Positions 1-64,000 of a stretch of 64,000 nt of DNA are shown here, in pieces. Each line of letters begins with the position of its first letter. Position 1 is the stretch's first letter. The position numbers and the translations under genes are program-made. A model generated the notes under the pieces. It was not told the origin of the DNA, made no database searches, and saw only the letters and a program-made list of their open reading frames with translations. Origin of the DNA: Thioalkalivibrio sp. XN279 (lineage in GTDB: Bacteria > Pseudomonadota > Gammaproteobacteria > Steroidobacterales > XN24); assembly GCF_011089885.1 (NCBI RefSeq), contig NZ_JAANBD010000023.1, forward strand, positions 1-64,000, given 5' to 3'.

Positions 1-309
1 GCCGGCGGTCCGGGCTCGGCTCGGTAAACTGGCGGTCGGTTACGTCGCCATCCGTGTTCTTAATCCGGTCGATTCCGAGCCACGGCCGTTGCCGTCGGCC
101 CGCCGAGCCGCGCTCGGGAGCGTCGGCGGCGGTCCCGGAGTCGCCATGCGCCACCAAAACCCTGCACCTGCAACCCAGCAGCGGGGTCGGGACGTGCAAC
201 GCTCACTGAACGAGATAAAGATTTCCGAGTGAAGGGAGCGTTGCACGACGCGGCCCCGCGGTCAGGGGCAGAGTCGCCGGGTCCCGGTGCGGTCGGTTTC
301 TCCGGCGCG
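1..309. other. Gap without a recognisable gene
   Basis: This stretch lies downstream of the alcohol dehydrogenase that ends at 310. Reading all frames I find only low-complexity Arg/Ala/Pro-rich shadow frames and no recognisable domain. The one structured element is the long inverted repeat at 193-247, listed separately. A gene further left may begin or end here, but nothing supports it. Confidence 0.6.
193..247. repeat. Inverted repeat, 12-bp perfect arms
   Basis: Arms CGTGCAACGCTC (193-204) and GAGCGTTGCACG (236-247) are exact reverse complements around a 31-nt, AT-richer loop. The element starts about 60 nt past the stop of the minus-strand alcohol dehydrogenase. It could act as a transcript-end hairpin, but there is no T-run after it on the minus strand and the loop is long. 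A protein-binding site or the trace of a small mobile repeat are alternatives. Confidence 0.55.
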
Positions 310-1494
310 CTACCAGGCCCGGCGCAGCACGGCCAGCGCCTCGTCGTGATCGACCTCGACCGGGTTGAAGATGATCGAGCCGTCATCGAGCGACATGGCA
401 GCGACCTGCTCCAGCTGGGATTCCTGCACCTTGCCGGTCTCGGACAGCGTGCGCGGCAGCCCGCAGCGCTGGTGGATCTCGTCCTTCAGCCACTTCAGGT
501 GCGCGATGGCCTTGTCGGCGCGCTGCTCGGGCGGCGTGGCGGCGTAGGTCTCGGCGCCGGCCAGCGGCAGCAGCAATTCGCCGATGGCATCGCGGCGCGC
601 CTCGAGGTTGTACTCCAGCACGGCCGGCAGGAGGATGCTCATGCAGGTGCCGTGGTGGACGTGGCACAGCGCGCCGACGGAGTGGCCGAGGGCGTGCACC
701 AGCCCGACCATGGAGTTGGAGAAGGCGACGCCGGCCATGGCGGCGGCCTGCGCCAGCGCGAGTCGGCCCTCTGCGTCGGCGGGATGGTCCAGCACGTGCA
801 GCAGGTTGGCGGACACGGCGCGGATCGCCGCGGTGGCGTAGGCGTCGCTCATCGGGTTCTTGGCCAGGCAGATGTACGCCTCGCAGGCGTGCGTCATGGC
901 GTCCATGGCGGTGGCGGCCGTGATCTGCGCCGGCAGCCCGAGGGTCATGCGCGGGTCGAGCACCGCCGCGTCGGGCATGAGGAAGGGCGAGGCGAAGGGC
1001 AGCTTCACGCCGCGCTCCTCGTCCTTGACGATGGACACGTAGGTGACCTCGGAGCCGGTGCCGGCGGTGGTCGGTATGACCAGCAGCGGCTTGAGGCGGC
1101 GCGGCAGGTTGCCGACGCCGGAATATTTCGCCGGGTCGTCGGTCTGGTAGGAGGCGAGGATGTTCGCCGCCTTGGCGGTGTCGATGGGTGAGCCGCCGCC
1201 CAGCGCAATGAGCGCATCGCAGCCGGCGTCACGATAGGTCCGCGCGATGGCCTTCACCGCGGCGAGCGAGGAGTCCGGCGGCACCTCGTCGTAGACGGCT
1301 GCGATCTCCAGCCCGCCCGTGGCAAGGATCTCGCGCAGCTTCTCCACCAGCCCGGCGCCGGCGACGCCGCGGTCGGTGACCACCAGCGGCCGCTTCGCGC
1401 CGAGCGCGCCGAGCTCGAAGGGGATGGTCTCCAGCGCGCGCGCGCCGGCGATCAGCTTCACGGGGCAGAAGAATTCGTAGTAGGTGTCGTTCAC
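310..1494 (-). CDS. Iron-containing alcohol dehydrogenase (first of two)
   Basis: This 394-residue protein is a group III, metal-dependent NAD(P) alcohol dehydrogenase with the usual family length. The nucleotide-binding motif GGGSPIDTAK lies near residue 100, followed by PTTAGTGSEVT. Metal ligands are expected in MDAMTHACEAY, LVHALGHSVG and the HVHHGTC stretch. The start is GTG at 1494 with GAGGAG five bases upstream, inside the end of the preceding SCP2-like gene, so the two genes are coupled. The substrate cannot be read from sequence; proximity to the wax-ester operon makes fatty alcohol/aldehyde interconversion plausible but unproven. Confidence 0.9.
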   Translation of the reverse strand: MNDTYYEFFCPVKLIAGARALETIPFELGALGAKRPLVVTDRGVAGAGLVEKLREILATGGLEIAAVYDEVPPDSSLAAVKAIARTYRDAGCDALIALGGGSPIDTAKAANILASYQTDDPAKYSGVGNLPRRLKPLLVIPTTAGTGSEVTYVSIVKDEERGVKLPFASPFLMPDAAVLDPRMTLGLPAQITAATAMDAMTHACEAYICLAKNPMSDAYATAAIRAVSANLLHVLDHPADAEGRLALAQAAAMAGVAFSNSMVGLVHALGHSVGALCHVHHGTCMSILLPAVLEYNLEARRDAIGELLLPLAGAETYAATPPEQRADKAIAHLKWLKDEIHQRCGLPRTLSETGKVQESQLEQVAAMSLDDGSIIFNPVEVDHDEALAVLRRAW

Positions 1495-1495
1495 G

Positions 1496-2020
1496 TCAGC
1501 TCCTCGTGACCAGGTCGAGCGCGATGCGGCCGTAGATCTTCAGGTTCATGCCCAGCTTCTCCCCGAGCCCGAGGTCCGCGGGGTAGCGCTTCACGCCGCG
1601 CGCTGCGATGAAGCGCGGCATCAGCAGCGCCTCGAGGCGGTACATGCAGCGCACCAGGCGGATGCCGGAAGCGAGGTCGCCGTCCACCACCATGCGATCG
1701 CGCGCGAACGCGGTCGGCGTGCTCTCGATGAAGGCGAAGACGCGGAATGCGTACTCGAGATGCTTGAAGCGGATGGCCAGGCCCAGCCCGTCGGGGAGGC
1801 GCCCGCCGAGATAGCGCAGGCGGCCGTCGGGCGTCTTTTCCAGCACCATGCTGGGCCCGTCGGGCAGGGTGGTCATGGCGATCACGATGCCGTCGGGGAA
1901 TCCCGCGGCCTCCGCGCGCACCACGGGGTCCACCCGGCTCATGGCGCGCAGGCCCCAGCCGACGATCCGCATCATCACGACGACGTACACGCGCTTCAGG
2001 CGCTGGCGGAGGCTGCTCAT
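1496..2020 (-). CDS. SCP2-like (sterol carrier type) domain protein
   Basis: This is a soluble protein of about 174 residues with no signal peptide. A central region, with a GLAIRFKHLEYAFR stretch followed by RMVVDGDLASGIRLVRCMYR, resembles the SCP2 lipid-binding fold, in which a hydrophobic tunnel carries acyl chains or sterols. I chose the internal ATG at 2020; an in-frame start at 2056 would add 12 residues. The stop lies one base before the GTG of the alcohol dehydrogenase, so they are one operon. A lipid-carrier role next to a dehydrogenase is inferred. The family call is tentative. Confidence 0.6.
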   Translation of the reverse strand: MSSLRQRLKRVYVVVMMRIVGWGLRAMSRVDPVVRAEAAGFPDGIVIAMTTLPDGPSMVLEKTPDGRLRYLGGRLPDGLGLAIRFKHLEYAFRVFAFIESTPTAFARDRMVVDGDLASGIRLVRCMYRLEALLMPRFIAARGVKRYPADLGLGEKLGMNLKIYGRIALDLVTRS

Positions 2021-2145
2021 GGAATCCGGCTCCCCGGTGGTTTTGCGGCGCTGCATCGTAGTGTAGCGCCGCCGGCCGCGTGCGTGTGCCTGTGCGGGCC
2101 ACGCGCCGCGGCTCGGGCTAGAATCGGCGCCGAGAGAGGTGAGTC

Positions 2146-2442
2146 ATGAGCATGGATTCCCTGAATTGCTGGCGCTGCGGCGCGGCGGTGGTCGACGAGC
2201 CCTTGCCCCTGTCGCGCACGGCGGCATGCCGCCAGTGCGGGGCCGAGCTGCACGCCTGCCGCATGTGCGAGTTCTACGACACCAGCAAGGCCAAGGCCTG
2301 CCGCGAGCCGGTGGCCGAGCCGGTGTCGGACAAGACGCGCGCCAACTTTTGCGGCTGGTTTCGCCCGCGCTACGGGCTGGCCGGCAAGCAGGACGATGCG
2401 GCAGCCGCGGCGCGCAAGGCGCTGGACGACCTGTTCGGCTAG
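2146..2442 (+). CDS. Small cysteine-rich zinc-ribbon-like protein
   Basis: This 98-residue protein carries a CWRCG pair, a CRQCG pair and a CRMCEFYD motif within the first 45 residues, then single cysteines near residues 52 and 69. The pattern fits one or two small zinc-binding knuckles. There is no membrane segment or signal peptide. A TAGAAT -10-like box lies at 2119-2124 and GAGG precedes the ATG. The 3' end overlaps the convergent acyltransferase stop by 4 bp. Similar small proteins are annotated only as hypothetical; I assign no function. Confidence 0.75.
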   Translation: MSMDSLNCWRCGAAVVDEPLPLSRTAACRQCGAELHACRMCEFYDTSKAKACREPVAEPVSDKTRANFCGWFRPRYGLAGKQDDAAAAARKALDDLFG

Positions 2443-3038
2443 CTCTTGCGGAAGCGCAACTCGCTGGCCTCGCCCGGGCGGCGGCCGCGCTTGTCGGCAT
2501 AGAAGGCACGGATCAGCTCCATGTCCTGCTCCGCGTCGCCGCTGAAGCGCACGAACTCCCTCAGGCCGACGGTCTTGGACGGGTAGTCGATGAAGCCGAA
2601 GCCGACCGGCACACCGGCCCGCACCGCGATCTGGTAGAACCCTGACTTGATGTGATCGGTATGCTTGCGCGTGCCTTCCGGCGCCAGTGCCAGCCACAGC
2701 CAGTCATGCGTGCCGAACTGTTCCACCGCTGCGCCGATGAAGCCGCTGGCCGCGCGCCGGTTCACCGGCACACCGCCCATGCGCCGCAGCAAGCCGCCGA
2801 AGGGCCAGCGGAACAGCGAGTCCTTGCCCATCCAATTGGTCGCCAGCCCGGTGCCGAAGCGGTACAGCACGGCGATGAGGAAATCCCAGTTCGAGGTGTG
2901 CGGGTAAACGATGATCACGCCCCGCGGGCCGGGCAGGGGCGCCACCACCGGCGTCCAGCCCATGGCTTGCAGCAGCCAGAGGCAGAAGCGCCGCCACCAG
3001 GACTGGCGCGACGGCTGGGTGGGGCGGTTGAGCTTCAT
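2439..3038 (-). CDS. PlsC-like 1-acylglycerol-3-phosphate acyltransferase family protein
   Basis: This 199-residue protein belongs to the lysophospholipid acyltransferase superfamily. The HxxxxD catalytic box appears as HTSNWD near residue 47, and the glycerol-phosphate-binding block is the ALAPEGTR stretch near residue 120. A hydrophobic N-terminal segment (residues about 18-45) would anchor it at the inner membrane. It is shorter than typical PlsC and resembles the small family often called acyltransferase of unknown acceptor. It may acylate lysophospholipid or a glycerolipid intermediate; the acceptor is unknown. The gene is convergent with the zinc-ribbon gene. Confidence 0.82.
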   Translation of the reverse strand: MKLNRPTQPSRQSWWRRFCLWLLQAMGWTPVVAPLPGPRGVIIVYPHTSNWDFLIAVLYRFGTGLATNWMGKDSLFRWPFGGLLRRMGGVPVNRRAASGFIGAAVEQFGTHDWLWLALAPEGTRKHTDHIKSGFYQIAVRAGVPVGFGFIDYPSKTVGLREFVRFSGDAEQDMELIRAFYADKRGRRPGEASELRFRKS

Positions 3039-3142
3039 GACTGGAGGCGCTCCCGGGGGTCGACTATGGTTAAGGGGCTAAATGTTGCAGCCAGGACGTG
3101 ACAGGGGAGAGGTGCAGCACACACAAGCAGAGGAGAGCACCC

Positions 3143-3616
3143 ATGACGACAACCGTTTGCCGGCAGTGTAACGCCGATACCATGCCATTGCGGCTCGGCC
3201 GCCTCGAGGGCGAAGAACACGGCGTGCACATAGTAATTGAAGGGCTGCCCGCGCTCGACTGCAGCAACGGGCACAAGCGCTTCCCGACCCCGGAGTTCCC
3301 GCTCGAGTTCATCCAGCGCATGCTCGGCGACGAGGGCCTGATCACCGCCGAGCCGGCGGTGGAGAAGGGCCTGTTCCGCAAGCGCCGGCTGTGCCCTGAC
3401 TGTGGCACGGAGCTGTCCGGCGAGCCGAACGGGAAAAGCACCCACCAGGCCACGGTCGATGTCCCCGACAGCGAGGCGGTCAGCGTCGAGCTTTCGCTGC
3501 CGGTGCAGAACTGCAGTTGTGGCCGTGAGGTCACCTTGCCGAAGAGCGAGGTCGAGCGCGGCGTCATGCAGGCGGCGGCGAACGCCTTCCGCAGCGCGGA
3601 GATTCCGCCGGGCTGA
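3143..3616 (+). CDS. Zinc-ribbon protein of unknown function
   Basis: This 157-residue protein starts at the ATG preceded by AGGAGAG. It has a CRQCN motif at residues 5-9, a single cysteine in DCSNGHKR, a CPDCGTE knuckle in the middle and NCSCGRE near the end, suggesting two zinc-binding sites. No signal peptide or membrane segment is visible. It is the second small cysteine-knuckle protein within 1.5 kb, but the two are not obviously related beyond the cysteines. Function unknown. Confidence 0.75.
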   Translation: MTTTVCRQCNADTMPLRLGRLEGEEHGVHIVIEGLPALDCSNGHKRFPTPEFPLEFIQRMLGDEGLITAEPAVEKGLFRKRRLCPDCGTELSGEPNGKSTHQATVDVPDSEAVSVELSLPVQNCSCGREVTLPKSEVERGVMQAAANAFRSAEIPPG

Positions 3617-3633
3617 GCGCCAGTGCGGGGGGG

Positions 3634-4725
3634 CTACTCCGGCGTCATTTCTCCGCTGCCGCGTTTCGCGGCCAGGTAGCCCTGCACCATTTCCAGCGCG
3701 CTCTGCTCGCAGGGCGGCATTTCGACATGGGTCTCGTGCAGCGGCGTGATGCGCTCGCCCCAGCGCAGCAGCTGCGCCGACCAGGTGAGGCCGCCGCCGA
3801 AGCCGGTCAGCAGGATGTTGGCGCCGGGCTTGATGCGGCCTTCCTCCAGCGACTCGACCAGCGCCACGGGCACCGTCGCCGCCGACATGTTGCCGTAGCG
3901 GTGCACGTTGACGAAGCAGCGGTCCATGGACAGCCCGGCGCGCTTGATCACGGCCTCGATGATGCGCAGGTTGGCCTGGTGCGGCACGACGAGATCGACG
4001 TCCTCCGGCCCCATGCCGCACTGTTCGAGCACGGCCTGGCAAGCCTGGCTCATGCCTACCACGGCGCGCTTGAAAATCTCCTGGCCCTCGAACACCCACT
4101 GGGTATCGCCGTTGTACCAGCCGCAGTTGGCGTAGCGCTGCCCCATGCCGTGCACCAGCAGGATCTCGCGCACTTCGCCATAGCAGCCGAGCTTGCTGGC
4201 GCGCAGGCCCTCGTCCTTGTCCGTCGCCTGCAGCACGGTGGCGGCGCAGCCGTCGCCGAACAGCACCGCCACGCCGCGGTCGGTCCAGTCCATCAACGGC
4301 GAGATGAGTTCGCCGCCGATCACCAGCGCGTTGTTCACCACGCCTTGCGAGATCATCGCTGCGGCGCTGGTGAGGCCATAGAGATAGCTGGTGCAGGCGG
4401 TGTTCACGTCCATGGCGCCGGCATTCACCGCGCCGATGCGTTTCTGCACACCGGAGGCCGTGTTGGGCACCTGCTGGTCGAAGCTGCAGGTGCCGAAGAC
4501 GATCAGGTCGAGCGCGTCGGGCGCGAGATCGGCGCAGGCGAGGGCGCGATGCGCCGCGATCGTCCCCATCTCCTCCAGCGACAGGTGGGAGATGCGACGC
4601 TCGCGGATCCCGGTGCGGGTGGTGATCCACTCGTCGTCGGTTTCCAGGAAAGTGGAGATGTCGTCGTTGGTCAGCGTAGCCGGTGGCATGCACTTGCCCC
4701 AGCCGGTGATGGTCGCGTTTCTCAC
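3634..4725 (-). CDS. 3-oxoacyl-ACP synthase III (FabH-type thiolase-fold condensing enzyme)
   Basis: This 363-residue condensing enzyme has the full catalytic triad: Cys111 in DVNTACTS, His249 in PHQAN and Asn279 in NVHRYGNMSA. FabH-type enzymes condense an acyl-CoA with malonyl-ACP to start fatty-acid chains; related enzymes (OleA) join two acyl-CoAs head to head. About 363 residues is longer than E. coli FabH (317), so the primer may be unusual. I moved the start to GTG 4725, which has GGGGA eight bases upstream; the longer GTG at 4752 overlaps the -10 box. Given the lipid neighbourhood it may supply chains for wax ester. No OleBCD partners are adjacent. Confidence 0.88.
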   Translation of the reverse strand: MRNATITGWGKCMPPATLTNDDISTFLETDDEWITTRTGIRERRISHLSLEEMGTIAAHRALACADLAPDALDLIVFGTCSFDQQVPNTASGVQKRIGAVNAGAMDVNTACTSYLYGLTSAAAMISQGVVNNALVIGGELISPLMDWTDRGVAVLFGDGCAATVLQATDKDEGLRASKLGCYGEVREILLVHGMGQRYANCGWYNGDTQWVFEGQEIFKRAVVGMSQACQAVLEQCGMGPEDVDLVVPHQANLRIIEAVIKRAGLSMDRCFVNVHRYGNMSAATVPVALVESLEEGRIKPGANILLTGFGGGLTWSAQLLRWGERITPLHETHVEMPPCEQSALEMVQGYLAAKRGSGEMTPE

Positions 4726-4753
4726 CCGAGGATTCCCCGCAGCAAATTGCACG

Positions 4754-4781
4754 ATTCTAGCCCAGAACGGGGCCGGGTCAT
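4754..4781 (-). promoter_or_regulatory. Sigma-70-type promoter of the FabH-like gene
   Basis: On the minus strand, TAGAAT (4759-4754) is preceded by a 16-bp spacer and ATGACC (4781-4776), four of six matches to TTGACA. Transcription would begin near 4747, giving a short leader that contains the GGGGA ribosome site for GTG 4725. Confidence 0.5.
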
Positions 4782-4791
4782 GGGGTCGTGG

Positions 4792-5220
4792 CTATATCCG
4801 GACGAGGTGAGTGTGGGTGGCGCCCGCCACAGAGTTCAGCGGGATCGAGCGGTCGAAGCTGACCAGGCGCGCGTCGTGCTGCACGGCCAGCGCCAGCAGG
4901 TAGACGTCCGTGACCTGGCGCGAGCCGAGGACCGCGTTCCAGTCCACCACGCCCTCGTGCAGCAGGCTCACTGCATCAGGCCAGAACGCGTGCCAGCGCG
5001 TGGCGGTGGCGGCTCGGAGCCGCGCGGCCACGGCGGCGGCGGGCAGGGCGCCGGGATAGGACGGCTGGGACATGATGCGGATGCAGCCGTTCTCCGTCAG
5101 CGGACATGAGGCCCAGCCCTGCTCGATATTGGCCGCCAGCCAGGCGTGGGCGGTTGCATGGTGGACGTGGTCGGCATCGAGCAGCGCGATGAGGACGTTG
5201 ACGTCCAGCAGCGCCCGCAT
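4792..5220 (-). CDS. VapC-type PIN-domain ribonuclease toxin
   Basis: This 142-residue protein is a PIN-domain endoribonuclease, the toxin half of a type II toxin-antitoxin pair that typically cleaves initiator tRNA or rRNA. The first acidic residue sits in LLDVNVLIALLD (Asp5), the second in LTENGCIRI (Glu), and the C-terminal acids in VTDVYLLALA and SFDRS. Its ATG overlaps the antitoxin stop by one base (TGATG), the usual coupling in vapBC pairs. All expected acidic residues are present, so it looks active. Confidence 0.88.
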   Translation of the reverse strand: MRALLDVNVLIALLDADHVHHATAHAWLAANIEQGWASCPLTENGCIRIMSQPSYPGALPAAAVAARLRAATATRWHAFWPDAVSLLHEGVVDWNAVLGSRQVTDVYLLALAVQHDARLVSFDRSIPLNSVAGATHTHLVRI

Positions 5221-5468
5221 CAGATGCCCTCTTCGTCCCGCAGCCGCTCCACCAGCTCGTCGCTGACGACGACGCCCCGCGAAGCGAAGGGCCGGAAACC
5301 GTAATGCGCCGCCGGCTCGGCGACGACGCCGGTCGTGAGGGCGTCACCCTGGGTCATGGCGCGTCGTAACAGCTCGGACACCACCCGCCCGGTAGTTTTG
5401 CGTTCGCGACGCGCGCGTTCCTTGGCCGCGGCCAGTACGTCGTCATCGATATCCAGGGTGGTCCGCAT
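5220..5468 (-). CDS. VapB-type antitoxin
   Basis: This 82-residue antitoxin has an N-terminal ribbon-helix-helix-like segment beginning MRTTLDIDDDVLAAAKERA and a C-terminal region expected to wrap the toxin. Three ATG codons stand in a row (5474, 5471, 5468). GGAG lies immediately before the first, so the third gives the best six-base spacing and is chosen. The family normally neutralises its VapC and represses its own promoter; the repeats at 5481-5522 are the likely operator. Confidence 0.83.
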   Translation of the reverse strand: MRTTLDIDDDVLAAAKERARRERKTTGRVVSELLRRAMTQGDALTTGVVAEPAAHYGFRPFASRGVVVSDELVERLRDEEGI

Positions 5469-5480
5469 CATCATCTCCGT

Positions 5481-5522
5481 TGATGCGGTGATGCTAGTGC
5501 ATCAGGTGCGTTGATGCAATCA
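5481..5522. promoter_or_regulatory. Probable VapB operator (TGATGC/GCATCA repeats)
   Basis: The 51-bp gap ahead of the antitoxin holds TGATGC at 5481-5486, the palindrome TGATGCTAGTGCATCA at 5489-5504 and TTGATGCAATCA at 5511-5522. Repeated half-sites just upstream of a ribbon-helix-helix antitoxin are typical of toxin-antitoxin autoregulation. The last copy overlaps the stop codon of the wax synthase gene. Confidence 0.6.
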
Positions 5523-7013
5523 GGACGTGCGGCCCCGGCTCCCGGCAGCCCTCTTGCGCGTCGCGCCCGTCTTTTTTCTCGTCGCGGTAGTCTTGCGCCG
5601 CGTCTGCGGCTTGCGCCCCAGCAGCGCCGCCTCCAGCTCCTCGACAGCATCCGCCGTGTACACGGCGATCTTCTGCATGCTCGGCACCGTGGTATGGCAG
5701 GCCGTAAAGCCGAAGTTCATCAGCCCGGCGTAGCTCTCGCAGGTGATGTTCAGGGCCTGTCCCTGGGTGACGATGGAGGCCGGGTAGATCGCCACCAGCT
5801 CGGCGCCGCGGAAATACAGCGGCTGGTCCGGGCCGGGCACGTTGGAGATGGTGATGTTGAACATGGGCCGGATGCGCCCGCCGATGCCGGTCAGCAGGGT
5901 GATGATGGTGGGCGCCATCAGCAGCATGGTGTATTGCAGCATGGCGCGGCGCGGCAACTGCCGCACGTGGTCCTTGCCGTGCTGCACTGAGGCCTTGATC
6001 GAAGCCAGGCGCAGCTTCGGGTCGACGATGTCGGTGCCGAGCGTGGCGAGGATGAAGCTGATGGCGTTGCCGGCGCCTTCGTCGTCCTTGGGGCGCACCG
6101 AGACCGGGATGCCGGCCACCAGCGGCTTTTCCGGCAGGCTGTCGCGTTCCGCCAGGTAACGCCGCAGCGCGCCGCCGCAGACGGTCAGCACGATGTCGTT
6201 GATGGTGCAGCCGCCGGCGTCGGCCAGCTTGCGCAGGCGCTCCAGCGGGAACTGCTGGGTGGCGAAGCGCCGCTTCTCGCGAACGCGGCCGTTGAGGATG
6301 GACATGGGCGTGTCGAAGGGGATGGCGAGGCCGTCGTCATCGCCGCCGATGCGCTTGAGAAACTGCGCGAAAGCGGTCACGAGCTGCGGCACGGTGCGCA
6401 CCTGGGCGCGCAAGCCGCCGATGGCCGAGGCCATGACGTTGGCCATGGTCGGCACCGGCGCCGACTTGCCGGGCTGCGACTTGCGCCGGCCGCGCTGGGC
6501 CCAGAACGGCGGCAGGTCGAGGCTTTCCTCCCGATCGAAGGACATGGCGCGCTGCAGCAGCATCATGCCGCTGACGCCGTCGATGAGCGAGTGGTGGATC
6601 TTGATGAACAGGGCGAAGCGATTGCCCTTCAGCCCCTCGATCACCGTGCATTCCCAGGGCGGCCGGCTGAGGTCGAGAGGCGTGCTCTGCAACAGGCCGA
6701 TCATCTCGCCCAGCTCGCGCTCGCCGCCCGGCCAGGGCAGGCCGGCGTGGCGCACGTGGTACTCGAGGTCGATGTCCTGGTCTTCGACCCAGGCGGGTAC
6801 CGGGTTCTTGGTGAAGGGATACTTCAGGCGCCGGTTCCAGGGCGCAGTGAAACTGCGGTGACTGCGGAACTCGGCCATGAGCTGGCGCAGGTAGTCCTTG
6901 GGCGCATCGTCGGGCAGGCGGAACTGCAGCAGGCCGCCGACGTGATTGGGCGTGGCCCGCGACTCGGTGAACAGCCAGGCGGTGTCGAGCGGGTTGAGCC
7001 GGGTGGCGCTCAT
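5520..7013 (-). CDS. Wax ester synthase / diacylglycerol acyltransferase (WS/DGAT)
   Basis: This 497-residue protein makes wax esters or triacylglycerol from acyl-CoA and a fatty alcohol or diacylglycerol. The catalytic HHxxxDG motif is HHSLIDG at residues 140-146, and the length suits the family (about 450-480) plus an extra tail. The final 30 or so residues are rich in Lys, Arg, Thr and Ala, unusual for WS/DGAT. Its ATG overlaps the stop of the reductase-like gene as ATGA, so expression is coupled. It most likely performs the last step of the operon, with products deposited in cytoplasmic lipid inclusions. Confidence 0.93.
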   Translation of the reverse strand: MSATRLNPLDTAWLFTESRATPNHVGGLLQFRLPDDAPKDYLRQLMAEFRSHRSFTAPWNRRLKYPFTKNPVPAWVEDQDIDLEYHVRHAGLPWPGGERELGEMIGLLQSTPLDLSRPPWECTVIEGLKGNRFALFIKIHHSLIDGVSGMMLLQRAMSFDREESLDLPPFWAQRGRRKSQPGKSAPVPTMANVMASAIGGLRAQVRTVPQLVTAFAQFLKRIGGDDDGLAIPFDTPMSILNGRVREKRRFATQQFPLERLRKLADAGGCTINDIVLTVCGGALRRYLAERDSLPEKPLVAGIPVSVRPKDDEGAGNAISFILATLGTDIVDPKLRLASIKASVQHGKDHVRQLPRRAMLQYTMLLMAPTIITLLTGIGGRIRPMFNITISNVPGPDQPLYFRGAELVAIYPASIVTQGQALNITCESYAGLMNFGFTACHTTVPSMQKIAVYTADAVEELEAALLGRKPQTRRKTTATRKKTGATRKRAAGSRGRTS

Positions 7014-9220
7014 TCAGTCGCTTTCTTGCGCGCAGCCGGCTTTTTCTTCGCCGTCGCCTTGCGGGTGGTGGCTTTCTTTTTCGTGGCAGGCTTGCGGGCC
7101 GGCGCCTTCTTGCGCGCACTCTTCTTTGCAGCAGCCTTCTTCTTCGCTGCCGGTTTCTGCGCCGGCTTCGCGTCGCCGCCGCCCTGCCAGGTCTTGCGTG
7201 CCTCCTTGGCCAGCGCCACCACGCGGGCGATGTCCTCGTCGGTGTAGACGCCGTTGGCGCCGGAGATCGCCGCCAGCTTCATGCCGTGCCTGAGGCCGAG
7301 CTTGTAGATCTCCTTGACCTTCTCCCACTCGGTGTCGCGGCCGATGGTGAACACCTCGAAGCGGCCCTCGAGGGCGAGGACGATGGTCTCCGCCAGGCAG
7401 GCATAAATCACGTTCGGCGGCAGGCCGATGTTCTTCAGCCCCTTCACCGGCGTCGGCAGCTCGATCTCGCCGGACTCGATGACCAGCACGTCGGGCCGCT
7501 TGGCGACCTCTTCGGGCGGCAGGTCCAGCGGCCGCGCCACGTCGGTGATGACGCAGCCGGGCTTCACCTTGGTGATGTCGAGGATCTTCTTGCCGGCGCC
7601 CGAGGTCGAGGTGACGATCATGTCCATCTCGCCGAGCAGCTCGTCGTAGTTGGTGGAGCAGACCACGTTGGCGCTCGGCGTGTCCTTGAGGATCGAGGCC
7701 TTGAGACGCTCCAGCTTCTTCATGTCGCGCCCGGCGATGACCACTTCCTCGAAGGCCATGGCGAGCAGCCGCGCACTGACCGAGCCGATGGAGCCGGTGG
7801 CGCCGATCACCATGGTCTTGGCCATGACGTGCTTGTCCACCGGGTGCAGCTTCACCAGGCCCATGCGTTTCATGGCGTCGTGCGCGGCCCACAGCGCACC
7901 CGAGGCGGAGTAGCTGTTGCCGGTGGTGATGGGGATGCGCGCGCGCCGCGCCACGGTGACGCCGGCGTCGCCCACCACCTTGGTGAAGGCGCCCAGGCCC
8001 ATGATCTGCGCGCCCAGCTTCTCCGCCATCTTCGCCGCGGCGAGCAGGCGGCGGTACGTGAACTCGGGGCTGCGCGCCAGCATTTCCTTGGGCGTGCCGC
8101 CGACGGTGATCAGCCAGCCCTCGGCCTCGGCGCCGGTGGGCGAGATGATGTTTTCCATCTTGCAATAGATCATCGGCGGCAGGTGCGCGGCCAGGGACTC
8201 GACGCGGTTCATGACGAACTTCGGCGTGCCCTTCGGCACAGGGAAGCCCTTGCGGATGTATTCCTGGCTCAGCGGGTGGATGACGAAGGCGAAGCGGCGG
8301 ATGTCGCGGAACTTCCCGCTCGGGTGCAGCAGCCGCGGCTTGATGTCGAGCTCCTCGATGATCTCGATGAAATCGTCGTCGGACACGGCCTCGTGGGGCT
8401 TGCGCAGGGAAGCGAGGACCATCGCCTCGAGCACGTTGATGCCGACCACCTTCTCGAACAGCTGCGGCGAGACGTCGACCACCAGGTTGACCTTGCAGGC
8501 TTTGAAGAAGGCTGCCGCCTCCTCGTCCACCGCCGAGGTGATGAGCGTCTTGCCGGCGAGGTTCTTCGCCGTGCCGACTGCTTTCAGCTCCGGGAAGGTG
8601 CCGACGATGACATGGGCCTTGGCCACCTCGCGCGCCATGCACTTGCTCTTGAACCCGGTGAGCGCGCTCTCGAGCATCTCGCCCGGCCGCCCGGACAGGA
8701 CCATGTCGCTGCCCCTGGCGTACAGCTCCAGCTGGCGCAGGGAGGTGAGCATGGTCGGCGCGCCGGTCTGCGCCAGCGCGTCGGCAAAGCGCAGGTTCGG
8801 CGTGTAGTCGGACATCGCCAGCGCCATGTCGTAGTTGCGCATGCCCGAAAGGAACAGCACCAGGTTGTTGTTGAAGTAGCTGCCGAGGTGGTTCTGCACG
8901 TAGCGCACCGCGCTGACCTGCAGCAGCCGCCGCAGCTTGGCGCCCGTGGTCACGGGGACGCGCGTCACGACCTTGGTGAGGCGCCGCGTCTCGCGGTTGG
9001 TCACGGTGTCCTGGCCGACGTGGTAGTGGTCGGCGACCTCGCCCAGTCCGATGGCGTCCGCCTTGCCCTGCGCGCGCCGCATCAGCTCCCAGGCCCTGTT
9101 GACGTCACCGTCGGCGCCCACGCGGCGCACCTGGAAGCGGTGTCCCAGGAAGTCGGTCTCGAATGAGAAATCACGCTCGGACGAGCCCAGCGTGACGGCA
9201 ACAACTCTCTTCATGCTCAT
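7010..9220 (-). CDS. Acyl-ACP/acyl-CoA reductase-like protein with histone-like tail
   Basis: This protein of about 736 residues starts at ATG 9220 behind GGGGA. Residues about 1-270 form an N-terminal domain beginning MKRVVAVTLGSSERD that I know only from proteins annotated loosely as quinate or shikimate dehydrogenases. Residues about 380-680 resemble cyanobacterial long-chain acyl-ACP reductase: a GLGAFTKVV segment, an ITTGNSYSASGALWA segment and a Rossmann motif VIGATGSIGS near residue 470. The likely reaction is NAD(P)H reduction of a thioester to fatty aldehyde. About 54 C-terminal residues are Lys/Ala/Pro repeats like histone H1. It lies between an alcohol dehydrogenase and the wax synthase. 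Substrate form (ACP or CoA) is inferred. Confidence 0.72.
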   Translation of the reverse strand: MSMKRVVAVTLGSSERDFSFETDFLGHRFQVRRVGADGDVNRAWELMRRAQGKADAIGLGEVADHYHVGQDTVTNRETRRLTKVVTRVPVTTGAKLRRLLQVSAVRYVQNHLGSYFNNNLVLFLSGMRNYDMALAMSDYTPNLRFADALAQTGAPTMLTSLRQLELYARGSDMVLSGRPGEMLESALTGFKSKCMAREVAKAHVIVGTFPELKAVGTAKNLAGKTLITSAVDEEAAAFFKACKVNLVVDVSPQLFEKVVGINVLEAMVLASLRKPHEAVSDDDFIEIIEELDIKPRLLHPSGKFRDIRRFAFVIHPLSQEYIRKGFPVPKGTPKFVMNRVESLAAHLPPMIYCKMENIISPTGAEAEGWLITVGGTPKEMLARSPEFTYRRLLAAAKMAEKLGAQIMGLGAFTKVVGDAGVTVARRARIPITTGNSYSASGALWAAHDAMKRMGLVKLHPVDKHVMAKTMVIGATGSIGSVSARLLAMAFEEVVIAGRDMKKLERLKASILKDTPSANVVCSTNYDELLGEMDMIVTSTSGAGKKILDITKVKPGCVITDVARPLDLPPEEVAKRPDVLVIESGEIELPTPVKGLKNIGLPPNVIYACLAETIVLALEGRFEVFTIGRDTEWEKVKEIYKLGLRHGMKLAAISGANGVYTDEDIARVVALAKEARKTWQGGGDAKPAQKPAAKKKAAAKKSARKKAPARKPATKKKATTRKATAKKKPAARKKATE

Positions 9221-9249
9221 ATCTTCGTCCCCAGGTATTCTCTCGCGCC

Positions 9250-10515
9250 TCAGGCGGCGGCCTTGCGGCGCCGCTCCGGCGGCGCGGACGGCGGCAACAC
9301 GCGGCGGATGATGTCCTCGCATTGCCGCTGCGTCATGTAGCGCGGCACCGGGTAGCCGGTCTCCGCCTCGTGGCAGGCCGCCTTCGCCAGCGCCGGGATG
9401 TCCTCTGCGCGCAAGGCGTCGAGGTGCGTCGGGATCCCCAGTTCCCGGTTCAGTTCGACCACGGCGGCGATGAATTTCTTCGCCAGAGTGCGCTCGTTCT
9501 CGTGCTCTTTGCCCAGGCCGGCGCGCACCGCGAGGGCGGCGAGGCGGCCGCCGATCTTCGGCGCCGAGAACTCCAGCACGTGGGGCAGCATGATGGCATT
9601 CGCCAGGCCGTGGGGCGTGTGGTACTTGCCGCCGAACTGGTGCGCGATGGCGTGCACGTAGCCGACATTGGCACGGGTGAAGGCCATGCCGGCGTAGGTC
9701 GAGGCCAGCGCCATCTTCTCGCGCGCCTCGAGGTTGCCGCCGTCGTGGTAGGCGGTGCGCAGGTTCTCGAAAATGAGCCCGACCGCCGACAGGCCCAGGC
9801 CGTCGGTGTAGTCCGTGGCCCACTTGCCGACGAAGGACTCGACCGCGTGTGTCAGCGCGTCCATCCCCGTGGCGGCCGTGATATGCGGTGGCAGCCCGGT
9901 CATCAGCGCCGGGTCGAGCGCCGCCATGCGCGGCACGATGCGCGTATCCACGATGACCAGCTTGCTCTCCTTGTCCGGGTCGGAGATCACGGCGGCCACG
10001 GTGACCTCGGAGCCGGTGCCCGCGGTCGTCGGCACGGCGTAGACCGGGACCGGGTTGCGCAGGCCCTTGAAGTAGCCGGCCAGCTTGCGCAGCGGCTTGC
10101 CCGGGTTGGCGATGGCCACCGCCACGGCCTTGGCGGCGTCCATGGAGGACCCGCCGCCGACCGCCACGATGGCGTCGCAGCCCTCGGCGCGGTAGAAATC
10201 GATGGCCCGCTCGACCAGCGGTATCGGCGCGTCCGGCGTGATCTCGTCGAACACGGCGTACTGCGCGCCGCCGGCCTCGAGCGCGTCGGTCAGGCCCTTG
10301 AGCAGCCCCAGCTTCACGATCATGGCGTCGGTGACGATCATGAGCTTCTCATGCCCGAATCCCGCCACGGCCTGGCCGAGGCGGCCGCTGGAGCCCGGGC
10401 CCACCAGCAGGGTCGGGCGCGGGATGGGCAGGAAGCGGGTCACCATGCCGGCGCCCTTCATCAGGGCGGACAAGCCGGTGGCACGCGGTGCTTCGGGAAT
10501 CAGGTCGAGAATCAC
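9250..10515 (-). CDS. Iron-containing alcohol dehydrogenase (wax operon)
   Basis: This 421-residue group III alcohol dehydrogenase has GGGSSMDAAK for nucleotide binding and PTTAGTGSEVT. Metal-site regions include MDALTHAVESF, YVHAIAHQFGG and YHTPHGLANA. It is first in the operon, 29 bp upstream of the reductase-like gene. The natural role would be reduction of the reductase's aldehyde product to a fatty alcohol for the wax synthase. It is only distantly similar to the dehydrogenase at 310-1494, so the two probably have different substrates. The C-terminus ends in a short ERRRKAAA basic patch. Confidence 0.9.
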   Translation of the reverse strand: MILDLIPEAPRATGLSALMKGAGMVTRFLPIPRPTLLVGPGSSGRLGQAVAGFGHEKLMIVTDAMIVKLGLLKGLTDALEAGGAQYAVFDEITPDAPIPLVERAIDFYRAEGCDAIVAVGGGSSMDAAKAVAVAIANPGKPLRKLAGYFKGLRNPVPVYAVPTTAGTGSEVTVAAVISDPDKESKLVIVDTRIVPRMAALDPALMTGLPPHITAATGMDALTHAVESFVGKWATDYTDGLGLSAVGLIFENLRTAYHDGGNLEAREKMALASTYAGMAFTRANVGYVHAIAHQFGGKYHTPHGLANAIMLPHVLEFSAPKIGGRLAALAVRAGLGKEHENERTLAKKFIAAVVELNRELGIPTHLDALRAEDIPALAKAACHEAETGYPVPRYMTQRQCEDIIRRVLPPSAPPERRRKAAA

Positions 10516-10560
10516 GGGTCAACCTCCGTGGCCGTCACGGGCGCAGCAGTACGGGCGGGC

Positions 10561-11142
10561 TCAGCGGCCCCAGTGCCAGCGCAGGCCGGCGCCGTAGGAG
10601 GTCGATTCCTCCCCGAACACGACCTCGGCACCGAGAGCGAACTGCGGCGTCAGGAAAAAGCGGGCAGCGAGGCCGTAGCTGGTCTCGTCGCCGAGGTCGC
10701 TCAGGTCGACGTAATCGACGTAGCCTTCCAGCTCGATGTTGGTGGCCGGGCGTGTGCGCAGGCCGAGGGCGAGTCCGTAGCCGTCGTCGTCCACGGTGAC
10801 GCCGAAGGTCTCGGCTTCCGCGCTGACGTAGCTGGCTTTGCCGTACATGCTCGAAGCATTCCCGACCGGCCAGGCGTAGCCGAGCCCGAAGTCGTACTCG
10901 CGCAGGTCCACGTCGAAGCCGCCGACGTCGATGCCCAGGTCGGAGTAGCCGCCGAACAGGAAGAGGTTTTGCGAGACCTCGAAGGATGCCCGCAGCACGA
11001 AGCCGTCGGCATCCTCGTCGAAATCGTCTATGTCGACGCTGGCATACGCGGCGTCGAGGTAGTTGTAGCTGACGCCGTCGGCCTTCAGGACCAGCGGGAC
11101 GAAGAGCAGGGCACAGCCGAGCGAGATAAGAGCGGAACGCAT
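10561..11142 (-). CDS. Small outer-membrane beta-barrel protein
   Basis: This 193-residue precursor has a signal peptide (hydrophobic run to about residue 20). The mature part alternates polar and hydrophobic residues in about eight amphipathic strands ending in GLRWHWGR, with a near-terminal aromatic residue as in Gram-negative outer-membrane barrels. It resembles OmpA/OprF-type eight-stranded barrels without a periplasmic domain. A minus-strand TAGAGT box at 11171-11176 is a possible -10. No ligand or role can be assigned. Confidence 0.75.
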   Translation of the reverse strand: MRSALISLGCALLFVPLVLKADGVSYNYLDAAYASVDIDDFDEDADGFVLRASFEVSQNLFLFGGYSDLGIDVGGFDVDLREYDFGLGYAWPVGNASSMYGKASYVSAEAETFGVTVDDDGYGLALGLRTRPATNIELEGYVDYVDLSDLGDETSYGLAARFFLTPQFALGAEVVFGEESTSYGAGLRWHWGR

Positions 11143-11173
11143 CTGGATGACTCCGTGTTGCCTGCTCGCGACT

Positions 11174-11881
11174 CTATCCCCGGCGGTGGCGACGGGCAAG
11201 GCGCGCCTGTGTGATCCCGATGGCGGGACCCGCCACGATCAGCAGCATGTAGACCCAGGACGCCAGCGCCAGCCGGTCCTCGGGCAGGGTCCAGGCCAGC
11301 ACGATCGACAACAGGCCGAAGCTGCCGACGAAGAGCCATGCGACGCTCTCGGCGCCGCAGTCGAAGGACTCGGCGGGGCTCATCTGCAGCCGATGTCGCT
11401 GCTGCCAGGCGCGGAAATACAGTCCGGCCACCATGCCGTTCAGGGTAATGAACCCCACCCCGTAGATGGTGAGCAGGCCGCGGAATTCGGCGGTGCTGGC
11501 AAGCGAGAAATTCAGCGGCAACCAGCCGCCCGACACGAAATGGAACGCAGCGCCGAACATGATTTTCAGCGGGTAGACATAGATCATCACCACCGTGACG
11601 AGGCCGAAGGTGAGCAGTACCGAGCCCAGGTCCTCGAGGCCGAAGCGCTTGCTCCAGGACTGGTGGGCGCGCCAGTAGAGCAGGAGGATCGCGAGGCTGG
11701 CGATAAACGCGGGCCCGTCTTTCAGCGCGGCCGCCAGTTCCTGGTAGGACGAGGGGATATCGTCGATGGAGATCGCCAGCAGGGCGGTGGCGAAGGCGAA
11801 GGCCGCATCCGTGAAGATGCTGAGGCGCGTGACCTCCTGGCCGCGCTCCGGGAAGGCCTCGGTTTCGTGCCTTGCGGCCAT
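11174..11881 (-). CDS. TMEM175-like (DUF1211) membrane protein
   Basis: This 235-residue protein has about six membrane segments. Its first helix carries RLSIFTDAAFAFATALLAI, a variant of the RxxxFSD signature of the TMEM175/DUF1211 family, whose bacterial members form potassium-permeable channels. The usual FSD is FTD here. I chose ATG 11881, which has GGGGA upstream; the longer open frame to 12385 is antisense to the PPK2 gene. Potassium conduction is inferred from the family. Confidence 0.8.
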   Translation of the reverse strand: MAARHETEAFPERGQEVTRLSIFTDAAFAFATALLAISIDDIPSSYQELAAALKDGPAFIASLAILLLYWRAHQSWSKRFGLEDLGSVLLTFGLVTVVMIYVYPLKIMFGAAFHFVSGGWLPLNFSLASTAEFRGLLTIYGVGFITLNGMVAGLYFRAWQQRHRLQMSPAESFDCGAESVAWLFVGSFGLLSIVLAWTLPEDRLALASWVYMLLIVAGPAIGITQARLARRHRRG

Positions 11882-12001
11882 GACGGATCCCCGTGGTCGT
11901 GTTGCGTGCAGGACGGATTCTAGCGTCCACGGAACATCGACGCCCCCCGGGATGCGGACGCGCCGGCCTGTGGCACACTCTGCACAGCAAGGAGGTGACC
12001 C

Positions 12002-12880
12002 ATGACCAGCGACCTGCCGTTCGACGGGGCGGTAAGCCGTTATCTCGCCGCGGAGGCGCCGGAGGAAGTGCGGCTTGCCGTGGAAGAGGGCAAGAAGCGC
12101 GACATCCTCGACGACAGCTATCCGTATGAGCGCTGGCTGAAAAAGCCCGACTACGAGGACGAGCTCGACCGGCTGCAGATCGAGCTGGCGAAATGCCAGC
12201 GCTGGGTGCAGGACAGCGGAGCGCGGCTGGTGGTGATCTTCGAGGGTCGCGACGGGGCGGGGAAGGGCGGCGCCATCCGGCGCATGACCATGAACCTCAA
12301 TCCGCGCGTGGCGCGCGTGGTGGCGCTGTCCAAGCCCAGTGAACGTGAGCGCAGCCAGTGGTATTTCCAGCGCTACGTGCCGCACCTGCCCGCGGCGGGC
12401 GAGATCACGCTGTTCGACCGCAGCTGGTACAACCGCGGCGTCATCGAGCAGGTGTTCGGTTTCTGCACGCCGGAGGAGCGCGCCCGGTTCTTTGCACAGC
12501 TGCCGGGCTTCGAGAGCACGCTGGTCAGCGAGGGCATCGTGCTGGTGAAGCTGTGGCTCAACGTCGGCCGCGCCGAGCAGCTGCGGCGCATGCTGGCGCG
12601 GGAATCCGACCCCCTCAAGCAGTGGAAGCTCAGCGCCATCGACATCCAGGGGCTGGCACGCTGGGACGACTATTCAAACGCCATCGAGCAGACCTTCCGC
12701 CGCAGTCACACGCCGGTGGCGCCGTGGACCGTGATCCGGGCCGACGACAAGTACCGCGCGCGGCTGGCCGTGATCCGGGCCGTGCTCGGGGTGCTGGACT
12801 ACACCGGCAAGGACGAGACCCTGGTGGACGGCAACGACCCGGCGATCTGCGGCGGGCCGGAGCTGTGGCGGCCGGCCTGA
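12002..12880 (+). CDS. ppk2: Polyphosphate kinase 2 family protein
   Basis: This 292-residue PPK2 transfers phosphate between polyphosphate and nucleotides, usually favouring nucleotide phosphorylation. Walker A is EGRDGAGKGG (residues 81-90), Walker B lies in LFDRSWYNRG (Asp139), and the lid contains many arginines. The single-domain length fits class I PPK2. A strong AAGGAGGTGACCC ribosome site precedes the ATG. It lies divergent to the TMEM175-like gene and 38 bp upstream of the FadL-like gene. Whether it uses ADP, GDP or AMP cannot be settled by reading. Confidence 0.92.
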   Translation: MTSDLPFDGAVSRYLAAEAPEEVRLAVEEGKKRDILDDSYPYERWLKKPDYEDELDRLQIELAKCQRWVQDSGARLVVIFEGRDGAGKGGAIRRMTMNLNPRVARVVALSKPSERERSQWYFQRYVPHLPAAGEITLFDRSWYNRGVIEQVFGFCTPEERARFFAQLPGFESTLVSEGIVLVKLWLNVGRAEQLRRMLARESDPLKQWKLSAIDIQGLARWDDYSNAIEQTFRRSHTPVAPWTVIRADDKYRARLAVIRAVLGVLDYTGKDETLVDGNDPAICGGPELWRPA

Positions 12881-12918
12881 ACCGGCCGGCTCGGCGAACC
12901 TGCAGCCTGGAGAGAGTG

Positions 12919-14151
12919 ATGCTCGGTTCCCGACGCCGTTTGCTCGTCAGCATGTTGTTCCTCACGGCGGCCAGCAGCCCGGCCTTCGCGCGCCCTTACC
13001 CGCTCGGCACCGGCCTTGCCGCGTCCGCGGACAGCGCGCAGACCGCGGGCTCCAACCCTGCGGGCATCGCCCGCTTCAACGAGCGCGCGCTCAGCTTCGA
13101 GTTGCTGTATTTCAGCAGCGAGTCGCGGTGGGAAAGCGCCTTCAGCGGCACCGGCGCCGAGTTCAACACGAACAGTTCCGGCGACACCGTCGTGCCCCGG
13201 GTCGCCCTCGTGCAGCCCATCAACGACAGGTTCACCGCGTCGTTCACTTTCCTCGGCACGGGCTTCTCCGACAACCTCGGGGAGTGGCCGGGACGCTATT
13301 TCATCCAGAGCTACGACTCGGTGTTCGTCAGCGCCTTCCCGAGCCTGGCCTACCGCATCAACGAGCAATGGTCGGTCGCCGCCAGCGCGGCAGTCACCTA
13401 TAACCGCTTCGAGCAGGAGCGGGCGGTCCGCAACATCTTCGACCCTGGCTTTCCCGATGGGCTCTCCAGGATCGAGGCCGACAGCGTTTCGTTCGGGTTC
13501 GGGCTGTCAGCGCTCTACCAGGGCAGCGAGCGCACCCGCTGGGGGCTGACCTACAGCTCGGAGATCAATCCGCGGCGCCGTGCAGACAACGCGCTTTCCG
13601 GGCTGGGGCCGAACACGGAGGCCGTCATGCGCGGCCTCGGGCTGCTGGAGCGCAACCTCACTATCGAGAGCACGTCGCCGGAGTCCATATTCGCCGGCGT
13701 CTACCACGAGTTCGGCAACAGGTCCGCCGTGACGCTGGACGTGGCGTGGATCAACTTCAGCAATTTCCGCCTCTCGGAGTTCTTTTACGACGGCGAGTCT
13801 TTCGCGCGCAACGACAGCAGCTATGACGATATCTACGCGCTGAGTGCGAGCTACACGTGGCCGGCCGCGGAGCGCTGGATGCTCGGCGTGGGTGCGATGG
13901 CGACCAACCAGATGATCGATGACGAGCAGCGCGGCATGACGCTGCGTCTCGACGCGGCCTGGTCGCTCGGCCTCACGGCCGAATGGCAGTGGACCGACAA
14001 GCGCCGGGTGATGATGGGCCTCAGCTACTTCGGCCTCGGCGACGCGCCCGTCGCCACGCCCAGCATCCCGGGTCTCGGCTCGCTGGAGGGCCGGTTCAAG
14101 TCCCGCGATACCTTCCTGTTCCAGGTCGGGATAAGCTTCGGGTCGCTTTAG
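12919..14151 (+). CDS. FadL/OmpP1-type outer-membrane transporter
   Basis: This 410-residue precursor has a signal peptide ending near AFA-R. The mature N-terminus starts with a GTGLAASADSAQTAGSNPAGIARF stretch, which is the plug/hatch signature of the FadL family (alternating small residues and SNPAG). The rest is a long beta-barrel ending in GISFGSL. FadL proteins take up long-chain fatty acids or hydrophobic aromatics through the outer membrane. The gene follows PPK2 closely, with GGAGAGA before ATG. In a wax-forming strain it could import substrate, but that link is inference. Confidence 0.85.
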   Translation: MLGSRRRLLVSMLFLTAASSPAFARPYPLGTGLAASADSAQTAGSNPAGIARFNERALSFELLYFSSESRWESAFSGTGAEFNTNSSGDTVVPRVALVQPINDRFTASFTFLGTGFSDNLGEWPGRYFIQSYDSVFVSAFPSLAYRINEQWSVAASAAVTYNRFEQERAVRNIFDPGFPDGLSRIEADSVSFGFGLSALYQGSERTRWGLTYSSEINPRRRADNALSGLGPNTEAVMRGLGLLERNLTIESTSPESIFAGVYHEFGNRSAVTLDVAWINFSNFRLSEFFYDGESFARNDSSYDDIYALSASYTWPAAERWMLGVGAMATNQMIDDEQRGMTLRLDAAWSLGLTAEWQWTDKRRVMMGLSYFGLGDAPVATPSIPGLGSLEGRFKSRDTFLFQVGISFGSL

Positions 14152-14230
14152 CGCGACGCGCGCCATGGCCGCGATACCCGCTATCATGCTCCCGAAGCTG
14201 GCGGCGATGCAGGCCTGAAGGAGCCCGGGA

Positions 14231-14602
14231 ATGTCAGATAACAGCTATGTCGACGAATTGGACCAGGTCACGGCCACCATGCAGGCCTATATCGAGGGCG
14301 GGCGCGCCGGCAAGAGCGCCGCGCTCAAGCCGGCCTTCCACGCCGACGCCAACATCTGCGGCTACGTCGGCCCGGACCTGTTCTGCGGCCCGATCCAGGG
14401 CTTCTACGACTGGCATGACGAGAACGGCCCGGCGCCCGGCCTCCAGGCGCGCATCGCCAGCATCGACATCGTCGGCACCGCGGCCTCGGTGCGGGTAGAC
14501 ATGGACGACTGGACCGGCCACCGCTTCACCGACTTCTTCACGCTGGTGAAAGTCGACGGCCGCTGGCAGATCCTCAGCAAGGTGTTCTACCTGCATCCCT
14601 GA
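14231..14602 (+). CDS. NTF2-like (SnoaL/lumazine-binding type) protein
   Basis: This 123-residue cytoplasmic protein has the alpha+beta pattern of the NTF2-like cone fold: an N-terminal helix with YIEGGRAGKSAALKPAFH, a strand-rich core, and the closing FTDFFTLVKVDGRWQILSKVF strands found in putative lumazine-binding/DUF4440-like members. An AAGGAG site lies upstream. Members range from enzymes to binding proteins, and no catalytic residue can be named with confidence. Confidence 0.78.
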   Translation: MSDNSYVDELDQVTATMQAYIEGGRAGKSAALKPAFHADANICGYVGPDLFCGPIQGFYDWHDENGPAPGLQARIASIDIVGTAASVRVDMDDWTGHRFTDFFTLVKVDGRWQILSKVFYLHP

Positions 14603-14642
14603 GCCCGGGATGATCGCTAACCTGGCCTGAGGGCTCGGGCGT

Positions 14643-14867
14643 TCAGTCGCCGGGTTCCGCCTGCCACTGGAACACTTCGTCCAGCGGCACATGGAACACC
14701 GCGGCAATGCGGAACGCGGCTTCCAGCGACGGTGAGTACTTCCCCGCCTCGATGGCGGCGACGGTCTGGCGCGTCACGCCGATACGCTTGCCGAGCTCGG
14801 CCTGGGTCATTTCACCGTGCTGGAAACGCAGCAGCCGGACGCGGTTACTTATCGTGCCTGCCCTCAT
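14643..14867 (-). CDS. XRE-family transcriptional regulator
   Basis: This 74-residue protein is a bare Cro/C1-type helix-turn-helix: MTQAELGKRIGVTRQTVAAIE contains the two helices, followed by GKYSPSLEAAFRIAAVF and a C-terminal VPLDEVFQWQ. This short type usually sits beside a small membrane protein, as it does here. The ATG overlaps the stop of that protein as ATGA. The likely operator is TTTAC-N6-GTAAA at 15328-15343, inside the shared promoter. Confidence 0.88.
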   Translation of the reverse strand: MRAGTISNRVRLLRFQHGEMTQAELGKRIGVTRQTVAAIEAGKYSPSLEAAFRIAAVFHVPLDEVFQWQAEPGD

Positions 14868-15286
14868 GACTGTCGCCGGTAGGCGACAACGGCGACGCCG
14901 TGGGACACGAGTTCGGCCAGGACGATCGCGAAGATGGCCCCGTTCACGATGGCCCAGCCGCCGGCGTAGAAAGGCATGATGATCGCGACCATGATCACAC
15001 CGGCGATCAGCGTGCCGTAGGCGATGCTGACCGAGCGCCGCTCGATTGCGAGGTCGCGCTCGTCGGCCGGCTCCCGGGCGTCCTCCGGTGTCCGCAGGCG
15101 AAACACGGCATGGCCGGCCAACAGGATTGCGACCTGGACCGCGACGGCCACGGCGAAGAGCCAGAGCTGGCGCAGGTTAGGCATGGCGTCGTCGGGCGGA
15201 GCCGTCGCCACGATCGCGAAATAGGGCCCGAAGGCAACGACCATCGCGAGCAGCGACAGCCAGGCGACTTTCTCCCGGTAAGACAT
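14864..15286 (-). CDS. DUF2178-like small membrane protein
   Basis: This 140-residue protein has four predicted membrane helices in two pairs, with a charged DERDLAIERRSVSIAYG segment between them. That charged motif before the third helix is typical of DUF2178-like proteins that co-occur with short XRE regulators. AAGGA lies before the ATG. Together with the regulator it forms a two-gene autoregulated unit. What the pair senses is unknown. Confidence 0.75.
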   Translation of the reverse strand: MSYREKVAWLSLLAMVVAFGPYFAIVATAPPDDAMPNLRQLWLFAVAVAVQVAILLAGHAVFRLRTPEDAREPADERDLAIERRSVSIAYGTLIAGVIMVAIIMPFYAGGWAIVNGAIFAIVLAELVSHGVAVVAYRRQS

Positions 15287-15325
15287 GCTCGATTCCTTCT
15301 CAGGCGCCGTTCTGATGGAAAGCAT

Positions 15326-15355
15326 GTTTTACGCGATGGTAAATATCTTTGTCAA
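15326..15355 (-). promoter_or_regulatory. Promoter with overlapping XRE operator
   Basis: The minus strand reads TTGACA (15355-15350), an 18-bp spacer, and TAAAAC (15331-15326). Between and across them lies the inverted repeat TTTAC-N6-GTAAA (15328-15332 and 15339-15343). A perfect -35 and a palindrome covering the core promoter fit a gene repressed by its own XRE protein. It lies about 40 bp upstream of the membrane-protein start. Confidence 0.68.
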
Positions 15356-15369
15356 CGTGTAATAAAAAC

Positions 15370-16803
15370 CTAACTTTCTTCGGGTAGCGGATCCGAATCC
15401 GGGATGTCGCCAGCGGGGCTGCCCCGGGGATCGGGCAACGCCCGCTCGAACTCGGGCGCGAACAGGAAAGGGATGTCGAAGTCGAGCCGGGCTTCCGTGT
15501 AGCGATCGTCGATCGGGACGTCGTCGCTGCCGGCATGGGGGTTCCAGGTCACTGACAACACCTGCAGCCCCGGCGCAAGGCCGTCGAGCGGCACCACCCC
15601 GGTGAGGCCGCGCATGCCCAGGTCCAGCCGCTCGCTGGCGAGGAAACGGCCGAGATCGACGGGCTGCCCGTTCAGGGCCACGGACCACAGCCGCGCCAGG
15701 CAGGGGGCGCCGAGTCCCTCTTCCTCGCCGGGGCAAAGGCGCTCCAGCAGGAGGTTGTCGCGGATCGGCTGGTAGGGCAGGAACAGTCGCAGGTGGCTGC
15801 CACGCTGCTCGAAGCTGGGGATCATCGGCCGCGCGCGCAGGCGATCCTTGCCGTGGCGCATGTCCTCGTAAAAGCTGCTGCGAAAGACTGCTCCGGCGAA
15901 ATGCTGCTCCTGCTGGTCGTCCAGGTAGCGGAACTGGTCCGAGACGGTGAAGTTCACGGCGCGGTTGAAGCTGAACTGGCCAAGCACCACGATGGCGATC
16001 ACGGCCACCACGAACAGGATCATGGCGATGATCGGCCGGGTGTTGCTCTGCAGGGTCAGCTGCACCGGGAGCACCAGTCGCTGCGGCACCAGCCAGCCGT
16101 TGATCCTGCTGAGCACGCTGACCAGGCCCCGGAACCACGCCGCACGTTGCAGGGCCGGTACGCGTTGCGCCAGCAGTGCGTCGAGGATCCACAGCAGCAC
16201 GGCGCTGCCCGCGGCGACGGCCACCAGTCCGAGGGCCGCGGCATTGATGCCGAAATTCGTGGCGCCGAAGCGTGAGCCGACCAGGCCGCCGAGGCTCGCG
16301 GCCAGGGTGATCAACAGCACGATCCAGACGATGGCGAGCGCGATGACGCTGATGACCGCGAACAGGGAGGACGCGAGGCGATCGGAGCGTTCGATGGCGC
16401 TTTGCAGGTCCGGCAGGCGACGGCGGTAATTTTCCCGCGTGAGAGGCCCGATCCCCGGGGTGCGGTTCCAGTCGATGCCTTGCGGAAACACGGCGCGCAG
16501 GCCGATCAGCCCGACCCAATAGGCGCGCGCCAGCAGGTGCAGCAGGAAACATGCGCCCAGGCCGTAGCACAGGCCGGTGAGCAAGAGCAGCGCCGTGCTG
16601 CTGCTGACCACCAGGGTCACGGAAAGGTGCATGTAGGCGTCGGCGAACCGCTCGAACAGCCATCCCGGCAAGGTGAACAGGGCGAAGGTGGTCAAGCTCG
16701 AGATGATCAGCTCGAGCTCGTCGGTGCGATCGCGCAGGCGCGCCAGCTCCTCGCTGGACTCCGCCGTGTGCGTTCTGGGGTCCCTCTGCTCCTGCTCAGC
16801 CAT
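15370..16803 (-). CDS. Multi-pass membrane protein of unknown function
   Basis: This 477-residue protein begins with a charged cytoplasmic coil-like stretch (residues 1-30). It then has membrane helices near 38-60, 66-95, 150-172, 182-212 and 255-278, and a soluble C-terminal half of about 190 residues that should face the periplasm and contains two cysteines (LCPGEEEGL and APCLARL). The protein ends in an acidic tail. I recognise no family. The stop lies about 15 bp from the -35 of the XRE-regulated promoter. Confidence 0.7.
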   Translation of the reverse strand: MAEQEQRDPRTHTAESSEELARLRDRTDELELIISSLTTFALFTLPGWLFERFADAYMHLSVTLVVSSSTALLLLTGLCYGLGACFLLHLLARAYWVGLIGLRAVFPQGIDWNRTPGIGPLTRENYRRRLPDLQSAIERSDRLASSLFAVISVIALAIVWIVLLITLAASLGGLVGSRFGATNFGINAAALGLVAVAAGSAVLLWILDALLAQRVPALQRAAWFRGLVSVLSRINGWLVPQRLVLPVQLTLQSNTRPIIAMILFVVAVIAIVVLGQFSFNRAVNFTVSDQFRYLDDQQEQHFAGAVFRSSFYEDMRHGKDRLRARPMIPSFEQRGSHLRLFLPYQPIRDNLLLERLCPGEEEGLGAPCLARLWSVALNGQPVDLGRFLASERLDLGMRGLTGVVPLDGLAPGLQVLSVTWNPHAGSDDVPIDDRYTEARLDFDIPFLFAPEFERALPDPRGSPAGDIPDSDPLPEES

Positions 16804-16877
16804 GCGGCACTCCTCCTCGGCAAGCGCGGCCCGTGCGCGGGCTCGCAGCGTCCGGGCAAGGCTGCCACAATACCCGA

Positions 16878-17702
16878 ATGCATACCGTAGTTCCCCTGCA
16901 GCGCAGCGCTGCCAGCTGGCTCCAGAGACCCGGCCGCATCTGGCTGAGCTGGAGCATCTTCAATCCCAACGGCCCGACCGTGCATGCCCTTGGCCTGCGC
17001 GACACCGAGGTGTCGGGGCGGGCCGAGGTGTTTCATCGCTGGATGCATTTTCTCGGCGGAGAGGACCATTGCCTCGGCTACGTGGACACCCGCGCGGATG
17101 ACGTGGAGGCGCACATCGCTGAGATCTTCCGCCGCGCTTTCTCGCTGCAGCCCCCGCAGGGCTTTGCGCGCTTCCCCATGGTGACCTGCATCCCCAGCCT
17201 CGTGGTCTCGAACGTGTCCGAGGACTGGCAAGCCCTGTTCAAGACCTGTCTCGAGCAGAGCGCCGCGATACAGGCCGCGGACTGGGGGCGCGAGAAGTAC
17301 CTGCTGGCGAAATACGGCAACCGGCTGTTCGATCGCGCCGGCGAGGAGTTGCGGGAAGCCTACGAGAGAATGCGCCGCGAACAGGCCGCAGGTGACGCGC
17401 AGGCTGCCGAAAACCTGGACCTGGTGTACAAGCTGTATCAGCAGGTGCCGACGTTTGCCGAGTGGGAGCCAGGCCGCTACGTGACGCGCGGCCTGCAGGC
17501 GGGCGACTTCGAGGCCTGGTGGGACGCGATCACGGCAGTGAGCTTCTGGCCCCCGGTCACGGCCCAGGTGGCGCACGCCTGGAACAACGCCGCCAAGCAG
17601 ACCACGCTTCCTTGCCGGACGCCGATGGTGGAAGTGCGCGACTTCTTCGCCGCTTACGACCTGCCGATCTTCAGCGCCCTGTCCGTAACGGGTCAGGCGT
17701 AG
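16878..17702 (+). CDS. Conserved hypothetical soluble protein
   Basis: This 274-residue protein has no signal or membrane segment. It is rich in Trp and aromatic residues, with a helical middle (LREAYERMRREQAAGDAQAA). I chose ATG 16878; an upstream in-frame ATG at 16833 would add 15 residues that lie opposite the divergent gene's leader. There is no Shine-Dalgarno, and CACAAT sits exactly six bases ahead of the ATG, compatible with a leaderless transcript. Its end overlaps the convergent membrane-protein gene by 10 bp. Function unknown. Confidence 0.68.
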   Translation: MHTVVPLQRSAASWLQRPGRIWLSWSIFNPNGPTVHALGLRDTEVSGRAEVFHRWMHFLGGEDHCLGYVDTRADDVEAHIAEIFRRAFSLQPPQGFARFPMVTCIPSLVVSNVSEDWQALFKTCLEQSAAIQAADWGREKYLLAKYGNRLFDRAGEELREAYERMRREQAAGDAQAAENLDLVYKLYQQVPTFAEWEPGRYVTRGLQAGDFEAWWDAITAVSFWPPVTAQVAHAWNNAAKQTTLPCRTPMVEVRDFFAAYDLPIFSALSVTGQA

Positions 17703-19063
17703 CCGAACAGCGGCGGAAAGATGACCACCACCAACGTCGCCCAGGCAACGTAGACCGGGAGGTAGTCCGTCTGCCAGCGTTCCAGACGGGTGAAGGCTGC
17801 ACGGCCGCGCAGGAAAAGGATATAGAGCACTGCTGACCATGAGAGGTTGACCAGCAGTATCGCGTTCACGCCCAGCGCCGTAACGCGGTTGGGACTGAAG
17901 CCGAAGTCGGAAATGCGCGCGGCAATGGCCCACAACGCAACCGCATCGACCAGCAAGGCGCTCACCACCAGCAGCACCTGCGCGGTGTCGAACAGGCCGG
18001 GCGGCGCCTGGGGATCGCGTGCCGAGACGGAGTACAGCAGCAGCCCGAGCACGACCACCAGCAGCAGGTCGAAGGCGATGAGCATGTCGCGCTCGATGTT
18101 CACGCCGCGCCCGGTCCAGGCCAGCACCACCAGGAACGTGATGAGCACGGCGGCGAACAGCGGCGTGAACAGGCGTGTCAGCACCGGCGCCATGTTCTCG
18201 ATGACGCTCTGCTTGGCCTCCACCAGCCAGGCGGCGATCACTACGGCACCCATGGCGCCGCAAGGCAGCAGCCAGGACTCGAAGAAGGGCTCGATGTCGA
18301 TGCCGATGGCGGAGAAGATCAGCGCCATGAACGCGGCCAGCACGCCGCCGCCCAACGCGATCAGGACGAAATAGATGAACAGCTCGCCGGAGAAGCGGAT
18401 GAAGTCCATGCGCCCGCCGGTCTCGCGCCAGCGCGCACCGGCGTAGGCGACGCCCACCACCGCCCAGAGCGCGATCGGGAGGTGCAGCACGGCGAGCACC
18501 TCGGTGTGGCTGCCGGGCTGGAAGGGCCAGGCATTGGCGAACACCGCCGCGACCACGAAGGCTGCGCCCAGCCAGCGCCATGTGCCGGGCGCCAGCTGCC
18601 GTTTCCAGGCGAAATAACCGGTCAGCAGCGGCAGGACGAAAAACGACAGGTTCCGGGCATAGAACATCTCGTGCGCATTGCCCCAGGGCAGGCCGAACAG
18701 TTCCGGTAGCTTGATGGCGACGGCCGCCGCGATGGCCAGCAAGAAGGCTGCCCAGGCCTCGGACTCCCCGGCCGCCTGAGCCGGGTCGGCAGACGGCATG
18801 ATCACCAGCTGCTTCCAAAGGCGTTCGGAGTGCTCGCGCGCGAACTCCCGCGACAACGAATCGAGGTCGCCCATGCGCTTCACGGCGACAAGGAAGGCTT
18901 CTTCACTGTCGAGGCCGGCATCCTCGAGGTTCGCCACCTGCTCGCGCAGGTGGTCCTCCAGCTCCGCGACGTCGACCGCATGGATCACTTGGCGCCGGCG
19001 CAGGTAGTTGCGCCACTGGCCGATCTGTTCCTCGAGCGCTGCGGCGTGACCCGGGTGCGACAT
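17693..19063 (-). CDS. PadR-linked membrane protein with permease-prefix-like N-terminus
   Basis: This 456-residue protein opens with about 85 soluble residues (a VAELEDHLREQVANLEDAGL segment) that resemble the permease prefix domain seen on PadR-associated membrane proteins. About ten membrane helices follow, with no ATP-binding motif. It starts 3 bp after the PadR stop, with AAGGA inside the regulator's end, so the two form one operon. The cargo, if any, is unknown; proteins of this layout are often annotated only as DUF membrane proteins. Confidence 0.72.
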   Translation of the reverse strand: MSHPGHAAALEEQIGQWRNYLRRRQVIHAVDVAELEDHLREQVANLEDAGLDSEEAFLVAVKRMGDLDSLSREFAREHSERLWKQLVIMPSADPAQAAGESEAWAAFLLAIAAAVAIKLPELFGLPWGNAHEMFYARNLSFFVLPLLTGYFAWKRQLAPGTWRWLGAAFVVAAVFANAWPFQPGSHTEVLAVLHLPIALWAVVGVAYAGARWRETGGRMDFIRFSGELFIYFVLIALGGGVLAAFMALIFSAIGIDIEPFFESWLLPCGAMGAVVIAAWLVEAKQSVIENMAPVLTRLFTPLFAAVLITFLVVLAWTGRGVNIERDMLIAFDLLLVVVLGLLLYSVSARDPQAPPGLFDTAQVLLVVSALLVDAVALWAIAARISDFGFSPNRVTALGVNAILLVNLSWSAVLYILFLRGRAAFTRLERWQTDYLPVYVAWATLVVVIFPPLFGYA

Positions 19064-19066
19064 GCT

Positions 19067-19426
19067 TCAGGTTCCTTGAGGTAGAGGAGGGTCGACCGCG
19101 ATGGAGCGCCACAGGCCGCGCAGCGTGGCGTCGACCGCCTGCCACTGGCGGCGTTCTTCGGCAAGCTGGGTCCGCCCGTCGGCGGTGATGGAGTAGTACT
19201 TGCGGCGGCGGCCGGTCTCGGCGACGGCCCAGCGCGACTTGATGTAGCCCAGGCGTTCCAGCCGGTGCAGGACGGGATAGAGCATCCCGTCCGTCCACTC
19301 CATGCGTCCGGCCGAGAGCTCGCGCACCCGCTGCAGGATGGCGTAACCGTAGCTGTCGGATTCGGCCAGGATGGCAAGCACGATCGGCGTGGAGGAGGCG
19401 GCGACCAAGTCCTTGTTGATGTCCAT
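19067..19426 (-). CDS. PadR-family transcriptional regulator
   Basis: This 119-residue protein is a PadR winged helix. The recognition region ends in GMLYPVLHRLERLGYIKSRW, followed by the wing motif GRRRKYYSITADGRTQL and a short C-terminal dimerisation helix, as in subfamily-2 PadR. Such proteins usually repress an adjacent membrane-protein gene and themselves. I chose ATG 19426. The perfect palindrome 22 bp upstream is the obvious operator. Confidence 0.92.
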   Translation of the reverse strand: MDINKDLVAASSTPIVLAILAESDSYGYAILQRVRELSAGRMEWTDGMLYPVLHRLERLGYIKSRWAVAETGRRRKYYSITADGRTQLAEERRQWQAVDATLRGLWRSIAVDPPLPQGT

Positions 19427-19447
19427 GGCGCGGACTTTACCTTGAAG

Positions 19448-19476
19448 CCCTATACATAGCAATACTATGTATAGGG
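19448..19476. promoter_or_regulatory. PadR operator: 12-bp perfect palindrome
   Basis: CCCTATACATAG (19448-19459) and CTATGTATAGGG (19465-19476) are exact inverted repeats around a 5-bp spacer. The ATAC/GTAT core matches the AT-rich palindromes bound by PadR proteins. The site is AT-rich in a GC-rich genome and overlaps where the promoter of padR should lie, so it likely mediates autorepression. Confidence 0.78.
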
Positions 19477-19527
19477 CGGAGAACAGCGCCTCTGGGCTGG
19501 GGCCCGGGAGCAGGGGCCTGCCGTGCC

Positions 19528-21942
19528 TCAGAAATCCTGGGCGCGCATCTGCTCCTCGTAAACCCGGATATAGTCGCGGTAGTGCCGCGTGTACTTCTTG
19601 AAGTGGTTTTCCAGCGCGGTGAGCTCGCCCGCTGAGCCGCTGAAGTACTCGAGCAGGTCTTCCTGCTGGAACTCCAACAGCCGCCCGAGGTTGGGCGCCA
19701 CGTCCTCGACGTTGTAGAGGTCCATGTCCGAGTACTCGAGGATCGGCCGGTTGTCGGTATGCAGCGCCTGGCCGGCCACCAGCAGGTCGACGTCGTTCTC
19801 GCCCAGCAGCAGCATGCTGGCGAGCTCGTAGACGCTGTCGATGTCCAGGGTGCGCAGGTCCGGCGCGACCTGGACCATCTTGGCCCTCAGTTCGGGCAGG
19901 TCCACCAGCGTCCGCTCCGGCGTGCCCACCAGGATGATGAAATGCGTCGGGAACTGGGTGAAATACCAGGCGGTGGTGTGCGGGAAGACCGCATCGAACG
20001 TGGCGATGAGCGTCTTGAGGTCGTTGAAGGACAAGCCTCCGACCGGCAGCCAGGCCGCCGCGACCCCGGTGGGGCTGAGCGCGTCGCGCATGATCTCGAA
20101 ATATTCACGCGTATAGAGGTAGGGATTGCGCTTGTACTTGAGGTTGGTGACGTCGGTGACGATGACATCGAATTCCTGTTCGGTCGTGGCGATGTAATTG
20201 CGCGCGTCGTCGAGCACGATGTTGAGATTGGGATCCGCGTAGGAATCGTAGTTGACTGAGCTGAACAGCGGCGCGGCCTCGATGATCTTCTCCTCGATCT
20301 CGACCGCGTACACGTCGACTTCGTGCAGCAGCATGCTGCCCGAGGTGGTTCCGGTGCCGTAGCCCACGGTCAGTGCCGACCCGGGCTCCTTGGCCAGCAG
20401 CAGCGGCACGTGAGCCAGCATCCGCGAGTCGGCCAGCAGCACGATATCCGTGCCGGACACGTTCTGGCCATCGACGAACAGGCCGCGGTAATCGCCGCGC
20501 TCGACCGCGCTCACGGTGCCGGACAGGCCCTCGGCGTAGTAGATCACCTCGAAACCACCGGCTGCCGCGCGCATGTCGCGGCCCTTGAGCTCGGCATGGA
20601 AAGTCTTGCTGTCGGCGAACACGAGCAGGTTGGCGACGACGGCGACCACCAGCAGCGAGGCCCACTGCAGGCGCGCCGGACGCCGGCCCCGCAGCAGGAA
20701 GGCCAGGGCGATCAGCAGGCTCAGGTTGACCAGGATCAGCGTGGTGTTCCACATGCCGACAAAGGGGATGAGCACGAATCCCGTCAGCAGGCTGCCCAGC
20801 ACGCAGCCAAGCGTGTTGGAGAAAAAGGTGTTGCCGGCCTTGGCCCCGATGCGGTCCACGTCGTGGGCATAGATGCGCACGCCGAGCGGGAACAGGATTC
20901 CCATGAAGACGGCGGGGATGAACGACACCGTGAAGGCGAGCGCCATGCCGAGCGTCAGCTGGCTCGCCGGCGTCGCGTCCGCGAGCAGGAGGGTCAGCGC
21001 CTCGAACTGGCGGAATATCAGCAGCACGACGGCGCCGCTGAAGGCCGTGACGATGCAGACGGCGCTGAACCAGGCCTCGAGATCCTGGCGGCGGTCCACG
21101 GTGCGCGCGACGAACCAGGCGCCGACGGAGAACCCGAGCAGGAACCCGGCCAGGATGAGCGCGAAGGCCTGCGAGGTCGACAGCCCGTAGGTGGACAGGA
21201 TGCGCACCCACAGCATCTCGTAGCCCAGGCTGATGAAGCCGGTGAGAAACAGGAAGGCCAGCATGTACGTGTAAGGCGCCTGCCCGGCAGGAACGGGCTG
21301 GACAGCCTGCGAGCCGCGCTTGCTCAGCGCCACGATCAGGGCCACGAGCAGGTTGCCGCCGATGGCGATCATCAGCGTGCCGATGACGCCGAACAGGCGC
21401 ACGAACACGAAACCGGTCAGCAGTACGCCGGCACTGGCCCCCAGGGTGTTGAGGTAATACAGCTTGCTGAAGCTGGAGCCGAGGTTCTCCGGGTTGCGCA
21501 GGAAGTACTTGGCGAGCAACGGCATGGTGCCGCCGATCAGGAACACCGGCGGCAGCAGCACCAGCGTCGACAAGAGGAGGCGTGCGACGGAGAGCCCGTA
21601 GAAGCCGAGGTTGTTGTAGGCGTACTCGTAGAGGTAGCGGTAGACCGGCAGCGCCTCGATGACCACGTAGGCCAGCAGCGAAGTGGCCGCGATGCCGATT
21701 TCCACGTACAGGTAGACCCGCAACGGGTCGCGGATGCGCTCCGACCAGCGGCCGAAGAAATAACTGCCCAGGCCCAGGCCCAGCAGGAACACCGCGACCA
21801 CCGTGGCGACGGCGAAGCTGCTGACACCGAAAACCAGGCCCAGCAGGCGCACCCAGATCAGCTGGTAGATCAGGGCGGAGGCGCCCGAGATGAAAATGGC
21901 CGTGAAGAGCAGCCTGTTACTCAGGTTCAGAACCATCAGCAT
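19528..21942 (-). CDS. Membrane transporter-like protein fused to a spermidine synthase-like domain
   Basis: This protein of about 804 residues has an N-terminal part with some 12-14 membrane helices (residues about 8-460) and a C-terminal Rossmann methyltransferase-fold domain (about 490-790) like spermidine synthase. The cofactor glycine motif is VGYGTGTTSG, followed by the acidic EIEEKIIEA. In true polyamine synthases the active-site motif is DSTDP; here it reads DVTNL, so the second catalytic Asp is replaced and aminopropyl transfer is doubtful. Such fused proteins are common but biochemically obscure. Start is ATG 21942. Confidence 0.82.
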   Translation of the reverse strand: MLMVLNLSNRLLFTAIFISGASALIYQLIWVRLLGLVFGVSSFAVATVVAVFLLGLGLGSYFFGRWSERIRDPLRVYLYVEIGIAATSLLAYVVIEALPVYRYLYEYAYNNLGFYGLSVARLLLSTLVLLPPVFLIGGTMPLLAKYFLRNPENLGSSFSKLYYLNTLGASAGVLLTGFVFVRLFGVIGTLMIAIGGNLLVALIVALSKRGSQAVQPVPAGQAPYTYMLAFLFLTGFISLGYEMLWVRILSTYGLSTSQAFALILAGFLLGFSVGAWFVARTVDRRQDLEAWFSAVCIVTAFSGAVVLLIFRQFEALTLLLADATPASQLTLGMALAFTVSFIPAVFMGILFPLGVRIYAHDVDRIGAKAGNTFFSNTLGCVLGSLLTGFVLIPFVGMWNTTLILVNLSLLIALAFLLRGRRPARLQWASLLVVAVVANLLVFADSKTFHAELKGRDMRAAAGGFEVIYYAEGLSGTVSAVERGDYRGLFVDGQNVSGTDIVLLADSRMLAHVPLLLAKEPGSALTVGYGTGTTSGSMLLHEVDVYAVEIEEKIIEAAPLFSSVNYDSYADPNLNIVLDDARNYIATTEQEFDVIVTDVTNLKYKRNPYLYTREYFEIMRDALSPTGVAAAWLPVGGLSFNDLKTLIATFDAVFPHTTAWYFTQFPTHFIILVGTPERTLVDLPELRAKMVQVAPDLRTLDIDSVYELASMLLLGENDVDLLVAGQALHTDNRPILEYSDMDLYNVEDVAPNLGRLLEFQQEDLLEYFSGSAGELTALENHFKKYTRHYRDYIRVYEEQMRAQDF

Positions 21943-22131
21943 GAGCCCTCGGGCTGGGTTGGCTGTACCGGCGCCAGGCCTGCAACGGCAGGCACGACAC
22001 GCGTGGGCGAGCGGCCATATTACCCACGGAAAACGTGCCGTCGGGAATTCGCAACAACCCCTAGTGGAGCGATGGCCACGGGCAGGAAATGGGAATGGCG
22101 GGATTTCCGCCTGCAGTGCGTTAACCGGTAC

Positions 22132-22656
22132 ATGAACCTCTCGCACCAGGACGCCGGTCGCATCGAGCTCGAGCACGTGCCCGCCCAGTGGGTGATCGGG
22201 CTCGGCGCGGTGTGCTTCGTCCTCGTGATCGGACTCGTGCGGGCGCTGTTCGAGGGCGCCGTCCAGGGGGCACTGGTCGCGCTGGCGATGCTGGCCGCAT
22301 TGTCCTGGTTTGTCCTCACGCGCGTCTTCCGCCGCTTCCGGCTGGTGCTGGATCGCGGCACCGGAGTGGTGCGCGTCACCGCCAGCACGGTGTTCGGCGA
22401 AACCGAGACGACTTACCCGCTCGGCGACCTGCTGCGCGTTGAGGTCGACACCCGCTACGAAGAGGGCCACAGCGCTGCGCAGCCGACCCTCGCGCTGGTG
22501 CTGGCCGATGCCGGCAAGCCGCGCCGCGTGCGCCTCGACCCGTTCCGACCCCGCCCCGAGGACCTGCTGTGGGCGTCCGGGCGGATCAATGCGTGGCTGG
22601 GGACGGACCCCGACACGCGACAAGAAGCCAGCGATGCAGGAGAGTCGAGGCCATGA
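22132..22656 (+). CDS. Small membrane protein with PH-like C-terminal domain
   Basis: This protein of about 174 residues has two adjacent membrane helices (about residues 20-60) followed by a beta-rich domain (TGVVRVTASTVFGETETTYPL). That layout recalls bacterial PH-domain (DUF304-type) membrane proteins, though I cannot confirm the family. An in-frame ATG at 22072 is an alternative start; neither has a convincing ribosome site. Its stop overlaps the next gene's ATG (ATGA). The neighbour has the same architecture, so the pair may be diverged duplicates. Confidence 0.62.
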   Translation: MNLSHQDAGRIELEHVPAQWVIGLGAVCFVLVIGLVRALFEGAVQGALVALAMLAALSWFVLTRVFRRFRLVLDRGTGVVRVTASTVFGETETTYPLGDLLRVEVDTRYEEGHSAAQPTLALVLADAGKPRRVRLDPFRPRPEDLLWASGRINAWLGTDPDTRQEASDAGESRP

Positions 22657-23165
22657 AAGTCGTCACCAACACCCCGGAGGAGCTCGAACTCCTGATCGAG
22701 CTGCCGAAATTCATCCTCTGGTTCATGCTGGGCCCGATCGCGCTGTTCGGCGGGCTGTTCACGCTGGCGCTGCTGCTGGGCGGCGAGTTCCTCAATGCGC
22801 TCGGCACGGGGCTGGTGATCGGCGCCATCGTGGCCGTGGGCGGCTACTTCATCACCCAGCGCACCCGATTGCAGCTCAACGCTCGCGACGGCAAGGTGTA
22901 CCTGCTGCGCACTTCGTGGCTCGAGCGCCGCACGCACGACTTTCCCCTCGAGCACCTCGACGGCGCCGAGGTCGAGCAGCGCCAGGATCGCCGTGACCAC
23001 GATGGCGGCACGAACCGGCCGACCAGCACCGTCAGCCTGGTATTCAACAACACCCGCCCGGCGACCCGGGTGCCGCTCACGCTCTGGGCGGTGTCCGGCG
23101 GCGGCTCCGGCATGCTGGCGAACGCGATCAACGACTGGCTGCGCGAGCGAGCTCAAGATGCTTGA
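22653..23165 (+). CDS. Small membrane protein, sister of the upstream gene
   Basis: This 170-residue protein has two membrane helices (about residues 25-65) and a beta-rich soluble tail, the same plan as the gene before it, with a shared pattern TRLQLNARDGKVYLLR against LVLDRGTGVVRVTA. An AGGAGAG sequence lies upstream. The gene overlaps the convergent hydrolase by 38 bp. The two proteins may form a hetero-oligomer at the inner membrane; function unknown. Confidence 0.65.
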   Translation: MKVVTNTPEELELLIELPKFILWFMLGPIALFGGLFTLALLLGGEFLNALGTGLVIGAIVAVGGYFITQRTRLQLNARDGKVYLLRTSWLERRTHDFPLEHLDGAEVEQRQDRRDHDGGTNRPTSTVSLVFNNTRPATRVPLTLWAVSGGGSGMLANAINDWLRERAQDA

Positions 23166-23976
23166 GCAAAACTTCGTTCAGGTGTTCCGCCTGCCCGATC
23201 GGCGTCCAGTGGTCGCCGGGAAAGCGCTGGTAGCGCCACGGCCCGTCCACCCACTGCGCTGAACGGGTCATCTGCGACTCGAGCAGGAAGCGATCGCCCT
23301 CGGCCCAGATGCCCAGGGTCGGCGCGCTCGGCTTTGGCTGCTTCTGCAGGAGGATAGTCGCCACATTGGCGCGGTAGATGCGCAGCGCCGCGGTCATGCG
23401 GCCGGGGCGACGCAGTCGCTCGAGCACCTGCTGCTTGCGCGGATGCTGGAAGTAGCGGGTGAGGCTGAGCGGACTGTCGCCCTGGAGCAGCCGGTCGCTG
23501 ATCCCGGCGAGCAGGAAGTAATAGGTGTACCAGGCCAGCAGCTTCTGTTTCAGGCCGGCGCGGGCGTAGGCGGTGGGATGGCCGACGCCGAGCACGGCGA
23601 GGCTCCGGACTCGGTCGGGGAAGTGTCCCGCGAGCAGCCAGGCCAGCACCGACCCCCAGTCGTGACCGACCACGTGGGCCCGGTCGATGCCCAGTTCGTC
23701 CAGCAGCGCGACGTGATCGCGCACGATCTCGAGGGCGCGGTAGTCGCCCAGCCGGGGCGCGATGTCGGACTCGCCGCAACCGACGGTGTCCGGCGCTATG
23801 CAACGGTAGCCCGCCGCATGCAGGGCGGAAACCTGTTCCGACCACAGTCTCGCCTCGTCGGGAAAGCCGTGCAGCAGGAGTACCGTCGGCCGTGTCCCGT
23901 CTCCCGGCGCGGAGTCCAGGTAGGAGAGCGTGAGGCCGCGGTGATCGAAGTGGCGGCGCGGCGCGATGCTGTGCAC
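23128..23976 (-). CDS. Alpha/beta hydrolase (epoxide hydrolase / haloalkane dehalogenase-like)
   Basis: This 282-residue protein has the oxyanion motif LLLHGFPDEARLW and the nucleophile elbow GHDWGS. The Asp nucleophile places it in the epoxide hydrolase/haloalkane dehalogenase branch rather than the serine esterases. The catalytic His is in FPGDHWTPIGQ and a lid helix region spans about residues 150-200. The start is GTG 23976 with GAGG six bases upstream. It lacks the neighbours expected of OleB. Substrate unknown. Confidence 0.85.
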   Translation of the reverse strand: MHSIAPRRHFDHRGLTLSYLDSAPGDGTRPTVLLLHGFPDEARLWSEQVSALHAAGYRCIAPDTVGCGESDIAPRLGDYRALEIVRDHVALLDELGIDRAHVVGHDWGSVLAWLLAGHFPDRVRSLAVLGVGHPTAYARAGLKQKLLAWYTYYFLLAGISDRLLQGDSPLSLTRYFQHPRKQQVLERLRRPGRMTAALRIYRANVATILLQKQPKPSAPTLGIWAEGDRFLLESQMTRSAQWVDGPWRYQRFPGDHWTPIGQAEHLNEVLLKHLELARAASR

Positions 23977-24061
23977 GACGAACCTCGCGGGCTGGCGTTG
24001 CCGTGGCTCCCGAGTCTGCCACGGGACAGGTGTGCCTGCTACGGCATCCGCCTGGGCCGAC

Positions 24062-24067
24062 TATATT
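24062..24067 (+). promoter_or_regulatory. -10-like box of a possibly leaderless mRNA
   Basis: TATATT lies exactly six bases before ATG 24074, so transcription would start at the start codon. No Shine-Dalgarno is present. The -35 region is weak. Confidence 0.42.
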
Positions 24068-24073
24068 TGTGGC

Positions 24074-25339
24074 ATGAGCGAGGCGCAGCTTGCCTTCTAT
24101 TACCTCGGCGTGGCGCTGGCGATCGGCCTGCTGATCGGCATCGAGCGCGGCTGGCATGAGCGCGAGGCCGGGGAGGGCCGGCGCATCGCCGGGGTCCGTA
24201 CCTACGGGCTGATTGGGCTGATGGGCGGCGTCCTGGCCTTGCTGGCGGAGCAACGCGGCACGCTCGTGCTGGGGCTGGCGTTTATCGGGCTGGCGGGTGC
24301 GCTCGCCGCCGTCTACGTGGTCAACCAGCAGCAGGGCGACGACGACGTCGGCATCACCAGCCTGGTCGCCGGACTGCTCACTTTCGCTTTCGGCGCCCTG
24401 GCCGCCACGGGCGAGGTCGCGCTTGCCGCGGCCGGCGGGGTCGTGACGACGCTGCTGTTGAGCCACAAGCCGGTGCTGCACCGCTGGGTCGGCAGCCTCG
24501 AGGCGGGTGAGCTGCAGGCCGCGATCAAGCTGCTGCTGATCTCGGTGGTGCTGCTGCCGATATTGCCCAACCAGGGGTTCGGGCCGTGGCAGGCGCTCAA
24601 TCCGTACGCCATCTGGTGGATGGTGGTGCTGATCGCGTTGATCTCCTTCGCCGGTTATGTCGCCATCAAGGTGGCCGGCGCCCGCCGCGGCACCGTGTTC
24701 ACTGGCCTGTTCGGCGGGCTGGCGTCCTCCACCGCCGTGACGCTGCACTTTTCCCGCATGTGCCGGCGCAAGTCCAGTGCGGCGCCGATCCTGGCCACCG
24801 GCATCCTGCTCGCCTGCGGCACCATGTTCCCGCGCATGCTGCTGGTCGCCAGCGTGCTCAATCCCGGCCTGTTCCAGCTGCTGGTGCTGCCTGCCGCGGT
24901 GATGGCGCTGATGGCCTACGGGCCGGCGGCCGCCTACTGGCGCGGTTCATCCAGCGACAACGTGGACTCGGACGCATTGCTGAAGAACCCGCTCGAGCTA
25001 CGCACCGCACTCGGCTTCGGCGTCCTGCTGGCGCTCGTCATGCTGCTCGGCAAGGCCTTGCGTCACTGGTTCGGGGCGGGCGGCGTGCTGGCGCTCGCCG
25101 CGGCCTCCGGTGTCGCGGACGTCGACGCCATCACGCTCTCCCTGGCGCGCATGACCCAGGACGACCTGGCGCTGCCGATCGCGGCCACCGGAATCGTCAT
25201 CGCCGCAGCGGTGAACAGCCTCGTCAAGGGCGGCATGGCCACCTTTATCGGCGGGCGCAGGATCGGCATGTATGTAGGCCTGCCGCTGCTGGTTGCTGCC
25301 GGTGCTGGTCTGCTGACGGTGTGGCTCTGGGTCTGGTAG
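24074..25339 (+). CDS. MgtC/SapB-DUF4010-type inner-membrane protein
   Basis: This 421-residue protein has about 12 membrane helices. The first carries the GLLIGIERGWHER motif and the RTYGLIGLMGG segment typical of MgtC/SapB N-domains; the second half, with GGLASSTAVTLHFSR, fits the DUF4010 family. These proteins are linked to magnesium or other ion homeostasis, but biochemistry is lacking for DUF4010. A magnesium transporter (MgtE) follows 173 bp downstream on the same strand. The ATG has TATATT six bases ahead and no ribosome site. Confidence 0.82.
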   Translation: MSEAQLAFYYLGVALAIGLLIGIERGWHEREAGEGRRIAGVRTYGLIGLMGGVLALLAEQRGTLVLGLAFIGLAGALAAVYVVNQQQGDDDVGITSLVAGLLTFAFGALAATGEVALAAAGGVVTTLLLSHKPVLHRWVGSLEAGELQAAIKLLLISVVLLPILPNQGFGPWQALNPYAIWWMVVLIALISFAGYVAIKVAGARRGTVFTGLFGGLASSTAVTLHFSRMCRRKSSAAPILATGILLACGTMFPRMLLVASVLNPGLFQLLVLPAAVMALMAYGPAAAYWRGSSSDNVDSDALLKNPLELRTALGFGVLLALVMLLGKALRHWFGAGGVLALAAASGVADVDAITLSLARMTQDDLALPIAATGIVIAAAVNSLVKGGMATFIGGRRIGMYVGLPLLVAAGAGLLTVWLWVW

Positions 25340-25512
25340 GGGATTCTCGTCCTGGGACAGCCCGGCCGGCCTGCATTGCCAATTACGCCCTGGCCCTGGT
25401 CTACGCAGCGTGCGCGGGAGAAACTGGCGACCCTGAGGGAGGCAGGCTGAGCTTTCGCCACGGCACTCCGCGTAAGATATCGGGGCCACGCCGAGTATAA
25501 GGGAGCCCCCCG

Positions 25513-26895
25513 ATGCAGCAGCCGGAGCACAGCGAGGACGTCGCCGAAGTCCTCGAGGAAATCACCCCCGAGCAGTGGCAGGTGATCCGTGCCGCCATCG
25601 CGGCGGAGGACGCGCTCGCGCTGAAGACGGCGCTCGAGCCCGTCCATCCGGCGGACATCGCCGACCTCCTCGAGCAGCTCGACTCGGAGCAGCGGACAAC
25701 TTTTCTCCGGCTCTACGCCTCGGAATTCGAAGGCGACATCCTCTCCGAGATCGACGAGTCGATCCGCGAGGAAGTCATCGAGGTCCTGCCGCCGGAGGTG
25801 CTGGCCGAGGCGGTGCGGGAGCTCGACTCGGACGACCTGGTGGACATCCTCGAGGACCTCGAGCAGCCCGAGCGCGACTTCATTCTCGACTCGCTGGAGA
25901 GCGAGGACCGCGAGGCGGTGCAGAGCGCCATGGCCTGGCCGGAGGGCTCGGCCGGCCGCCTGATGCAGGTGGAGACGGTCACCGCCCCCGAGCATTTCAG
26001 CGTCGGCGAGATGATCGACTACCTGCGCTCCGCCGAGTGGCTGCCCGACCAGTTCTATCACATCATCCTGGTCGATCCCGACGGCCATCCTACGGGCTAC
26101 GCCACGCTCGGGCGGGTGCTGGCCTCGCGGCGCGACGTGCTGCTGAAAGACATCACCGAGGAGAGCTTCCGCACCGTGAAAGCGGCGGAAGACGAGGCCG
26201 AGGTGGCACACCTGTTCAACAAGTACCACCTGATCTCGATGCCCGTCACCGACGAGTCCGGGCAGCTCGTCGGGGTGATCACCATCGACGACGCTATGAA
26301 CGTGCTCGACGAGGAGCTGGAAGAGGACATCCTGCGCCTGGCCGGCGTCAGCGAGGAGAGCTCGCTCAGCGACCGCATCTGGGACACCACGCGCGGGCGC
26401 TTCATATGGTTGTTCATCAACCTGCTGACAGCAATCTTCGCTTCCTTCGTGATCTCGTTGTTCGAGGAAGAGCTCGAGGCGATGGTGGCGCTGGCGGTGC
26501 TGATGCCGATCGTGGCCTCGATGGGCGGCAATGCCGGCACGCAGTCGATGACCGTGGCCGTGCGCGCCCTGGCCACGAGGGAGTTGACCGGCCAGAATGC
26601 ACGGCGCGTGCTATGGCGCGAGGTCGTGGTCGGCGTGCTGAACGGCGGCGCCTTCGGCATGATCATGTCCCTGGTCGTCGCGTACTGGTTCGGCGTCCCG
26701 ATGCTCGCGGCGGTCATCGCCATGGCCATGATGTTGACCCTGGCGGCGGCGGCCTTCGCCGGTATCGTGCTGCCGCTGGCGCTCGACAAGCTGGGCGTCG
26801 ATCCTGCGCTGGCATCGGGGCCCTTCGTTACCACGGTGACCGACGTGGTGGGGTTCTTCGCGTTCCTCGGGTTGGCGTCGCTGGTTCTGCTCTGA
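25513..26895 (+). CDS. mgtE: Magnesium transporter MgtE
   Basis: This 460-residue MgtE has the acidic N-domain (residues about 10-130, with repeated HPADIADLLEQL-type helices). Two CBS motifs follow (about 140-265), then the five-helix pore domain from about 290, with the signature VLMPIVASMGGNAGTQS. MgtE is a dimeric Mg2+-gated channel in the inner membrane; Mg2+ binding between CBS and N-domains closes it. AAGGGAG precedes the ATG. I checked the 173-bp leader for an M-box riboswitch and see none. Confidence 0.95.
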   Translation: MQQPEHSEDVAEVLEEITPEQWQVIRAAIAAEDALALKTALEPVHPADIADLLEQLDSEQRTTFLRLYASEFEGDILSEIDESIREEVIEVLPPEVLAEAVRELDSDDLVDILEDLEQPERDFILDSLESEDREAVQSAMAWPEGSAGRLMQVETVTAPEHFSVGEMIDYLRSAEWLPDQFYHIILVDPDGHPTGYATLGRVLASRRDVLLKDITEESFRTVKAAEDEAEVAHLFNKYHLISMPVTDESGQLVGVITIDDAMNVLDEELEEDILRLAGVSEESSLSDRIWDTTRGRFIWLFINLLTAIFASFVISLFEEELEAMVALAVLMPIVASMGGNAGTQSMTVAVRALATRELTGQNARRVLWREVVVGVLNGGAFGMIMSLVVAYWFGVPMLAAVIAMAMMLTLAAAAFAGIVLPLALDKLGVDPALASGPFVTTVTDVVGFFAFLGLASLVLL

Positions 26896-26924
26896 GGCCG
26901 TCGGGCGCAAGTGGGAGTCATGGC

Positions 26925-27797
26925 ATGAAATGGAAAGGTCGTCGCGGCAGCACGAATGTCGAGGACGCGCGCGGCCGGCGCGTGGCGGCGGGCGCCGGCG
27001 GGTTGGGCATGATCCTCAACCTGGTCGGCCGGACCTTCGGCATCAAGGGCATCCTGGTGCTGGTGGTGCTCGGTTTCATCGGCTGGCAGATGGGCCTGCT
27101 GGATCCTGCTGCGCTCATGGGCGGCGGCCAGGTGCAGGAGACGGCTTACCAGCCGAGCCCGGAAGAGCAGGAGCGCTTCGAGTTCGTGCGCGTCGTGCTG
27201 GCCGACACCGAAGACGTGTGGGCGCGGGAGTTCGAGCGTATCGGCCGGCAGTACGTCGAGCCCGGGCTGGTGATCTACAGCGGCCAGTACCCCACCGCCT
27301 GCGGCATGGGCGATGCGCGCATGGGACCGTTCTACTGCCCGGCGGACCGCAAGATCTACATCGACCTGACGTTCTACGATGAGCTGGCGCGGGCTTTCGA
27401 TGCGCCGGGCGATTTCGCCCAGGCCTACGTCATCGCCCACGAGGTCGGCCACCACGTGCAGAACCTGCTCGGCATCTCCGAGCAGGTCGCCGCGCTGCGT
27501 GGCCGCCCCGAGTACAACCAGAACTCCGTGCGCCTGGAACTCCAGGCCGACTACCTGGCCGGCGTGTGGGCCCACCACAACCACCAGTACCTGGAGCACG
27601 GCGACATCGAAGAGGCGATGCGCGCCGCGAACCAGATCGGCGACGACGCCATCCAGCAGCGCACCCAGGGCCGGATCGCGCCCCATGCCTTCACTCACGG
27701 CAGTTCCGAGCAGCGTATGCGCTGGTTCAAGCGCGGCCTGGAGAGCGGCCGGGTCGAGGAAGGCGACACCTTCGAACCGGCCTACGAGCGGCTTTGA
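26925..27797 (+). CDS. YpfJ-family neutral zinc metallopeptidase
   Basis: This 290-residue protein has a glycine-rich N-terminus, one membrane helix (about residues 38-58) and a periplasmic zinc-peptidase domain. The catalytic HExxH is HEVGHH (His172, Glu173, His176), and the downstream ELQADYLAGVWAH stretch supplies the third ligand region. Cysteines at about 126 and 138 may form a disulfide. Length and layout match the KPN_02809/YpfJ family. Physiological substrate unknown. It is co-directional with mgtE. Confidence 0.9.
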   Translation: MKWKGRRGSTNVEDARGRRVAAGAGGLGMILNLVGRTFGIKGILVLVVLGFIGWQMGLLDPAALMGGGQVQETAYQPSPEEQERFEFVRVVLADTEDVWAREFERIGRQYVEPGLVIYSGQYPTACGMGDARMGPFYCPADRKIYIDLTFYDELARAFDAPGDFAQAYVIAHEVGHHVQNLLGISEQVAALRGRPEYNQNSVRLELQADYLAGVWAHHNHQYLEHGDIEEAMRAANQIGDDAIQQRTQGRIAPHAFTHGSSEQRMRWFKRGLESGRVEEGDTFEPAYERL

Positions 27798-27815
27798 CGG
27801 GGCTCCGCCCGCAGC

Positions 27816-28850
27816 GTGGAAAGTTTTTTTCAACAACTGGCGCTGCCGTGGATCGGCGCCGCATTCCTGCTCTCCGGCGTGGTGATCGCCGTGGTCGGCA
27901 CGATACTCACCGGGGTGGTCGACCGGCTTGCCGACCGGACGCGCCTGGGCGAAGCAATCAGCGGCGGACTGATGCTGGGCGCCACCACGTCGTTGCCGGA
28001 TATCGTCGTCTCGGCCTCCGCCGCCGCCTCGGGGCACGCCGAGCTCGCCGTGAGCAACGCCCTGGGCGGTATCGCGGTGCAGACAGTGTTCCTGGTCATG
28101 GCGGACATCGCCTACCGGCGCGCCAATCTCGAGCATGCCGCGGCGTCGCTGACCAACCTGTTCAGCGCCACGCTGCTCATCATGCTGCTCGCTACGTCGC
28201 TGCTGGCCGCGACCGGGCCCGAGATGGCGCTGTGGGCGATTCACCCGGCTACGCCGGCGCTGTTCGTGATCTACCTGCTGGTGCAGCGGATGGCGGCACG
28301 CCACCGTGACGATCCGGCCTGGTATCCCGCGGAGACCAGGGAGACCGTTCCGGACGAGCCGGAGGCGCGGAACGTCCGCGCCTCGCTGGCAGGGTTATGG
28401 CTGCGCTTCGCCGGCGCCGCGCTGACTGTCGCGGTCGCGGGCTACGTGGTAGCGCAAAGCGGTATCACGCTCACGGAGAAGACCGGGCTCTCGAGCAGCC
28501 TGGTCGGCGTGATGTTCACCGGCTTCACCACCTCCTGCGCGGAGCTGGTGGTCGCGATCGCCGCCGTGCGCCGGGGCGCGCTCACCCTGGCAGTCGGCGG
28601 CGTCATCGGCGGCAACGCCTTCGACGCCCTCCTGATTCCCATCAGCGACCTCGCCTACCGCGAAGGTTCGGTGTATCACGCGCTTCCCGACCGGCCCATG
28701 TTCCTCATGGCCGTGACCATACTCATGACCACGGTGCTGCTGCTGGGCCTGTTGCGGCGCCAGAGGCGCGGCATCGCCAACATCGGCTTCGAGGGCTCCA
28801 TCGTACTGCTGCTCTACGCCGGGATGGTGGCGTACCTGGTGTTCTCATGA
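27816..28850 (+). CDS. CaCA-family cation antiporter (Na+/Ca2+ exchanger type)
   Basis: This 344-residue inner-membrane protein has two inverted repeats. The alpha-1 motif is MLGATTSLPDIVVSASAA and the alpha-2 motif FTGFTTSCAELVVAIAAV; each has the conserved G-T-S and acidic (D/E) residue lining the ion pathway. The start codon is GTG at 27816. It is divergent in sequence from the antiporters at 59440 and 62785. Its stop overlaps the next ATG (ATGA). Confidence 0.87.
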   Translation: MESFFQQLALPWIGAAFLLSGVVIAVVGTILTGVVDRLADRTRLGEAISGGLMLGATTSLPDIVVSASAAASGHAELAVSNALGGIAVQTVFLVMADIAYRRANLEHAAASLTNLFSATLLIMLLATSLLAATGPEMALWAIHPATPALFVIYLLVQRMAARHRDDPAWYPAETRETVPDEPEARNVRASLAGLWLRFAGAALTVAVAGYVVAQSGITLTEKTGLSSSLVGVMFTGFTTSCAELVVAIAAVRRGALTLAVGGVIGGNAFDALLIPISDLAYREGSVYHALPDRPMFLMAVTILMTTVLLLGLLRRQRRGIANIGFEGSIVLLLYAGMVAYLVFS

Positions 28851-29758
28851 GGACCGCCTGCAAGGCCCTCGCGGCGTTGTTGATCTTCGGCCAGGCCGCG
28901 GCGGCTGAAGTGCATACGCTCGCTGAAGGCCCGTTGCGCATCCAGATCGATGCGGCGACGGACGGTGACGCGGCTGAGTTCGGGCCGCGCTTCGATCGCA
29001 CCGCCGTGGTGCGCAGCGTGCAGCTGGATGGCGTCGAGCTGCTCGGTCCGTGGGGGCTCAGCGACGAGTTCGGTCTCTTCGGCGATGGCGTGCTCGGCTA
29101 TGAAACTGCGGGCATCGGCGAGACCTTCCTCAAGATCGGGGTGGGGCGGCTGTTGCGCGACACGGCCGCGAGCTACCAGTTTGCGCATCCCTATCCCGTG
29201 GACCAGTTGTTCCCCGTCGAGACGACACCCGGTGCCGCATCGCTCTCAGTCAGCCAGCGCTCTGAGGGCGACGGCCCCTGGCAGTACCTTTACCGCAAGT
29301 CCTACGCGCTGGCCGGCGCGGACGGTCTCACCATCCACTATGAGCTGACCAACACCGGCCCCACGGCTTGGACCTTCGAGCACTACAACCACCACTGGTT
29401 CCGGCTGGATGGCGCGGCGGTCGGTCCGGGGTACGCAGTGGTCACCGGCTTCGACCTGCCGCAGGCCGAGACCGCCTTCCGGCATGCGCCGCGTTCGCTC
29501 CACATGCAGGCGCCGCTCGCGCCCGGCGGCGCCGCCTACTACGCCGGCGACCTCGTCGGCGTGCCGGCCGCTGCGAACACGTTCACGGTCCAGGTCGATG
29601 GCGCCGTCCTGGTGCACTACCAGGCCGAATTCACGCCGCACCGCCTTGCCCTGTACGCTGCAGAAGACGGCTTCTGCCCGGAGGTCTTCATGCGCGCGGC
29701 CCTCGAGCCGGGCGAGACCGTCAGCTGGTCGGCGACCTACCGCTTCCGCACGAACTGA
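28847..29758 (+). CDS. Secreted aldose-1-epimerase-like (galactose mutarotase fold) protein
   Basis: This 303-residue precursor has a signal peptide ending near AAA-EV. The mature part is beta-rich with a YRKSYALAGADGLTIHYELTN segment and NHHWFRLDG, resembling the galactose mutarotase-like fold, where a His pair and a Glu act. The 3' end overlaps the convergent glycosidase by 22 bp. A sugar substrate is plausible given that neighbour, but the catalytic set is not certain. Confidence 0.65.
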   Translation: MRTACKALAALLIFGQAAAAEVHTLAEGPLRIQIDAATDGDAAEFGPRFDRTAVVRSVQLDGVELLGPWGLSDEFGLFGDGVLGYETAGIGETFLKIGVGRLLRDTAASYQFAHPYPVDQLFPVETTPGAASLSVSQRSEGDGPWQYLYRKSYALAGADGLTIHYELTNTGPTAWTFEHYNHHWFRLDGAAVGPGYAVVTGFDLPQAETAFRHAPRSLHMQAPLAPGGAAYYAGDLVGVPAAANTFTVQVDGAVLVHYQAEFTPHRLALYAAEDGFCPEVFMRAALEPGETVSWSATYRFRTN

Positions 29759-31524
29759 ATGCTGTCCAGGTAAACCGTGACTGAGCTGCGTTGCCCGGTC
29801 AGGGTCACGACGAAGCCGGTCTTGAGGCTCGACAGGTCGACCTTTTTCAGCGGGATGCGATAGCGGCGCCATTCCTGCTCGAGCACGATCCCCTCGACTT
29901 TCGCCTGGCCCGAATCCGGATGCGCGGCGTCTGCGCCGAGGAGCCCGACGCCGAAGCCGACCTGCTCGCCGCCGAATTCACCGCGCGCCCACAACTCGAG
30001 ATGCGTGGCGCCCGTGAGGTCATAGCCGCCGTCCTGGTCGCCCCAGTTGTTGGGGGGATGCTGCCAGGCCACCCCCGCCCAGCCGAACTCGCCGCTGTAA
30101 CGCAGCTTGATGCAGGCCTTGCCGGCATGACAGTTCTCGGCGTGGGCGCCGTCCAGCGTCAGCGACTCGGTGCCGCCCATCCAGCCGGAGGGCGCCCAGG
30201 GCATGCCCTCGAAGCCGTCGTGGTAGACGAAGAACGGCAGCTGCGTGCGCACCTCGCCTTTGACCCGCAGTGGCAGGTTGGCCGTGGCTGCGTTGCCGTT
30301 CTCGTCGTAGGCGTAGAGGAAAAGCCGGTAAGCGCCCGGCTCGCGCGGCATGCGCACCGCTGCGCCCTCGACGCCGCTCTCGAGGATGGCGTCTTCGATA
30401 TCCGGCAGCACGGGCCGAAAATCACCGCCGGTCAGGTAGTCCCCGGATTCCTGCCGCAGCGCCCAGCGTGCGCGCAGCGGCCCGCCTTCAGGATCCTCGA
30501 TCGCGGCGGTGACGCGCACGCGCGCGCCCGGGTCCACCTCGGCATCGCCAACCAGCACCAGCGGCGCCACGGTCGGCGCGCGGTCCTGCGGTGCCGCGCC
30601 CGACCACAGCTCGGTCATGGCATCGATAGCGCCGAGCTTCGCGCCGTCCTCGAGGAACATGCCGAACCACGTGCTGGTGCCTTCCATCTTGGCGCCCCAG
30701 TTGAAAGCGTAGGCGCCTAGCGCGAGACCGGGCGCGCCGGCCACGGCCTGCGTGTAGGCATGGCGGTAGAAGGCGGCCTTTTCGCTGCTGGTCTGCTCGA
30801 TGGGCGCGCCCCACGCGGTCTTGCCCGCCTCCCAGGGGCCGATGGGGCCGAACTCCGTGAGCACATAGGGTTTGGTGCCGCCGGCCTCGTGGTAGCGCTC
30901 GGGCAGGGACGGTGCACCACCATAGGAATTGATGCCGTGAATATCGATGGCGGAGAGGCCGCGCACGCTCTTCACCCGCTCCCCGCCGATCTCCGCCGTC
31001 ACCGTCATGGTCGGGTGCAGCGGGTCGAGTTCCTTGACCATGGCGGCGACTTCATTCACCGCGGCCCAGATGCGGGGATCGTCGCCCTCGCCGAAGCCCT
31101 CCATCTCGTTGCCGATGCCCCACAGCAGCAGCGCCGGGTGATCGCGGTAACGCAGCACGGCCTGGCGGGCGCGCTCGAGTTGCTGCGCGACCTGCTCGGG
31201 GTCGCCGTAATCGAAGCCGTGGCGCTCGTGGCCCAGCCAGATGCCGACGGTCACCGTCATGCCGAGCGCATGCGCCTCGTCGAGCAGGGCGTCGAGGTCG
31301 TCCGCGCCCCAGGTGCGCACGGAATTTGCGCCGGCCGCTGCGAGTTGCTGCAATGAGCCGGCCCCGCCGGCGCCGCGAATGAAGTACGGCTCGCCGCCGC
31401 GCAGCAATTGCCAGCCCTCTTCGGTCTCCCGCAGTTCCACCGGGATGGCCTGTGCGGACGCAACAGACGGCAGCAACGCCAGGCTGCCCAAGAGCAGGAA
31501 GAGGGCAATTGCACGCATGGTCAT
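29737..31524 (-). CDS. Secreted TIM-barrel glycoside hydrolase (GH2-like)
   Basis: This 595-residue precursor has a signal peptide (to about residue 25) and a TIM barrel with the clan-A motif WGIGNEMEG (acid/base Glu near 141) and VLTEFGP (nucleophile Glu near 224). A bacterial Ig-like region (about 330-420) and a C-terminal jelly-roll carbohydrate-binding-like domain (about 430-590) follow. Lack of the N-terminal GH2 sandwich makes it nearer to GH2-TIM or glucanosyltransferase-type enzymes. Its ATG overlaps the HIT gene stop (ATGA). It would act in the periplasm or outside the cell. Confidence 0.82.
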   Translation of the reverse strand: MTMRAIALFLLLGSLALLPSVASAQAIPVELRETEEGWQLLRGGEPYFIRGAGGAGSLQQLAAAGANSVRTWGADDLDALLDEAHALGMTVTVGIWLGHERHGFDYGDPEQVAQQLERARQAVLRYRDHPALLLWGIGNEMEGFGEGDDPRIWAAVNEVAAMVKELDPLHPTMTVTAEIGGERVKSVRGLSAIDIHGINSYGGAPSLPERYHEAGGTKPYVLTEFGPIGPWEAGKTAWGAPIEQTSSEKAAFYRHAYTQAVAGAPGLALGAYAFNWGAKMEGTSTWFGMFLEDGAKLGAIDAMTELWSGAAPQDRAPTVAPLVLVGDAEVDPGARVRVTAAIEDPEGGPLRARWALRQESGDYLTGGDFRPVLPDIEDAILESGVEGAAVRMPREPGAYRLFLYAYDENGNAATANLPLRVKGEVRTQLPFFVYHDGFEGMPWAPSGWMGGTESLTLDGAHAENCHAGKACIKLRYSGEFGWAGVAWQHPPNNWGDQDGGYDLTGATHLELWARGEFGGEQVGFGVGLLGADAAHPDSGQAKVEGIVLEQEWRRYRIPLKKVDLSSLKTGFVVTLTGQRSSVTVYLDSIQFVRKR

Positions 31525-31946
31525 CCGCTATGCAGCGCTGCTGCTGCAATAAAGCCGGCGATTTCCCTGGTCTTCTCCGGGTCCCAGGCAGGGCCCGGCG
31601 GCAGGCTGCCCCACACCACGCCCGGCCAGCACGGATCGCCGGGGTGGCGCCCCACGACGTGGACGTGCAGTTGCGGCACCAGGTTGCCGATGGCCGCTAC
31701 GTTGATCTTCTGCGCGCCGAGCGACTGCTTCAGGTAACGGGCCAGCGTGTCGATCTCGGTGTCGAGCGCCTGGCGACTGTGCGCATCCAGCTCATAAAGC
31801 TCGCGTACATCGGCGCCCACTTCCGGCACCAGTATCAGCCAGGGCAGGCTCGCGTTCCGGTGCAGCAGGACGTGACTGAGGGATAAGCGGCCGACCTCGT
31901 GGCAGTCGGCCAGCAGCTGGGGATGGATCTCGAAGGCGCTGCTCAA
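31521..31946 (-). CDS. HIT-family nucleotide hydrolase/transferase
   Basis: This protein of about 141 residues contains the histidine triad QLHVHVVGRH near its C-terminal third, the catalytic site of HIT hydrolases acting on AMP-linked or dinucleotide substrates. The longer frame to 32000 has an arginine-rich, unlikely start. I chose TTG 31946, which overlaps the amidohydrolase stop as TTGA and has GGGAA upstream. It lies between two enzymes in a three-gene coupled unit. Confidence 0.82.
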   Translation of the reverse strand: MSSAFEIHPQLLADCHEVGRLSLSHVLLHRNASLPWLILVPEVGADVRELYELDAHSRQALDTEIDTLARYLKQSLGAQKINVAAIGNLVPQLHVHVVGRHPGDPCWPGVVWGSLPPGPAWDPEKTREIAGFIAAAALHSG

Positions 31947-32767
31947 GCCGTTCCCGCGTCGCCGACGTCGATCTTGAACAGCCGGGCGGCATTGCGCCAC
32001 GCGATGCCTTCTTTCGCTTCGTCCGCCAGCTCAAGGCTGTCGAAGAAGCGCCGGTAGGTGGGCATCCCGGCGAGCGGCCAGTCCGTGCCGTACATGAGCT
32101 GCTTCCCGGGATCACCCATGTAGCTGATCATGTCGCGTACCCGCTGCACCATGTAACGCTCGAACTCGTAGTGGAAGTCGCCCAGCGTCAGGCCGGAGAT
32201 GTCGGCCAGGACGTTGTCGTTCTTGTACAGCACCTCGGCGGCGTCCTGGAACCACGGGTTGCCGAGGTGGCAGATGACGAATCTCACGTCCGGGTAATCC
32301 ACCGCGACGTCGTCCACCAGCAGCGGATGCGCCTGCCTGACCTTGGCGTGCTTGGAGTAGGTGTCGCCGCAATGGATCATCACCGGCACGTCGTATTTCG
32401 CCGCGATGCGAAAGACGCTCTCCAGCGATGGGTCGTTGATGGCGTAGCGGTCATAGCCGGGGTAGAGCTTGATGCCCTTCACCAGGCCGTCGCGGATGCG
32501 CTCCTCCAGGTTGAAGAGGTCGGTGCGCTCCTCAGGGTCGCGCCAGCGCAGCCCCTCGATGATGGTGATGCGCGGATCACCGTCGACGGCGCGGATCACT
32601 TCGTCGACGTGCGGTCGCTGCGCGTTGACCTTGTAAGAGGTCAGCACCACCGCATGGTCTACGCCGTTCTCCTCCATGGCGGCATAGAGCTCGGCCAGGG
32701 CATCGTCGACGGTGCGTTGGCGGTTCTCGTCGTAGGTGTTCAGGTGTACATGGCAGTCGATCAGCAT
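31943..32767 (-). CDS. Amidohydrolase-2 family metal-dependent hydrolase
   Basis: This 274-residue TIM-barrel protein begins MLIDCHVHLN, the HxH metal motif. VMIHCGDTY and VICHLGNPW provide later histidines, and YGTDWPL the final Asp, all as in the amidohydrolase-2 (ACMSD/decarboxylase-like) group. Members hydrolyse C-N bonds or decarboxylate aromatic acids; the substrate is unknown here. ATG 32767 has TAACAT six bases ahead and no Shine-Dalgarno. It heads the operon with HIT and the glycosidase. Confidence 0.87.
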   Translation of the reverse strand: MLIDCHVHLNTYDENRQRTVDDALAELYAAMEENGVDHAVVLTSYKVNAQRPHVDEVIRAVDGDPRITIIEGLRWRDPEERTDLFNLEERIRDGLVKGIKLYPGYDRYAINDPSLESVFRIAAKYDVPVMIHCGDTYSKHAKVRQAHPLLVDDVAVDYPDVRFVICHLGNPWFQDAAEVLYKNDNVLADISGLTLGDFHYEFERYMVQRVRDMISYMGDPGKQLMYGTDWPLAGMPTYRRFFDSLELADEAKEGIAWRNAARLFKIDVGDAGTA

Positions 32768-32773
32768 GCGTCT

Positions 32774-32779
32774 ATGTTA
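32774..32779 (-). promoter_or_regulatory. -10-like box of a possibly leaderless mRNA
   Basis: Minus-strand TAACAT ends six bases before ATG 32767, in a 19-bp gap behind the winged-helix/TPR gene. No ribosome site is present and the -35 region is weak. Confidence 0.38.
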
Positions 32780-32786
32780 ACGCGGA

Positions 32787-34955
32787 TTAGCCGCGCTCGA
32801 AGTCTGCAAGCAATGCGATAAACTGCGCGTCGTCGCGCATCGAGTCGTAATAGGGCAGGAACGGCTCGATGAACGGCATGGCCTGGCTGGGCTCGACGAA
32901 GGCTGCGCGCAGGCAATCGACTGCTGCAGCCACCGCTGCCGCCATGCCGAGCGCGCGGCAGGCGTAATGGCGCTGCATGACCAGTTCCGCCAGGTCGTCG
33001 TTGGCTGCGCGCAGCCAGGTCCTGGTCAAGCGCTCGCTCTCGTCCTTGCGCCCCTCGGCGGCGGCGAGCAAGGCCCTGGCGAGGTAGGCATTGCCGCTGA
33101 AGCCGCCGAGTCCCGTATCCTGCCCGGCTTGCAGGCGCGCCCGCGTCTCGGCGGCGAGAGGATGCGTGGGATCGAACCCGTGCTGCAGCCAGTAGGTGAT
33201 GACACGGGCCAGCAGGGCATCGGGCACGCCGATGAAACGCCAGGACTGGCTCGCAAGCTCGCCCGCTTCGAAGGCGTCGAGGAGGGCATTGGCGCCAGCA
33301 TAGTCTCGCGCCATGATGTGTGCTTCCCAAAGGTTAAAGGGCGTCGCTTCTGCGCCGTAGTCCCGGTGCACGGCCGCCACCTCCGTCACCAGCAGGCGCG
33401 GATCACGGTGTTCCTGCATGCGCAGCAGGCTGCGTATCCAGGCCGTGCCGTAGGTTTCCACTCCGGCCCTCTCGATCTCGTCCATGGCTTCATCGTAGCG
33501 GTGGGCCAATGCCAGGTTGTAGACGAGCCGGTTGGTCCAGTAGGTGCTGCGAGGATCCAGCATCCGCACCTTCCGGATGGACTCGATGCCGCCGGTGATA
33601 TCGCCCTGGCGACGCTGGATCCAGGACTGCAATTCCAGTATGTGCACGTCGCTCGGTCGCAGCGCGTGCGCCGCGCTGACCAACGCGAAGGCGCGATCGT
33701 GATCCTTGAGGATGTAGTAGGTGTAATAGCTTTGCGCCAGCAGGTATTCCCATGACTGGGGCGCAAGCGTCCGGATGTGCTCCAGCATGCGCTCGAGCCG
33801 CAGGATCTGGTCCGGATCGCGCTGGCGGATGTTGGCGAAACTGAGCGCCCCGGCCAGTTCCGCCCAGGCGCGCACAAAGCCCGGGTCCAGCGCCACGGCC
33901 CGCTCGAGGCCGGCGATGTAAGCGGGCGCGCTGATGGTGCGGGTCTCGCGCAACTCCATGGCCTCGTGGTAGGCGCGATAAGCCGCCATGTTATCCGTGG
34001 GAAGCACGCTCAGCTGCGTGGCCTCCTCGGGGCTCAGCGTGCGATTCATCGCGGCGGCGATCGAGCGCGCGATCTCCGCCTGGATGCTGAAGATGTTCCT
34101 GGGAGTCAATGCGCGGTCGTACTGCTGCGCCCACATGTGCGCGTCGGAGCGGGCGTCGATCAGCTGGACGTTGATGCGAATCTGGTCGCCGACGCGCTGC
34201 ACCCCGCCCTCGAGGATCGCATCGGCGCCGAGCTCACGGCCGATCTGGCGAATGTTGCGCTCTACGTCACGATATTCGGCCACCGAGGTGCGCGAGACCA
34301 CCCGGATCGACTCGAGCTGGGCCAGCTGGGTGAGCAAGTCGTCGTGCACGCCGCGGGCAAAGAACTCGCTGTCACCCGCCATGTCCGCGGAAATGAACGG
34401 CAGCACGGCGACCATGGGCGTGCCGGCCATCGCCATGTCGCGCGCCGGGGGCTCGCTGTCGCCGAACATGTTGACGGCGCCGACGACCACCAGCGCCAGC
34501 ACGCCGGCGAGCGCGCCGAGCACCCAGGCTTTGCGGCGGGGTAAACGGGCCGGGGCAGGCCGCTCCTCCGCTGGAGCCGCCGCCATCGCCGGCGGCTCGG
34601 TATCCGCCGCGACCGCGGCCGCGACAGGCGGCGGGAAGTGGCTGATGAAGCCGCGCCGCACCACCGTCTCGATATAGGCGTTCCGGTCATGCGGCGACAG
34701 TTTGTTGCGCAGGATCGAGATGCAGCGATTGATGGCGTCGTCGGAGACGATGCGGTTGTCCCAGACCGCGGCAATCAGTTCGTCCCGGCTGACCAGGGTG
34801 TCTTGGTGGCACAGAAAGTAATGCAGCAGCCTGGCGACCTGCGGCTCGAGGCGGAGGCTGGTCGTCCCGTCGCTGAGGTCGCCGGTGCCGGCGTCGAAGC
34901 GCCAGTGACCGAAGGCGTGCAGTGCCGGGATGTTGCTGCCGGCTTGGCTCATCAT
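32787..34955 (-). CDS. CadC-like winged-helix regulator with TolB-like and TPR domains
   Basis: This 722-residue protein has an OmpR/CadC-type winged helix (about 12-108), a proline/alanine linker and one membrane helix (143-165). A TolB N-terminal-like/FlgO-like domain starts at MVAVLPFISADMAGD (about 180-300) and TPR-like helices fill the rest. The layout predicts a cytoplasmic DNA-binding head controlled by a periplasmic sensor. It shares its core with the proteins at 40406 and 45018. TCAGGG direct repeats lie just upstream of its start. What it senses is unknown. Confidence 0.85.
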   Translation of the reverse strand: MMSQAGSNIPALHAFGHWRFDAGTGDLSDGTTSLRLEPQVARLLHYFLCHQDTLVSRDELIAAVWDNRIVSDDAINRCISILRNKLSPHDRNAYIETVVRRGFISHFPPPVAAAVAADTEPPAMAAAPAEERPAPARLPRRKAWVLGALAGVLALVVVGAVNMFGDSEPPARDMAMAGTPMVAVLPFISADMAGDSEFFARGVHDDLLTQLAQLESIRVVSRTSVAEYRDVERNIRQIGRELGADAILEGGVQRVGDQIRINVQLIDARSDAHMWAQQYDRALTPRNIFSIQAEIARSIAAAMNRTLSPEEATQLSVLPTDNMAAYRAYHEAMELRETRTISAPAYIAGLERAVALDPGFVRAWAELAGALSFANIRQRDPDQILRLERMLEHIRTLAPQSWEYLLAQSYYTYYILKDHDRAFALVSAAHALRPSDVHILELQSWIQRRQGDITGGIESIRKVRMLDPRSTYWTNRLVYNLALAHRYDEAMDEIERAGVETYGTAWIRSLLRMQEHRDPRLLVTEVAAVHRDYGAEATPFNLWEAHIMARDYAGANALLDAFEAGELASQSWRFIGVPDALLARVITYWLQHGFDPTHPLAAETRARLQAGQDTGLGGFSGNAYLARALLAAAEGRKDESERLTRTWLRAANDDLAELVMQRHYACRALGMAAAVAAAVDCLRAAFVEPSQAMPFIEPFLPYYDSMRDDAQFIALLADFERG

Positions 34956-34961
34956 GGGACC

Positions 34962-35002
34962 TCAGGGACCGGAATCAGGGATTCATCAGCACAAAATCAG
35001 GG
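34962..35002. repeat. Three TCAGGG direct repeats upstream of the winged-helix gene
   Basis: TCAGGG occurs at 34962-34967, 34975-34980 and 34997-35002. The last two sit in AATCAGGG(A/T)TT contexts 22 bp apart, two helical turns. Direct repeats one or two turns apart are typical OmpR-family binding sites. The repeats begin 7 bp upstream of the regulator's start, so autoregulation is possible. Confidence 0.4.
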
Positions 35003-35161
35003 TTTGATCGGGCGAGCGGGCGCGCCTGCCGCCATGCTCCATCCCCAGGCTGCCGCATCGCCGTGGCATGCCGCCGGCCCAGGCGCACGATTGTAGAGGC
35101 AATTGTCGCGCGGGAGCCGGAAACAAGGAAAACGAGTTCGATCCGAATACCTGGAGGCAGA

Positions 35162-36187
35162 ATGAACAAGAAACTTCTACTTGCGACGGCGGCGGTGGGC
35201 TCGCTGCTGCTCGGGCTGGCGCTGCTGGTCGTATTGTCGGTGCCCGCACATGCCGGCGAAAAGGCCTTTGCCAAGATCGTTCCCGCGCTGACCGGCGCGC
35301 CGCCGGAGGGGTTCACGATCGGCAAGGGTGCGACGGCCTATAACAGCTCCGTCGACGGCTCCATCTACAAGGTCGACCTGCGCAGCGGCAAGGGCGAAGT
35401 CCTGGTCGAGGCCGAGGATCCGGAAAACTTCGACCTGTTCGCCGGGGATTGCTACAAGCTGGGCATGCGTGTTGATCCGCGCAGCAACTACCTGTTCGTA
35501 GCGGGGTGCGTGGTCGGCAATGCCATGGTGTTCGACGCCGAGACCGGTGCAGAGATCGCCAATTACGAGCTCGCCCCCTTCGGCACGGTCATCAATGACC
35601 TGGCCATCACCCGCGAGGCCGTCTACTTCACCGACTTCTCCGGCCTGAGCGGACCGTTTCTCTACCGGCTGCAGCTGGCGAAGAACGGCCGGCTGCCCAA
35701 GAACAACGCTATCCTGCCGATCGCGTTGACCGGTGACTTCCTCACCGACGACCAGAACGGCGACCCCGGTTACAAGGCCAATGGCATTGTGGCCACGCCG
35801 AACGGCAAGACCCTGATTGTCGGCAACTCGAACAATGCGCAGATCTACCGCGTAGACCCCGCCACCGGGCACACGGACAGGATCGAGCTGGACCAGCCCC
35901 TGGTCGGCTTCATCGACGGCATCGTGCTGCGCGACCGCAAGCTTTACATCCTGGTCCCGAGCTTTGACCCGTCCGTACCGGACAGCATCCAGGTGGTCGC
36001 CCTGGACAAGGGGCTGCGCAGCGGCAAGCTGGTGGCCAGCATCACGGACCCGGACCTGGACGGCGTGGCGAGTGGCGCGTTCTTCGGCAATTCCCTGTAC
36101 GTGAACAATGCACGTTACTTCACGTTCCCGGGGGGCGATACCGAGTACTGGCTCACCAAGCTGAAAATCAACAAGTTCAAGCCATGA
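35162..36187 (+). CDS. Secreted SMP-30/NHL-like beta-propeller protein
   Basis: This 341-residue precursor has a signal peptide cleaved near AHA-GE. The mature protein shows repeating strands such as GYKANGIVATPNGKTLIVGNSNNAQIYRVDPATG, with the N-G-I-x-x-x-P/D spacing of SMP-30/gluconolactonase propellers. GGAGG precedes the ATG. It lies in a cluster with dmeF and a second secreted propeller at 37337. Lactonase or ligand-binding roles are both possible. Confidence 0.78.
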   Translation: MNKKLLLATAAVGSLLLGLALLVVLSVPAHAGEKAFAKIVPALTGAPPEGFTIGKGATAYNSSVDGSIYKVDLRSGKGEVLVEAEDPENFDLFAGDCYKLGMRVDPRSNYLFVAGCVVGNAMVFDAETGAEIANYELAPFGTVINDLAITREAVYFTDFSGLSGPFLYRLQLAKNGRLPKNNAILPIALTGDFLTDDQNGDPGYKANGIVATPNGKTLIVGNSNNAQIYRVDPATGHTDRIELDQPLVGFIDGIVLRDRKLYILVPSFDPSVPDSIQVVALDKGLRSGKLVASITDPDLDGVASGAFFGNSLYVNNARYFTFPGGDTEYWLTKLKINKFKP

Positions 36188-36200
36188 GCTGGGCTGGTTT

Positions 36201-36233
36201 GTCCCTGGCGGCGGCGTGGCTGCCGCCAGGGAC
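36201..36233 (+). terminator. Strong hairpin after the propeller gene
   Basis: GTCCCTGGCGGC (36201-36212) pairs perfectly with GCCGCCAGGGAC (36222-36233) around a nine-base loop, 14 bp past the stop. There is no clean T-run, so it may stop transcription weakly or protect the 3' end. Confidence 0.6.
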
Positions 36234-36350
36234 GACCGTTGCTGCTTGAGAAAGATTCGCATTTCGGTATGCCCGTATTCGGGCTGCACGGCGCCAGGCC
36301 TATCCTGAGGGGATCCCGCGAGGGGCGCTGCTGGCCCCGGAGAGCCCCAG

Positions 36351-37325
36351 ATGCACCGATCCGCGCCGGAGTCGTGGACCCACGACCACGTGTTCGACAA
36401 CGACCTGAAGCGCGACGGCGAGTCGCGCACGCTCATCGTCGTCTGCGTGACCGCGGCCATGATGGTGATCGAGATCGTGGCCGGGCTGGCCTACGGGTCC
36501 ATGGCGCTGCTGGCCGACGGGCTGCACATGGCGTCCCACACCGCCGCGCTCGGCCTGGCGCTGGTCGCCTACGTTGTCGCGCGTCGCCTGGCCCGGGACA
36601 GCCGCTTTTCTTTCGGCGTCGGCAAGATCAACACGCTGGCCGGATTCGCCAGCGCCATCCTGCTGCTCGGCTTCGCGGCCCTGATGATGACCGAGAGCGT
36701 CGGCCGCCTCATGAATCCCGTCGAGATCGTGTTCGACTCGGCGTTGCTGGTGGCCGTGATCGGCCTGGTGGTCAACGGCCTGAGTGCATGGATCCTGTCG
36801 TCGTCCTCGCATCATGGCGGGCACGGCCACGCGCATGAGCACGGGCATGGGCACGGGCATGGGCACGGCCATCATCATCACCATCACGACCATCACCACG
36901 ACGACCACAACCTGCGCGCAGCCTACCTGCACGTCCTGGCCGACGCGCTGACCTCGATCCTGGCCATCGTGGCGCTGCTGGCGGGCAAGTACTTCGGCGC
37001 CGTGTGGCTCGACGCCGCGATGGGCATCGTCGGCGCGGTGCTGGTGACGCGTTGGTCAATTGGCCTGATCCGGGATTCGTCCCGGGTCCTGCTCGACTAC
37101 CAGGCGGCGCCCGAGATGCTGGCGCAAATCAGGGCGGCGCTGGAGGCGCGGCCCGGAGATCGCGTCACGGACTTGCACGTGTGGACTATCGGCCCCGGGG
37201 TGCGCGCAGCGGAAGTCGCCGTGTTGAGCGCAGAGCCGGAGACGCCGGGCTTCTACAAGGCGCGCCTGCCGCGCGACTGCGGCATCGCGCATGCTACCGT
37301 TGAGGTCCACCGCGCCTCGTCGTAA
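36351..37325 (+). CDS. dmeF: DmeF-type cobalt/nickel exporter (CDF family)
   Basis: This 324-residue inner-membrane cation diffusion facilitator has six helices. Helix 2 carries LLADGLHMASH (Asp56, His59, His63), the HxxxH form of the metal site characteristic of DmeF rather than the HxxxD of zinc exporters. Helix 5 has HVLADAL. A long His/Gly/Asp-rich cytoplasmic loop (about 152-187) lies between helices 4 and 5. DmeF exports Co2+ and Ni2+ using the proton gradient. No DmeR repressor gene lies next to it. GGAGAGC precedes the ATG. Confidence 0.9.
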   Translation: MHRSAPESWTHDHVFDNDLKRDGESRTLIVVCVTAAMMVIEIVAGLAYGSMALLADGLHMASHTAALGLALVAYVVARRLARDSRFSFGVGKINTLAGFASAILLLGFAALMMTESVGRLMNPVEIVFDSALLVAVIGLVVNGLSAWILSSSSHHGGHGHAHEHGHGHGHGHGHHHHHHDHHHDDHNLRAAYLHVLADALTSILAIVALLAGKYFGAVWLDAAMGIVGAVLVTRWSIGLIRDSSRVLLDYQAAPEMLAQIRAALEARPGDRVTDLHVWTIGPGVRAAEVAVLSAEPETPGFYKARLPRDCGIAHATVEVHRASS

Positions 37326-37336
37326 GGAACTGGACA

Positions 37337-38440
37337 ATGAAATACGCGCCCTACCGCCTCCTCGCGCTCCTGGTAGCGCCGGCAGTCGCCCTCGCATTTG
37401 CCTGGCCCGGCACGTCGGCCGCGGAAACCGGGTGCGAGCCGGAGGGGGAATATCGCTTCATCTGCGGTCCGCGCAGCGCCGAAGACCTGGTGCGGATCCC
37501 TGGCACCGAGTGGATCATCGCCAGCGGCATGATTGCCGGCGCTCCGATGTACCTGGTGGACGCCCGGAACAAGACCTGGAGCGAGCTCTACCCGGGTGAG
37601 GCGCCGCGTGCAGCGCAGGACATGGAGACGTATGGCGCCTGTCCCGGTGCGCCGCCGGCCGGCACGCTCGTCAGCCACGGGTTGAACATCAGGGCACGCG
37701 CCGACGGCGGCGCGACGCTGTACGTGGTCGGCCACGGCGGCCGCGAGGCCATCGAGGTGTTCGACGTCGATACCAGCGGTGAGGCGCCGGAGCTGACCTG
37801 GCGGGGTTGCGTGCCGACGCCGGGCGGCATGGCGGCGAACAGCGTTGCCTCGCTGGCCGACGGCTCGCTGCTGGCCACCATCCCGCTGTATCCGGGCGTC
37901 CCGATCGGCGCAGCGCTCGCCGGCAACAATACCGGCGCCGTGTACCGCTGGTCCCCGGGTGATGCCGGCTTCATCCGGGTCGAGGGCTCGGAGTTGCCGT
38001 ATGCCAACGGCATCGAGGTCTCGGCCGACGGCACCGAGTTCTACATCGCGTCTTCAGGCCTGTTGCAGGTGCTGGCCTACGCCAACACCAACCCCACGCG
38101 GCTGCTGCGCAGCAGCGACACCCTGGCGTTCGTGCCCGACAACCTGCGCATGGGTGAGGATGGGCGGCTGCTGACGGCCGGGCTGGACGTGGAAGATCCG
38201 GGGTGCGGAGTGGTGGCGTTGTCGGCCGACTTCAAGCTCGAAGAATTCGCCGCCTGTCCCCGTGCATTCACGGTGTGGAGCGTCGATCCGGTGTCCATGC
38301 AGGGCAGGGCGCTGGCCACCTCGCCGGCCATCGAGCACTTCAGCAACATCACCATCGGCATCACCGTGGGTGACGAGCTCTGGATCGGGATCTTCCTCGG
38401 GGACCGGATCGCTTACCGGTCGCTGGCGCAAGCGGAGTGA
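37337..38440 (+). CDS. Secreted SMP-30/gluconolactonase-like protein
   Basis: This 367-residue precursor has a signal peptide ending near SAA-ET and six cysteines in the mature part, likely disulfide-bonded. The segment ELPYANGIEVSADGTEFYIASSG matches the metal-binding N-G-x-x-x-S-x-D-G strand of SMP-30-like propellers. It starts 11 bp after dmeF, so they are probably co-transcribed. The function is not known; a periplasmic lactonase or binding protein are options. Confidence 0.77.
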   Translation: MKYAPYRLLALLVAPAVALAFAWPGTSAAETGCEPEGEYRFICGPRSAEDLVRIPGTEWIIASGMIAGAPMYLVDARNKTWSELYPGEAPRAAQDMETYGACPGAPPAGTLVSHGLNIRARADGGATLYVVGHGGREAIEVFDVDTSGEAPELTWRGCVPTPGGMAANSVASLADGSLLATIPLYPGVPIGAALAGNNTGAVYRWSPGDAGFIRVEGSELPYANGIEVSADGTEFYIASSGLLQVLAYANTNPTRLLRSSDTLAFVPDNLRMGEDGRLLTAGLDVEDPGCGVVALSADFKLEEFAACPRAFTVWSVDPVSMQGRALATSPAIEHFSNITIGITVGDELWIGIFLGDRIAYRSLAQAE

Positions 38441-38487
38441 CGGTGGGCGAGGCGCTCAGGCTGCTTTAGTCGCTCCGGAGCCGCTCA

Positions 38488-39381
38488 ATGCCGCTCGGCA
38501 ACGAACAGCGCGCAGTGCTCTTCGGCCTCGGCGCGGTGCTGTTGTGGTCCACCGTCGCGACCGCCTTCAAGCTCTCGCTGCAGTACCTGTCGCCGGTGCA
38601 GCTGCTGGCCTGGGCGAGCGTGGTGTCGTTGCTGACGCTCGGCGTGCTGCTGGTCGCGACCGGGCGGCTCGCCGGGGTGCTGCGCGGCAGCCGGCGCGAC
38701 TACCTGCGCTCGCTGGCGCTCGGGCTCATCAACCCGCTGTGCTACTACCTCGTGCTGTTCGAGGCCTACGACCGCCTGCCGGCGCAGGAAGCCCAGCCGC
38801 TGAATTACACTTGGGCGTTTACCCTCGCGCTGCTCGCAGTGCCGCTGCTCGGCCATCGCCTCACCCGCGCCGATGTGCTCGGCGGCGTGGTGGCCTACGC
38901 GGGCGTCTGGGTGATCGCCACGCGCGGCGAGGTGTTCGGCCTCGCGTTCGCCAGCCCGGCCGGTGTCGCGCTGGCGCTCGGCAGCACCGTGTTGTGGGCG
39001 CTGTACTGGATCTACAGCACGCGCGACAAGCGCGATCCGCTGGTGGCGCTGTTCTGCAATTTCGCCCTCGGGCTGCCGTTTGTGCTCTTGGCGTGCGCGC
39101 TCACCGACGGCCTCGCGGTGCCGGACTGGCGTGGCCTCGCCGGTGCGGCATGGGTAGGCGTGTTCGAGATGGGTCTCGCCTTCGCCCTGTGGCTCAGCGC
39201 GCTGCGGCTGACGCGGAACACCGCGCGCATCAGCAACCTGATCTTTCTCTCGCCCTTCCTGTCGCTGTTCTTCATCCGCGCCTTCGTCGGCGAGACGATC
39301 CTGCCTTCGACCTGGCTCGGCCTGGCGCTGATCGTGACCGGGCTGGCGGCGCAGCAATGGTTGCGGCCGCGGCCGCGTTGA
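38488..39381 (+). CDS. EamA/DMT-family transporter
   Basis: This 297-residue protein has ten membrane helices in two EamA repeats. The first repeat ends with a PLLGHRLTRADVLGGVVAYAGVWVIA stretch and the second with LGLALIVTGLAAQQW. DMT transporters export metabolites such as amino acids or nucleobases, and a few import. The substrate is not readable. It lies 48 bp after the secreted propeller gene on the same strand. Confidence 0.88.
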   Translation: MPLGNEQRAVLFGLGAVLLWSTVATAFKLSLQYLSPVQLLAWASVVSLLTLGVLLVATGRLAGVLRGSRRDYLRSLALGLINPLCYYLVLFEAYDRLPAQEAQPLNYTWAFTLALLAVPLLGHRLTRADVLGGVVAYAGVWVIATRGEVFGLAFASPAGVALALGSTVLWALYWIYSTRDKRDPLVALFCNFALGLPFVLLACALTDGLAVPDWRGLAGAAWVGVFEMGLAFALWLSALRLTRNTARISNLIFLSPFLSLFFIRAFVGETILPSTWLGLALIVTGLAAQQWLRPRPR

Positions 39382-39519
39382 CACTGCACCGGGAGGCGTC
39401 GCTTGTCGACGTTTCCTATACTCTGTGCCAGGCTGCAGCAAAGATCCGCCGCAGCATGCAGAACGACAGCGGCACACGACGCATGAGCTGCAGCACCGAG
39501 AGCCCGGAGGAGGTGGACG

Positions 39520-40305
39520 ATGATGGCAACACGACGCACGGCCGTGCTGGCGGCAACAACCCTGCTGGCGGGATGGAGCATCGGGGCCGGCACCGCCCTG
39601 GGCGCAAACGCGGAAATCCGCGTTGAAACCTCGCCGCCGGCCGTTGCCGGAGAGCTGCGATTCGAAGGCCTGCCGGCGGGCGCGGTGTCCCTGGCGGAAG
39701 ACGGCACCGGCTTGCTTTCGGCCGAGGTTGGCGCCGGAAGCCACGTCTCCTCACTGGCGTGGATGGATCCGGCACTGGTGGACGCCGGCTACCGCCTCGT
39801 CGAAATCACGTGTGACGACATGGCGAGCGCACGAAGCAGCCATGGCGACAGCATGCAGGGCACGGCGACTTTCGAGGTCGAAGAGGGCGAGACAGTGGCG
39901 TGCATTTTCCGCCTGGCGATTGCCTCGGCCTGCACCTGCCCCAGGGAAGGGACCTGGCGGGTCGACAACCATCCCGGCAGTATGGCCTGCACCGGCGCGA
40001 TGTCGATGACCATGCCGCTGGCGCCGAGCAAGAGCCGCGGCAAGCTCTCCGTGAATGACGGTTGCACGCGTATCGTCGCCGCGGGCATGTCCGAGGACGA
40101 GGCGGACCTCGACATGGCGCTGCAGCCCGACTGCAGCTGGCTGGGCACGGTGGGCGGCTCGCAGGACGGCATCCCGATGACCATCACCTTCCGCTGGAAC
40201 GTGGAAAGCGAGGAGCGCATCACGGGGAATCTCGAGTCCACCGTGTCGCAGCAGGGCATGACCTGCCGCATGTCGCGCACTTACCAGCTGGATTTCGCCG
40301 ACTGA
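39520..40305 (+). CDS. Secreted protein of unknown function
   Basis: This 261-residue precursor has a signal peptide (cut near ALG-AN). The mature part has six or more cysteines, including a CTC pair near residue 148, and is rich in Met, Ser and Thr. A GGAGGAGGTGG ribosome site precedes adjacent ATG codons at 39520 and 39523. A TATACT -10-like box lies at 39417-39422. I recognise no family. The cysteines suggest a disulfide-stabilised periplasmic or exported protein. Confidence 0.65.
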   Translation: MMATRRTAVLAATTLLAGWSIGAGTALGANAEIRVETSPPAVAGELRFEGLPAGAVSLAEDGTGLLSAEVGAGSHVSSLAWMDPALVDAGYRLVEITCDDMASARSSHGDSMQGTATFEVEEGETVACIFRLAIASACTCPREGTWRVDNHPGSMACTGAMSMTMPLAPSKSRGKLSVNDGCTRIVAAGMSEDEADLDMALQPDCSWLGTVGGSQDGIPMTITFRWNVESEERITGNLESTVSQQGMTCRMSRTYQLDFAD

Positions 40306-40405
40306 CGGCGCAGCCGCGGGCGGCAATCACTGCCGCAAGTCCACAACTGGCCGAATCGCGTTTATGCTTCGTCTCTCGACAGCAGTATGAAAGACGCGAG
40401 AGGCC

Positions 40406-42487
40406 ATGGCCGGGAGCTCGTTCTTCGCGGAACTCCGCAGGCGGAAGGTCATCCAGTCCGCCGCGATCTACTTTGCGGTGGCCTGGGGCGTCGTCGAGGT
40501 CACGGTCACCGTAGTCGAGCAGCTGTTCCTGCCGCAGTGGGTATCGACCGTCGCGGTCATTGCTTTCGTCATGGGGTTTCCCGTGGCGATGTTTCTTGCC
40601 TGGACCTTCGATCTCACCTCCGAGGGACTGGAGCGCACCCCGGTCTCCAGCCGTCGCGGCAAGGCCACCATCGGCGGCGCCCTGCTGCTGTTGACGGCGG
40701 GAACGGCCGGGCTGTTCTTCCTCATCAGGCCGGGACTGGAATCCAACGTCGAACAGGCGAGAGCAGTTTCGGTCCTGCCCAACAGCATCGCGGTGCTGCC
40801 CTTCGAGAACACGGGATCGGACCCGGCCGATGCGTACCTGGGTGACGGCCTCAGCGACGAGTTGCGCGACCAGCTCGGACAGGTGCCAGGCCTCCGGGTA
40901 GCGGCCCGGTCTTCCTCCGTGGCTGCCCGCCAGCAGGGCCTCGCGGCCCAGGCCGCGTCGGAGAAGCTGGGCGTCGCCAGCCTGGTCGAGGGCAGCATGC
41001 GGCGCCAGGGAAGCCGGTTGCGGATCTCCGTGCAGCTGATCGAAGGGCGCACCGGCCTGGCGCTCTGGTCGCAGACTTTCGAGCGCAGCCCTGCGGAGCT
41101 GGTGAAAGTCCAGGAGGAAATCGTGCGCGCCGTGGCAGCGCAGGTGCTGCCGGAGGGCGATTACGAGCTGGGTCGCCCCGCCACAAGGGATGCTTCCGCC
41201 CACGAGAAGATGCTCCTGGCGCGGTATTACGAGCAACGAGTCCGGAATCGCGAGACGGTGGACCAGGACCTGCTGGTGCAGGCCGTGGAGCTGTACCGCG
41301 AGGCCAGCGAGGCCGATCCGGAGTCGGCGCTGGCCCATGCCCGGTTGGGCGCTGCCCTGCTTTTCCTGGGCGACCTCGACGGCGCCGAGGCGCCGATCTT
41401 CCGGGCGCTCGCGCTCGACCCGGGTTTATCGGAAGTGCAGAACACGGTGGGGCTGTACTACTGGGCGCGGGGACTGCCGGAAGCGGGCCCTGCTTTCGAA
41501 CGGGCTGTGGCGCTCAACAGCAACAACGTGGACGCGTTGCACAACTACGCCGAGTGGCACTGGTTCCAGTACGACCGGGGCGGCCTGCCGGAACTGCTGG
41601 AGCGCGCCGTCGCGCTCGACCCGCTTTCCCTGTCGCGCCATGCGGCGCTTGGGGAGTACTACGGCAAAGAGGGCCAGGTGGACAAGGTGCAGGCCATCAT
41701 CCGCAGCGTGCGCGAGCTGTTCGATGGCGTCGAGTCCTATCGCCTGATCGGCCGCCTGCAGGAACTCATGGGCAACGTCGACGAGGCGATTGCCTGGACC
41801 CTGCGGGCCCGCGACGCCGAGCCCGACAACCCGGATCACCGCGGCCGGCTGGCCGAGCTGTACGCTCTTCTCGGCGACTTCGAGACCACCCTGGCGCTCG
41901 AACCAGAACCCAGCCTGGGCCTGCTGTTCCTGATGCGGCGATACCAGCAGCTGATCGACCTGGCAGAACTGCAGATGATCGAGTATCCGGACGATATCTC
42001 CGTGCGCTACCTGCTTGCCTTTGCCTACCACGCGGCGGGTAATCACCCGGCCGCCATCCGCATCCTGAGCACGACCGGCCAGCCCGACATCGTGCTCAAC
42101 AACACGACCCGGACCGTCAGTGACCACCTCGGCTTTTTCACCCTGATCGATGCGCTGGCTGCCGCAGGCGAGAAGGAAACGGCACGCATGCTGGCGCTGG
42201 CGGTAGACGGATTCCATACGGGCTACAACACCAGCTGGTGGTACCACTTCCACGTCGGCTGCATGGATGCGCTCCTCGGCCGGACCGAAGGCAGTCTCGA
42301 CCGTTTCGCGCTGATCAAGGACAGCCCGGAGTTGCCGTGGGAGCCTCTGCTGCGCGACTTTTACTGCGTGCAGCGGCTCACTGACGATCCCCCCTACCAG
42401 GACGTGCTGCGACATACGGAAGAGCGCAGGCAAGTACTACGCGAGCGTCTCCCCGCGACCCTGGCGGCTCATAACGTGGTGCCCTGA
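40406..42487 (+). CDS. Membrane-anchored TolB-like/TPR protein
   Basis: This 693-residue protein starts with SFFAELRRRKVIQSAAIYFAVAW, an N-terminal helix pattern common on gammaproteobacterial TPR proteins. It has three membrane helices up to about residue 113, a TolB-like/FlgO-like domain from SIAVLPFENTGSD (about 128-250), then TPR repeats to the end. The soluble part is probably periplasmic. It shares the core with the proteins at 32787 and 45018 but has neither DNA-binding nor TIR domain. A scaffold or sensor role is inferred. Confidence 0.8.
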   Translation: MAGSSFFAELRRRKVIQSAAIYFAVAWGVVEVTVTVVEQLFLPQWVSTVAVIAFVMGFPVAMFLAWTFDLTSEGLERTPVSSRRGKATIGGALLLLTAGTAGLFFLIRPGLESNVEQARAVSVLPNSIAVLPFENTGSDPADAYLGDGLSDELRDQLGQVPGLRVAARSSSVAARQQGLAAQAASEKLGVASLVEGSMRRQGSRLRISVQLIEGRTGLALWSQTFERSPAELVKVQEEIVRAVAAQVLPEGDYELGRPATRDASAHEKMLLARYYEQRVRNRETVDQDLLVQAVELYREASEADPESALAHARLGAALLFLGDLDGAEAPIFRALALDPGLSEVQNTVGLYYWARGLPEAGPAFERAVALNSNNVDALHNYAEWHWFQYDRGGLPELLERAVALDPLSLSRHAALGEYYGKEGQVDKVQAIIRSVRELFDGVESYRLIGRLQELMGNVDEAIAWTLRARDAEPDNPDHRGRLAELYALLGDFETTLALEPEPSLGLLFLMRRYQQLIDLAELQMIEYPDDISVRYLLAFAYHAAGNHPAAIRILSTTGQPDIVLNNTTRTVSDHLGFFTLIDALAAAGEKETARMLALAVDGFHTGYNTSWWYHFHVGCMDALLGRTEGSLDRFALIKDSPELPWEPLLRDFYCVQRLTDDPPYQDVLRHTEERRQVLRERLPATLAAHNVVP

Positions 42488-43462
42488 TCAGTCGCGGCCG
42501 AAGAAGCGGGTGATCCCCACGGTGAACGCGTTGTCGACTTCGTTCGACTGGTCCGTGTAGACGGACGTGTAGTACTGGAACGAAACGACGTGCTTGCGGC
42601 TCAGGACGTAATCCAGTCCGAGGCCGACGTTCGTGTAGCGGTGCGCGAGCAGGCGGTCGTGTTGCCACCAGATCGGCGTATCGAAGTCCGCCGGGTCCTG
42701 GTAGAACGGATCGTCGGTGATGTCCTGCGGCATCCGCAGCCCGTTGGGCGTGTTCTTGTAGGAGACGAACAGGCTGGCAAAGAATCTCGGCGTGAAGTAA
42801 TAACCGGCCGAGCCGAACGCGAGCCAGTGGTTGACGTTCACCCCGAGCGATCTCTCGCTGATGACGTAGGCGACGCTCGCACTGAAATACCAGTCGGAAA
42901 AGTAGGGCTGGAAGCCGAGGTCCACGCCGACGGGAATGCGCCACAGGTTCGGGCCGATGATCGCCTTGCCGTAGAAGGGGTAATCAGTCGTGGGGACGCC
43001 GTAAGAGATGAACGGCGTGACGCTCAGCGGTCCTTCGAGCGCCCGGTAACGCACGCCGACGGTCAGGTCCTGGAAGCCGCCGTGGTAGTCGCCGTCGTCC
43101 ACGAGCGTGCGGTCCGGCGGGTCGAAATTCACGAACTCGCGAAAGTCGTGCGGCCCCGTGCCCTGGTGCTGTTTCTGTATGTACGGCAGGCTGGCGAACA
43201 CCGTCCAGCGCGGCCCGAGTGCGTAGTCGCCGGAGAGCAGCAGCACATGGGAGTCGGTGGTGCCGACGTCGCCGCCCTGCTGGAAGAGGGCGGAGTCGTC
43301 GTAGAAATCACCGGTACGTATGTACTGGTACTCGATCCGCAGGCTCGCATCGCCCTTCGACTGCGCCTGGGCTGCTGCGGGGGTGGCCTCAAAAAGAAGG
43401 CCAAGGGCGCCGAGCGCGACCAGGGACAAAGGCTTTGGGTGGTCGGAGAACATGGAAGTCAC
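42488..43462 (-). CDS. Outer-membrane beta-barrel protein
   Basis: This protein of about 324 residues has a signal peptide ending near AAA-QA. Its mature part is built of amphipathic strands ending in FTVGITRFFGRD, with a near-terminal aromatic pair as in outer-membrane barrels. It resembles the phenol-degradation/meta-pathway barrel group (12 or more strands) but I cannot assign it. GTG 43462 is the longer start; ATG 43453 is equally possible. The stop abuts the convergent TPR gene with no gap. Confidence 0.68.
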   Translation of the reverse strand: MTSMFSDHPKPLSLVALGALGLLFEATPAAAQAQSKGDASLRIEYQYIRTGDFYDDSALFQQGGDVGTTDSHVLLLSGDYALGPRWTVFASLPYIQKQHQGTGPHDFREFVNFDPPDRTLVDDGDYHGGFQDLTVGVRYRALEGPLSVTPFISYGVPTTDYPFYGKAIIGPNLWRIPVGVDLGFQPYFSDWYFSASVAYVISERSLGVNVNHWLAFGSAGYYFTPRFFASLFVSYKNTPNGLRMPQDITDDPFYQDPADFDTPIWWQHDRLLAHRYTNVGLGLDYVLSRKHVVSFQYYTSVYTDQSNEVDNAFTVGITRFFGRD

Positions 43463-43492
43463 GGCTTGCGATGCTCCCCGATCGACCGAGGC

Positions 43493-43963
43493 CTAGGTGC
43501 CTGAGCGCTTCAGTGACTCATGGATTGCCCTGAGGTAATGCTTGATCTCGTGCCGATCGGCAACCATGACCCTGGCGTAGTCCCGCTGCGCGATCTCCGC
43601 CTCGCTCCTGTTGAGGGCCACGGGCAGGAAGTCGACCTTCGACGTGGTATTGCTCACTTCCACTGCGGCGCGGTCGTCGTAAGGAGCGATCACGACATCG
43701 TACTCGCCCCGGGCGAGCACATTGCTGAGTTCGACCTGGTTGTCCACCACGCGCACGCCATGCCCCGCGTCGGCGAGCGCTGCAGCGAGCTGCTGGGCAC
43801 TTTCGGAATGGCCATACACCAGGACATTGCCCGGCAAGGGCGCCGTGTAGGCGCGGTAGGAAACGTTCTGGCCGACACGGTAGAGGCTGTCACCGCAGGC
43901 CATGGCCAATGGGGAGGCGAGCACCGCCGCGAGAGTGGCGAAAACCTTGAGGCGAATTCCCAT
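43493..43963 (-). CDS. Secreted receiver-like small protein
   Basis: This 156-residue precursor has a signal peptide ending near AMA-CG, and the Cys right after could be lipidated or disulfide-bonded. The mature fold alternates strands and helices: VLVYGHSESAQQLAAAL, GVRVVDNQ, YDVVIAPYDD, like a response-regulator receiver but secreted. The phosphoacceptor is not conserved. GGAGGG precedes the ATG. It lies upstream of the barrel gene on the same strand, so the two may work together at the outer membrane. Function unknown. Confidence 0.62.
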   Translation of the reverse strand: MGIRLKVFATLAAVLASPLAMACGDSLYRVGQNVSYRAYTAPLPGNVLVYGHSESAQQLAAALADAGHGVRVVDNQVELSNVLARGEYDVVIAPYDDRAAVEVSNTTSKVDFLPVALNRSEAEIAQRDYARVMVADRHEIKHYLRAIHESLKRSGT

Positions 43964-44083
43964 TGCTGAACCCTCCGACCCGAGAAACGCTGGGCGCGCC
44001 GCTAAATATCTAGCACATGGTCAAAAACTGCGCAATTCCCGAAAGGCATGGCGTTCCTGCTGCAGTGCACCGTTGGCGCGGTG

Positions 44084-44857
44084 TCAGAGCTGCAGCACGT
44101 ACACCCGCAGCGGCATCCAGATGCCCATCAGGACCATGACCAGGTTCTCGGTCAACGAAACGAACCCCAGCGGCACGTTCGAGTCGCCGCCGACGCACGC
44201 GCACTTGAGCTCGCGGCGGTCGATATAGACGGCCTTGAACACCGAGAAGGCGCCGATAGTGCCGATGAACAGCGCAACCGGCGCAGCCAGCCAGACCAGC
44301 GCGCCGGCCACCATGAGGATGCCCGCCAGCGTCTCGGCGAACGGATAAACGTAGGCGTAGCGCACCTTGCGCTGGGCGAGCAGGTCATAGTTGAGGAACA
44401 TGTTGCTGAAGCTTTCCAGGTCCTTGAGCTTCTGCAGGCCCAGCAGGCACATGGCGAAGGCGACGAACCACTCGAGGGTGCGCAGGCCGAGCAGTGAATG
44501 CGTCGCCGTCCAGCTGGTCGCCAGCGCCAGCAGCAGCGCAGTCGAGAAGATGGCGACGACCGGGCGGTAGCTGGTGGCCTCGGGGTCCGGCGCCGGCTTG
44601 CCGAAATACTCTCTCAGCTCGTCATAGCCGCCGATGCGCTCGCCGCCGATAAAGGTCTGCGGCGTGGTGTCGACGCTGTGCTTCTCCTGGAAGGCGTCGG
44701 TTTCCTCGCGCGTGGTGAGCCAGCGATCGTCAACCTCGAAGCCCTTTCGCTCCAGCAAGGCCTTGCTCTTGAGCCCGAAGGGACAGACGTGGTCATGCAT
44801 GACCATGCGGTAGAGCGTGGCCCTGCGTTCCGTGGCGTTGTTGCCAGCCTGGTTCAT
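44084..44857 (-). CDS. Glutaredoxin-MauE/DoxX membrane fusion
   Basis: This 257-residue protein has an N-terminal glutaredoxin domain (about 15-85) with a single-cysteine CPFG site, a cis-Pro segment TTPQTF and GGYDEL for glutathione. Four or five membrane helices follow, resembling MauE/DoxX, ending with KCACVGGDSNVPLGFVSL, a conserved Cys pair near the last loop. Such fusions are probably involved in thiol or disulfide handling at the membrane. I chose ATG 44857 with AGGG upstream; the frame opens at 44911. Confidence 0.82.
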   Translation of the reverse strand: MNQAGNNATERRATLYRMVMHDHVCPFGLKSKALLERKGFEVDDRWLTTREETDAFQEKHSVDTTPQTFIGGERIGGYDELREYFGKPAPDPEATSYRPVVAIFSTALLLALATSWTATHSLLGLRTLEWFVAFAMCLLGLQKLKDLESFSNMFLNYDLLAQRKVRYAYVYPFAETLAGILMVAGALVWLAAPVALFIGTIGAFSVFKAVYIDRRELKCACVGGDSNVPLGFVSLTENLVMVLMGIWMPLRVYVLQL

Positions 44858-45017
44858 CTTGCACCCTGCATTCCGTACACACTGAAAGTCTAGTAGTACC
44901 TCGCCGCTCATGCAGGGCGGGTGCTTGCAGTCCCTTCCAGGGAAATGGAATCGCAGCGGTTGCGACGGACCCGAGATCCGCCCCGGTGATGGCTTCTCGC
45001 GAAGCTGGCGGGTCCGG

Positions 45018-46799
45018 CTAGTGTCCGGAGGTCAGCGCGATGAACTCGGGATCGTCGCGCAGGGGATCGAGATCGGGGTCGTTCTTGGTCCAGCCCGGAA
45101 TGTCGGTGCCGCCGGCGATGGCCTGGCGCAGCGCGTCCACGGCCTTCCGGATTTCACCCAGCTGGGCATACAGGCAGGCGCCGTTGTACAGCATCACCGA
45201 ATCGCCGGGGCTCATCTCCAGCGCGGTAGAGCCTTCCTCGATAGCTTCATCACGCCGGCCCAGTTCGGCCAGGGCAATGGCGTAGAACATCCGGGCCCGG
45301 GAGTCATCCGGGTTCTGCAGCAAATACGTCGGCAACACCTCGTCGGCCAGCTTGATGGCCAAGGCATCTGCCTCCTCGGTTTCACCCATGACCTGCAGTG
45401 CCATACGCAGGTCGGCATAGGCCACGTAGAATCGTGGCTTCAGTTCAATCACCCGGCGGCACAGTTCGGCCGCTTCTTTGGCGTTGCCCAGTGTCAGGTG
45501 GATCCTGCTGAGGATCCAGTAGGCGATGAAATCGTCGGGGTTGAGCTCGATGGCCTTGCGGCCCGACTCCGCCGCCTCGTCGAACTTGCCCCAGCTGAAA
45601 TACGACAGTCCCATGGCGGTGTAGGCCTCGGGCAGGTTGTTGTCGTACATCAACGCCTTGAAACTGAGTTCCTGGGCCTTGGTCCGGTAGGCCTCTTCGC
45701 GCGAGAAATACTGGTACATCTGGCCATAGGCGCTGGAACAGGCCGCATAGGCGGCCGCGTAGCGCGGGTCGAGCTCGATGGCTTTTTCGAACAGCTGGAT
45801 GGCGTATTCGACGCTGCGCTTGGTCAGGCGATAGAGGTAGTCCTGGCCGCGCAGGTAGAGGTCGTAGGCATTCGCGTTCACTGTCTGGCGCTTGGTCAGC
45901 GAGACCTCTTCAGCGAAGCTGAGCCGCAACTTCAACGCCTCGACGATCTGCTTCGCGACCTGCTCCTGGATGTCGAAAATGTCGTCCAGCATGCCCTTGT
46001 ACGTGTTGCCCCACAGTTGCCGGTTGGTGGCGGCGTCCACCAGCTGCACGGTGATGCGCACAGAGTCGCGGAAACGTCGCACGCTGCCGCCCACGACATA
46101 GCGCGCGCCGAGCTCCTTGCCGATGAGCCGGATGTCCTGCTTCGTATCCTTGAACTGCATGGAAGCCCAGCGCGAGATCAGGTCGATCTCGCTCACCAGC
46201 GACAGGCGCGCGATCAGTTCTTCCGTGAGCCCGTCACTGAAATAGTCGGTCTCCTCGTCCGGGCTGATGTTGTGGAAGGGCAGCACCGCCAACGCGCCGG
46301 GCTCGATGGGATGATCCGCGTCCGGCGCGGCCGGGGCGACCGCCTGTACAGGCTGCGGTTCGGGTCGGGCCGCCGGCGCGGCCTTCTTGACGGGCACGCC
46401 GATGCGCTCGAGCGAACGCACGATGACGCGCAGGTTTTCGTCCGGGTCGCCCTGGAAATACTCGATGTGCTGGATGCCCGCGAGCTGGTACTTGAGGCCG
46501 GCCGGAATCTGCGTCGGCTCGAGGTGCACCGGCAGGATGTGTCCCTTGCGCTCGCTGGTCAGGATCACTTCCTTGGCCACGTTGTGCGAGTTGACCGCAG
46601 AGGGCGTGACCATCAGCAGGAGCACCTTGGCGCCGTCCAGCGCATTGACGATCTCCTCGCTCCACATGGTCGCCGCGTCGATGCCGCCGACGTCCATCCA
46701 TACCGCCACGCCCGACGCGCGCAGCTTCTCCGCCAGGGCAATGACCTTGTCCTTGTCCTCGCGCGAGTAGCTGATGAATACGTCCGCGGATTCTCTCAC
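45018..46799 (-). CDS. TIR-domain protein with TolB-like and TPR domains
   Basis: This 593-residue soluble protein has an N-terminal TIR domain (about 5-130). ADVFISYSREDK is the TIR box, and WSEEI (Glu48/49) provides the glutamate expected for NAD+ hydrolysis. A TolB-like domain starts at ALAVLPFHNISPDEETD (about 168-290), followed by TPR repeats. No membrane segment is present. It is the third member of a shared core family in this window. TIR domains can cleave NAD+ or act as adaptors; the activity here is untested. No recognised defence partner gene is adjacent. Confidence 0.86.
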   Translation of the reverse strand: MRESADVFISYSREDKDKVIALAEKLRASGVAVWMDVGGIDAATMWSEEIVNALDGAKVLLLMVTPSAVNSHNVAKEVILTSERKGHILPVHLEPTQIPAGLKYQLAGIQHIEYFQGDPDENLRVIVRSLERIGVPVKKAAPAARPEPQPVQAVAPAAPDADHPIEPGALAVLPFHNISPDEETDYFSDGLTEELIARLSLVSEIDLISRWASMQFKDTKQDIRLIGKELGARYVVGGSVRRFRDSVRITVQLVDAATNRQLWGNTYKGMLDDIFDIQEQVAKQIVEALKLRLSFAEEVSLTKRQTVNANAYDLYLRGQDYLYRLTKRSVEYAIQLFEKAIELDPRYAAAYAACSSAYGQMYQYFSREEAYRTKAQELSFKALMYDNNLPEAYTAMGLSYFSWGKFDEAAESGRKAIELNPDDFIAYWILSRIHLTLGNAKEAAELCRRVIELKPRFYVAYADLRMALQVMGETEEADALAIKLADEVLPTYLLQNPDDSRARMFYAIALAELGRRDEAIEEGSTALEMSPGDSVMLYNGACLYAQLGEIRKAVDALRQAIAGGTDIPGWTKNDPDLDPLRDDPEFIALTSGH

Positions 46800-46923
46800 T
46801 GCATCGCCTGCGTGTTTCGGCCCGATGGTTCACGGGGGCAATCCCGGCCATCCACGTCGACCTGAGCCGCCAAGACTAGCTGAATGCGTCGGCGCTGAGA
46901 AGGACGCGGCAACGCGCCGGCGC

Positions 46924-48363
46924 CTATATCCGGAAATCCGTGCCGCGCGTCAGCCAGTGGCGGAGGAAATACGCAACCACGCAGCCGGCGAGGGCATAGA
47001 GGCCTAGGTAAAGCCACATGGCTTCGGGGCGGTCCCAGTAGCTGAGCTGGTGGTTGATCATCGCCTCCTGCAGCGCCACCGCCTGGCCGTCGATCACCAC
47101 TTCCTCCGGCGACCACCGATTCAGCATGTGTCCCGACATGGCGCTCACCACGGTCTTGGCCAGGAACCAGGGGATGAGCGACATGCCGAGGTAGGCGCCC
47201 TCCTGGCCCTTGGGCGCGATCGCCGCCGTGTACTCGTACAGCTTGGGTGACCACACCACTTCGCCCACCGTGAGCAGGATCATGCAGGCGATCGCCATCT
47301 GGTAATGGGCAGCCTGGATCGAGGTGCCCCAGGCGGTCCAGGGCACGGCCATGGGCAGCAGCGCGATCGACGAGATCATGGCGCCGTAGATGAGCATCTT
47401 GAAGACGTTGAAGCGGTTGGCCAGCGGGATGAACAGCACCAGGCCGATCACGATGCCGATGGGGTTGATGGCGCTGAGCGTGCCGATGGCCGCGTCGGGA
47501 CCGATGGTGCGCAGCCAGTACTTCGGCATCAGCAGGTATAGGTAGACGAACACGGCGCGGACGCCGAGGATCAGCGCCACCAGCACCAATAACTGCCGCA
47601 GTGCCGGCTCGTGGATCATCTCCCTGAAGATCTGCAGCGGCCGCTTGCGCACCACGGTCGCGTCCTCTGGTTCCTCGGCCACCACCTCGTCCGGGCCGAC
47701 CAGCTGATCCTCGCGCCGGATCAGGGTCACGCGCACCACCAGGCACAACACGGCCGTGATCACGCCCATGGTGAAGATGTGCACGTTGGGCAGGTCCAGG
47801 GCGCGGCGGACGATGTCGATGGAGAAGCCGGCGGCGGCCGCCCCGATGTTCATGAACAGGTACCAGAGGTTGAAGCCGGCGCCGCGGGAGCGCTTGCTGG
47901 TGAAGCGGTTGGTGGCGGCCTGGAAGGTGGTCTGCACGGCGGCCATGGCCGGCGCCATGAGCAGGAAGATGATCGCGGCGAGCACGCCGCGGTAGGGCAG
48001 GGACGGCGTAAGCCCGACTACCACCATGGCGAGGCGCAGCACCAGGAGTGTCCACATGGACAGGTCGACCGACTTCCTGATCCCGAACCAGTCCGTGTAC
48101 ATGCCGGAGAACAGCAGCAGGAGCGAGGTCGCCGAGGTGAAGATGGTGATGGTGTACCCGGCCCACTCGTCGCTCATGCCCAGGTCTTCCGACAGGAACA
48201 CCGCGGCGATGGTCAGCATGGCGAAGTAGGCGATGCAGTCCAGCAGGTTGACCAGCTGGATGCCCCAGTACTCTGCGCGCGTCTCGCGCAGGACCCCGAA
48301 GTCCCGGATGTAGGCGACCACGGCTTCGCGTGGAGAGCGCCTGGGCGTTGCTGTGGCGGTCAT
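46924..48363 (-). CDS. MFS transporter (peptide/POT-like)
   Basis: This 479-residue protein has about 12 membrane helices. MSDEWAGYTITIFTSATSLLLLFSGMYTDWFG is the loop 2-3 region of the major facilitator superfamily, and the shape (a long central loop near 215-235 with acidic residues) recalls proton-dependent oligopeptide transporters. ATG 48363 is chosen because upstream residues to 48447 read as non-coding. It is divergent to the GST gene. Substrate unknown. Confidence 0.8.
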   Translation of the reverse strand: MTATATPRRSPREAVVAYIRDFGVLRETRAEYWGIQLVNLLDCIAYFAMLTIAAVFLSEDLGMSDEWAGYTITIFTSATSLLLLFSGMYTDWFGIRKSVDLSMWTLLVLRLAMVVVGLTPSLPYRGVLAAIIFLLMAPAMAAVQTTFQAATNRFTSKRSRGAGFNLWYLFMNIGAAAAGFSIDIVRRALDLPNVHIFTMGVITAVLCLVVRVTLIRREDQLVGPDEVVAEEPEDATVVRKRPLQIFREMIHEPALRQLLVLVALILGVRAVFVYLYLLMPKYWLRTIGPDAAIGTLSAINPIGIVIGLVLFIPLANRFNVFKMLIYGAMISSIALLPMAVPWTAWGTSIQAAHYQMAIACMILLTVGEVVWSPKLYEYTAAIAPKGQEGAYLGMSLIPWFLAKTVVSAMSGHMLNRWSPEEVVIDGQAVALQEAMINHQLSYWDRPEAMWLYLGLYALAGCVVAYFLRHWLTRGTDFRI

Positions 48364-48458
48364 CGGCCGAGTTTGCCCTAAGGGCCGCGCCGGCGCGAGG
48401 TCGGATGATCTATCCTTGGCCCCACCCCTGTCCGTGCCGACTCGCAAGGAGACTTGCC

Positions 48459-49076
48459 ATGAGCGAAGAACTGGTTTTCTACACGAACCCGATGTCCCGC
48501 GGCCGCATGGTGCGGTGGATGCTCGAAGAGACCGGCGCGCCCTACCGCACGGAAATCCTCGAGTACGGCAAGAGCATGAAGTCGGCCGAGTACCTGGCGG
48601 TCAACCCGCTGGGCAAGGTCCCCGCGATCCGCCACGGCGCTGCGGTCGTCACCGAGACTGCGGCTATATGTGCGTATCTTGCCGACGCCTTCCCGGCAGC
48701 CGGCCTGGCGCCGCCGCCCCGGCAGCGCGCCGCGTACTACCGCTGGCTGTTCTTCTTCGCCGGCCCGCTCGAGGCCGTCATCATCAACCGCGCCCTCAAT
48801 TTCGAAGTGCCGGCCGAGAAACGCATGATGGCAGGCTACGGCGGCTTCGAGCAGATGATGGACATCGTCGAGCAGGCGCTCTCGGCGAGCGAGTACATTG
48901 CCGGCGATGCCTTCTCCGCTGCGGACGTGTACTGCGGTTCGCAGGTCGGCTTCGGCCTGCAGTTCGGCTCGATGGAGAAGCGCCCGGCCTTCGTGGACTA
49001 CTGGAAGCGGATCAGCGACCGGGATGCCTATCGCCGGGCGCGGGAGATCGATGACGCGCTGGTAGCCGACGCATAG
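48459..49076 (+). CDS. Glutathione S-transferase
   Basis: This 205-residue GST has an N-terminal thioredoxin-fold domain (1-80) with a TNPMSRGRMVRWML active-site region, cis-Pro in NPLGKVPAI and the glutathione-binding TETAAICAYLAD. The helical C-domain carries FSAADVYCG. AAGGAGA precedes the ATG. GSTs conjugate or isomerise electrophiles; the class (beta or another) is not clear. Confidence 0.92.
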   Translation: MSEELVFYTNPMSRGRMVRWMLEETGAPYRTEILEYGKSMKSAEYLAVNPLGKVPAIRHGAAVVTETAAICAYLADAFPAAGLAPPPRQRAAYYRWLFFFAGPLEAVIINRALNFEVPAEKRMMAGYGGFEQMMDIVEQALSASEYIAGDAFSAADVYCGSQVGFGLQFGSMEKRPAFVDYWKRISDRDAYRRAREIDDALVADA

Positions 49077-49127
49077 CCGGAGCTTGGCAAGCGCCGGTTG
49101 CCGGCGCCGCTGCTATTATCCGCGCCC

Positions 49128-50117
49128 ATGACGCCCCCCAGCGCCCCCGTACCGGTCTCGCCCGACGCTATTGCCAGGGCGGCGCAACTGCTGCGCGCGG
49201 GCGGGGTGGTGGCGATCCCGACCGAGACCGTCTATGGGCTGGGCGCCGTGGCGATGAACCCGGTAGCGGTGCGGCGCGTGTTCGCCATCAAGGGCCGGCC
49301 GGTGAACCATCCGCTCATCGTTCACCTCGCTTCGGCCGAGGCCTTGCCAGAATGGGCGTACGAGATCCCGGATGCTGCATGGCTGCTAGCGGAGCGCTTC
49401 TGGCCCGGCCCGCTGACGCTGGTGCTGCCGCGCCGGCCCCGGGTGCCCGACGAGGTAACCGGGGGCCAGGACTCGGTTGCGTTGCGCGTGCCGGCCCAGC
49501 CGGTGGCGCGCGAACTGATCGCTGCAGCAGGCGCGCTGGCGGCGCCGTCCGCTAATCGCTTCGGCCGCGTGTCGCCGACCACTGCCGCGCATGTGCTGGC
49601 CGAGCTCGGGGATGACGTGGACATGATCCTCGACGCCGGCCCCTGCCAGGTCGGCCTCGAGTCCACCATCGTCAGCCTGCTCGAGGGCCAGCCCGCGCTG
49701 CTGCGTCCCGGTGGTGTCACCGTGGCTGAGCTCGAGGCTGTGCTGGGCCGCCCGGTGGTCGCGCCGCCGCAGGACCTGCGCGCGCCCGGCCGGCTCGCCT
49801 CGCATTACGCGCCGGCCACGCCGCTGGAGCTGGTCGCCGCGAGCGAACTCCCGGCGCAGCTTGCGGCGTCAAGCGCAGCAGGCACGAAGGTCGCGGTCGT
49901 CGCTTACAGCCCGGATGCCATCGCCGCCGCCGAAGCCGCCGGTACCTTGGTGGCGACCATGCCGGCCGATGCTGCGGAGTACGGCCGCCAGATGTACGCC
50001 ACGCTACGCCGGCTGGATGCAGCGGGTCACGACCTGATCTTGGTGGAGGCGCCGCCGACGGCGCCGGAATGGCTCGCGGTGCGGGATCGCCTTACGCGCG
50101 CCGCACATCGAGGCTGA
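49128..50117 (+). CDS. tsaC: L-threonylcarbamoyladenylate synthase (Sua5 type)
   Basis: This 329-residue protein makes threonylcarbamoyl-AMP from threonine, bicarbonate and ATP for the universal tRNA t6A37 modification. The YrdC-like domain has IPTETVYGLGA, a KGRPVNHPLIVH core and SANRFGRVSPT. A C-terminal Sua5 domain (about 215-325) with GRLASHYAPATPLEL makes it the long Sua5 form, not the short TsaC. The ATG lacks a Shine-Dalgarno and a TATTAT box lies eight bases before it. Its end overlaps a ParD fragment on the other strand. Confidence 0.93.
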   Translation: MTPPSAPVPVSPDAIARAAQLLRAGGVVAIPTETVYGLGAVAMNPVAVRRVFAIKGRPVNHPLIVHLASAEALPEWAYEIPDAAWLLAERFWPGPLTLVLPRRPRVPDEVTGGQDSVALRVPAQPVARELIAAAGALAAPSANRFGRVSPTTAAHVLAELGDDVDMILDAGPCQVGLESTIVSLLEGQPALLRPGGVTVAELEAVLGRPVVAPPQDLRAPGRLASHYAPATPLELVAASELPAQLAASSAAGTKVAVVAYSPDAIAAAEAAGTLVATMPADAAEYGRQMYATLRRLDAAGHDLILVEAPPTAPEWLAVRDRLTRAAHRG

Positions 50118-50175
50118 CCTGCTCGTCGACGAAGGTCTTCAGCGCTTCGGGCAGGGAAATGTTCATCGTGCTCAT
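50092..50175 (-). pseudogene. Truncated ParD-type antitoxin
   Basis: An ATG at 50175 opens 27 codons reading MSTMNISLPEALKTFVDEQV, the classic first strand and helix of ParD antitoxins. It then diverges to SLDVRRA and stops, inside the 3' end of the tsaC gene. Normal ParD runs to about 80-90 residues, so the C-terminal toxin-binding half is lost, and no parE is nearby. A TTGGCAA direct repeat lies upstream. It is a remnant. Confidence 0.7.
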
Positions 50176-50193
50176 GCCGCGAACCTAGCGAGC

Positions 50194-50210
50194 TTGGCAA
50201 AATTTGGCAA
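50194..50210. repeat. TTGGCAA direct repeat, possible old ParD operator
   Basis: TTGGCAA at 50194-50200 is repeated at 50204-50210, 10 bp apart, upstream of the ParD fragment. It may be the relict operator of the lost parDE pair. Confidence 0.35.
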
Positions 50211-50344
50211 GGTGGCGGCTGGGTGCGGCGGGCGACCAGCGGTCCGTCAGCGCTCGCGCCCGCCGCCGGCGGCCAGGGATGCTGCGCGAAAGACGCACGC
50301 TGGGCGGCGAGCACGGCATGCATCCTGTTTATGGTCGCGCTCAT
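50211..50344 (-). pseudogene. Possible 5' fragment of an aldehyde dehydrogenase
   Basis: From ATG 50344 (GGGAA upstream) the frame reads MSATINRMHAVLAAQRASFA, like the start of coniferyl-type aldehyde dehydrogenases. It then breaks: a shift of one frame near 50260 restores an Arg/Leu-rich helix (RRARALTDRW). No further aldehyde dehydrogenase motif follows before the ParD fragment. It lies just downstream of the alkylsulfatase, whose alcohol product such an enzyme could have followed up. Confidence 0.35.
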
Positions 50345-50361
50345 GAACGTCTTCCCGTCGC

Positions 50362-52395
50362 CTAGAACGCGGGCGCGCGCGGCTGCGGCGGCACGGTGCC
50401 GCCCGTGCCGGGCAGGATCTGGAAGTCGAGGTTGAAGGTGTCCAGCATGCCCAACAGCCGGGTGAGATGCTGCGCGTCGCCCTCCAGCTTCGCCTTCCCG
50501 GCCGCGGCCTGGTCGGCCAACGTTGCCTGGCCCATCATCACCGCATCCAGGTCCCGCCGATCGATGGTGAGGGTCAGGTCGGCGTCGTCGCGGCGGAAGC
50601 CCTCGATGCTGGTGAGGGTGCCGTGGCTCAGCTCCACCACGAACTGCTCGCCGTTGTCCGGCGTGATGATGTTGATGACGCTGTGGGCGTCTCCGGCCTT
50701 GTCGCTGTTGAGCCGCACGGCGAGGTAGTCGAGCCACAGGCCGGTGCTCATGGCGCGCACCAGGTCGGGGCCGTAGCTGGTCGGCGTCATGCCCTGGGGG
50801 ATGCCGGAGCGCAGCTCCAGCGCTCCGGCGAGGAAGCTGTTGCGCACGCTGGTGCTCTCCTGCTGGTAGCCGAGCTGTTCCCAGGTGTCGGCCAACAGGT
50901 CGCGCGCCGGCTGCAGGTCGGGGCGGGCGAACACCAGCTTGTTGAGGATTTCCTGGGCATGGCGGTACTGGCCGGCGGCGTAGAGCTCGCGCCCCTTCGC
51001 CATGATGGCGTCGGGGCCGCCCATCATTTCCACGTACAGCGGCGCTGACTCCCGCGGCGACAGCGGCAGGAGAGTCGCCGGGTTGGCGTCCCAGTAGCCC
51101 AGGTAGCGATTCACCACCGCGCGGCTGTTGTGGCCCTCGGAGCCGTGGTAGCTGCGCGCCGTCCACTCCGATTGCAGGCTCTCGGGCAGGCGGTAGACGT
51201 TGTGGATCTCGTTGATGGTGACGCCCTGGTTGGCGAGGTTGAGGACCTTGTTGTTGAGGTGGGCATAGGCGTCGCGCTGGGTGCGCAGCACCTCCTGGAT
51301 CCGCTCGTTGCCCCAACGCGGCCACGAGTGCGCCGAGAACATCACCTCGGCTTCGCGCCCGAAGTGGTAGAGCGCGGCGTTGATCTGCCGCGACCACTCC
51401 AGCGGGTCGCGCACCAGTGCGCCGCGCAGGGTGTAGATGTTGTGGATGGTGGCGGAGATGTTCTCCGCGGCCCAGAACACCTTCCAGTCCGGGAACCAGG
51501 TGTTCATCTCGGCCGGCGCCTCGGTGCCGGGCGTGTTCTGGAACACCATGCGCACGCCGTCGATGGTCAGTTCCTCGAAGTCCGCCTCGATGGTCCGGGT
51601 CGGCGCGATCAGGCCGACGTTGCCGACGGCGATGTTCTTGCCGATCGCCTGGTCCACGTGGCCCGCCGGGTGGCGCGGCAGCAGCACCCCGTACTGGTAG
51701 AACAGCCGCCGTGTCATGGCGTTGCCGGCGTAGACGTTCTCCGCGATCGCCTCGTGCAGGAAGCCGGCCGGCGCGATCACGGGCACCTTGCCGCTGCGCA
51801 CGTCGGCTTCGTCGACCACGCCGCGGACGCCGCCGAAGTGATCGGCATGGGAATGGGAATAGACCACGGCGACCACGGGGAACTCGCCCAGGTGCTCGTT
51901 GACCAGGGCCAGCGCCGCGGCCGCAGTTTCCCGGGTGGTGAGGGTGTCGAACACGATCCAGCCGGTGTCGCCCTTGATGAAGCTGATATTGGCCAGGTCG
52001 AAGCCGCGCACCTGGTAGATCTTGCCGGGCACCACCTCGTACAGGCCGTAGGCCATGTTCAGGATGGCCTGGCGCTGCAGCGAGGGATGGATGGTGGCGA
52101 AGTCCTCGCCGCCCATGAGCCACTCGTAGTTGCCCATGTCCCAGGCGATCCCGCCGGCGTCGTTGCGGATCTGCCGTGCGGCGGGCGCCGCAATGAAGCC
52201 GCGGCGAGATTCCTCGAAGTCACGCTCGTCCTCGAACGGCAGGCTCGCGCGCAAGGCGGTGTGCCGGTCCATGGTGAAGACCGAGGGCGGCTTGCCGGCG
52301 GGATGGAAATGTTCGCCGGCCACTGCGCTGCCCCAGGCAAGCAGCAGCAGCAAGGGCGCGACACGGCGCAACGGTCCAGGCGTCAGGGTCGTCAT
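50362..52395 (-). CDS. Secreted alkylsulfatase (SdsA1/YjcS-like, metallo-beta-lactamase fold)
   Basis: This 677-residue precursor has a signal peptide (to about 27) and a metallo-beta-lactamase domain with SHSHADH at residues 180-186, a dinuclear zinc site. A dimerisation region follows, then a C-terminal SCP2-like domain (from about 550) that binds the alkyl chain. SdsA1-type enzymes split primary alkyl sulfates (for example SDS) to alcohol and sulfate in the periplasm or outside. The released fatty alcohol could feed the wax-ester pathway in this genome; that link is inference. ATG 52395 was chosen. Confidence 0.9.
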   Translation of the reverse strand: MTTLTPGPLRRVAPLLLLLAWGSAVAGEHFHPAGKPPSVFTMDRHTALRASLPFEDERDFEESRRGFIAAPAARQIRNDAGGIAWDMGNYEWLMGGEDFATIHPSLQRQAILNMAYGLYEVVPGKIYQVRGFDLANISFIKGDTGWIVFDTLTTRETAAAALALVNEHLGEFPVVAVVYSHSHADHFGGVRGVVDEADVRSGKVPVIAPAGFLHEAIAENVYAGNAMTRRLFYQYGVLLPRHPAGHVDQAIGKNIAVGNVGLIAPTRTIEADFEELTIDGVRMVFQNTPGTEAPAEMNTWFPDWKVFWAAENISATIHNIYTLRGALVRDPLEWSRQINAALYHFGREAEVMFSAHSWPRWGNERIQEVLRTQRDAYAHLNNKVLNLANQGVTINEIHNVYRLPESLQSEWTARSYHGSEGHNSRAVVNRYLGYWDANPATLLPLSPRESAPLYVEMMGGPDAIMAKGRELYAAGQYRHAQEILNKLVFARPDLQPARDLLADTWEQLGYQQESTSVRNSFLAGALELRSGIPQGMTPTSYGPDLVRAMSTGLWLDYLAVRLNSDKAGDAHSVINIITPDNGEQFVVELSHGTLTSIEGFRRDDADLTLTIDRRDLDAVMMGQATLADQAAAGKAKLEGDAQHLTRLLGMLDTFNLDFQILPGTGGTVPPQPRAPAF

Positions 52396-52487
52396 GGGCA
52401 GGTGCTCGGGCTGAATTCGGGAAGGGTGTCGGCGCACCCTAAAGGCCTGCCCGCAAATACGTCAAATACATAGAGCGTCATACGGCG

Positions 52488-52604
52488 ATGCGCTTTAGGT
52501 ATAGGGGCAGATCCGCGACAACTCCGCCATCGCTCGAGCTGGCGTTCCGCCTCGCCCGGTGTCTCGAGGCGCCCTTCGAGGACGTGTTCAGTTACGCGGA
52601 GTGA
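52488..52604 (+). pseudogene. Remnant of a short XRE regulator
   Basis: Codons from 52488 end in SLELAFRLARCLEAPFEDVF plus four residues and a stop. This matches helices 4-5 and the C-terminal tail of short XRE regulators, such as the intact one at 14643 (SLEAAFRIAAVF, DEVF). The DNA-binding helices that should precede it are missing; the upstream residues (MRFRYRGRSATTPP) do not fit. It is a truncated relic ahead of the next gene. Confidence 0.6.
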
Positions 52605-52636
52605 GTCTGCCGTTCCAAGCGGCGACAAAGCTTGTC

Positions 52637-52642
52637 TATACT
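52637..52642 (+). promoter_or_regulatory. -10-like box of a possibly leaderless mRNA
   Basis: TATACT lies exactly six bases before GTG 52649, so the transcript would start at the start codon. No Shine-Dalgarno is present. A weak TTCCAA sits 18 bp upstream. Confidence 0.45.
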
Positions 52643-52648
52643 GCGCCG

Positions 52649-54034
52649 GTGACAAGCAGCACGCGCCCGCTCGGCCTGGTCGCATCCTTTGCGCTGCTGC
52701 TCGCGGCCGCCCCGGCGCCGGCCACCGACGTCCACACCATTCCGATCATCTACGCCCCCGAGGGCACGCCGGCACTCGGCGCTGGCCTGCGCCTGTCGAA
52801 CAATCCCACTATCGGCGATCTCGACGTCGTCGACCTGGTGCCGCTGTACCTCTACGAGGGGCGTTATCTCTACGCCCACGGCACCGAGTTCGGTGCCCAC
52901 CTGTTCCGCAACGACACCTTCCGCTTCGGCGTTCTCGGGCGCTATCGCTTCCAGCGCATCGAGGCCGGCGACAATCCGCTGCTGGCCGGGCTGGAAGACC
53001 GCGACCAGACGCTGGACGGCGGCGTGTCCGCCCAGGTCCGCGGCGGCTGGGGCCAGCTGCAGGCCGAGTGGCTCACGGACACGCTCGGCCGCCACGACGG
53101 CGAGGAGTTCAACCTCACGTACCGCTACCGTTTCGAGCGCGGCGACCTGAAGCTCTCGCCCTTCATCACTTCCAGCTGGCAGGACCGCGACCTGGCCGGC
53201 TACTACTTCGGCGTCAGTGCCGAGGAGTCCGGGCCGGGCCTGCCGGCCTACGACCCCGGCAGCGCACGCAATTTCACCTACGGCCTGAACACCTGGTACC
53301 AGGTGACGGACCGGGTGTTCGTGTTCGGCAACGTCGGGTTCACGTCCTACGACAAGAGCATCCACCGCAGCCCGCTGGTGGACGAGCGCCAGCAGGTCGA
53401 GGCCTTCGTCGGCTCCGGCTACTTGTTCGGCAGCGTCCGCAAGCAGGACCGGGTGCCCTATGACCGCACCGGCGAGTGGTCCTTCCGCGTCAACGCCGGC
53501 TGGCTCGCGGAGGAAAACATCTTTCCCTACCTGATGGTCGGCGACTGGAAGGGCAGCTCGCGCACCACGACCCCCATCGGCGGCCTGACGGTCGGCAGGC
53601 TGCTGAGCGGCGGGCCGCGGGTCGACTTCTACGGCAAGCTGGCGCTGTTCCGCCATTTCGAGCGCGACAACCAGCCGGACTTCTGGAATTACACCGCCTA
53701 CATCATGGCCATGGGCAAGGGCTACCTGCCGTGGTCGGACGAGCTCGCGTTCCGCTACGGCTTCGGCTTCGGCGTCTCCTACGCGGAGCGCGTGCCCACG
53801 GTCGAGGTCATCAAGCAGAGCTCCCGGGACGAGAACTACGCGCGGTTCCTGAACTACCTGGAATTCCAGGCGGACGTGCCGATCGACCAGTTCGTTCGCT
53901 GGAAGCCGCTGCGCAACTGCTTCGCCGGGGTCACCGTGGTCCATCGCTCCGGCATCTTCGGCACGGCCGACATCCTCGGCAACGTCTCGGGCGGCTCGGA
54001 CTGGGTGACCCTGCACCTGGAGTGCATGCGATGA
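52649..54034 (+). CDS. MipA/OmpV-like outer-membrane protein
   Basis: This 461-residue protein starts at GTG with a signal peptide ending near APA-TD. The mature part is a beta-barrel rich in aromatic residues, with FGAHLFRNDTFRFGVLGRYRF-like hairpins and TPIGGLTVGRLL. MipA/OmpV proteins are outer-membrane porin-like proteins linked to murein or to osmotic regulation; this one is longer than the typical 250-residue MipA. Its stop overlaps the next ATG (ATGA). The last strand does not end in Phe, so the fold call is moderate. Confidence 0.68.
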   Translation: MTSSTRPLGLVASFALLLAAAPAPATDVHTIPIIYAPEGTPALGAGLRLSNNPTIGDLDVVDLVPLYLYEGRYLYAHGTEFGAHLFRNDTFRFGVLGRYRFQRIEAGDNPLLAGLEDRDQTLDGGVSAQVRGGWGQLQAEWLTDTLGRHDGEEFNLTYRYRFERGDLKLSPFITSSWQDRDLAGYYFGVSAEESGPGLPAYDPGSARNFTYGLNTWYQVTDRVFVFGNVGFTSYDKSIHRSPLVDERQQVEAFVGSGYLFGSVRKQDRVPYDRTGEWSFRVNAGWLAEENIFPYLMVGDWKGSSRTTTPIGGLTVGRLLSGGPRVDFYGKLALFRHFERDNQPDFWNYTAYIMAMGKGYLPWSDELAFRYGFGFGVSYAERVPTVEVIKQSSRDENYARFLNYLEFQADVPIDQFVRWKPLRNCFAGVTVVHRSGIFGTADILGNVSGGSDWVTLHLECMR

Positions 54035-54609
54035 GAAGCGTATGGCTGCTGGCGGCACTGCTGTGGGCCGGTACGGCATCGGCGATCGACTGGCAGCCGG
54101 ACCCGGAGGTTGCGCTGCAGGTGGAGGTGGCCGAGACCCTGCGGACCGCGCTGGAACAGCAGCCGGAGTTGCAGCGCTTTTTCGACGAGGCCTGCGGGAT
54201 CGCCGTGTTCCCGCGCGTGGTGCGGGTCGGCCTGGCCCTCGGCGGCGGACGCGGGCGGGGCCTGCTGCTCGCGGATGACGGCGTGCTGGGCGAGGTGACG
54301 CAGAGCGCGCTCACGCTGGGTTTCCAGGCCGGCGCCCAGTCGTTCCGCCAGCTGATTTTCTTCCGCAGCTGCGAGGCGATGGAAGAGTTCACCGAGAACG
54401 GGAACCTCGGGCGCTGGTCCGGCCGGCTCGAGTTCCAGGGCCGCGCGGCAATGCAGGCCGGTCGCGCCGGCGGGGCGGCGGATCCCGGTTTCATCGGTGA
54501 CGTGGCGATCTTCAGCCTGTCCGGCCGCGGCCTGATGCTCGAGCTGGCGGCCGGCAGTGTGCGTTACCGCTTCACGCCCGCAACACCCGCACCTCGGCCG
54601 GCCGACTAG
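54031..54609 (+). CDS. SYLF (Ysc84-like) lipid-binding domain protein
   Basis: This 192-residue precursor has a signal peptide ending near ASA-ID. It continues with the SYLF hallmarks: GIAVFPRVVRVGLALGGGRGRG, then TLGFQAGAQSFRQLIFF. SYLF domains bind phosphoinositides or other lipids in eukaryotes, and bacterial members are exported. Coupled to the barrel gene by ATGA, so the pair probably act together at the envelope. Confidence 0.83.
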   Translation: MRSVWLLAALLWAGTASAIDWQPDPEVALQVEVAETLRTALEQQPELQRFFDEACGIAVFPRVVRVGLALGGGRGRGLLLADDGVLGEVTQSALTLGFQAGAQSFRQLIFFRSCEAMEEFTENGNLGRWSGRLEFQGRAAMQAGRAGGAADPGFIGDVAIFSLSGRGLMLELAAGSVRYRFTPATPAPRPAD

Positions 54610-55745
54610 TCCTTCGGGGTGAGCCTGAGCAGCCGGCCCCGGCTGTCCCCGCGCTCGTCCTCGAGGACCCAGATGCTGCCGTCGGGGGCTTCCTCGACGC
54701 TCCGGATGCGGGCTCCCATGTCGTAGCGCTCGATTTCACGGGCATTCTCGCCGTCGAGCTCGATCCGTACGAGCGCTCGCGACGATAGGCCCGCCGCCAG
54801 GGCCTGTCCCCGCCAGCCCTCGAACAGACCGCCGCGATAGATCATCACGTCGGCCGGCGAGATGACGGGGGTCCACGATGCGGCAGGCTTCGCGAACTCG
54901 GGGCGGGTGTCGTGATCCGGGATCTCCCGGCCGTCGTAGTGGTCGCCGTTGGAGACCGCCGGGTAGCCGTAGTTGGCGGCCCGGACGATGAGGTTCAGTT
55001 CGTCGCCGCCGGCCGGGCCCATCTCGATTACCCAGAGCCGGCCTGCCGCGTCGAAGGCGAGGCCGAGCGGATTACGGTGGCCGAGGGACCAGATCTCGTC
55101 GTAGACGCCGATATCGTCCACCAGGGGGTTGTCTTCGCGGTAGGCGACGAAGGGATTGTCCCGGGGTGCCGAGCCGTCCTCGTTCAGCCGCAGGACCTTG
55201 CCCATGTTCGACTGCATGTCCTGCGCCGGCGTGAACTTCTGGCGGTCGCCGGAAGTGACCCAGAGGTAGCCGGCGTCGTCGAACGCCAGCCGGTGACCGT
55301 AGTGACCGTAGCCGACGACCTTCGGATACTGGCGCCAGATGACCTTGGCGTCGTCGAGCGTCCCGCCACGGGCAGTCAGCGTGAGCACGGCGCGCACCAC
55401 GGCCGCGCCCCGGGTGTCGCCGACGCCGGCTTCGGCGTAGCTCAGGAAGACGACGCCATTGGCGGCGAAGTCCGGGTGCGGCACGACGTCCCCAAGGCCG
55501 CCCTGGCCGCCGTAGTCCACGTCGGGCACGCCGCTTACCGGCCGGGACTTCTGGCCGTCCTGCGTGACCACAAGCAGGTTGCCTTTCTTTTCGGTGACCA
55601 GCATGCGGCCATCGGGCAGGAAGGCCAGGGCCCAGGGTTCATCGAAGGAGGTGATCGCCTCGACTTCGAAGGGCAGGTCGCCCTCGGCCTGGGCGTTGGC
55701 CAGCGCGAGCAGGCCGAGAGTCAAGGTGAGAATCCGCTTGGTCAT
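54606..55745 (-). CDS. PQQ-dependent aldose sugar dehydrogenase (YliI/Asd type)
   Basis: This 379-residue precursor has a signal peptide ending near NAQA-EG and a six-bladed beta-propeller. FDEPWALAFLPDGRMLVTEK is the usual first blade, YGHYGHRLAFD places the catalytic His, and NYGYPAVSNGDHYDG and YRGGLFEGWRG follow. Enzymes of this kind oxidise the C1 of aldoses in the periplasm, passing electrons to quinone via PQQ. No PQQ biosynthesis genes lie in the window. ATG 55745 is chosen. The stop overlaps the convergent SYLF gene. Confidence 0.9.
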   Translation of the reverse strand: MTKRILTLTLGLLALANAQAEGDLPFEVEAITSFDEPWALAFLPDGRMLVTEKKGNLLVVTQDGQKSRPVSGVPDVDYGGQGGLGDVVPHPDFAANGVVFLSYAEAGVGDTRGAAVVRAVLTLTARGGTLDDAKVIWRQYPKVVGYGHYGHRLAFDDAGYLWVTSGDRQKFTPAQDMQSNMGKVLRLNEDGSAPRDNPFVAYREDNPLVDDIGVYDEIWSLGHRNPLGLAFDAAGRLWVIEMGPAGGDELNLIVRAANYGYPAVSNGDHYDGREIPDHDTRPEFAKPAASWTPVISPADVMIYRGGLFEGWRGQALAAGLSSRALVRIELDGENAREIERYDMGARIRSVEEAPDGSIWVLEDERGDSRGRLLRLTPKD

Positions 55746-55868
55746 GGTTGCGCTCGTTTTCGTCGACTTCAGTTTCACTCTAGCCAAAGCCGAGCAGGGC
55801 TGCCACGACGGCCCGGCTCCTGCCTGGGCCACCGGGTAGCAAGTGGCTGCGCCATGCGATCATGGCGC

Positions 55869-57242
55869 ATGGATTCCTTCAGCGCACTGCCCCTGATTCC
55901 CGCCCTGCGCCAGGCCATCGATGCGATCGGCTACACCGAGCCGACGCCGATCCAGGCGCAGACCCTGCCCGCCATCCTCGCCGGACGAGATCTCATCGCC
56001 AAGGCGCCAACCGGCAGCGGCAAGACGGCGGCCTTCGGCCTTGGACTGCTGCAGCGGCTCGACCCGGCCCGCATTTCCACCCAGTCGCTGGTGCTGTGCC
56101 CGACGCGCGAGCTGGCCGACCAGGTCGCCAGGGAGTTGCGGCGCCTGGCGATGGGCATTCCCAACGTGAAGCTCACACTGCTCACCGGCGGCGTGCCGCT
56201 GGGCCCGCAACTGGCGTCGCTGACGCATGCGCCGCACATCGTGGTCGGCACGCCGGGCCGGGTGCAGGACATGCTGCGCCGGCGCGTGCTGGACCCGCAC
56301 GGCATCTCGGCGCTGGTGCTGGACGAGGCCGACCGCATGCTCGACATGGGCTTCGAGCAGGCGCTGCAGGAGATCCTCGGCCAGCTGCCGCGCAAGCGGC
56401 AGACATTGCTGTTCTCCGCCACCTGGCCCGAGGCCATTCGCGCCATCGGGCGCAGCGCACTGCGGGACGCGCTGGAAGTCGCGGTGGAGAGCGCGGCCAG
56501 CCAGCCGGAGATCGAGCAGTGGTTTCACGAGGTGGCGCTGGCGGACAAGCCGGCCGTGCTCGCCGGCCTGCTGTTGCAGCACCGCCCGGAATCGACCGTG
56601 GTGTTCTGCAACACCAAGCGCGATGTCGACGCCGTGACGCAGGCGCTGCAGGCGATGGGCTTCAGCTGCGCGGCCTTGCACGGCGATCTCGATCAGCGCG
56701 AGCGCGACGAAGTACTGGTGCGTTTCGCCAACCGCAGCCTGCGCGTGCTGGTGGCCAGCGATGTGGCCGCGCGCGGCCTCGACGTGAAGGAACTGGCCTG
56801 CGTGGTGAACTACGAGGTGCCCGCCGACCCGGATGTTTACCTGCACCGCATCGGTCGCACCGCGCGCGCCGGCAGCACTGGGCTGGCGCTGAGCCTGGTG
56901 ACGCCGCGGGAAATGCACCGCGCCCTGCAACTGGAAAGCCACCACGGGATGAAATTGCAGTGGCGTCCGGCGCAACCCGTCCACGTGGACAGCAAGGACG
57001 TGCCGCGGGCGGCGATGCACACGCTGCGCATCGAGGCCGGACGCAGCGACAAGCTGCGGCCCGGCGACATCCTCGGCGCGCTCACCGGCGAGGCCGGCCT
57101 CAAGGCGGAAGCCATCGGCAAGATCGACATCTTCCCGCGGCGCGCCTACGTCGCAGTCAGGCGCGACCAGGCCGAGCGCGCGCTGTCCGCGCTGCGCCGG
57201 GGCCGCATCAAGGGGCGGAATCTTCGCGTTTACCGGCTATAG
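55869..57242 (+). CDS. dbpA: ATP-dependent RNA helicase DbpA
   Basis: This 457-residue DEAD-box helicase, the same length as E. coli DbpA, has the Q motif (GYTEPTPIQ), APTGSGKT, PTRELADQ, DEAD, SAT and HRIGRTARAG in order. A C-terminal domain (about 380-457) has the DbpA RNA-binding fold that targets 23S rRNA hairpin 92 during large-subunit assembly. I chose ATG 55869; ATG 55854 would add five residues. The stop overlaps the small membrane protein on the other strand. Confidence 0.95.
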   Translation: MDSFSALPLIPALRQAIDAIGYTEPTPIQAQTLPAILAGRDLIAKAPTGSGKTAAFGLGLLQRLDPARISTQSLVLCPTRELADQVARELRRLAMGIPNVKLTLLTGGVPLGPQLASLTHAPHIVVGTPGRVQDMLRRRVLDPHGISALVLDEADRMLDMGFEQALQEILGQLPRKRQTLLFSATWPEAIRAIGRSALRDALEVAVESAASQPEIEQWFHEVALADKPAVLAGLLLQHRPESTVVFCNTKRDVDAVTQALQAMGFSCAALHGDLDQRERDEVLVRFANRSLRVLVASDVAARGLDVKELACVVNYEVPADPDVYLHRIGRTARAGSTGLALSLVTPREMHRALQLESHHGMKLQWRPAQPVHVDSKDVPRAAMHTLRIEAGRSDKLRPGDILGALTGEAGLKAEAIGKIDIFPRRAYVAVRRDQAERALSALRRGRIKGRNLRVYRL

Positions 57243-57590
57243 GGCTTGAGTCGCCCGGCGCGCGGCGATGAACGACCGCACCATGAGCACGAGCAGCCCG
57301 GCGCAGAGCAGGAGCATGCCGACGTTGACCGACAGCGCGAGCGGGCTCATCTGCGCCGCACGAATGCCGAGGGCCGCGGCCGGCGCCAACGCGCCAAGCA
57401 GCGCGACCACCGCGGCGACGTGCATGAGATGGCGCCGCCCGCCGTCGAAGGCGAGCGCGAGGCCGCCGAGCACCGCCAGTGCGAGGCCGACGTAGGCGGG
57501 CAGCAGTGCAGTCCGGCTGCCGGAGACGAGAAACGCGCCGGCCCCGAGGGCAATCAGCAGCGCAGCGAACACGAGCGTCGATTTCGGCAT
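57237..57590 (-). CDS. Small four-helix membrane protein
   Basis: This 117-residue protein has four hydrophobic helices (about 5-25, 28-47, 54-76, 85-108) with short polar loops and a basic C-terminus. It is convergent with dbpA, overlapping by 6 bp. No motif is recognised. It may be an inner-membrane protein of the DUF family type; function unknown. Confidence 0.65.
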   Translation of the reverse strand: MPKSTLVFAALLIALGAGAFLVSGSRTALLPAYVGLALAVLGGLALAFDGGRRHLMHVAAVVALLGALAPAAALGIRAAQMSPLALSVNVGMLLLCAGLLVLMVRSFIAARRATQAL

Positions 57591-57662
57591 CGTAGATATC
57601 TCCGGAATGTTTGTTGGCGGCGGGAACCGCCGCCCTGGCAAATCAGGTCTTCTCCCCGGCGC

Positions 57663-59147
57663 TCAGCGCAGCTTGTTCATCCAGATGCTGTGGCGCTGGA
57701 AGCGCCGCACCGTCCCGTCCGCGCCGAGCTCGAAATACACCGTCTCGCCGAGCGATTCGTCGTCCTTGCGTACGCGGCGGAAGGTGTGTTCGCCGACATG
57801 CTGCAATTTCACCATGTCTTTCGCCGGGTCGCGGCTCTGCAGCTCGAGCAGCGCCAGCCCGTCTTCCCACGGCACGATGGCCACCTGGCCCCAGATGTTG
57901 TCGTAGACGCCGGTGTACCGATCCCATTCCGGGTTGCGCGCGGGCGCCTTGTCCGGTGCCTTGCGGGCCGCGTCGATCGCGGGGGCGATGAGATCGAAGG
58001 CCTTGGCGGCATAGAAACCCGGTGCTGAGCCGATGGTGTTGGTCAGCACGATCGCGCCGACCTTGGTCTTCGGCTCGAGCCGGAACTCGGTGAAATAACC
58101 CGGGCAACCGCCGCTGTGCCGCGCGAAGGTGCGCTCCCCTTCGCGCCGCACGCTGAAGCCCAGGCCCCAGGTCGTCTGCCAGTCGGGGTCGACCCAGTGC
58201 ACGCGCTGCATCTCGCGCAGCGTCGAGGCGCGCAACAATTCGTCACCGCCGTCGCCCAGCAGGCGAAACTGCCACATGGCGAACTTCGCCATGTCGTTCA
58301 CGCTGGAGGCGAAGCCGGCGGCCGGAGCGATCCCCCGGGTCTGGAACGGCGCCACAACCTCCCGCCGGCCGTCACGCTTCAGCGCGGTATGGCCGACGGC
58401 CATGCGGCCACCGCGCAGCTCGACCGGGATGTCGGTAAAGGTGTCGCTCATGCCGAGCGGGTCGAGCAGGCGCTCGCGCATGTACGTGTCGAAGTCCTGG
58501 CCGGAGGTGGCCACCACGATCTCGCCGACCAGGCTCAGGCCGAGGTTGGAGTACTGGAAGTAGCGTGCTGACGGGTACAGCGTCTGCTGCGCACCGAGCC
58601 GGGTGCGGATCTCGTCGCTGGTCGGGAAGGGGTAGTCCGCGTCGGTCCAGTAGGGGAAGTCGGACTCGCGCGGCAGCCCGGCGGAATGCGTCAGCAGCCC
58701 GCGAATGGTGATCGGCGCATCAGCCGGGTGCGTGTCATCGATGTTGAACCAGGCCAGGTGCTGCGCCACCGGATCGTCGAGGCGCAGCTTGCCGGCGTCG
58801 CGTTGCTGCATCAGCGCCACGCTGGTGAACAGCTTGGAGATCGAGCAGATGCTGTACAGCGTGTCGGGCGTTGCGGGAGAGCCGGTGGCCGGGTTGGCCT
58901 GGCCGAAACCGCCGCTGGCCACCAGTTCCTGGTCGTGCACAATGCCGTAAGAGAGCCCGGGCACGCGATCCACGCTCGCCTGGTACTCGACCCACTCGGC
59001 CCAGAGCTGCACGGCATTCGCAACCCGCGGATCGTCGGCCAGGCGCGGCGAGGGCGCCGAGGCGGCCGCCACGCCGGACAGCGCCAGGGCGCAGAGGAAT
59101 GACATGAAGCGCGCGGCGTGGCGCAAGAGGAGGTTGCCGTGATTCAT
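57663..59147 (-). CDS. Secreted serine beta-lactamase-like hydrolase
   Basis: This 494-residue precursor has a signal peptide ending near AAA-SA. The class C beta-lactamase/DD-peptidase fold carries SISK (nucleophile Ser and Lys), the Tyr-x-Asn motif YSN, and a late HSGG box. A C-terminal lipocalin-like domain (about 390-494) is typical of esterase EstB-like members. Substrates may be esters or peptides. ATG 59147 is used; upstream residues to 59522 overlap the antiporter. Confidence 0.85.
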   Translation of the reverse strand: MNHGNLLLRHAARFMSFLCALALSGVAAASAPSPRLADDPRVANAVQLWAEWVEYQASVDRVPGLSYGIVHDQELVASGGFGQANPATGSPATPDTLYSICSISKLFTSVALMQQRDAGKLRLDDPVAQHLAWFNIDDTHPADAPITIRGLLTHSAGLPRESDFPYWTDADYPFPTSDEIRTRLGAQQTLYPSARYFQYSNLGLSLVGEIVVATSGQDFDTYMRERLLDPLGMSDTFTDIPVELRGGRMAVGHTALKRDGRREVVAPFQTRGIAPAAGFASSVNDMAKFAMWQFRLLGDGGDELLRASTLREMQRVHWVDPDWQTTWGLGFSVRREGERTFARHSGGCPGYFTEFRLEPKTKVGAIVLTNTIGSAPGFYAAKAFDLIAPAIDAARKAPDKAPARNPEWDRYTGVYDNIWGQVAIVPWEDGLALLELQSRDPAKDMVKLQHVGEHTFRRVRKDDESLGETVYFELGADGTVRRFQRHSIWMNKLR

Positions 59148-59327
59148 GGTGGTCCTTCGTGCTGCAGACATGCCCGAGCCGATTTCGGACCAAGGTATAT
59201 CACAGCACGAAACATCGCGGGGTCGTGCCCTTCCAGCACCGAAAGGCAATGATGAAGCTGGATGCCTCCCGCAGGCGGCGGAAGCTCGTGCCTTCGCTGG
59301 CGAGGTGCCGGCAAAGTTGCTCGCAGA

Positions 59328-59438
59328 TTCACCCTGTTCGGGCCCTGCAGCCCGATCGGCAACAACTCGATCATCGAGAACTCCGAGCGGCAGATCGGCT
59401 ACATGATGGAGCGCCTCGAACTGATCGGCAGCGGACGT
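59328..59438 (+). pseudogene. C-terminal fragment of a flavin monooxygenase
   Basis: One frame reads FTLFGPCSPIGNNSIIENSE then RQIGYMMERLELI, matching the late region of Baeyer-Villiger/flavin-containing monooxygenases (LFGPNSPxGN...SE.Q..Y). Upstream codons are arginine-rich nonsense and no FAD or NADP motif is found. The intact gene must have been elsewhere; this is a relic in the gap between the serine hydrolase and antiporter genes. Confidence 0.5.
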
Positions 59439-59439
59439 G

Positions 59440-60426
59440 TCAGGTACCGGCGCCGACCGGTCGCAACACCTCCATGACGAGGTAGGCGGTATAGCCGATG
59501 TAAGCGGCCAGCAGCAGGGCACCGGCAGGGCGGTTGATACCGCCGCGGCCGCGGAAGCCGTAGCCGATGAGGAACAGGGCCAGGGTCAGCGAAGCCATGA
59601 CCAGTATGTCTCGATTGAAGACCTCCGGCCCCACCGCCAGCGGATGAATCGTGCCGGCGATCCCGACTACAGCCAGGGTGTTGAACAGGTTGGAACCGAG
59701 GATGTTGCCGAGCGCGATGTCATGTTCGCCCTTCCGGGCGGCAATGATTGATGCCGCCAGTTCGGGCAGCGAGGTACCGACCGCGATGACGGTCAGGCCG
59801 ATGATCAGGTCGCTGACGCCGAAGCCGTGCGCGATCTCCACCGCGCCCCAGACCAGGATCCGGGAACTGACGATCAAGAGGGCCAGACCGACCGCGAGCC
59901 AGAACGCGGCACGGCGCACGGGCATGGCGCGAAGCTCGAGCTCCTGCTCGATGTCCTGCCCCAGGGCATCCGCCTTGGTCCGCAAGCCGTGCCAGATGGC
60001 CCAGCCCATCAGCCCGGCGAACACCGCCAGCAGCACGGCAGCATCCAGGCGGGTGATCTCTCCGTCCCAGAGTTGCCAGGCCGCCAGGGCCGTGACGCCC
60101 ATCAGGATCGGCAGTTCCTTGTACAAGACTTGCGAATTGACGGCGATTGGGGCGATCAGGGCCGTCACCCCGAGGATCAGGGCGATGTTGGTGATGTTCG
60201 AGCCATAGGCGTTGCCGAGGGCAATCCCGGGGTTGCCCTGCAAGGCAGCCAGGGCCGAAACCAGCATTTCCGGTGCGGAAGTGCCGAAGCCTACGATCAC
60301 CATGCCGATCAGGAGCGGCGGCGTGCCGTAGTGGTGGGCGACGGAGGCCGCCCCCTCCACGAAGCGGTCGGCGCTCCAGACCAGGAGCACGAGGCTGAGA
60401 ATTACCGTGATAAAAGCCAGTGTCAT
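59440..60426 (-). CDS. Calcium/sodium antiporter (YrbG-type), copy A
   Basis: This 328-residue CaCA protein has ten membrane helices in two halves. The alpha-1 motif is VGFGTSAPEMLVSALAA and the alpha-2 motif AVGTSLPELAASIIAA; each has the Glu that binds Ca2+. A short hydrophilic loop (about 155-175) joins the halves. It is very similar to copy B at 62785, with identical DNA blocks of about 67 and 80-90 bp. ATG 60426 is chosen. Confidence 0.93.
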   Translation of the reverse strand: MTLAFITVILSLVLLVWSADRFVEGAASVAHHYGTPPLLIGMVIVGFGTSAPEMLVSALAALQGNPGIALGNAYGSNITNIALILGVTALIAPIAVNSQVLYKELPILMGVTALAAWQLWDGEITRLDAAVLLAVFAGLMGWAIWHGLRTKADALGQDIEQELELRAMPVRRAAFWLAVGLALLIVSSRILVWGAVEIAHGFGVSDLIIGLTVIAVGTSLPELAASIIAARKGEHDIALGNILGSNLFNTLAVVGIAGTIHPLAVGPEVFNRDILVMASLTLALFLIGYGFRGRGGINRPAGALLLAAYIGYTAYLVMEVLRPVGAGT

Positions 60427-60765
60427 AGCGGGATAGAAGTCCTGGGTGGGTTCGGGCGGCAATGAGGGTCTTTCCTGGCTCCACGCCAACGACGCTCAGC
60501 TCTGCTCGCCTTCGCGCCGCACAAGATCACTCCGGGCAAGTTTACTGGCAGGGTAACCGGCTTCGTGAAGGCAATCGAGCGCATTCCGGTGAAGATCAAG
60601 CAGGTGTGCAGTGCAGAACCCATCGTGCATTCCTGCTTGCGGCGGTCAGCGGCCGCAAAGACTTGCGCTCGCTGCAACGCCGGCACCCATTTTGGGGCGT
60701 CACCCCATTGCGGCTCCGCTGGCGCGTCCATGACTATGCGACGCCGATATCAGAGGAGCGGACGC

Positions 60766-61797
60766 ATGAAGGCTTTCAGTGTTGCACGGGTCCTGGGCGT
60801 CGCCGCGATCGCGCTGGCCGCGGCTCCGGTGTTTGCCGCCGACGACCGGGTGCCCGCGACGCGGGGCTTCCACGGCAACCTGTTGCTCGGCGCGGGCTAC
60901 TTCGATCTCGAGAGCAACCTCGTGGCGGGGAACGACCTGATCGACGCCAGCACCAGGACCATCACTTCGGTCACGCAGGCGCCGCCGTCCAACGACACCA
61001 CCTACGGCATCGTCAGCGGTGAGCTGGCTTACGTCTTCGGCGACCGGTGGGAGGCGTTCTTCGGCGTCAGTATCGAAGACTACGTGACGCTGGATTTCTC
61101 CACGCGCCTGGGCGTGCGCAAGCAGTGGGACGGCGTCGGGGTGCTGGGCGCGAGCTTCGTGACGACGGCTGCGCTGCCCACCGAGGTGTGGGCGGATCCC
61201 TACCTCGTGGGCACGCCCCGCCTCGCCACCGAGCGCGATTCCAACGGGGTGCGGCTCGACTGGTGGCGCATCTTCGGCACGGAGTTCTTTGCCCAGCTGC
61301 AGAGCCGGGAGATCGAGCTGGACACCGAGGCGAGCGGCACCGATCCGGTACTCGGCCTCAGCGCCGACGAGATCCTGCTGCTGCGACGCGACGGCACCGA
61401 CAGCCGCGCGACCCTGGGCTACCGCTGGGAGAACGGGCGCCACACCTGGCAGCCGGAGTTCACCTTCACGACGGCAGACCGTGACGGCGATGCGATTGCG
61501 GCGGAGGCGACCGCCCTGCAGCTGTCGTACGGCTACCGCGGCGATACCTGGACGCTGGCGGCCGCGGCTTCCGTGTTCCAGCGGGAGCACGACGAAGCCA
61601 ACCCGGTGTATGGCCTGAAGACCGATGCGGATGGCTACGCGATCTCGCTCTCTGCTTTCCGCAAGCTGGACCTCGGCAGCGGCGACTGGCGCGCCTTCGC
61701 CAACGTGATCCATGCCGAGAACGATTCCGACATCGACTTCCACGACGCCTCGGCTTTCGCCGCCAGCATCGGCCTCGCGTATTTCTTCGGGCGCTAG
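60766..61797 (+). CDS. DUF2860-like outer-membrane barrel protein
   Basis: This 343-residue precursor has a signal peptide ending near VFA-AD. The mature start GFHGNLLLGAGYFDLESNL resembles DUF2860-type barrels, and the C-terminal strand is ASIGLAYFFGR. GGAGCG precedes the ATG; in-frame starts at 60565 and 60730 are less likely because a signal peptide begins at this ATG. Function unknown. It lies between the two antiporter copies. Confidence 0.7.
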   Translation: MKAFSVARVLGVAAIALAAAPVFAADDRVPATRGFHGNLLLGAGYFDLESNLVAGNDLIDASTRTITSVTQAPPSNDTTYGIVSGELAYVFGDRWEAFFGVSIEDYVTLDFSTRLGVRKQWDGVGVLGASFVTTAALPTEVWADPYLVGTPRLATERDSNGVRLDWWRIFGTEFFAQLQSREIELDTEASGTDPVLGLSADEILLLRRDGTDSRATLGYRWENGRHTWQPEFTFTTADRDGDAIAAEATALQLSYGYRGDTWTLAAAASVFQREHDEANPVYGLKTDADGYAISLSAFRKLDLGSGDWRAFANVIHAENDSDIDFHDASAFAASIGLAYFFGR

Positions 61798-61890
61798 GAG
61801 CAGCGGTCCGGTCCGCATGTTGCGCAGGACCTGGGGGGGCTGAGCACGCGGGCGGATACCAAGGCTCTCCCCGATGGGGACCCGCCAGGC

Positions 61891-62616
61891 CTATTGCTGA
61901 ACGGCAGGCGTCCGCCAGAGCCAGTCTTCCCCGTCCACGAAGGACAGGTGCCGGAATCCCTCGCGGTCGGCGGGCTTCAGTCCCTTGGTGACCGCGGCGC
62001 GGTCCAGCATGTCCTGCGGCGGCGTGAGCAGGCGGCGGCCGAAACCGGGCCACAGCGTGCGCAGGTAGCGCTCCGGATCCGCTTGCAGGGCGACGACCGT
62101 GCTGGCGCACAGGGCGGTGCCGAAGCCGGATGCGAGCGTCTGCATCCGTGCGGCGCAGTTCAACGGGTAACCGACGAAGTCCACTTCGCTGGCGGCGCTC
62201 AGGTGAGGCTCGAGCTGGATACGGATCGCCTCGCCAATGGAGATCCCCACGCCGTAGCCGGTCGGGGCGGGATACGGTAGCGACTGGGCGAGTTCGGCGT
62301 AGCCCTTGTGCAGGTCGAATGTCGCGTCCAGCGCACTGGCGAGGCAGCGCGGCAGGTCTTCCTCGCTCTCCAGTTCCCAGAGCAACACGAAGCCGTCGCC
62401 CAGGAACTTCTGGAAGGGATGCTCATAGTCGTCGCACAGCTGCATGACATAGCCGAACTGCAGCTTGACGAGGTCCGCCACGTGGTCGAGCGGTTGCGTC
62501 TCGCTCCAGTTTGAAAAGCCACGCATGTCCGCGAACATCGCCACGATGCGTGAACGGGCGCCGAAGCGCTGGTGGCTTTGGGTCGCCAGGCGTAATGCCG
62601 AAGTTCTCTTGTACAT
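61891..62616 (-). CDS. Class III adenylate/guanylate cyclase, single domain
   Basis: This 241-residue protein is a bare cyclase homology domain. Metal-binding Asp30 (FADMRGFS) and Asp74 (FLGDGFV), Asp146 in the purine region, and transition-state Asn153 and Arg157 (PLNCAARM) are all present, so it may be active. It has no sensor, membrane or HAMP domain, so any control must come from a partner or through transcription. It may make cAMP or cGMP. It is convergent with the DUF2860-like gene. Confidence 0.85.
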   Translation of the reverse strand: MYKRTSALRLATQSHQRFGARSRIVAMFADMRGFSNWSETQPLDHVADLVKLQFGYVMQLCDDYEHPFQKFLGDGFVLLWELESEEDLPRCLASALDATFDLHKGYAELAQSLPYPAPTGYGVGISIGEAIRIQLEPHLSAASEVDFVGYPLNCAARMQTLASGFGTALCASTVVALQADPERYLRTLWPGFGRRLLTPPQDMLDRAAVTKGLKPADREGFRHLSFVDGEDWLWRTPAVQQ

Positions 62617-62784
62617 GTCGCCTGAAGCCTTGAGTGGGTGCGATGACCGGCGTTCATGGATACCACCATCCGGCCGTCACGCCAAGCGAAAGGCTGTGGC
62701 GATGTTGTCCATGGCCGCTGGTGCAGGGCAAGCGTGTTCATACGGCCCCAGGAAACAGGCTGCGTCCCCAAGACAACGCCATAC

Positions 62785-63771
62785 TCAACCGACTACCGCG
62801 GGCGCCAGCAATACCTCCCTGACAAGGTAGGCCGTGTAGCCAAGATAAGAGGCCAGCAGCAAGGCGCCCGCGACGCGATTGATACCGCCGCGGCCGCGGA
62901 AGCCGTAGCCGATGAGGAACAGGGCCAGGGTCAGCGAAGCCATGACCATCATGTCCCGGGTGAAGACCTCCGGCCCCACCGCAAGCGGATGAATCGTGCC
63001 GGCGATCCCCACCACTGCGAGGGTGTTGAACAGGTTGGAACCGATGATGTTGCCGAGCGCGATATCGTGCTCGCCTTTCCTGGCGGCAATGATTGACGCC
63101 GCCAGTTCCGGCAACGACGTGCCCACCGCGATGACGGTCAGGCCGATGATCAGGTCGCTGACGCCGAAGCCGTGCGCGATCTCCACCGCGCCCCAGACCA
63201 GGATCCGGGAACTGACCACCAGGAGCGCGAGGCCGACGACAAGCCAGAATACGGCACGGCCCACGGGCATGGCCCGAGCCTCGAGTTCCTGCTCGATGTC
63301 CTGCCCGAGCGTGTCCGCCTTGGTCTTCAAGCCCTCCCAGATGGCCCAGCTCATCAGTACCACGAACAAGGCCAGCAGACCGACAGCCTCCAGCCGGGTG
63401 ATCTCGCCGTCCCAGAGTTGCCAGGCCGCCAGTGCGGTCACACCCATCAGGATCGGCAGTTCCTTGTGCAGGACCTGCGATTGGACGGCAATCGGGGAAA
63501 TCAAGGCCGTCGCCCCGAGAACCAGGGCGATGTTGGTGATGTTCGAGCCATAGGCGTTGCCCAGCGCAATGCCGGGATTGCCCTGCGAGGCGGCCAGTAT
63601 CGACACCATGATCTCGGGGGCGGAAGTGCCGAAGCCTACGATCACCATGCCGATCAGGAGTGGCGGCGTGCCGTAATGGTGGGCGATGGAGGCCGCGCCC
63701 TCGACGAAGCGGTCGGCGCTCCAGACCAGGAGCACTAGGCAAAGGACGACCGCGACAAAGGCGAGTGTCAT
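62785..63771 (-). CDS. Calcium/sodium antiporter (YrbG-type), copy B
   Basis: This 328-residue CaCA antiporter is a close copy of 59440-60426. The alpha motifs VGFGTSAPEIMVSILAA and AVGTSLPELAASIIAA are intact. Differences cluster at the N-terminus, in the linker and at the C-terminus, while long runs around the alpha-2 motif are identical in DNA. Both copies look functional. ATG 63771 is chosen. Confidence 0.93.
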   Translation of the reverse strand: MTLAFVAVVLCLVLLVWSADRFVEGAASIAHHYGTPPLLIGMVIVGFGTSAPEIMVSILAASQGNPGIALGNAYGSNITNIALVLGATALISPIAVQSQVLHKELPILMGVTALAAWQLWDGEITRLEAVGLLALFVVLMSWAIWEGLKTKADTLGQDIEQELEARAMPVGRAVFWLVVGLALLVVSSRILVWGAVEIAHGFGVSDLIIGLTVIAVGTSLPELAASIIAARKGEHDIALGNIIGSNLFNTLAVVGIAGTIHPLAVGPEVFTRDMMVMASLTLALFLIGYGFRGRGGINRVAGALLLASYLGYTAYLVREVLLAPAVVG

Positions 63772-63802
63772 ACCGGGATGAAGCGCCTGGATCAGGTCAG
63801 GT

Positions 63803-64000
63803 TCAGACGAGGGTCATTACGATCAGCCACACTACGACCAGCCCGACCGCAAAATCGTTCCGTCCCGGGGTACGCCAGAGCGCTCCGAACAGGAACAGGT
63901 TGTAGGGCACGGGAGCGAAATGCAGCACGACGGCCAGGACCGAGGGCGCGCCCTGGGTGACGGCCGCCAACGCCAGCATGGTCGCGATCAGGTTGACCAG
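63803..64000 (-). CDS. Partial membrane protein, C-terminal part
   Basis: Reading from the window edge, 65 codons end in TGA at 63803. They give two hydrophobic helices (LVNLIATMLALAAVT and FAVGLVVVWLIVMTLV) around APVPYNLFLFGALWRTPGRN. The start lies beyond 64000. It is upstream of antiporter copy B on the same strand. No family is recognised from this piece. Confidence 0.55.
   Translation of the reverse strand: MVNLIATMLALAAVTQGAPSVLAVVLHFAPVPYNLFLFGALWRTPGRNDFAVGLVVVWLIVMTLV

Follow-up and report, generated by a model that had tools for sequence, protein, structure and literature searches.

The last two genes of a wax-ester operon of Thioalkalivibrio sp. XN279, which code for a long-chain acyl-thioester reductase and a wax ester synthase, both end in strongly basic C-terminal tails, and this suggests that the wax-making machinery may be anchored to DNA or to another negatively charged surface. 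The tails would be electrostatic anchors tethering the wax enzymes, and hence the nascent wax inclusions, to a polyanion, most likely the nucleoid DNA, a reading to which we give nearly even chances. Tails like that of histone H1 are already known as a link between inclusions and DNA; what is new is the presence of such tails on biosynthetic enzymes and at several consecutive steps.

The wax-ester operon and its basic tails

The operon occupies positions 5520-10515 of the minus strand of the window (the whole stretch of 64,000 nucleotides that was analysed) and consists of three tightly packed genes in the order alcohol dehydrogenase (ADH), reductase and wax synthase (WS). Its features are the following:

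9250-10515, minus strand: Fe-ADH, first gene of the operon (PF00465 and PF25137)
7010-9220, minus strand: AAR-like long-chain acyl-thioester reductase, 736 aa (PigE/AAR family matches)
5520-7013, minus strand: WS/DGAT wax ester synthase, 497 aa (TIGR02946, PF03007 and PF06974)
7013-7177, minus strand: C-terminal tail of the reductase (sequence and predicted disorder)
5523-5615, minus strand: C-terminal tail of the synthase (sequence and predicted disorder)
7010-7013, minus strand: ATGA, the reductase stop overlapping the synthase start (sequence)

The order, strand and identities of the ADH, AAR-like and WS/DGAT genes given in the original prediction were confirmed by gene calls and profile searches, and the ATGA overlap of reductase and synthase, also noted there, was found in the sequence; because of this overlap, translational coupling of the two genes is likely. 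A PPK2 gene is also present in the window (12002-12880), divergent and outside the wax-ester operon.

The synthase passed the cut-off of TIGR02946 (458 bits against 309.95, E 3e-137), and both of its WS_DGAT domains, PF03007 and PF06974, were above cut-off. The HHxxxDG motif is intact, with H140, H141, D145 and G146 invariant in 16 sequences, and Foldseek matched the fold to 6chj and 7nxg. These Marinobacter/Acinetobacter WS/DGATs share family, fold and motif with the window synthase (37%/36% identity in the structural alignment), but the sequence matches to them stop at residue 461-464 of the query, just before its tail. From the reductase and ADH genes beside the synthase we infer that wax ester is the product of the operon.

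The reductase missed the cut-off of the AAR equivalog TIGR04058 (69 bits against 449.7), and hence it is named AAR-like only; it also matched the PigE family, well under the equivalog cut-off. Residues ~308-665 fold like AAR (VIA-align Z 27 over 322 residues against 6jzq), and the motif ACLAE aligns with ACFAE of AAR, which contains Cys294 of that enzyme. The aligned Cys is invariant in 26 relatives and corresponds to catalytic Cys607, as numbered on the 735-residue copy used for the alignment. The likeness to cyanobacterial AAR (6jzq) and to the N-terminal reductase domain of PigE (4ppm) thus lies in the fold and in this residue, whereas the window reductase scores far below the cut-offs and adds the K/A/P tail and an extra N-terminal part of ~300 residues beyond the AAR-like region, for which the Pfam search gave no match. 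The phasin domain PF05597 gave no match in the reductase, the synthase or the ADH.

The reductase tail (GDAKPAQKPAAKKKAAAKKSARKKAPARKPATKKKATTRKATAKKKPAARKKATE) comprises ~55 Lys/Ala/Pro-rich residues with a net charge of +21 (19 K, 4 R, 1 D, 1 E), and the synthase tail (RKPQTRRKTTATRKKTGATRKRAAGSRGRTS) ~31 Lys/Arg/Thr-rich residues with a net charge of +13 (5 K, 8 R, no acidic residues). The basic tails noted for both enzymes were therefore borne out, with these lengths and with the coordinates listed above. Their assignment to two enzymes stands with one amendment: the ADH of the window also has a short basic tip (PPERRRKAAA) at its C-terminus, and in many Burkholderiales relatives the ADH carries a full tail. 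Both tails are predicted to be disordered. In the AF2 models, residues 680-735 of the reductase and 471-497 of the synthase had pLDDT values below 50, and the rest of each model was mostly confident. A disordered, Lys/Ala/Pro-rich C-terminus of the PhaF/PhaI kind is consequently found in the reductase, the synthase tail being richer in R and T. No tandem repeats were found under either tail, and their Lys and Ala residues use mixed codons, so that a fresh repeat expansion is not the source of the tails.

In order to define a background, genes were called over 464 kb (~15% of the genome), made up of the window and 20 further stretches of XN279 DNA, and a strict tail rule was applied to the last 30 residues (K+R at least 8, D+E at most 2, net charge at least +7, few hydrophobic residues). 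Only 2 of the 347 called genes passed, namely this reductase and this synthase. Chance origin of the tails was rejected, since 0 of the 345 other background genes pass the rule. The difference between the WS/DGATs of the family (15/22 with strict tails) and this background (0/345) had a Fisher p of 1e-21, a nominal value, as the 22 proteins are related sequences.

Distribution and origin of the tails

Three WS/DGATs are encoded in the XN279 genome, each with a basic C-terminal tail, that of the third being short. Counted over all seven family genomes, WS/DGATs number 22, of which 18-19 are tailed. Reductase orthologues from five other family genomes all have tails (39-104 residues), and two distant reductase paralogues of the family (34-38% identity) are untailed. 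No reductase was found in G006, a genome of the same genus, where the sole match was that of the tail against the Lys-rich tail of another protein.

A scan for the reductase with one genome per species yielded at least 80 loci, mostly in Burkholderiales and Rhodocyclales. Among the matches listed, tails were present in 70 of the 77 complete orthologues (median 69 residues, net charge +17; the longest, 146 residues) and missing from seven close reductases (L102, L106, L111, L112, L114, L116 and L117). The search of homologues for basic tails, suggested with the original prediction, thus found them in nearly all close homologues, so that their absence from all of these fails as a refutation. In the listed reductase loci, every complete synthase of the same subfamily was tailed (10/10), and so were 31 of 68 ADHs, many orthologues from Burkholderiales bearing a full K/A/P tail; all three enzymes carry tails in six of these listed loci. 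Among the culturable relatives, Comamonas badia (L045) has the operon, and Inhella (L062 and L068) has the ADH and reductase genes.

The mean pairwise identity of the reductase tails, among the matches listed, was 22% (17% after shuffling) versus 84% for the core. Their composition in the same set was 23% K, 33% A, 11% P and 1.4% ILMFWYC, the Lys content of the core being 7%. Charge and composition of the reductase tails are kept and the sequence is barely conserved, which fits the expectation for an electrostatic disordered region.

A class-wide sample of 185 genomes contained 13 with a WS/DGAT match. Most of these WS/DGATs were untailed; G149 (two genes) and G173 had strong tails, and the tail in G118 was weak. 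Both tailed genes of G149 lie in loci of 46-47% GC; equally strong tails occur at this GC content (L160 and L170). Outside its own family and the Burkholderiales/Rhodocyclales the trait is patchy. Since untailed reductases and WS/DGATs exist, catalysis can presumably proceed without the tail, which is no universal trait of wax storage either.

In the reductase tree, the window protein and that of Thioalkalivibrio sp. XN8 were separated from the remaining genera of their family and placed next to Comamonadaceae/Burkholderiaceae, within a strongly supported group (support 99) of 64 rows that is mostly beta-proteobacterial. The ADH-reductase-WS order and the ATGA overlap are shared with L039, L043, L080 and L108. 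The simplest reading of this placement, together with the shared order and overlap, is that the operon was acquired laterally from a donor resembling Burkholderiales. At least four changes are needed to place presence and absence of the tail on the tree, and therefore tails were gained or lost more than once.

Linkage to tailed phasins

A PF05597 phasin was encoded within the fetched flanks of 16 of the 80 reductase loci, among the matches listed. In 13 Rhodocyclales loci of this set a PhaF/PhaI-type phasin gene lies directly downstream of the reductase gene and in the same direction, and its product has a K/A/P-rich C-terminus, the same kind of tail as that of the reductase. The strict rule was passed by 14 of the 16 listed phasins, and by 19 of the 411 other genes of the listed reductase loci, most of the 19 being phasins. 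The comparison with PhaF made at the outset was strengthened by these 13 adjoining phasins, as well as by another tailed PF05597 phasin in the XN279 genome, encoded outside the operon.

Besides reductase and phasin, the L086 cluster contains genes for a GMC oxidoreductase, an aldehyde dehydrogenase, a patatin-like lipase and a TetR-type regulator, and a WS/DGAT gene lies ~3 kb beyond them on the opposite strand. In L056, from Variovorax, phasin, patatin, TetR, ADH and reductase genes are consecutive. Neighbourhoods of this type look like wax-inclusion metabolism clusters. The linkage of reductase and phasin may represent one evolutionary event, because it is concentrated in one order, and the linked phasin may serve PHA instead of wax. 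A strict pairing of tailed WS/DGATs with tailed phasins was also considered and fails in the class-wide sample (G149, G113 and G118); in G149 both synthases are tailed and the phasin is not.

All seven family genomes contain a PF05597 phasin and PhaC. Where the phasin gene was recovered, its product ends in a basic tail (5/5 genomes: G000, G001, G004, G005 and G006, XN279 being among them), and PhaC, that of XN279 included, lacks one in 7/7. The idea that storage proteins carry such a tail in general was accordingly rejected in part, given the untailed PhaC of all seven genomes.

Possible role of the tails

According to the proposed mechanism, a fatty aldehyde would be made from an acyl-thioester by the reductase and turned into a fatty alcohol by the ADH, and the synthase would join the alcohol with acyl-CoA into wax ester at the surface of the growing inclusion, a location that is likely for a WS/DGAT. 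The tails of reductase and synthase, as disordered polycations, would serve as electrostatic anchors without sequence specificity and fasten the enzymes to the nucleoid, the nascent wax inclusion being held through the synthase, and they may also keep consecutive enzymes of the pathway near each other. Their role would then be similar to that of the PhaF/PhaM tails for PHA granules and of the MLDS tail for triacylglycerol droplets. A nucleoid anchor is considered most likely because of the composition and disorder of the tails, the biology of inclusions and the phasin linkage. Counting against it are the short Arg/Thr-rich synthase tail, the untailed close reductases and WS/DGATs, the untailed phasin of G149 and the concentration of the phasin linkage in one order. 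Binding by the tails, DNA as the partner in preference to the acidic surfaces also named in the original prediction, and the positioning of inclusions are each steps that we infer.

The tails can be compared with several known systems. PHB granules are distributed along the nucleoid by PhaF and PhaM, which attach to DNA with their histone-like domains (PMC13052382). Pseudomonas PhaF (PF05597) resembles the window reductase in its disordered Lys/Ala/Pro C-terminal tail and serves storage inclusions; in PhaF, however, the tail is borne by a structural coat protein and here by biosynthetic enzymes without a phasin domain, and the window synthase tail is shorter (~31 aa) and Arg/Thr-rich, not AAKP. 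MLDS of Rhodococcus jostii RHA1, likewise named in the original prediction, proved a fair analogue: it is a neutral-lipid inclusion protein whose Lys-rich C-terminal PAKKA region binds DNA in a sequence-nonspecific manner, the binding being abolished by Lys-to-Glu exchange (PMC5504291). The likeness is drawn on the C-terminus, whereas MLDS as a whole is a non-enzymatic droplet coat protein from Actinomycetota. AlgP of Pseudomonas aeruginosa localises to polyphosphate (polyP) granules and requires its H1-like KPAA tail for their spacing (PMC9239181), but it is not an enzyme, and it has long regular KPAA repeats where the wax-enzyme tails have no tandem repeat. Among the proteins on the PHB granules of Herbaspirillum, one that is Lys/Ala/Pro-rich and HC2-like ranks second in abundance (PMC3783465).

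It is generally known that WS/DGATs operate at the membrane and at the droplet surface. Hence, the tails might instead bind anionic phospholipid and keep the enzymes, a soluble reductase and an amphitropic synthase, on the inner membrane, where droplets are born, and on the phospholipid skin of the droplet, with DNA uninvolved. Acidic membranes are bound by polycationic tails, and this explanation would account for the sharing of tails by consecutive enzymes, Arg/Thr-rich versions being equally suited. We consider it unlikely nonetheless, since the closest compositional analogues with data (the tails of MLDS, PhaF and AlgP) act on DNA or the nucleoid, the reductase tails have almost none of the hydrophobic and aromatic residues (ILMFWYC 1.4%) that are frequent in membrane-binding tails, and the same-tailed PF05597 phasin belongs to a family that tethers granules to DNA. 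Binding to polyP, which would place the wax enzymes on or near polyP granules, appears improbable: AlgP, with its PhaF-like KPAA tail, does sit on such granules (PMC9239181) and the window contains the PPK2 gene at 12002-12880, but this gene is divergent and not a member of the operon. As AlgP also binds DNA, the polyP and DNA readings overlap.

Disorder and charge without sequence conservation would suit any electrostatic role, and three consecutive enzymes are all tailed in six of the loci among the matches listed. The tails could thus mainly drive a pathway condensate, bind RNA or ribosomes, or aid solubility, chromosomal position being irrelevant; such roles leave the linkage with a same-tailed PhaF-type phasin unexplained, and we give them little credence. 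An origin of the tails as neutral by-products of low-complexity, GC-rich sequence where genes end would agree with their great variation in sequence and in length (up to 146 residues in the reductase), yet it is hardly credible, being already contradicted by the equally strong tails at 46-47% GC (L160 and L170), by the Lys content of the reductase tails (23% against 7% in the core, among the matches listed), and by the mixed codons, the lack of tandem repeats and the restriction of tails to 2 of the 347 called genes. An artefact of GC content was rejected on the same grounds, as strong tails occur at 46-47% GC and tandem repeats are lacking.

The nucleoid-anchor reading can be extended to a whole charge-addressed pathway, in which reductase, synthase and often ADH, accompanied by a phasin, would spread the inclusions along the nucleoid, the enzymes being themselves the DNA tethers; the H1-like tails of enzymes and phasin would have been acquired or kept so that wax inclusions form there. 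This extension is possible, but we hold it to be rather doubtful.

No report of basic tails on WS/DGATs or their reductases was found in the open-licence literature, which is weak evidence of absence. Nothing relevant on wax synthases together with the nucleoid or with phasins was found in that literature either, and the text of a 2025 review on the positioning of bacterial organelles (PMC13052382), when searched, mentioned neither wax nor triacylglycerol nor lipid droplets. The known tethers between inclusions and nucleoid (PhaF, PhaM, PhaH, AlgP and MLDS) are coat or accessory proteins. If the proposed role is true, the wax enzymes themselves would set the birth and placement of their inclusions, and many Burkholderiales and Rhodocyclales would have fitted several enzymes of a single pathway with one and the same cheap device. 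Caution would also be advisable in engineering, where trimmed or tagged tails may mislocalise wax synthases.

Rhodocyclales loci and the reductase N-terminal part

The gene order alcohol dehydrogenase, reductase, tailed phasin (PF05597 PhaF/PhaI type with a K/A/P-rich C-terminus) is kept in the Rhodocyclales (loci L079, L082, L085, L086, L088, L089, L091-L095, L099 and L100). In most of these loci the phasin is followed by further co-directional genes (patatin, TetR and a TPR-like protein in L086), and a WS/DGAT is present on the opposite strand. They look like a wax/lipid inclusion cluster.

The following part of the window's reductase occurs in its orthologues as well:

8317-9217, minus strand: codons of reductase residues 1-300 (N-terminal part)

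No Pfam match was obtained for these ~300 residues, and their predicted fold is confident; acyl carrier docking may be conceivable as their role.

Tails on other proteins and at lower GC

Both WS/DGATs of genome G149 (loci L160 and L170, 46-47% GC) carry Lys/Ser/Val-rich terminal tails with net charges of +17 and +18, which indicates that tails of this kind do not depend on high GC. In Comamonas, an XRE-type HTH protein encoded immediately upstream of the alcohol dehydrogenase (L042 2870-3610, L045 2891-3628) also ends in a K/A/P tail.

Genes surrounding the wax-ester operon

Downstream of the operon, more lipid-themed genes occupy 310-4752, all on the minus strand, and a toxin-antitoxin pair lies directly 3' of the wax synthase gene.

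310, minus strand: second iron alcohol dehydrogenase
2439, minus strand: PlsC-type acyltransferase
3634, minus strand: KAS III/FabH-like synthase
4792-5474, minus strand: VapBC-like toxin-antitoxin pair
12002-14151, plus strand, divergent from the operon: PPK2 polyphosphate kinase, then FadL/TodX-type outer membrane protein
59440-60426 and 62785-63735, minus strand: two similar membrane proteins, close together, each beginning near VLLVWSADRFVEG

The toxin is a VapC-family PIN protein (TIGR00028); the VapB match of the antitoxin is weak, slightly below the Pfam cut-off. The two membrane proteins near the window end are apparently a duplicated exchanger-type transporter.
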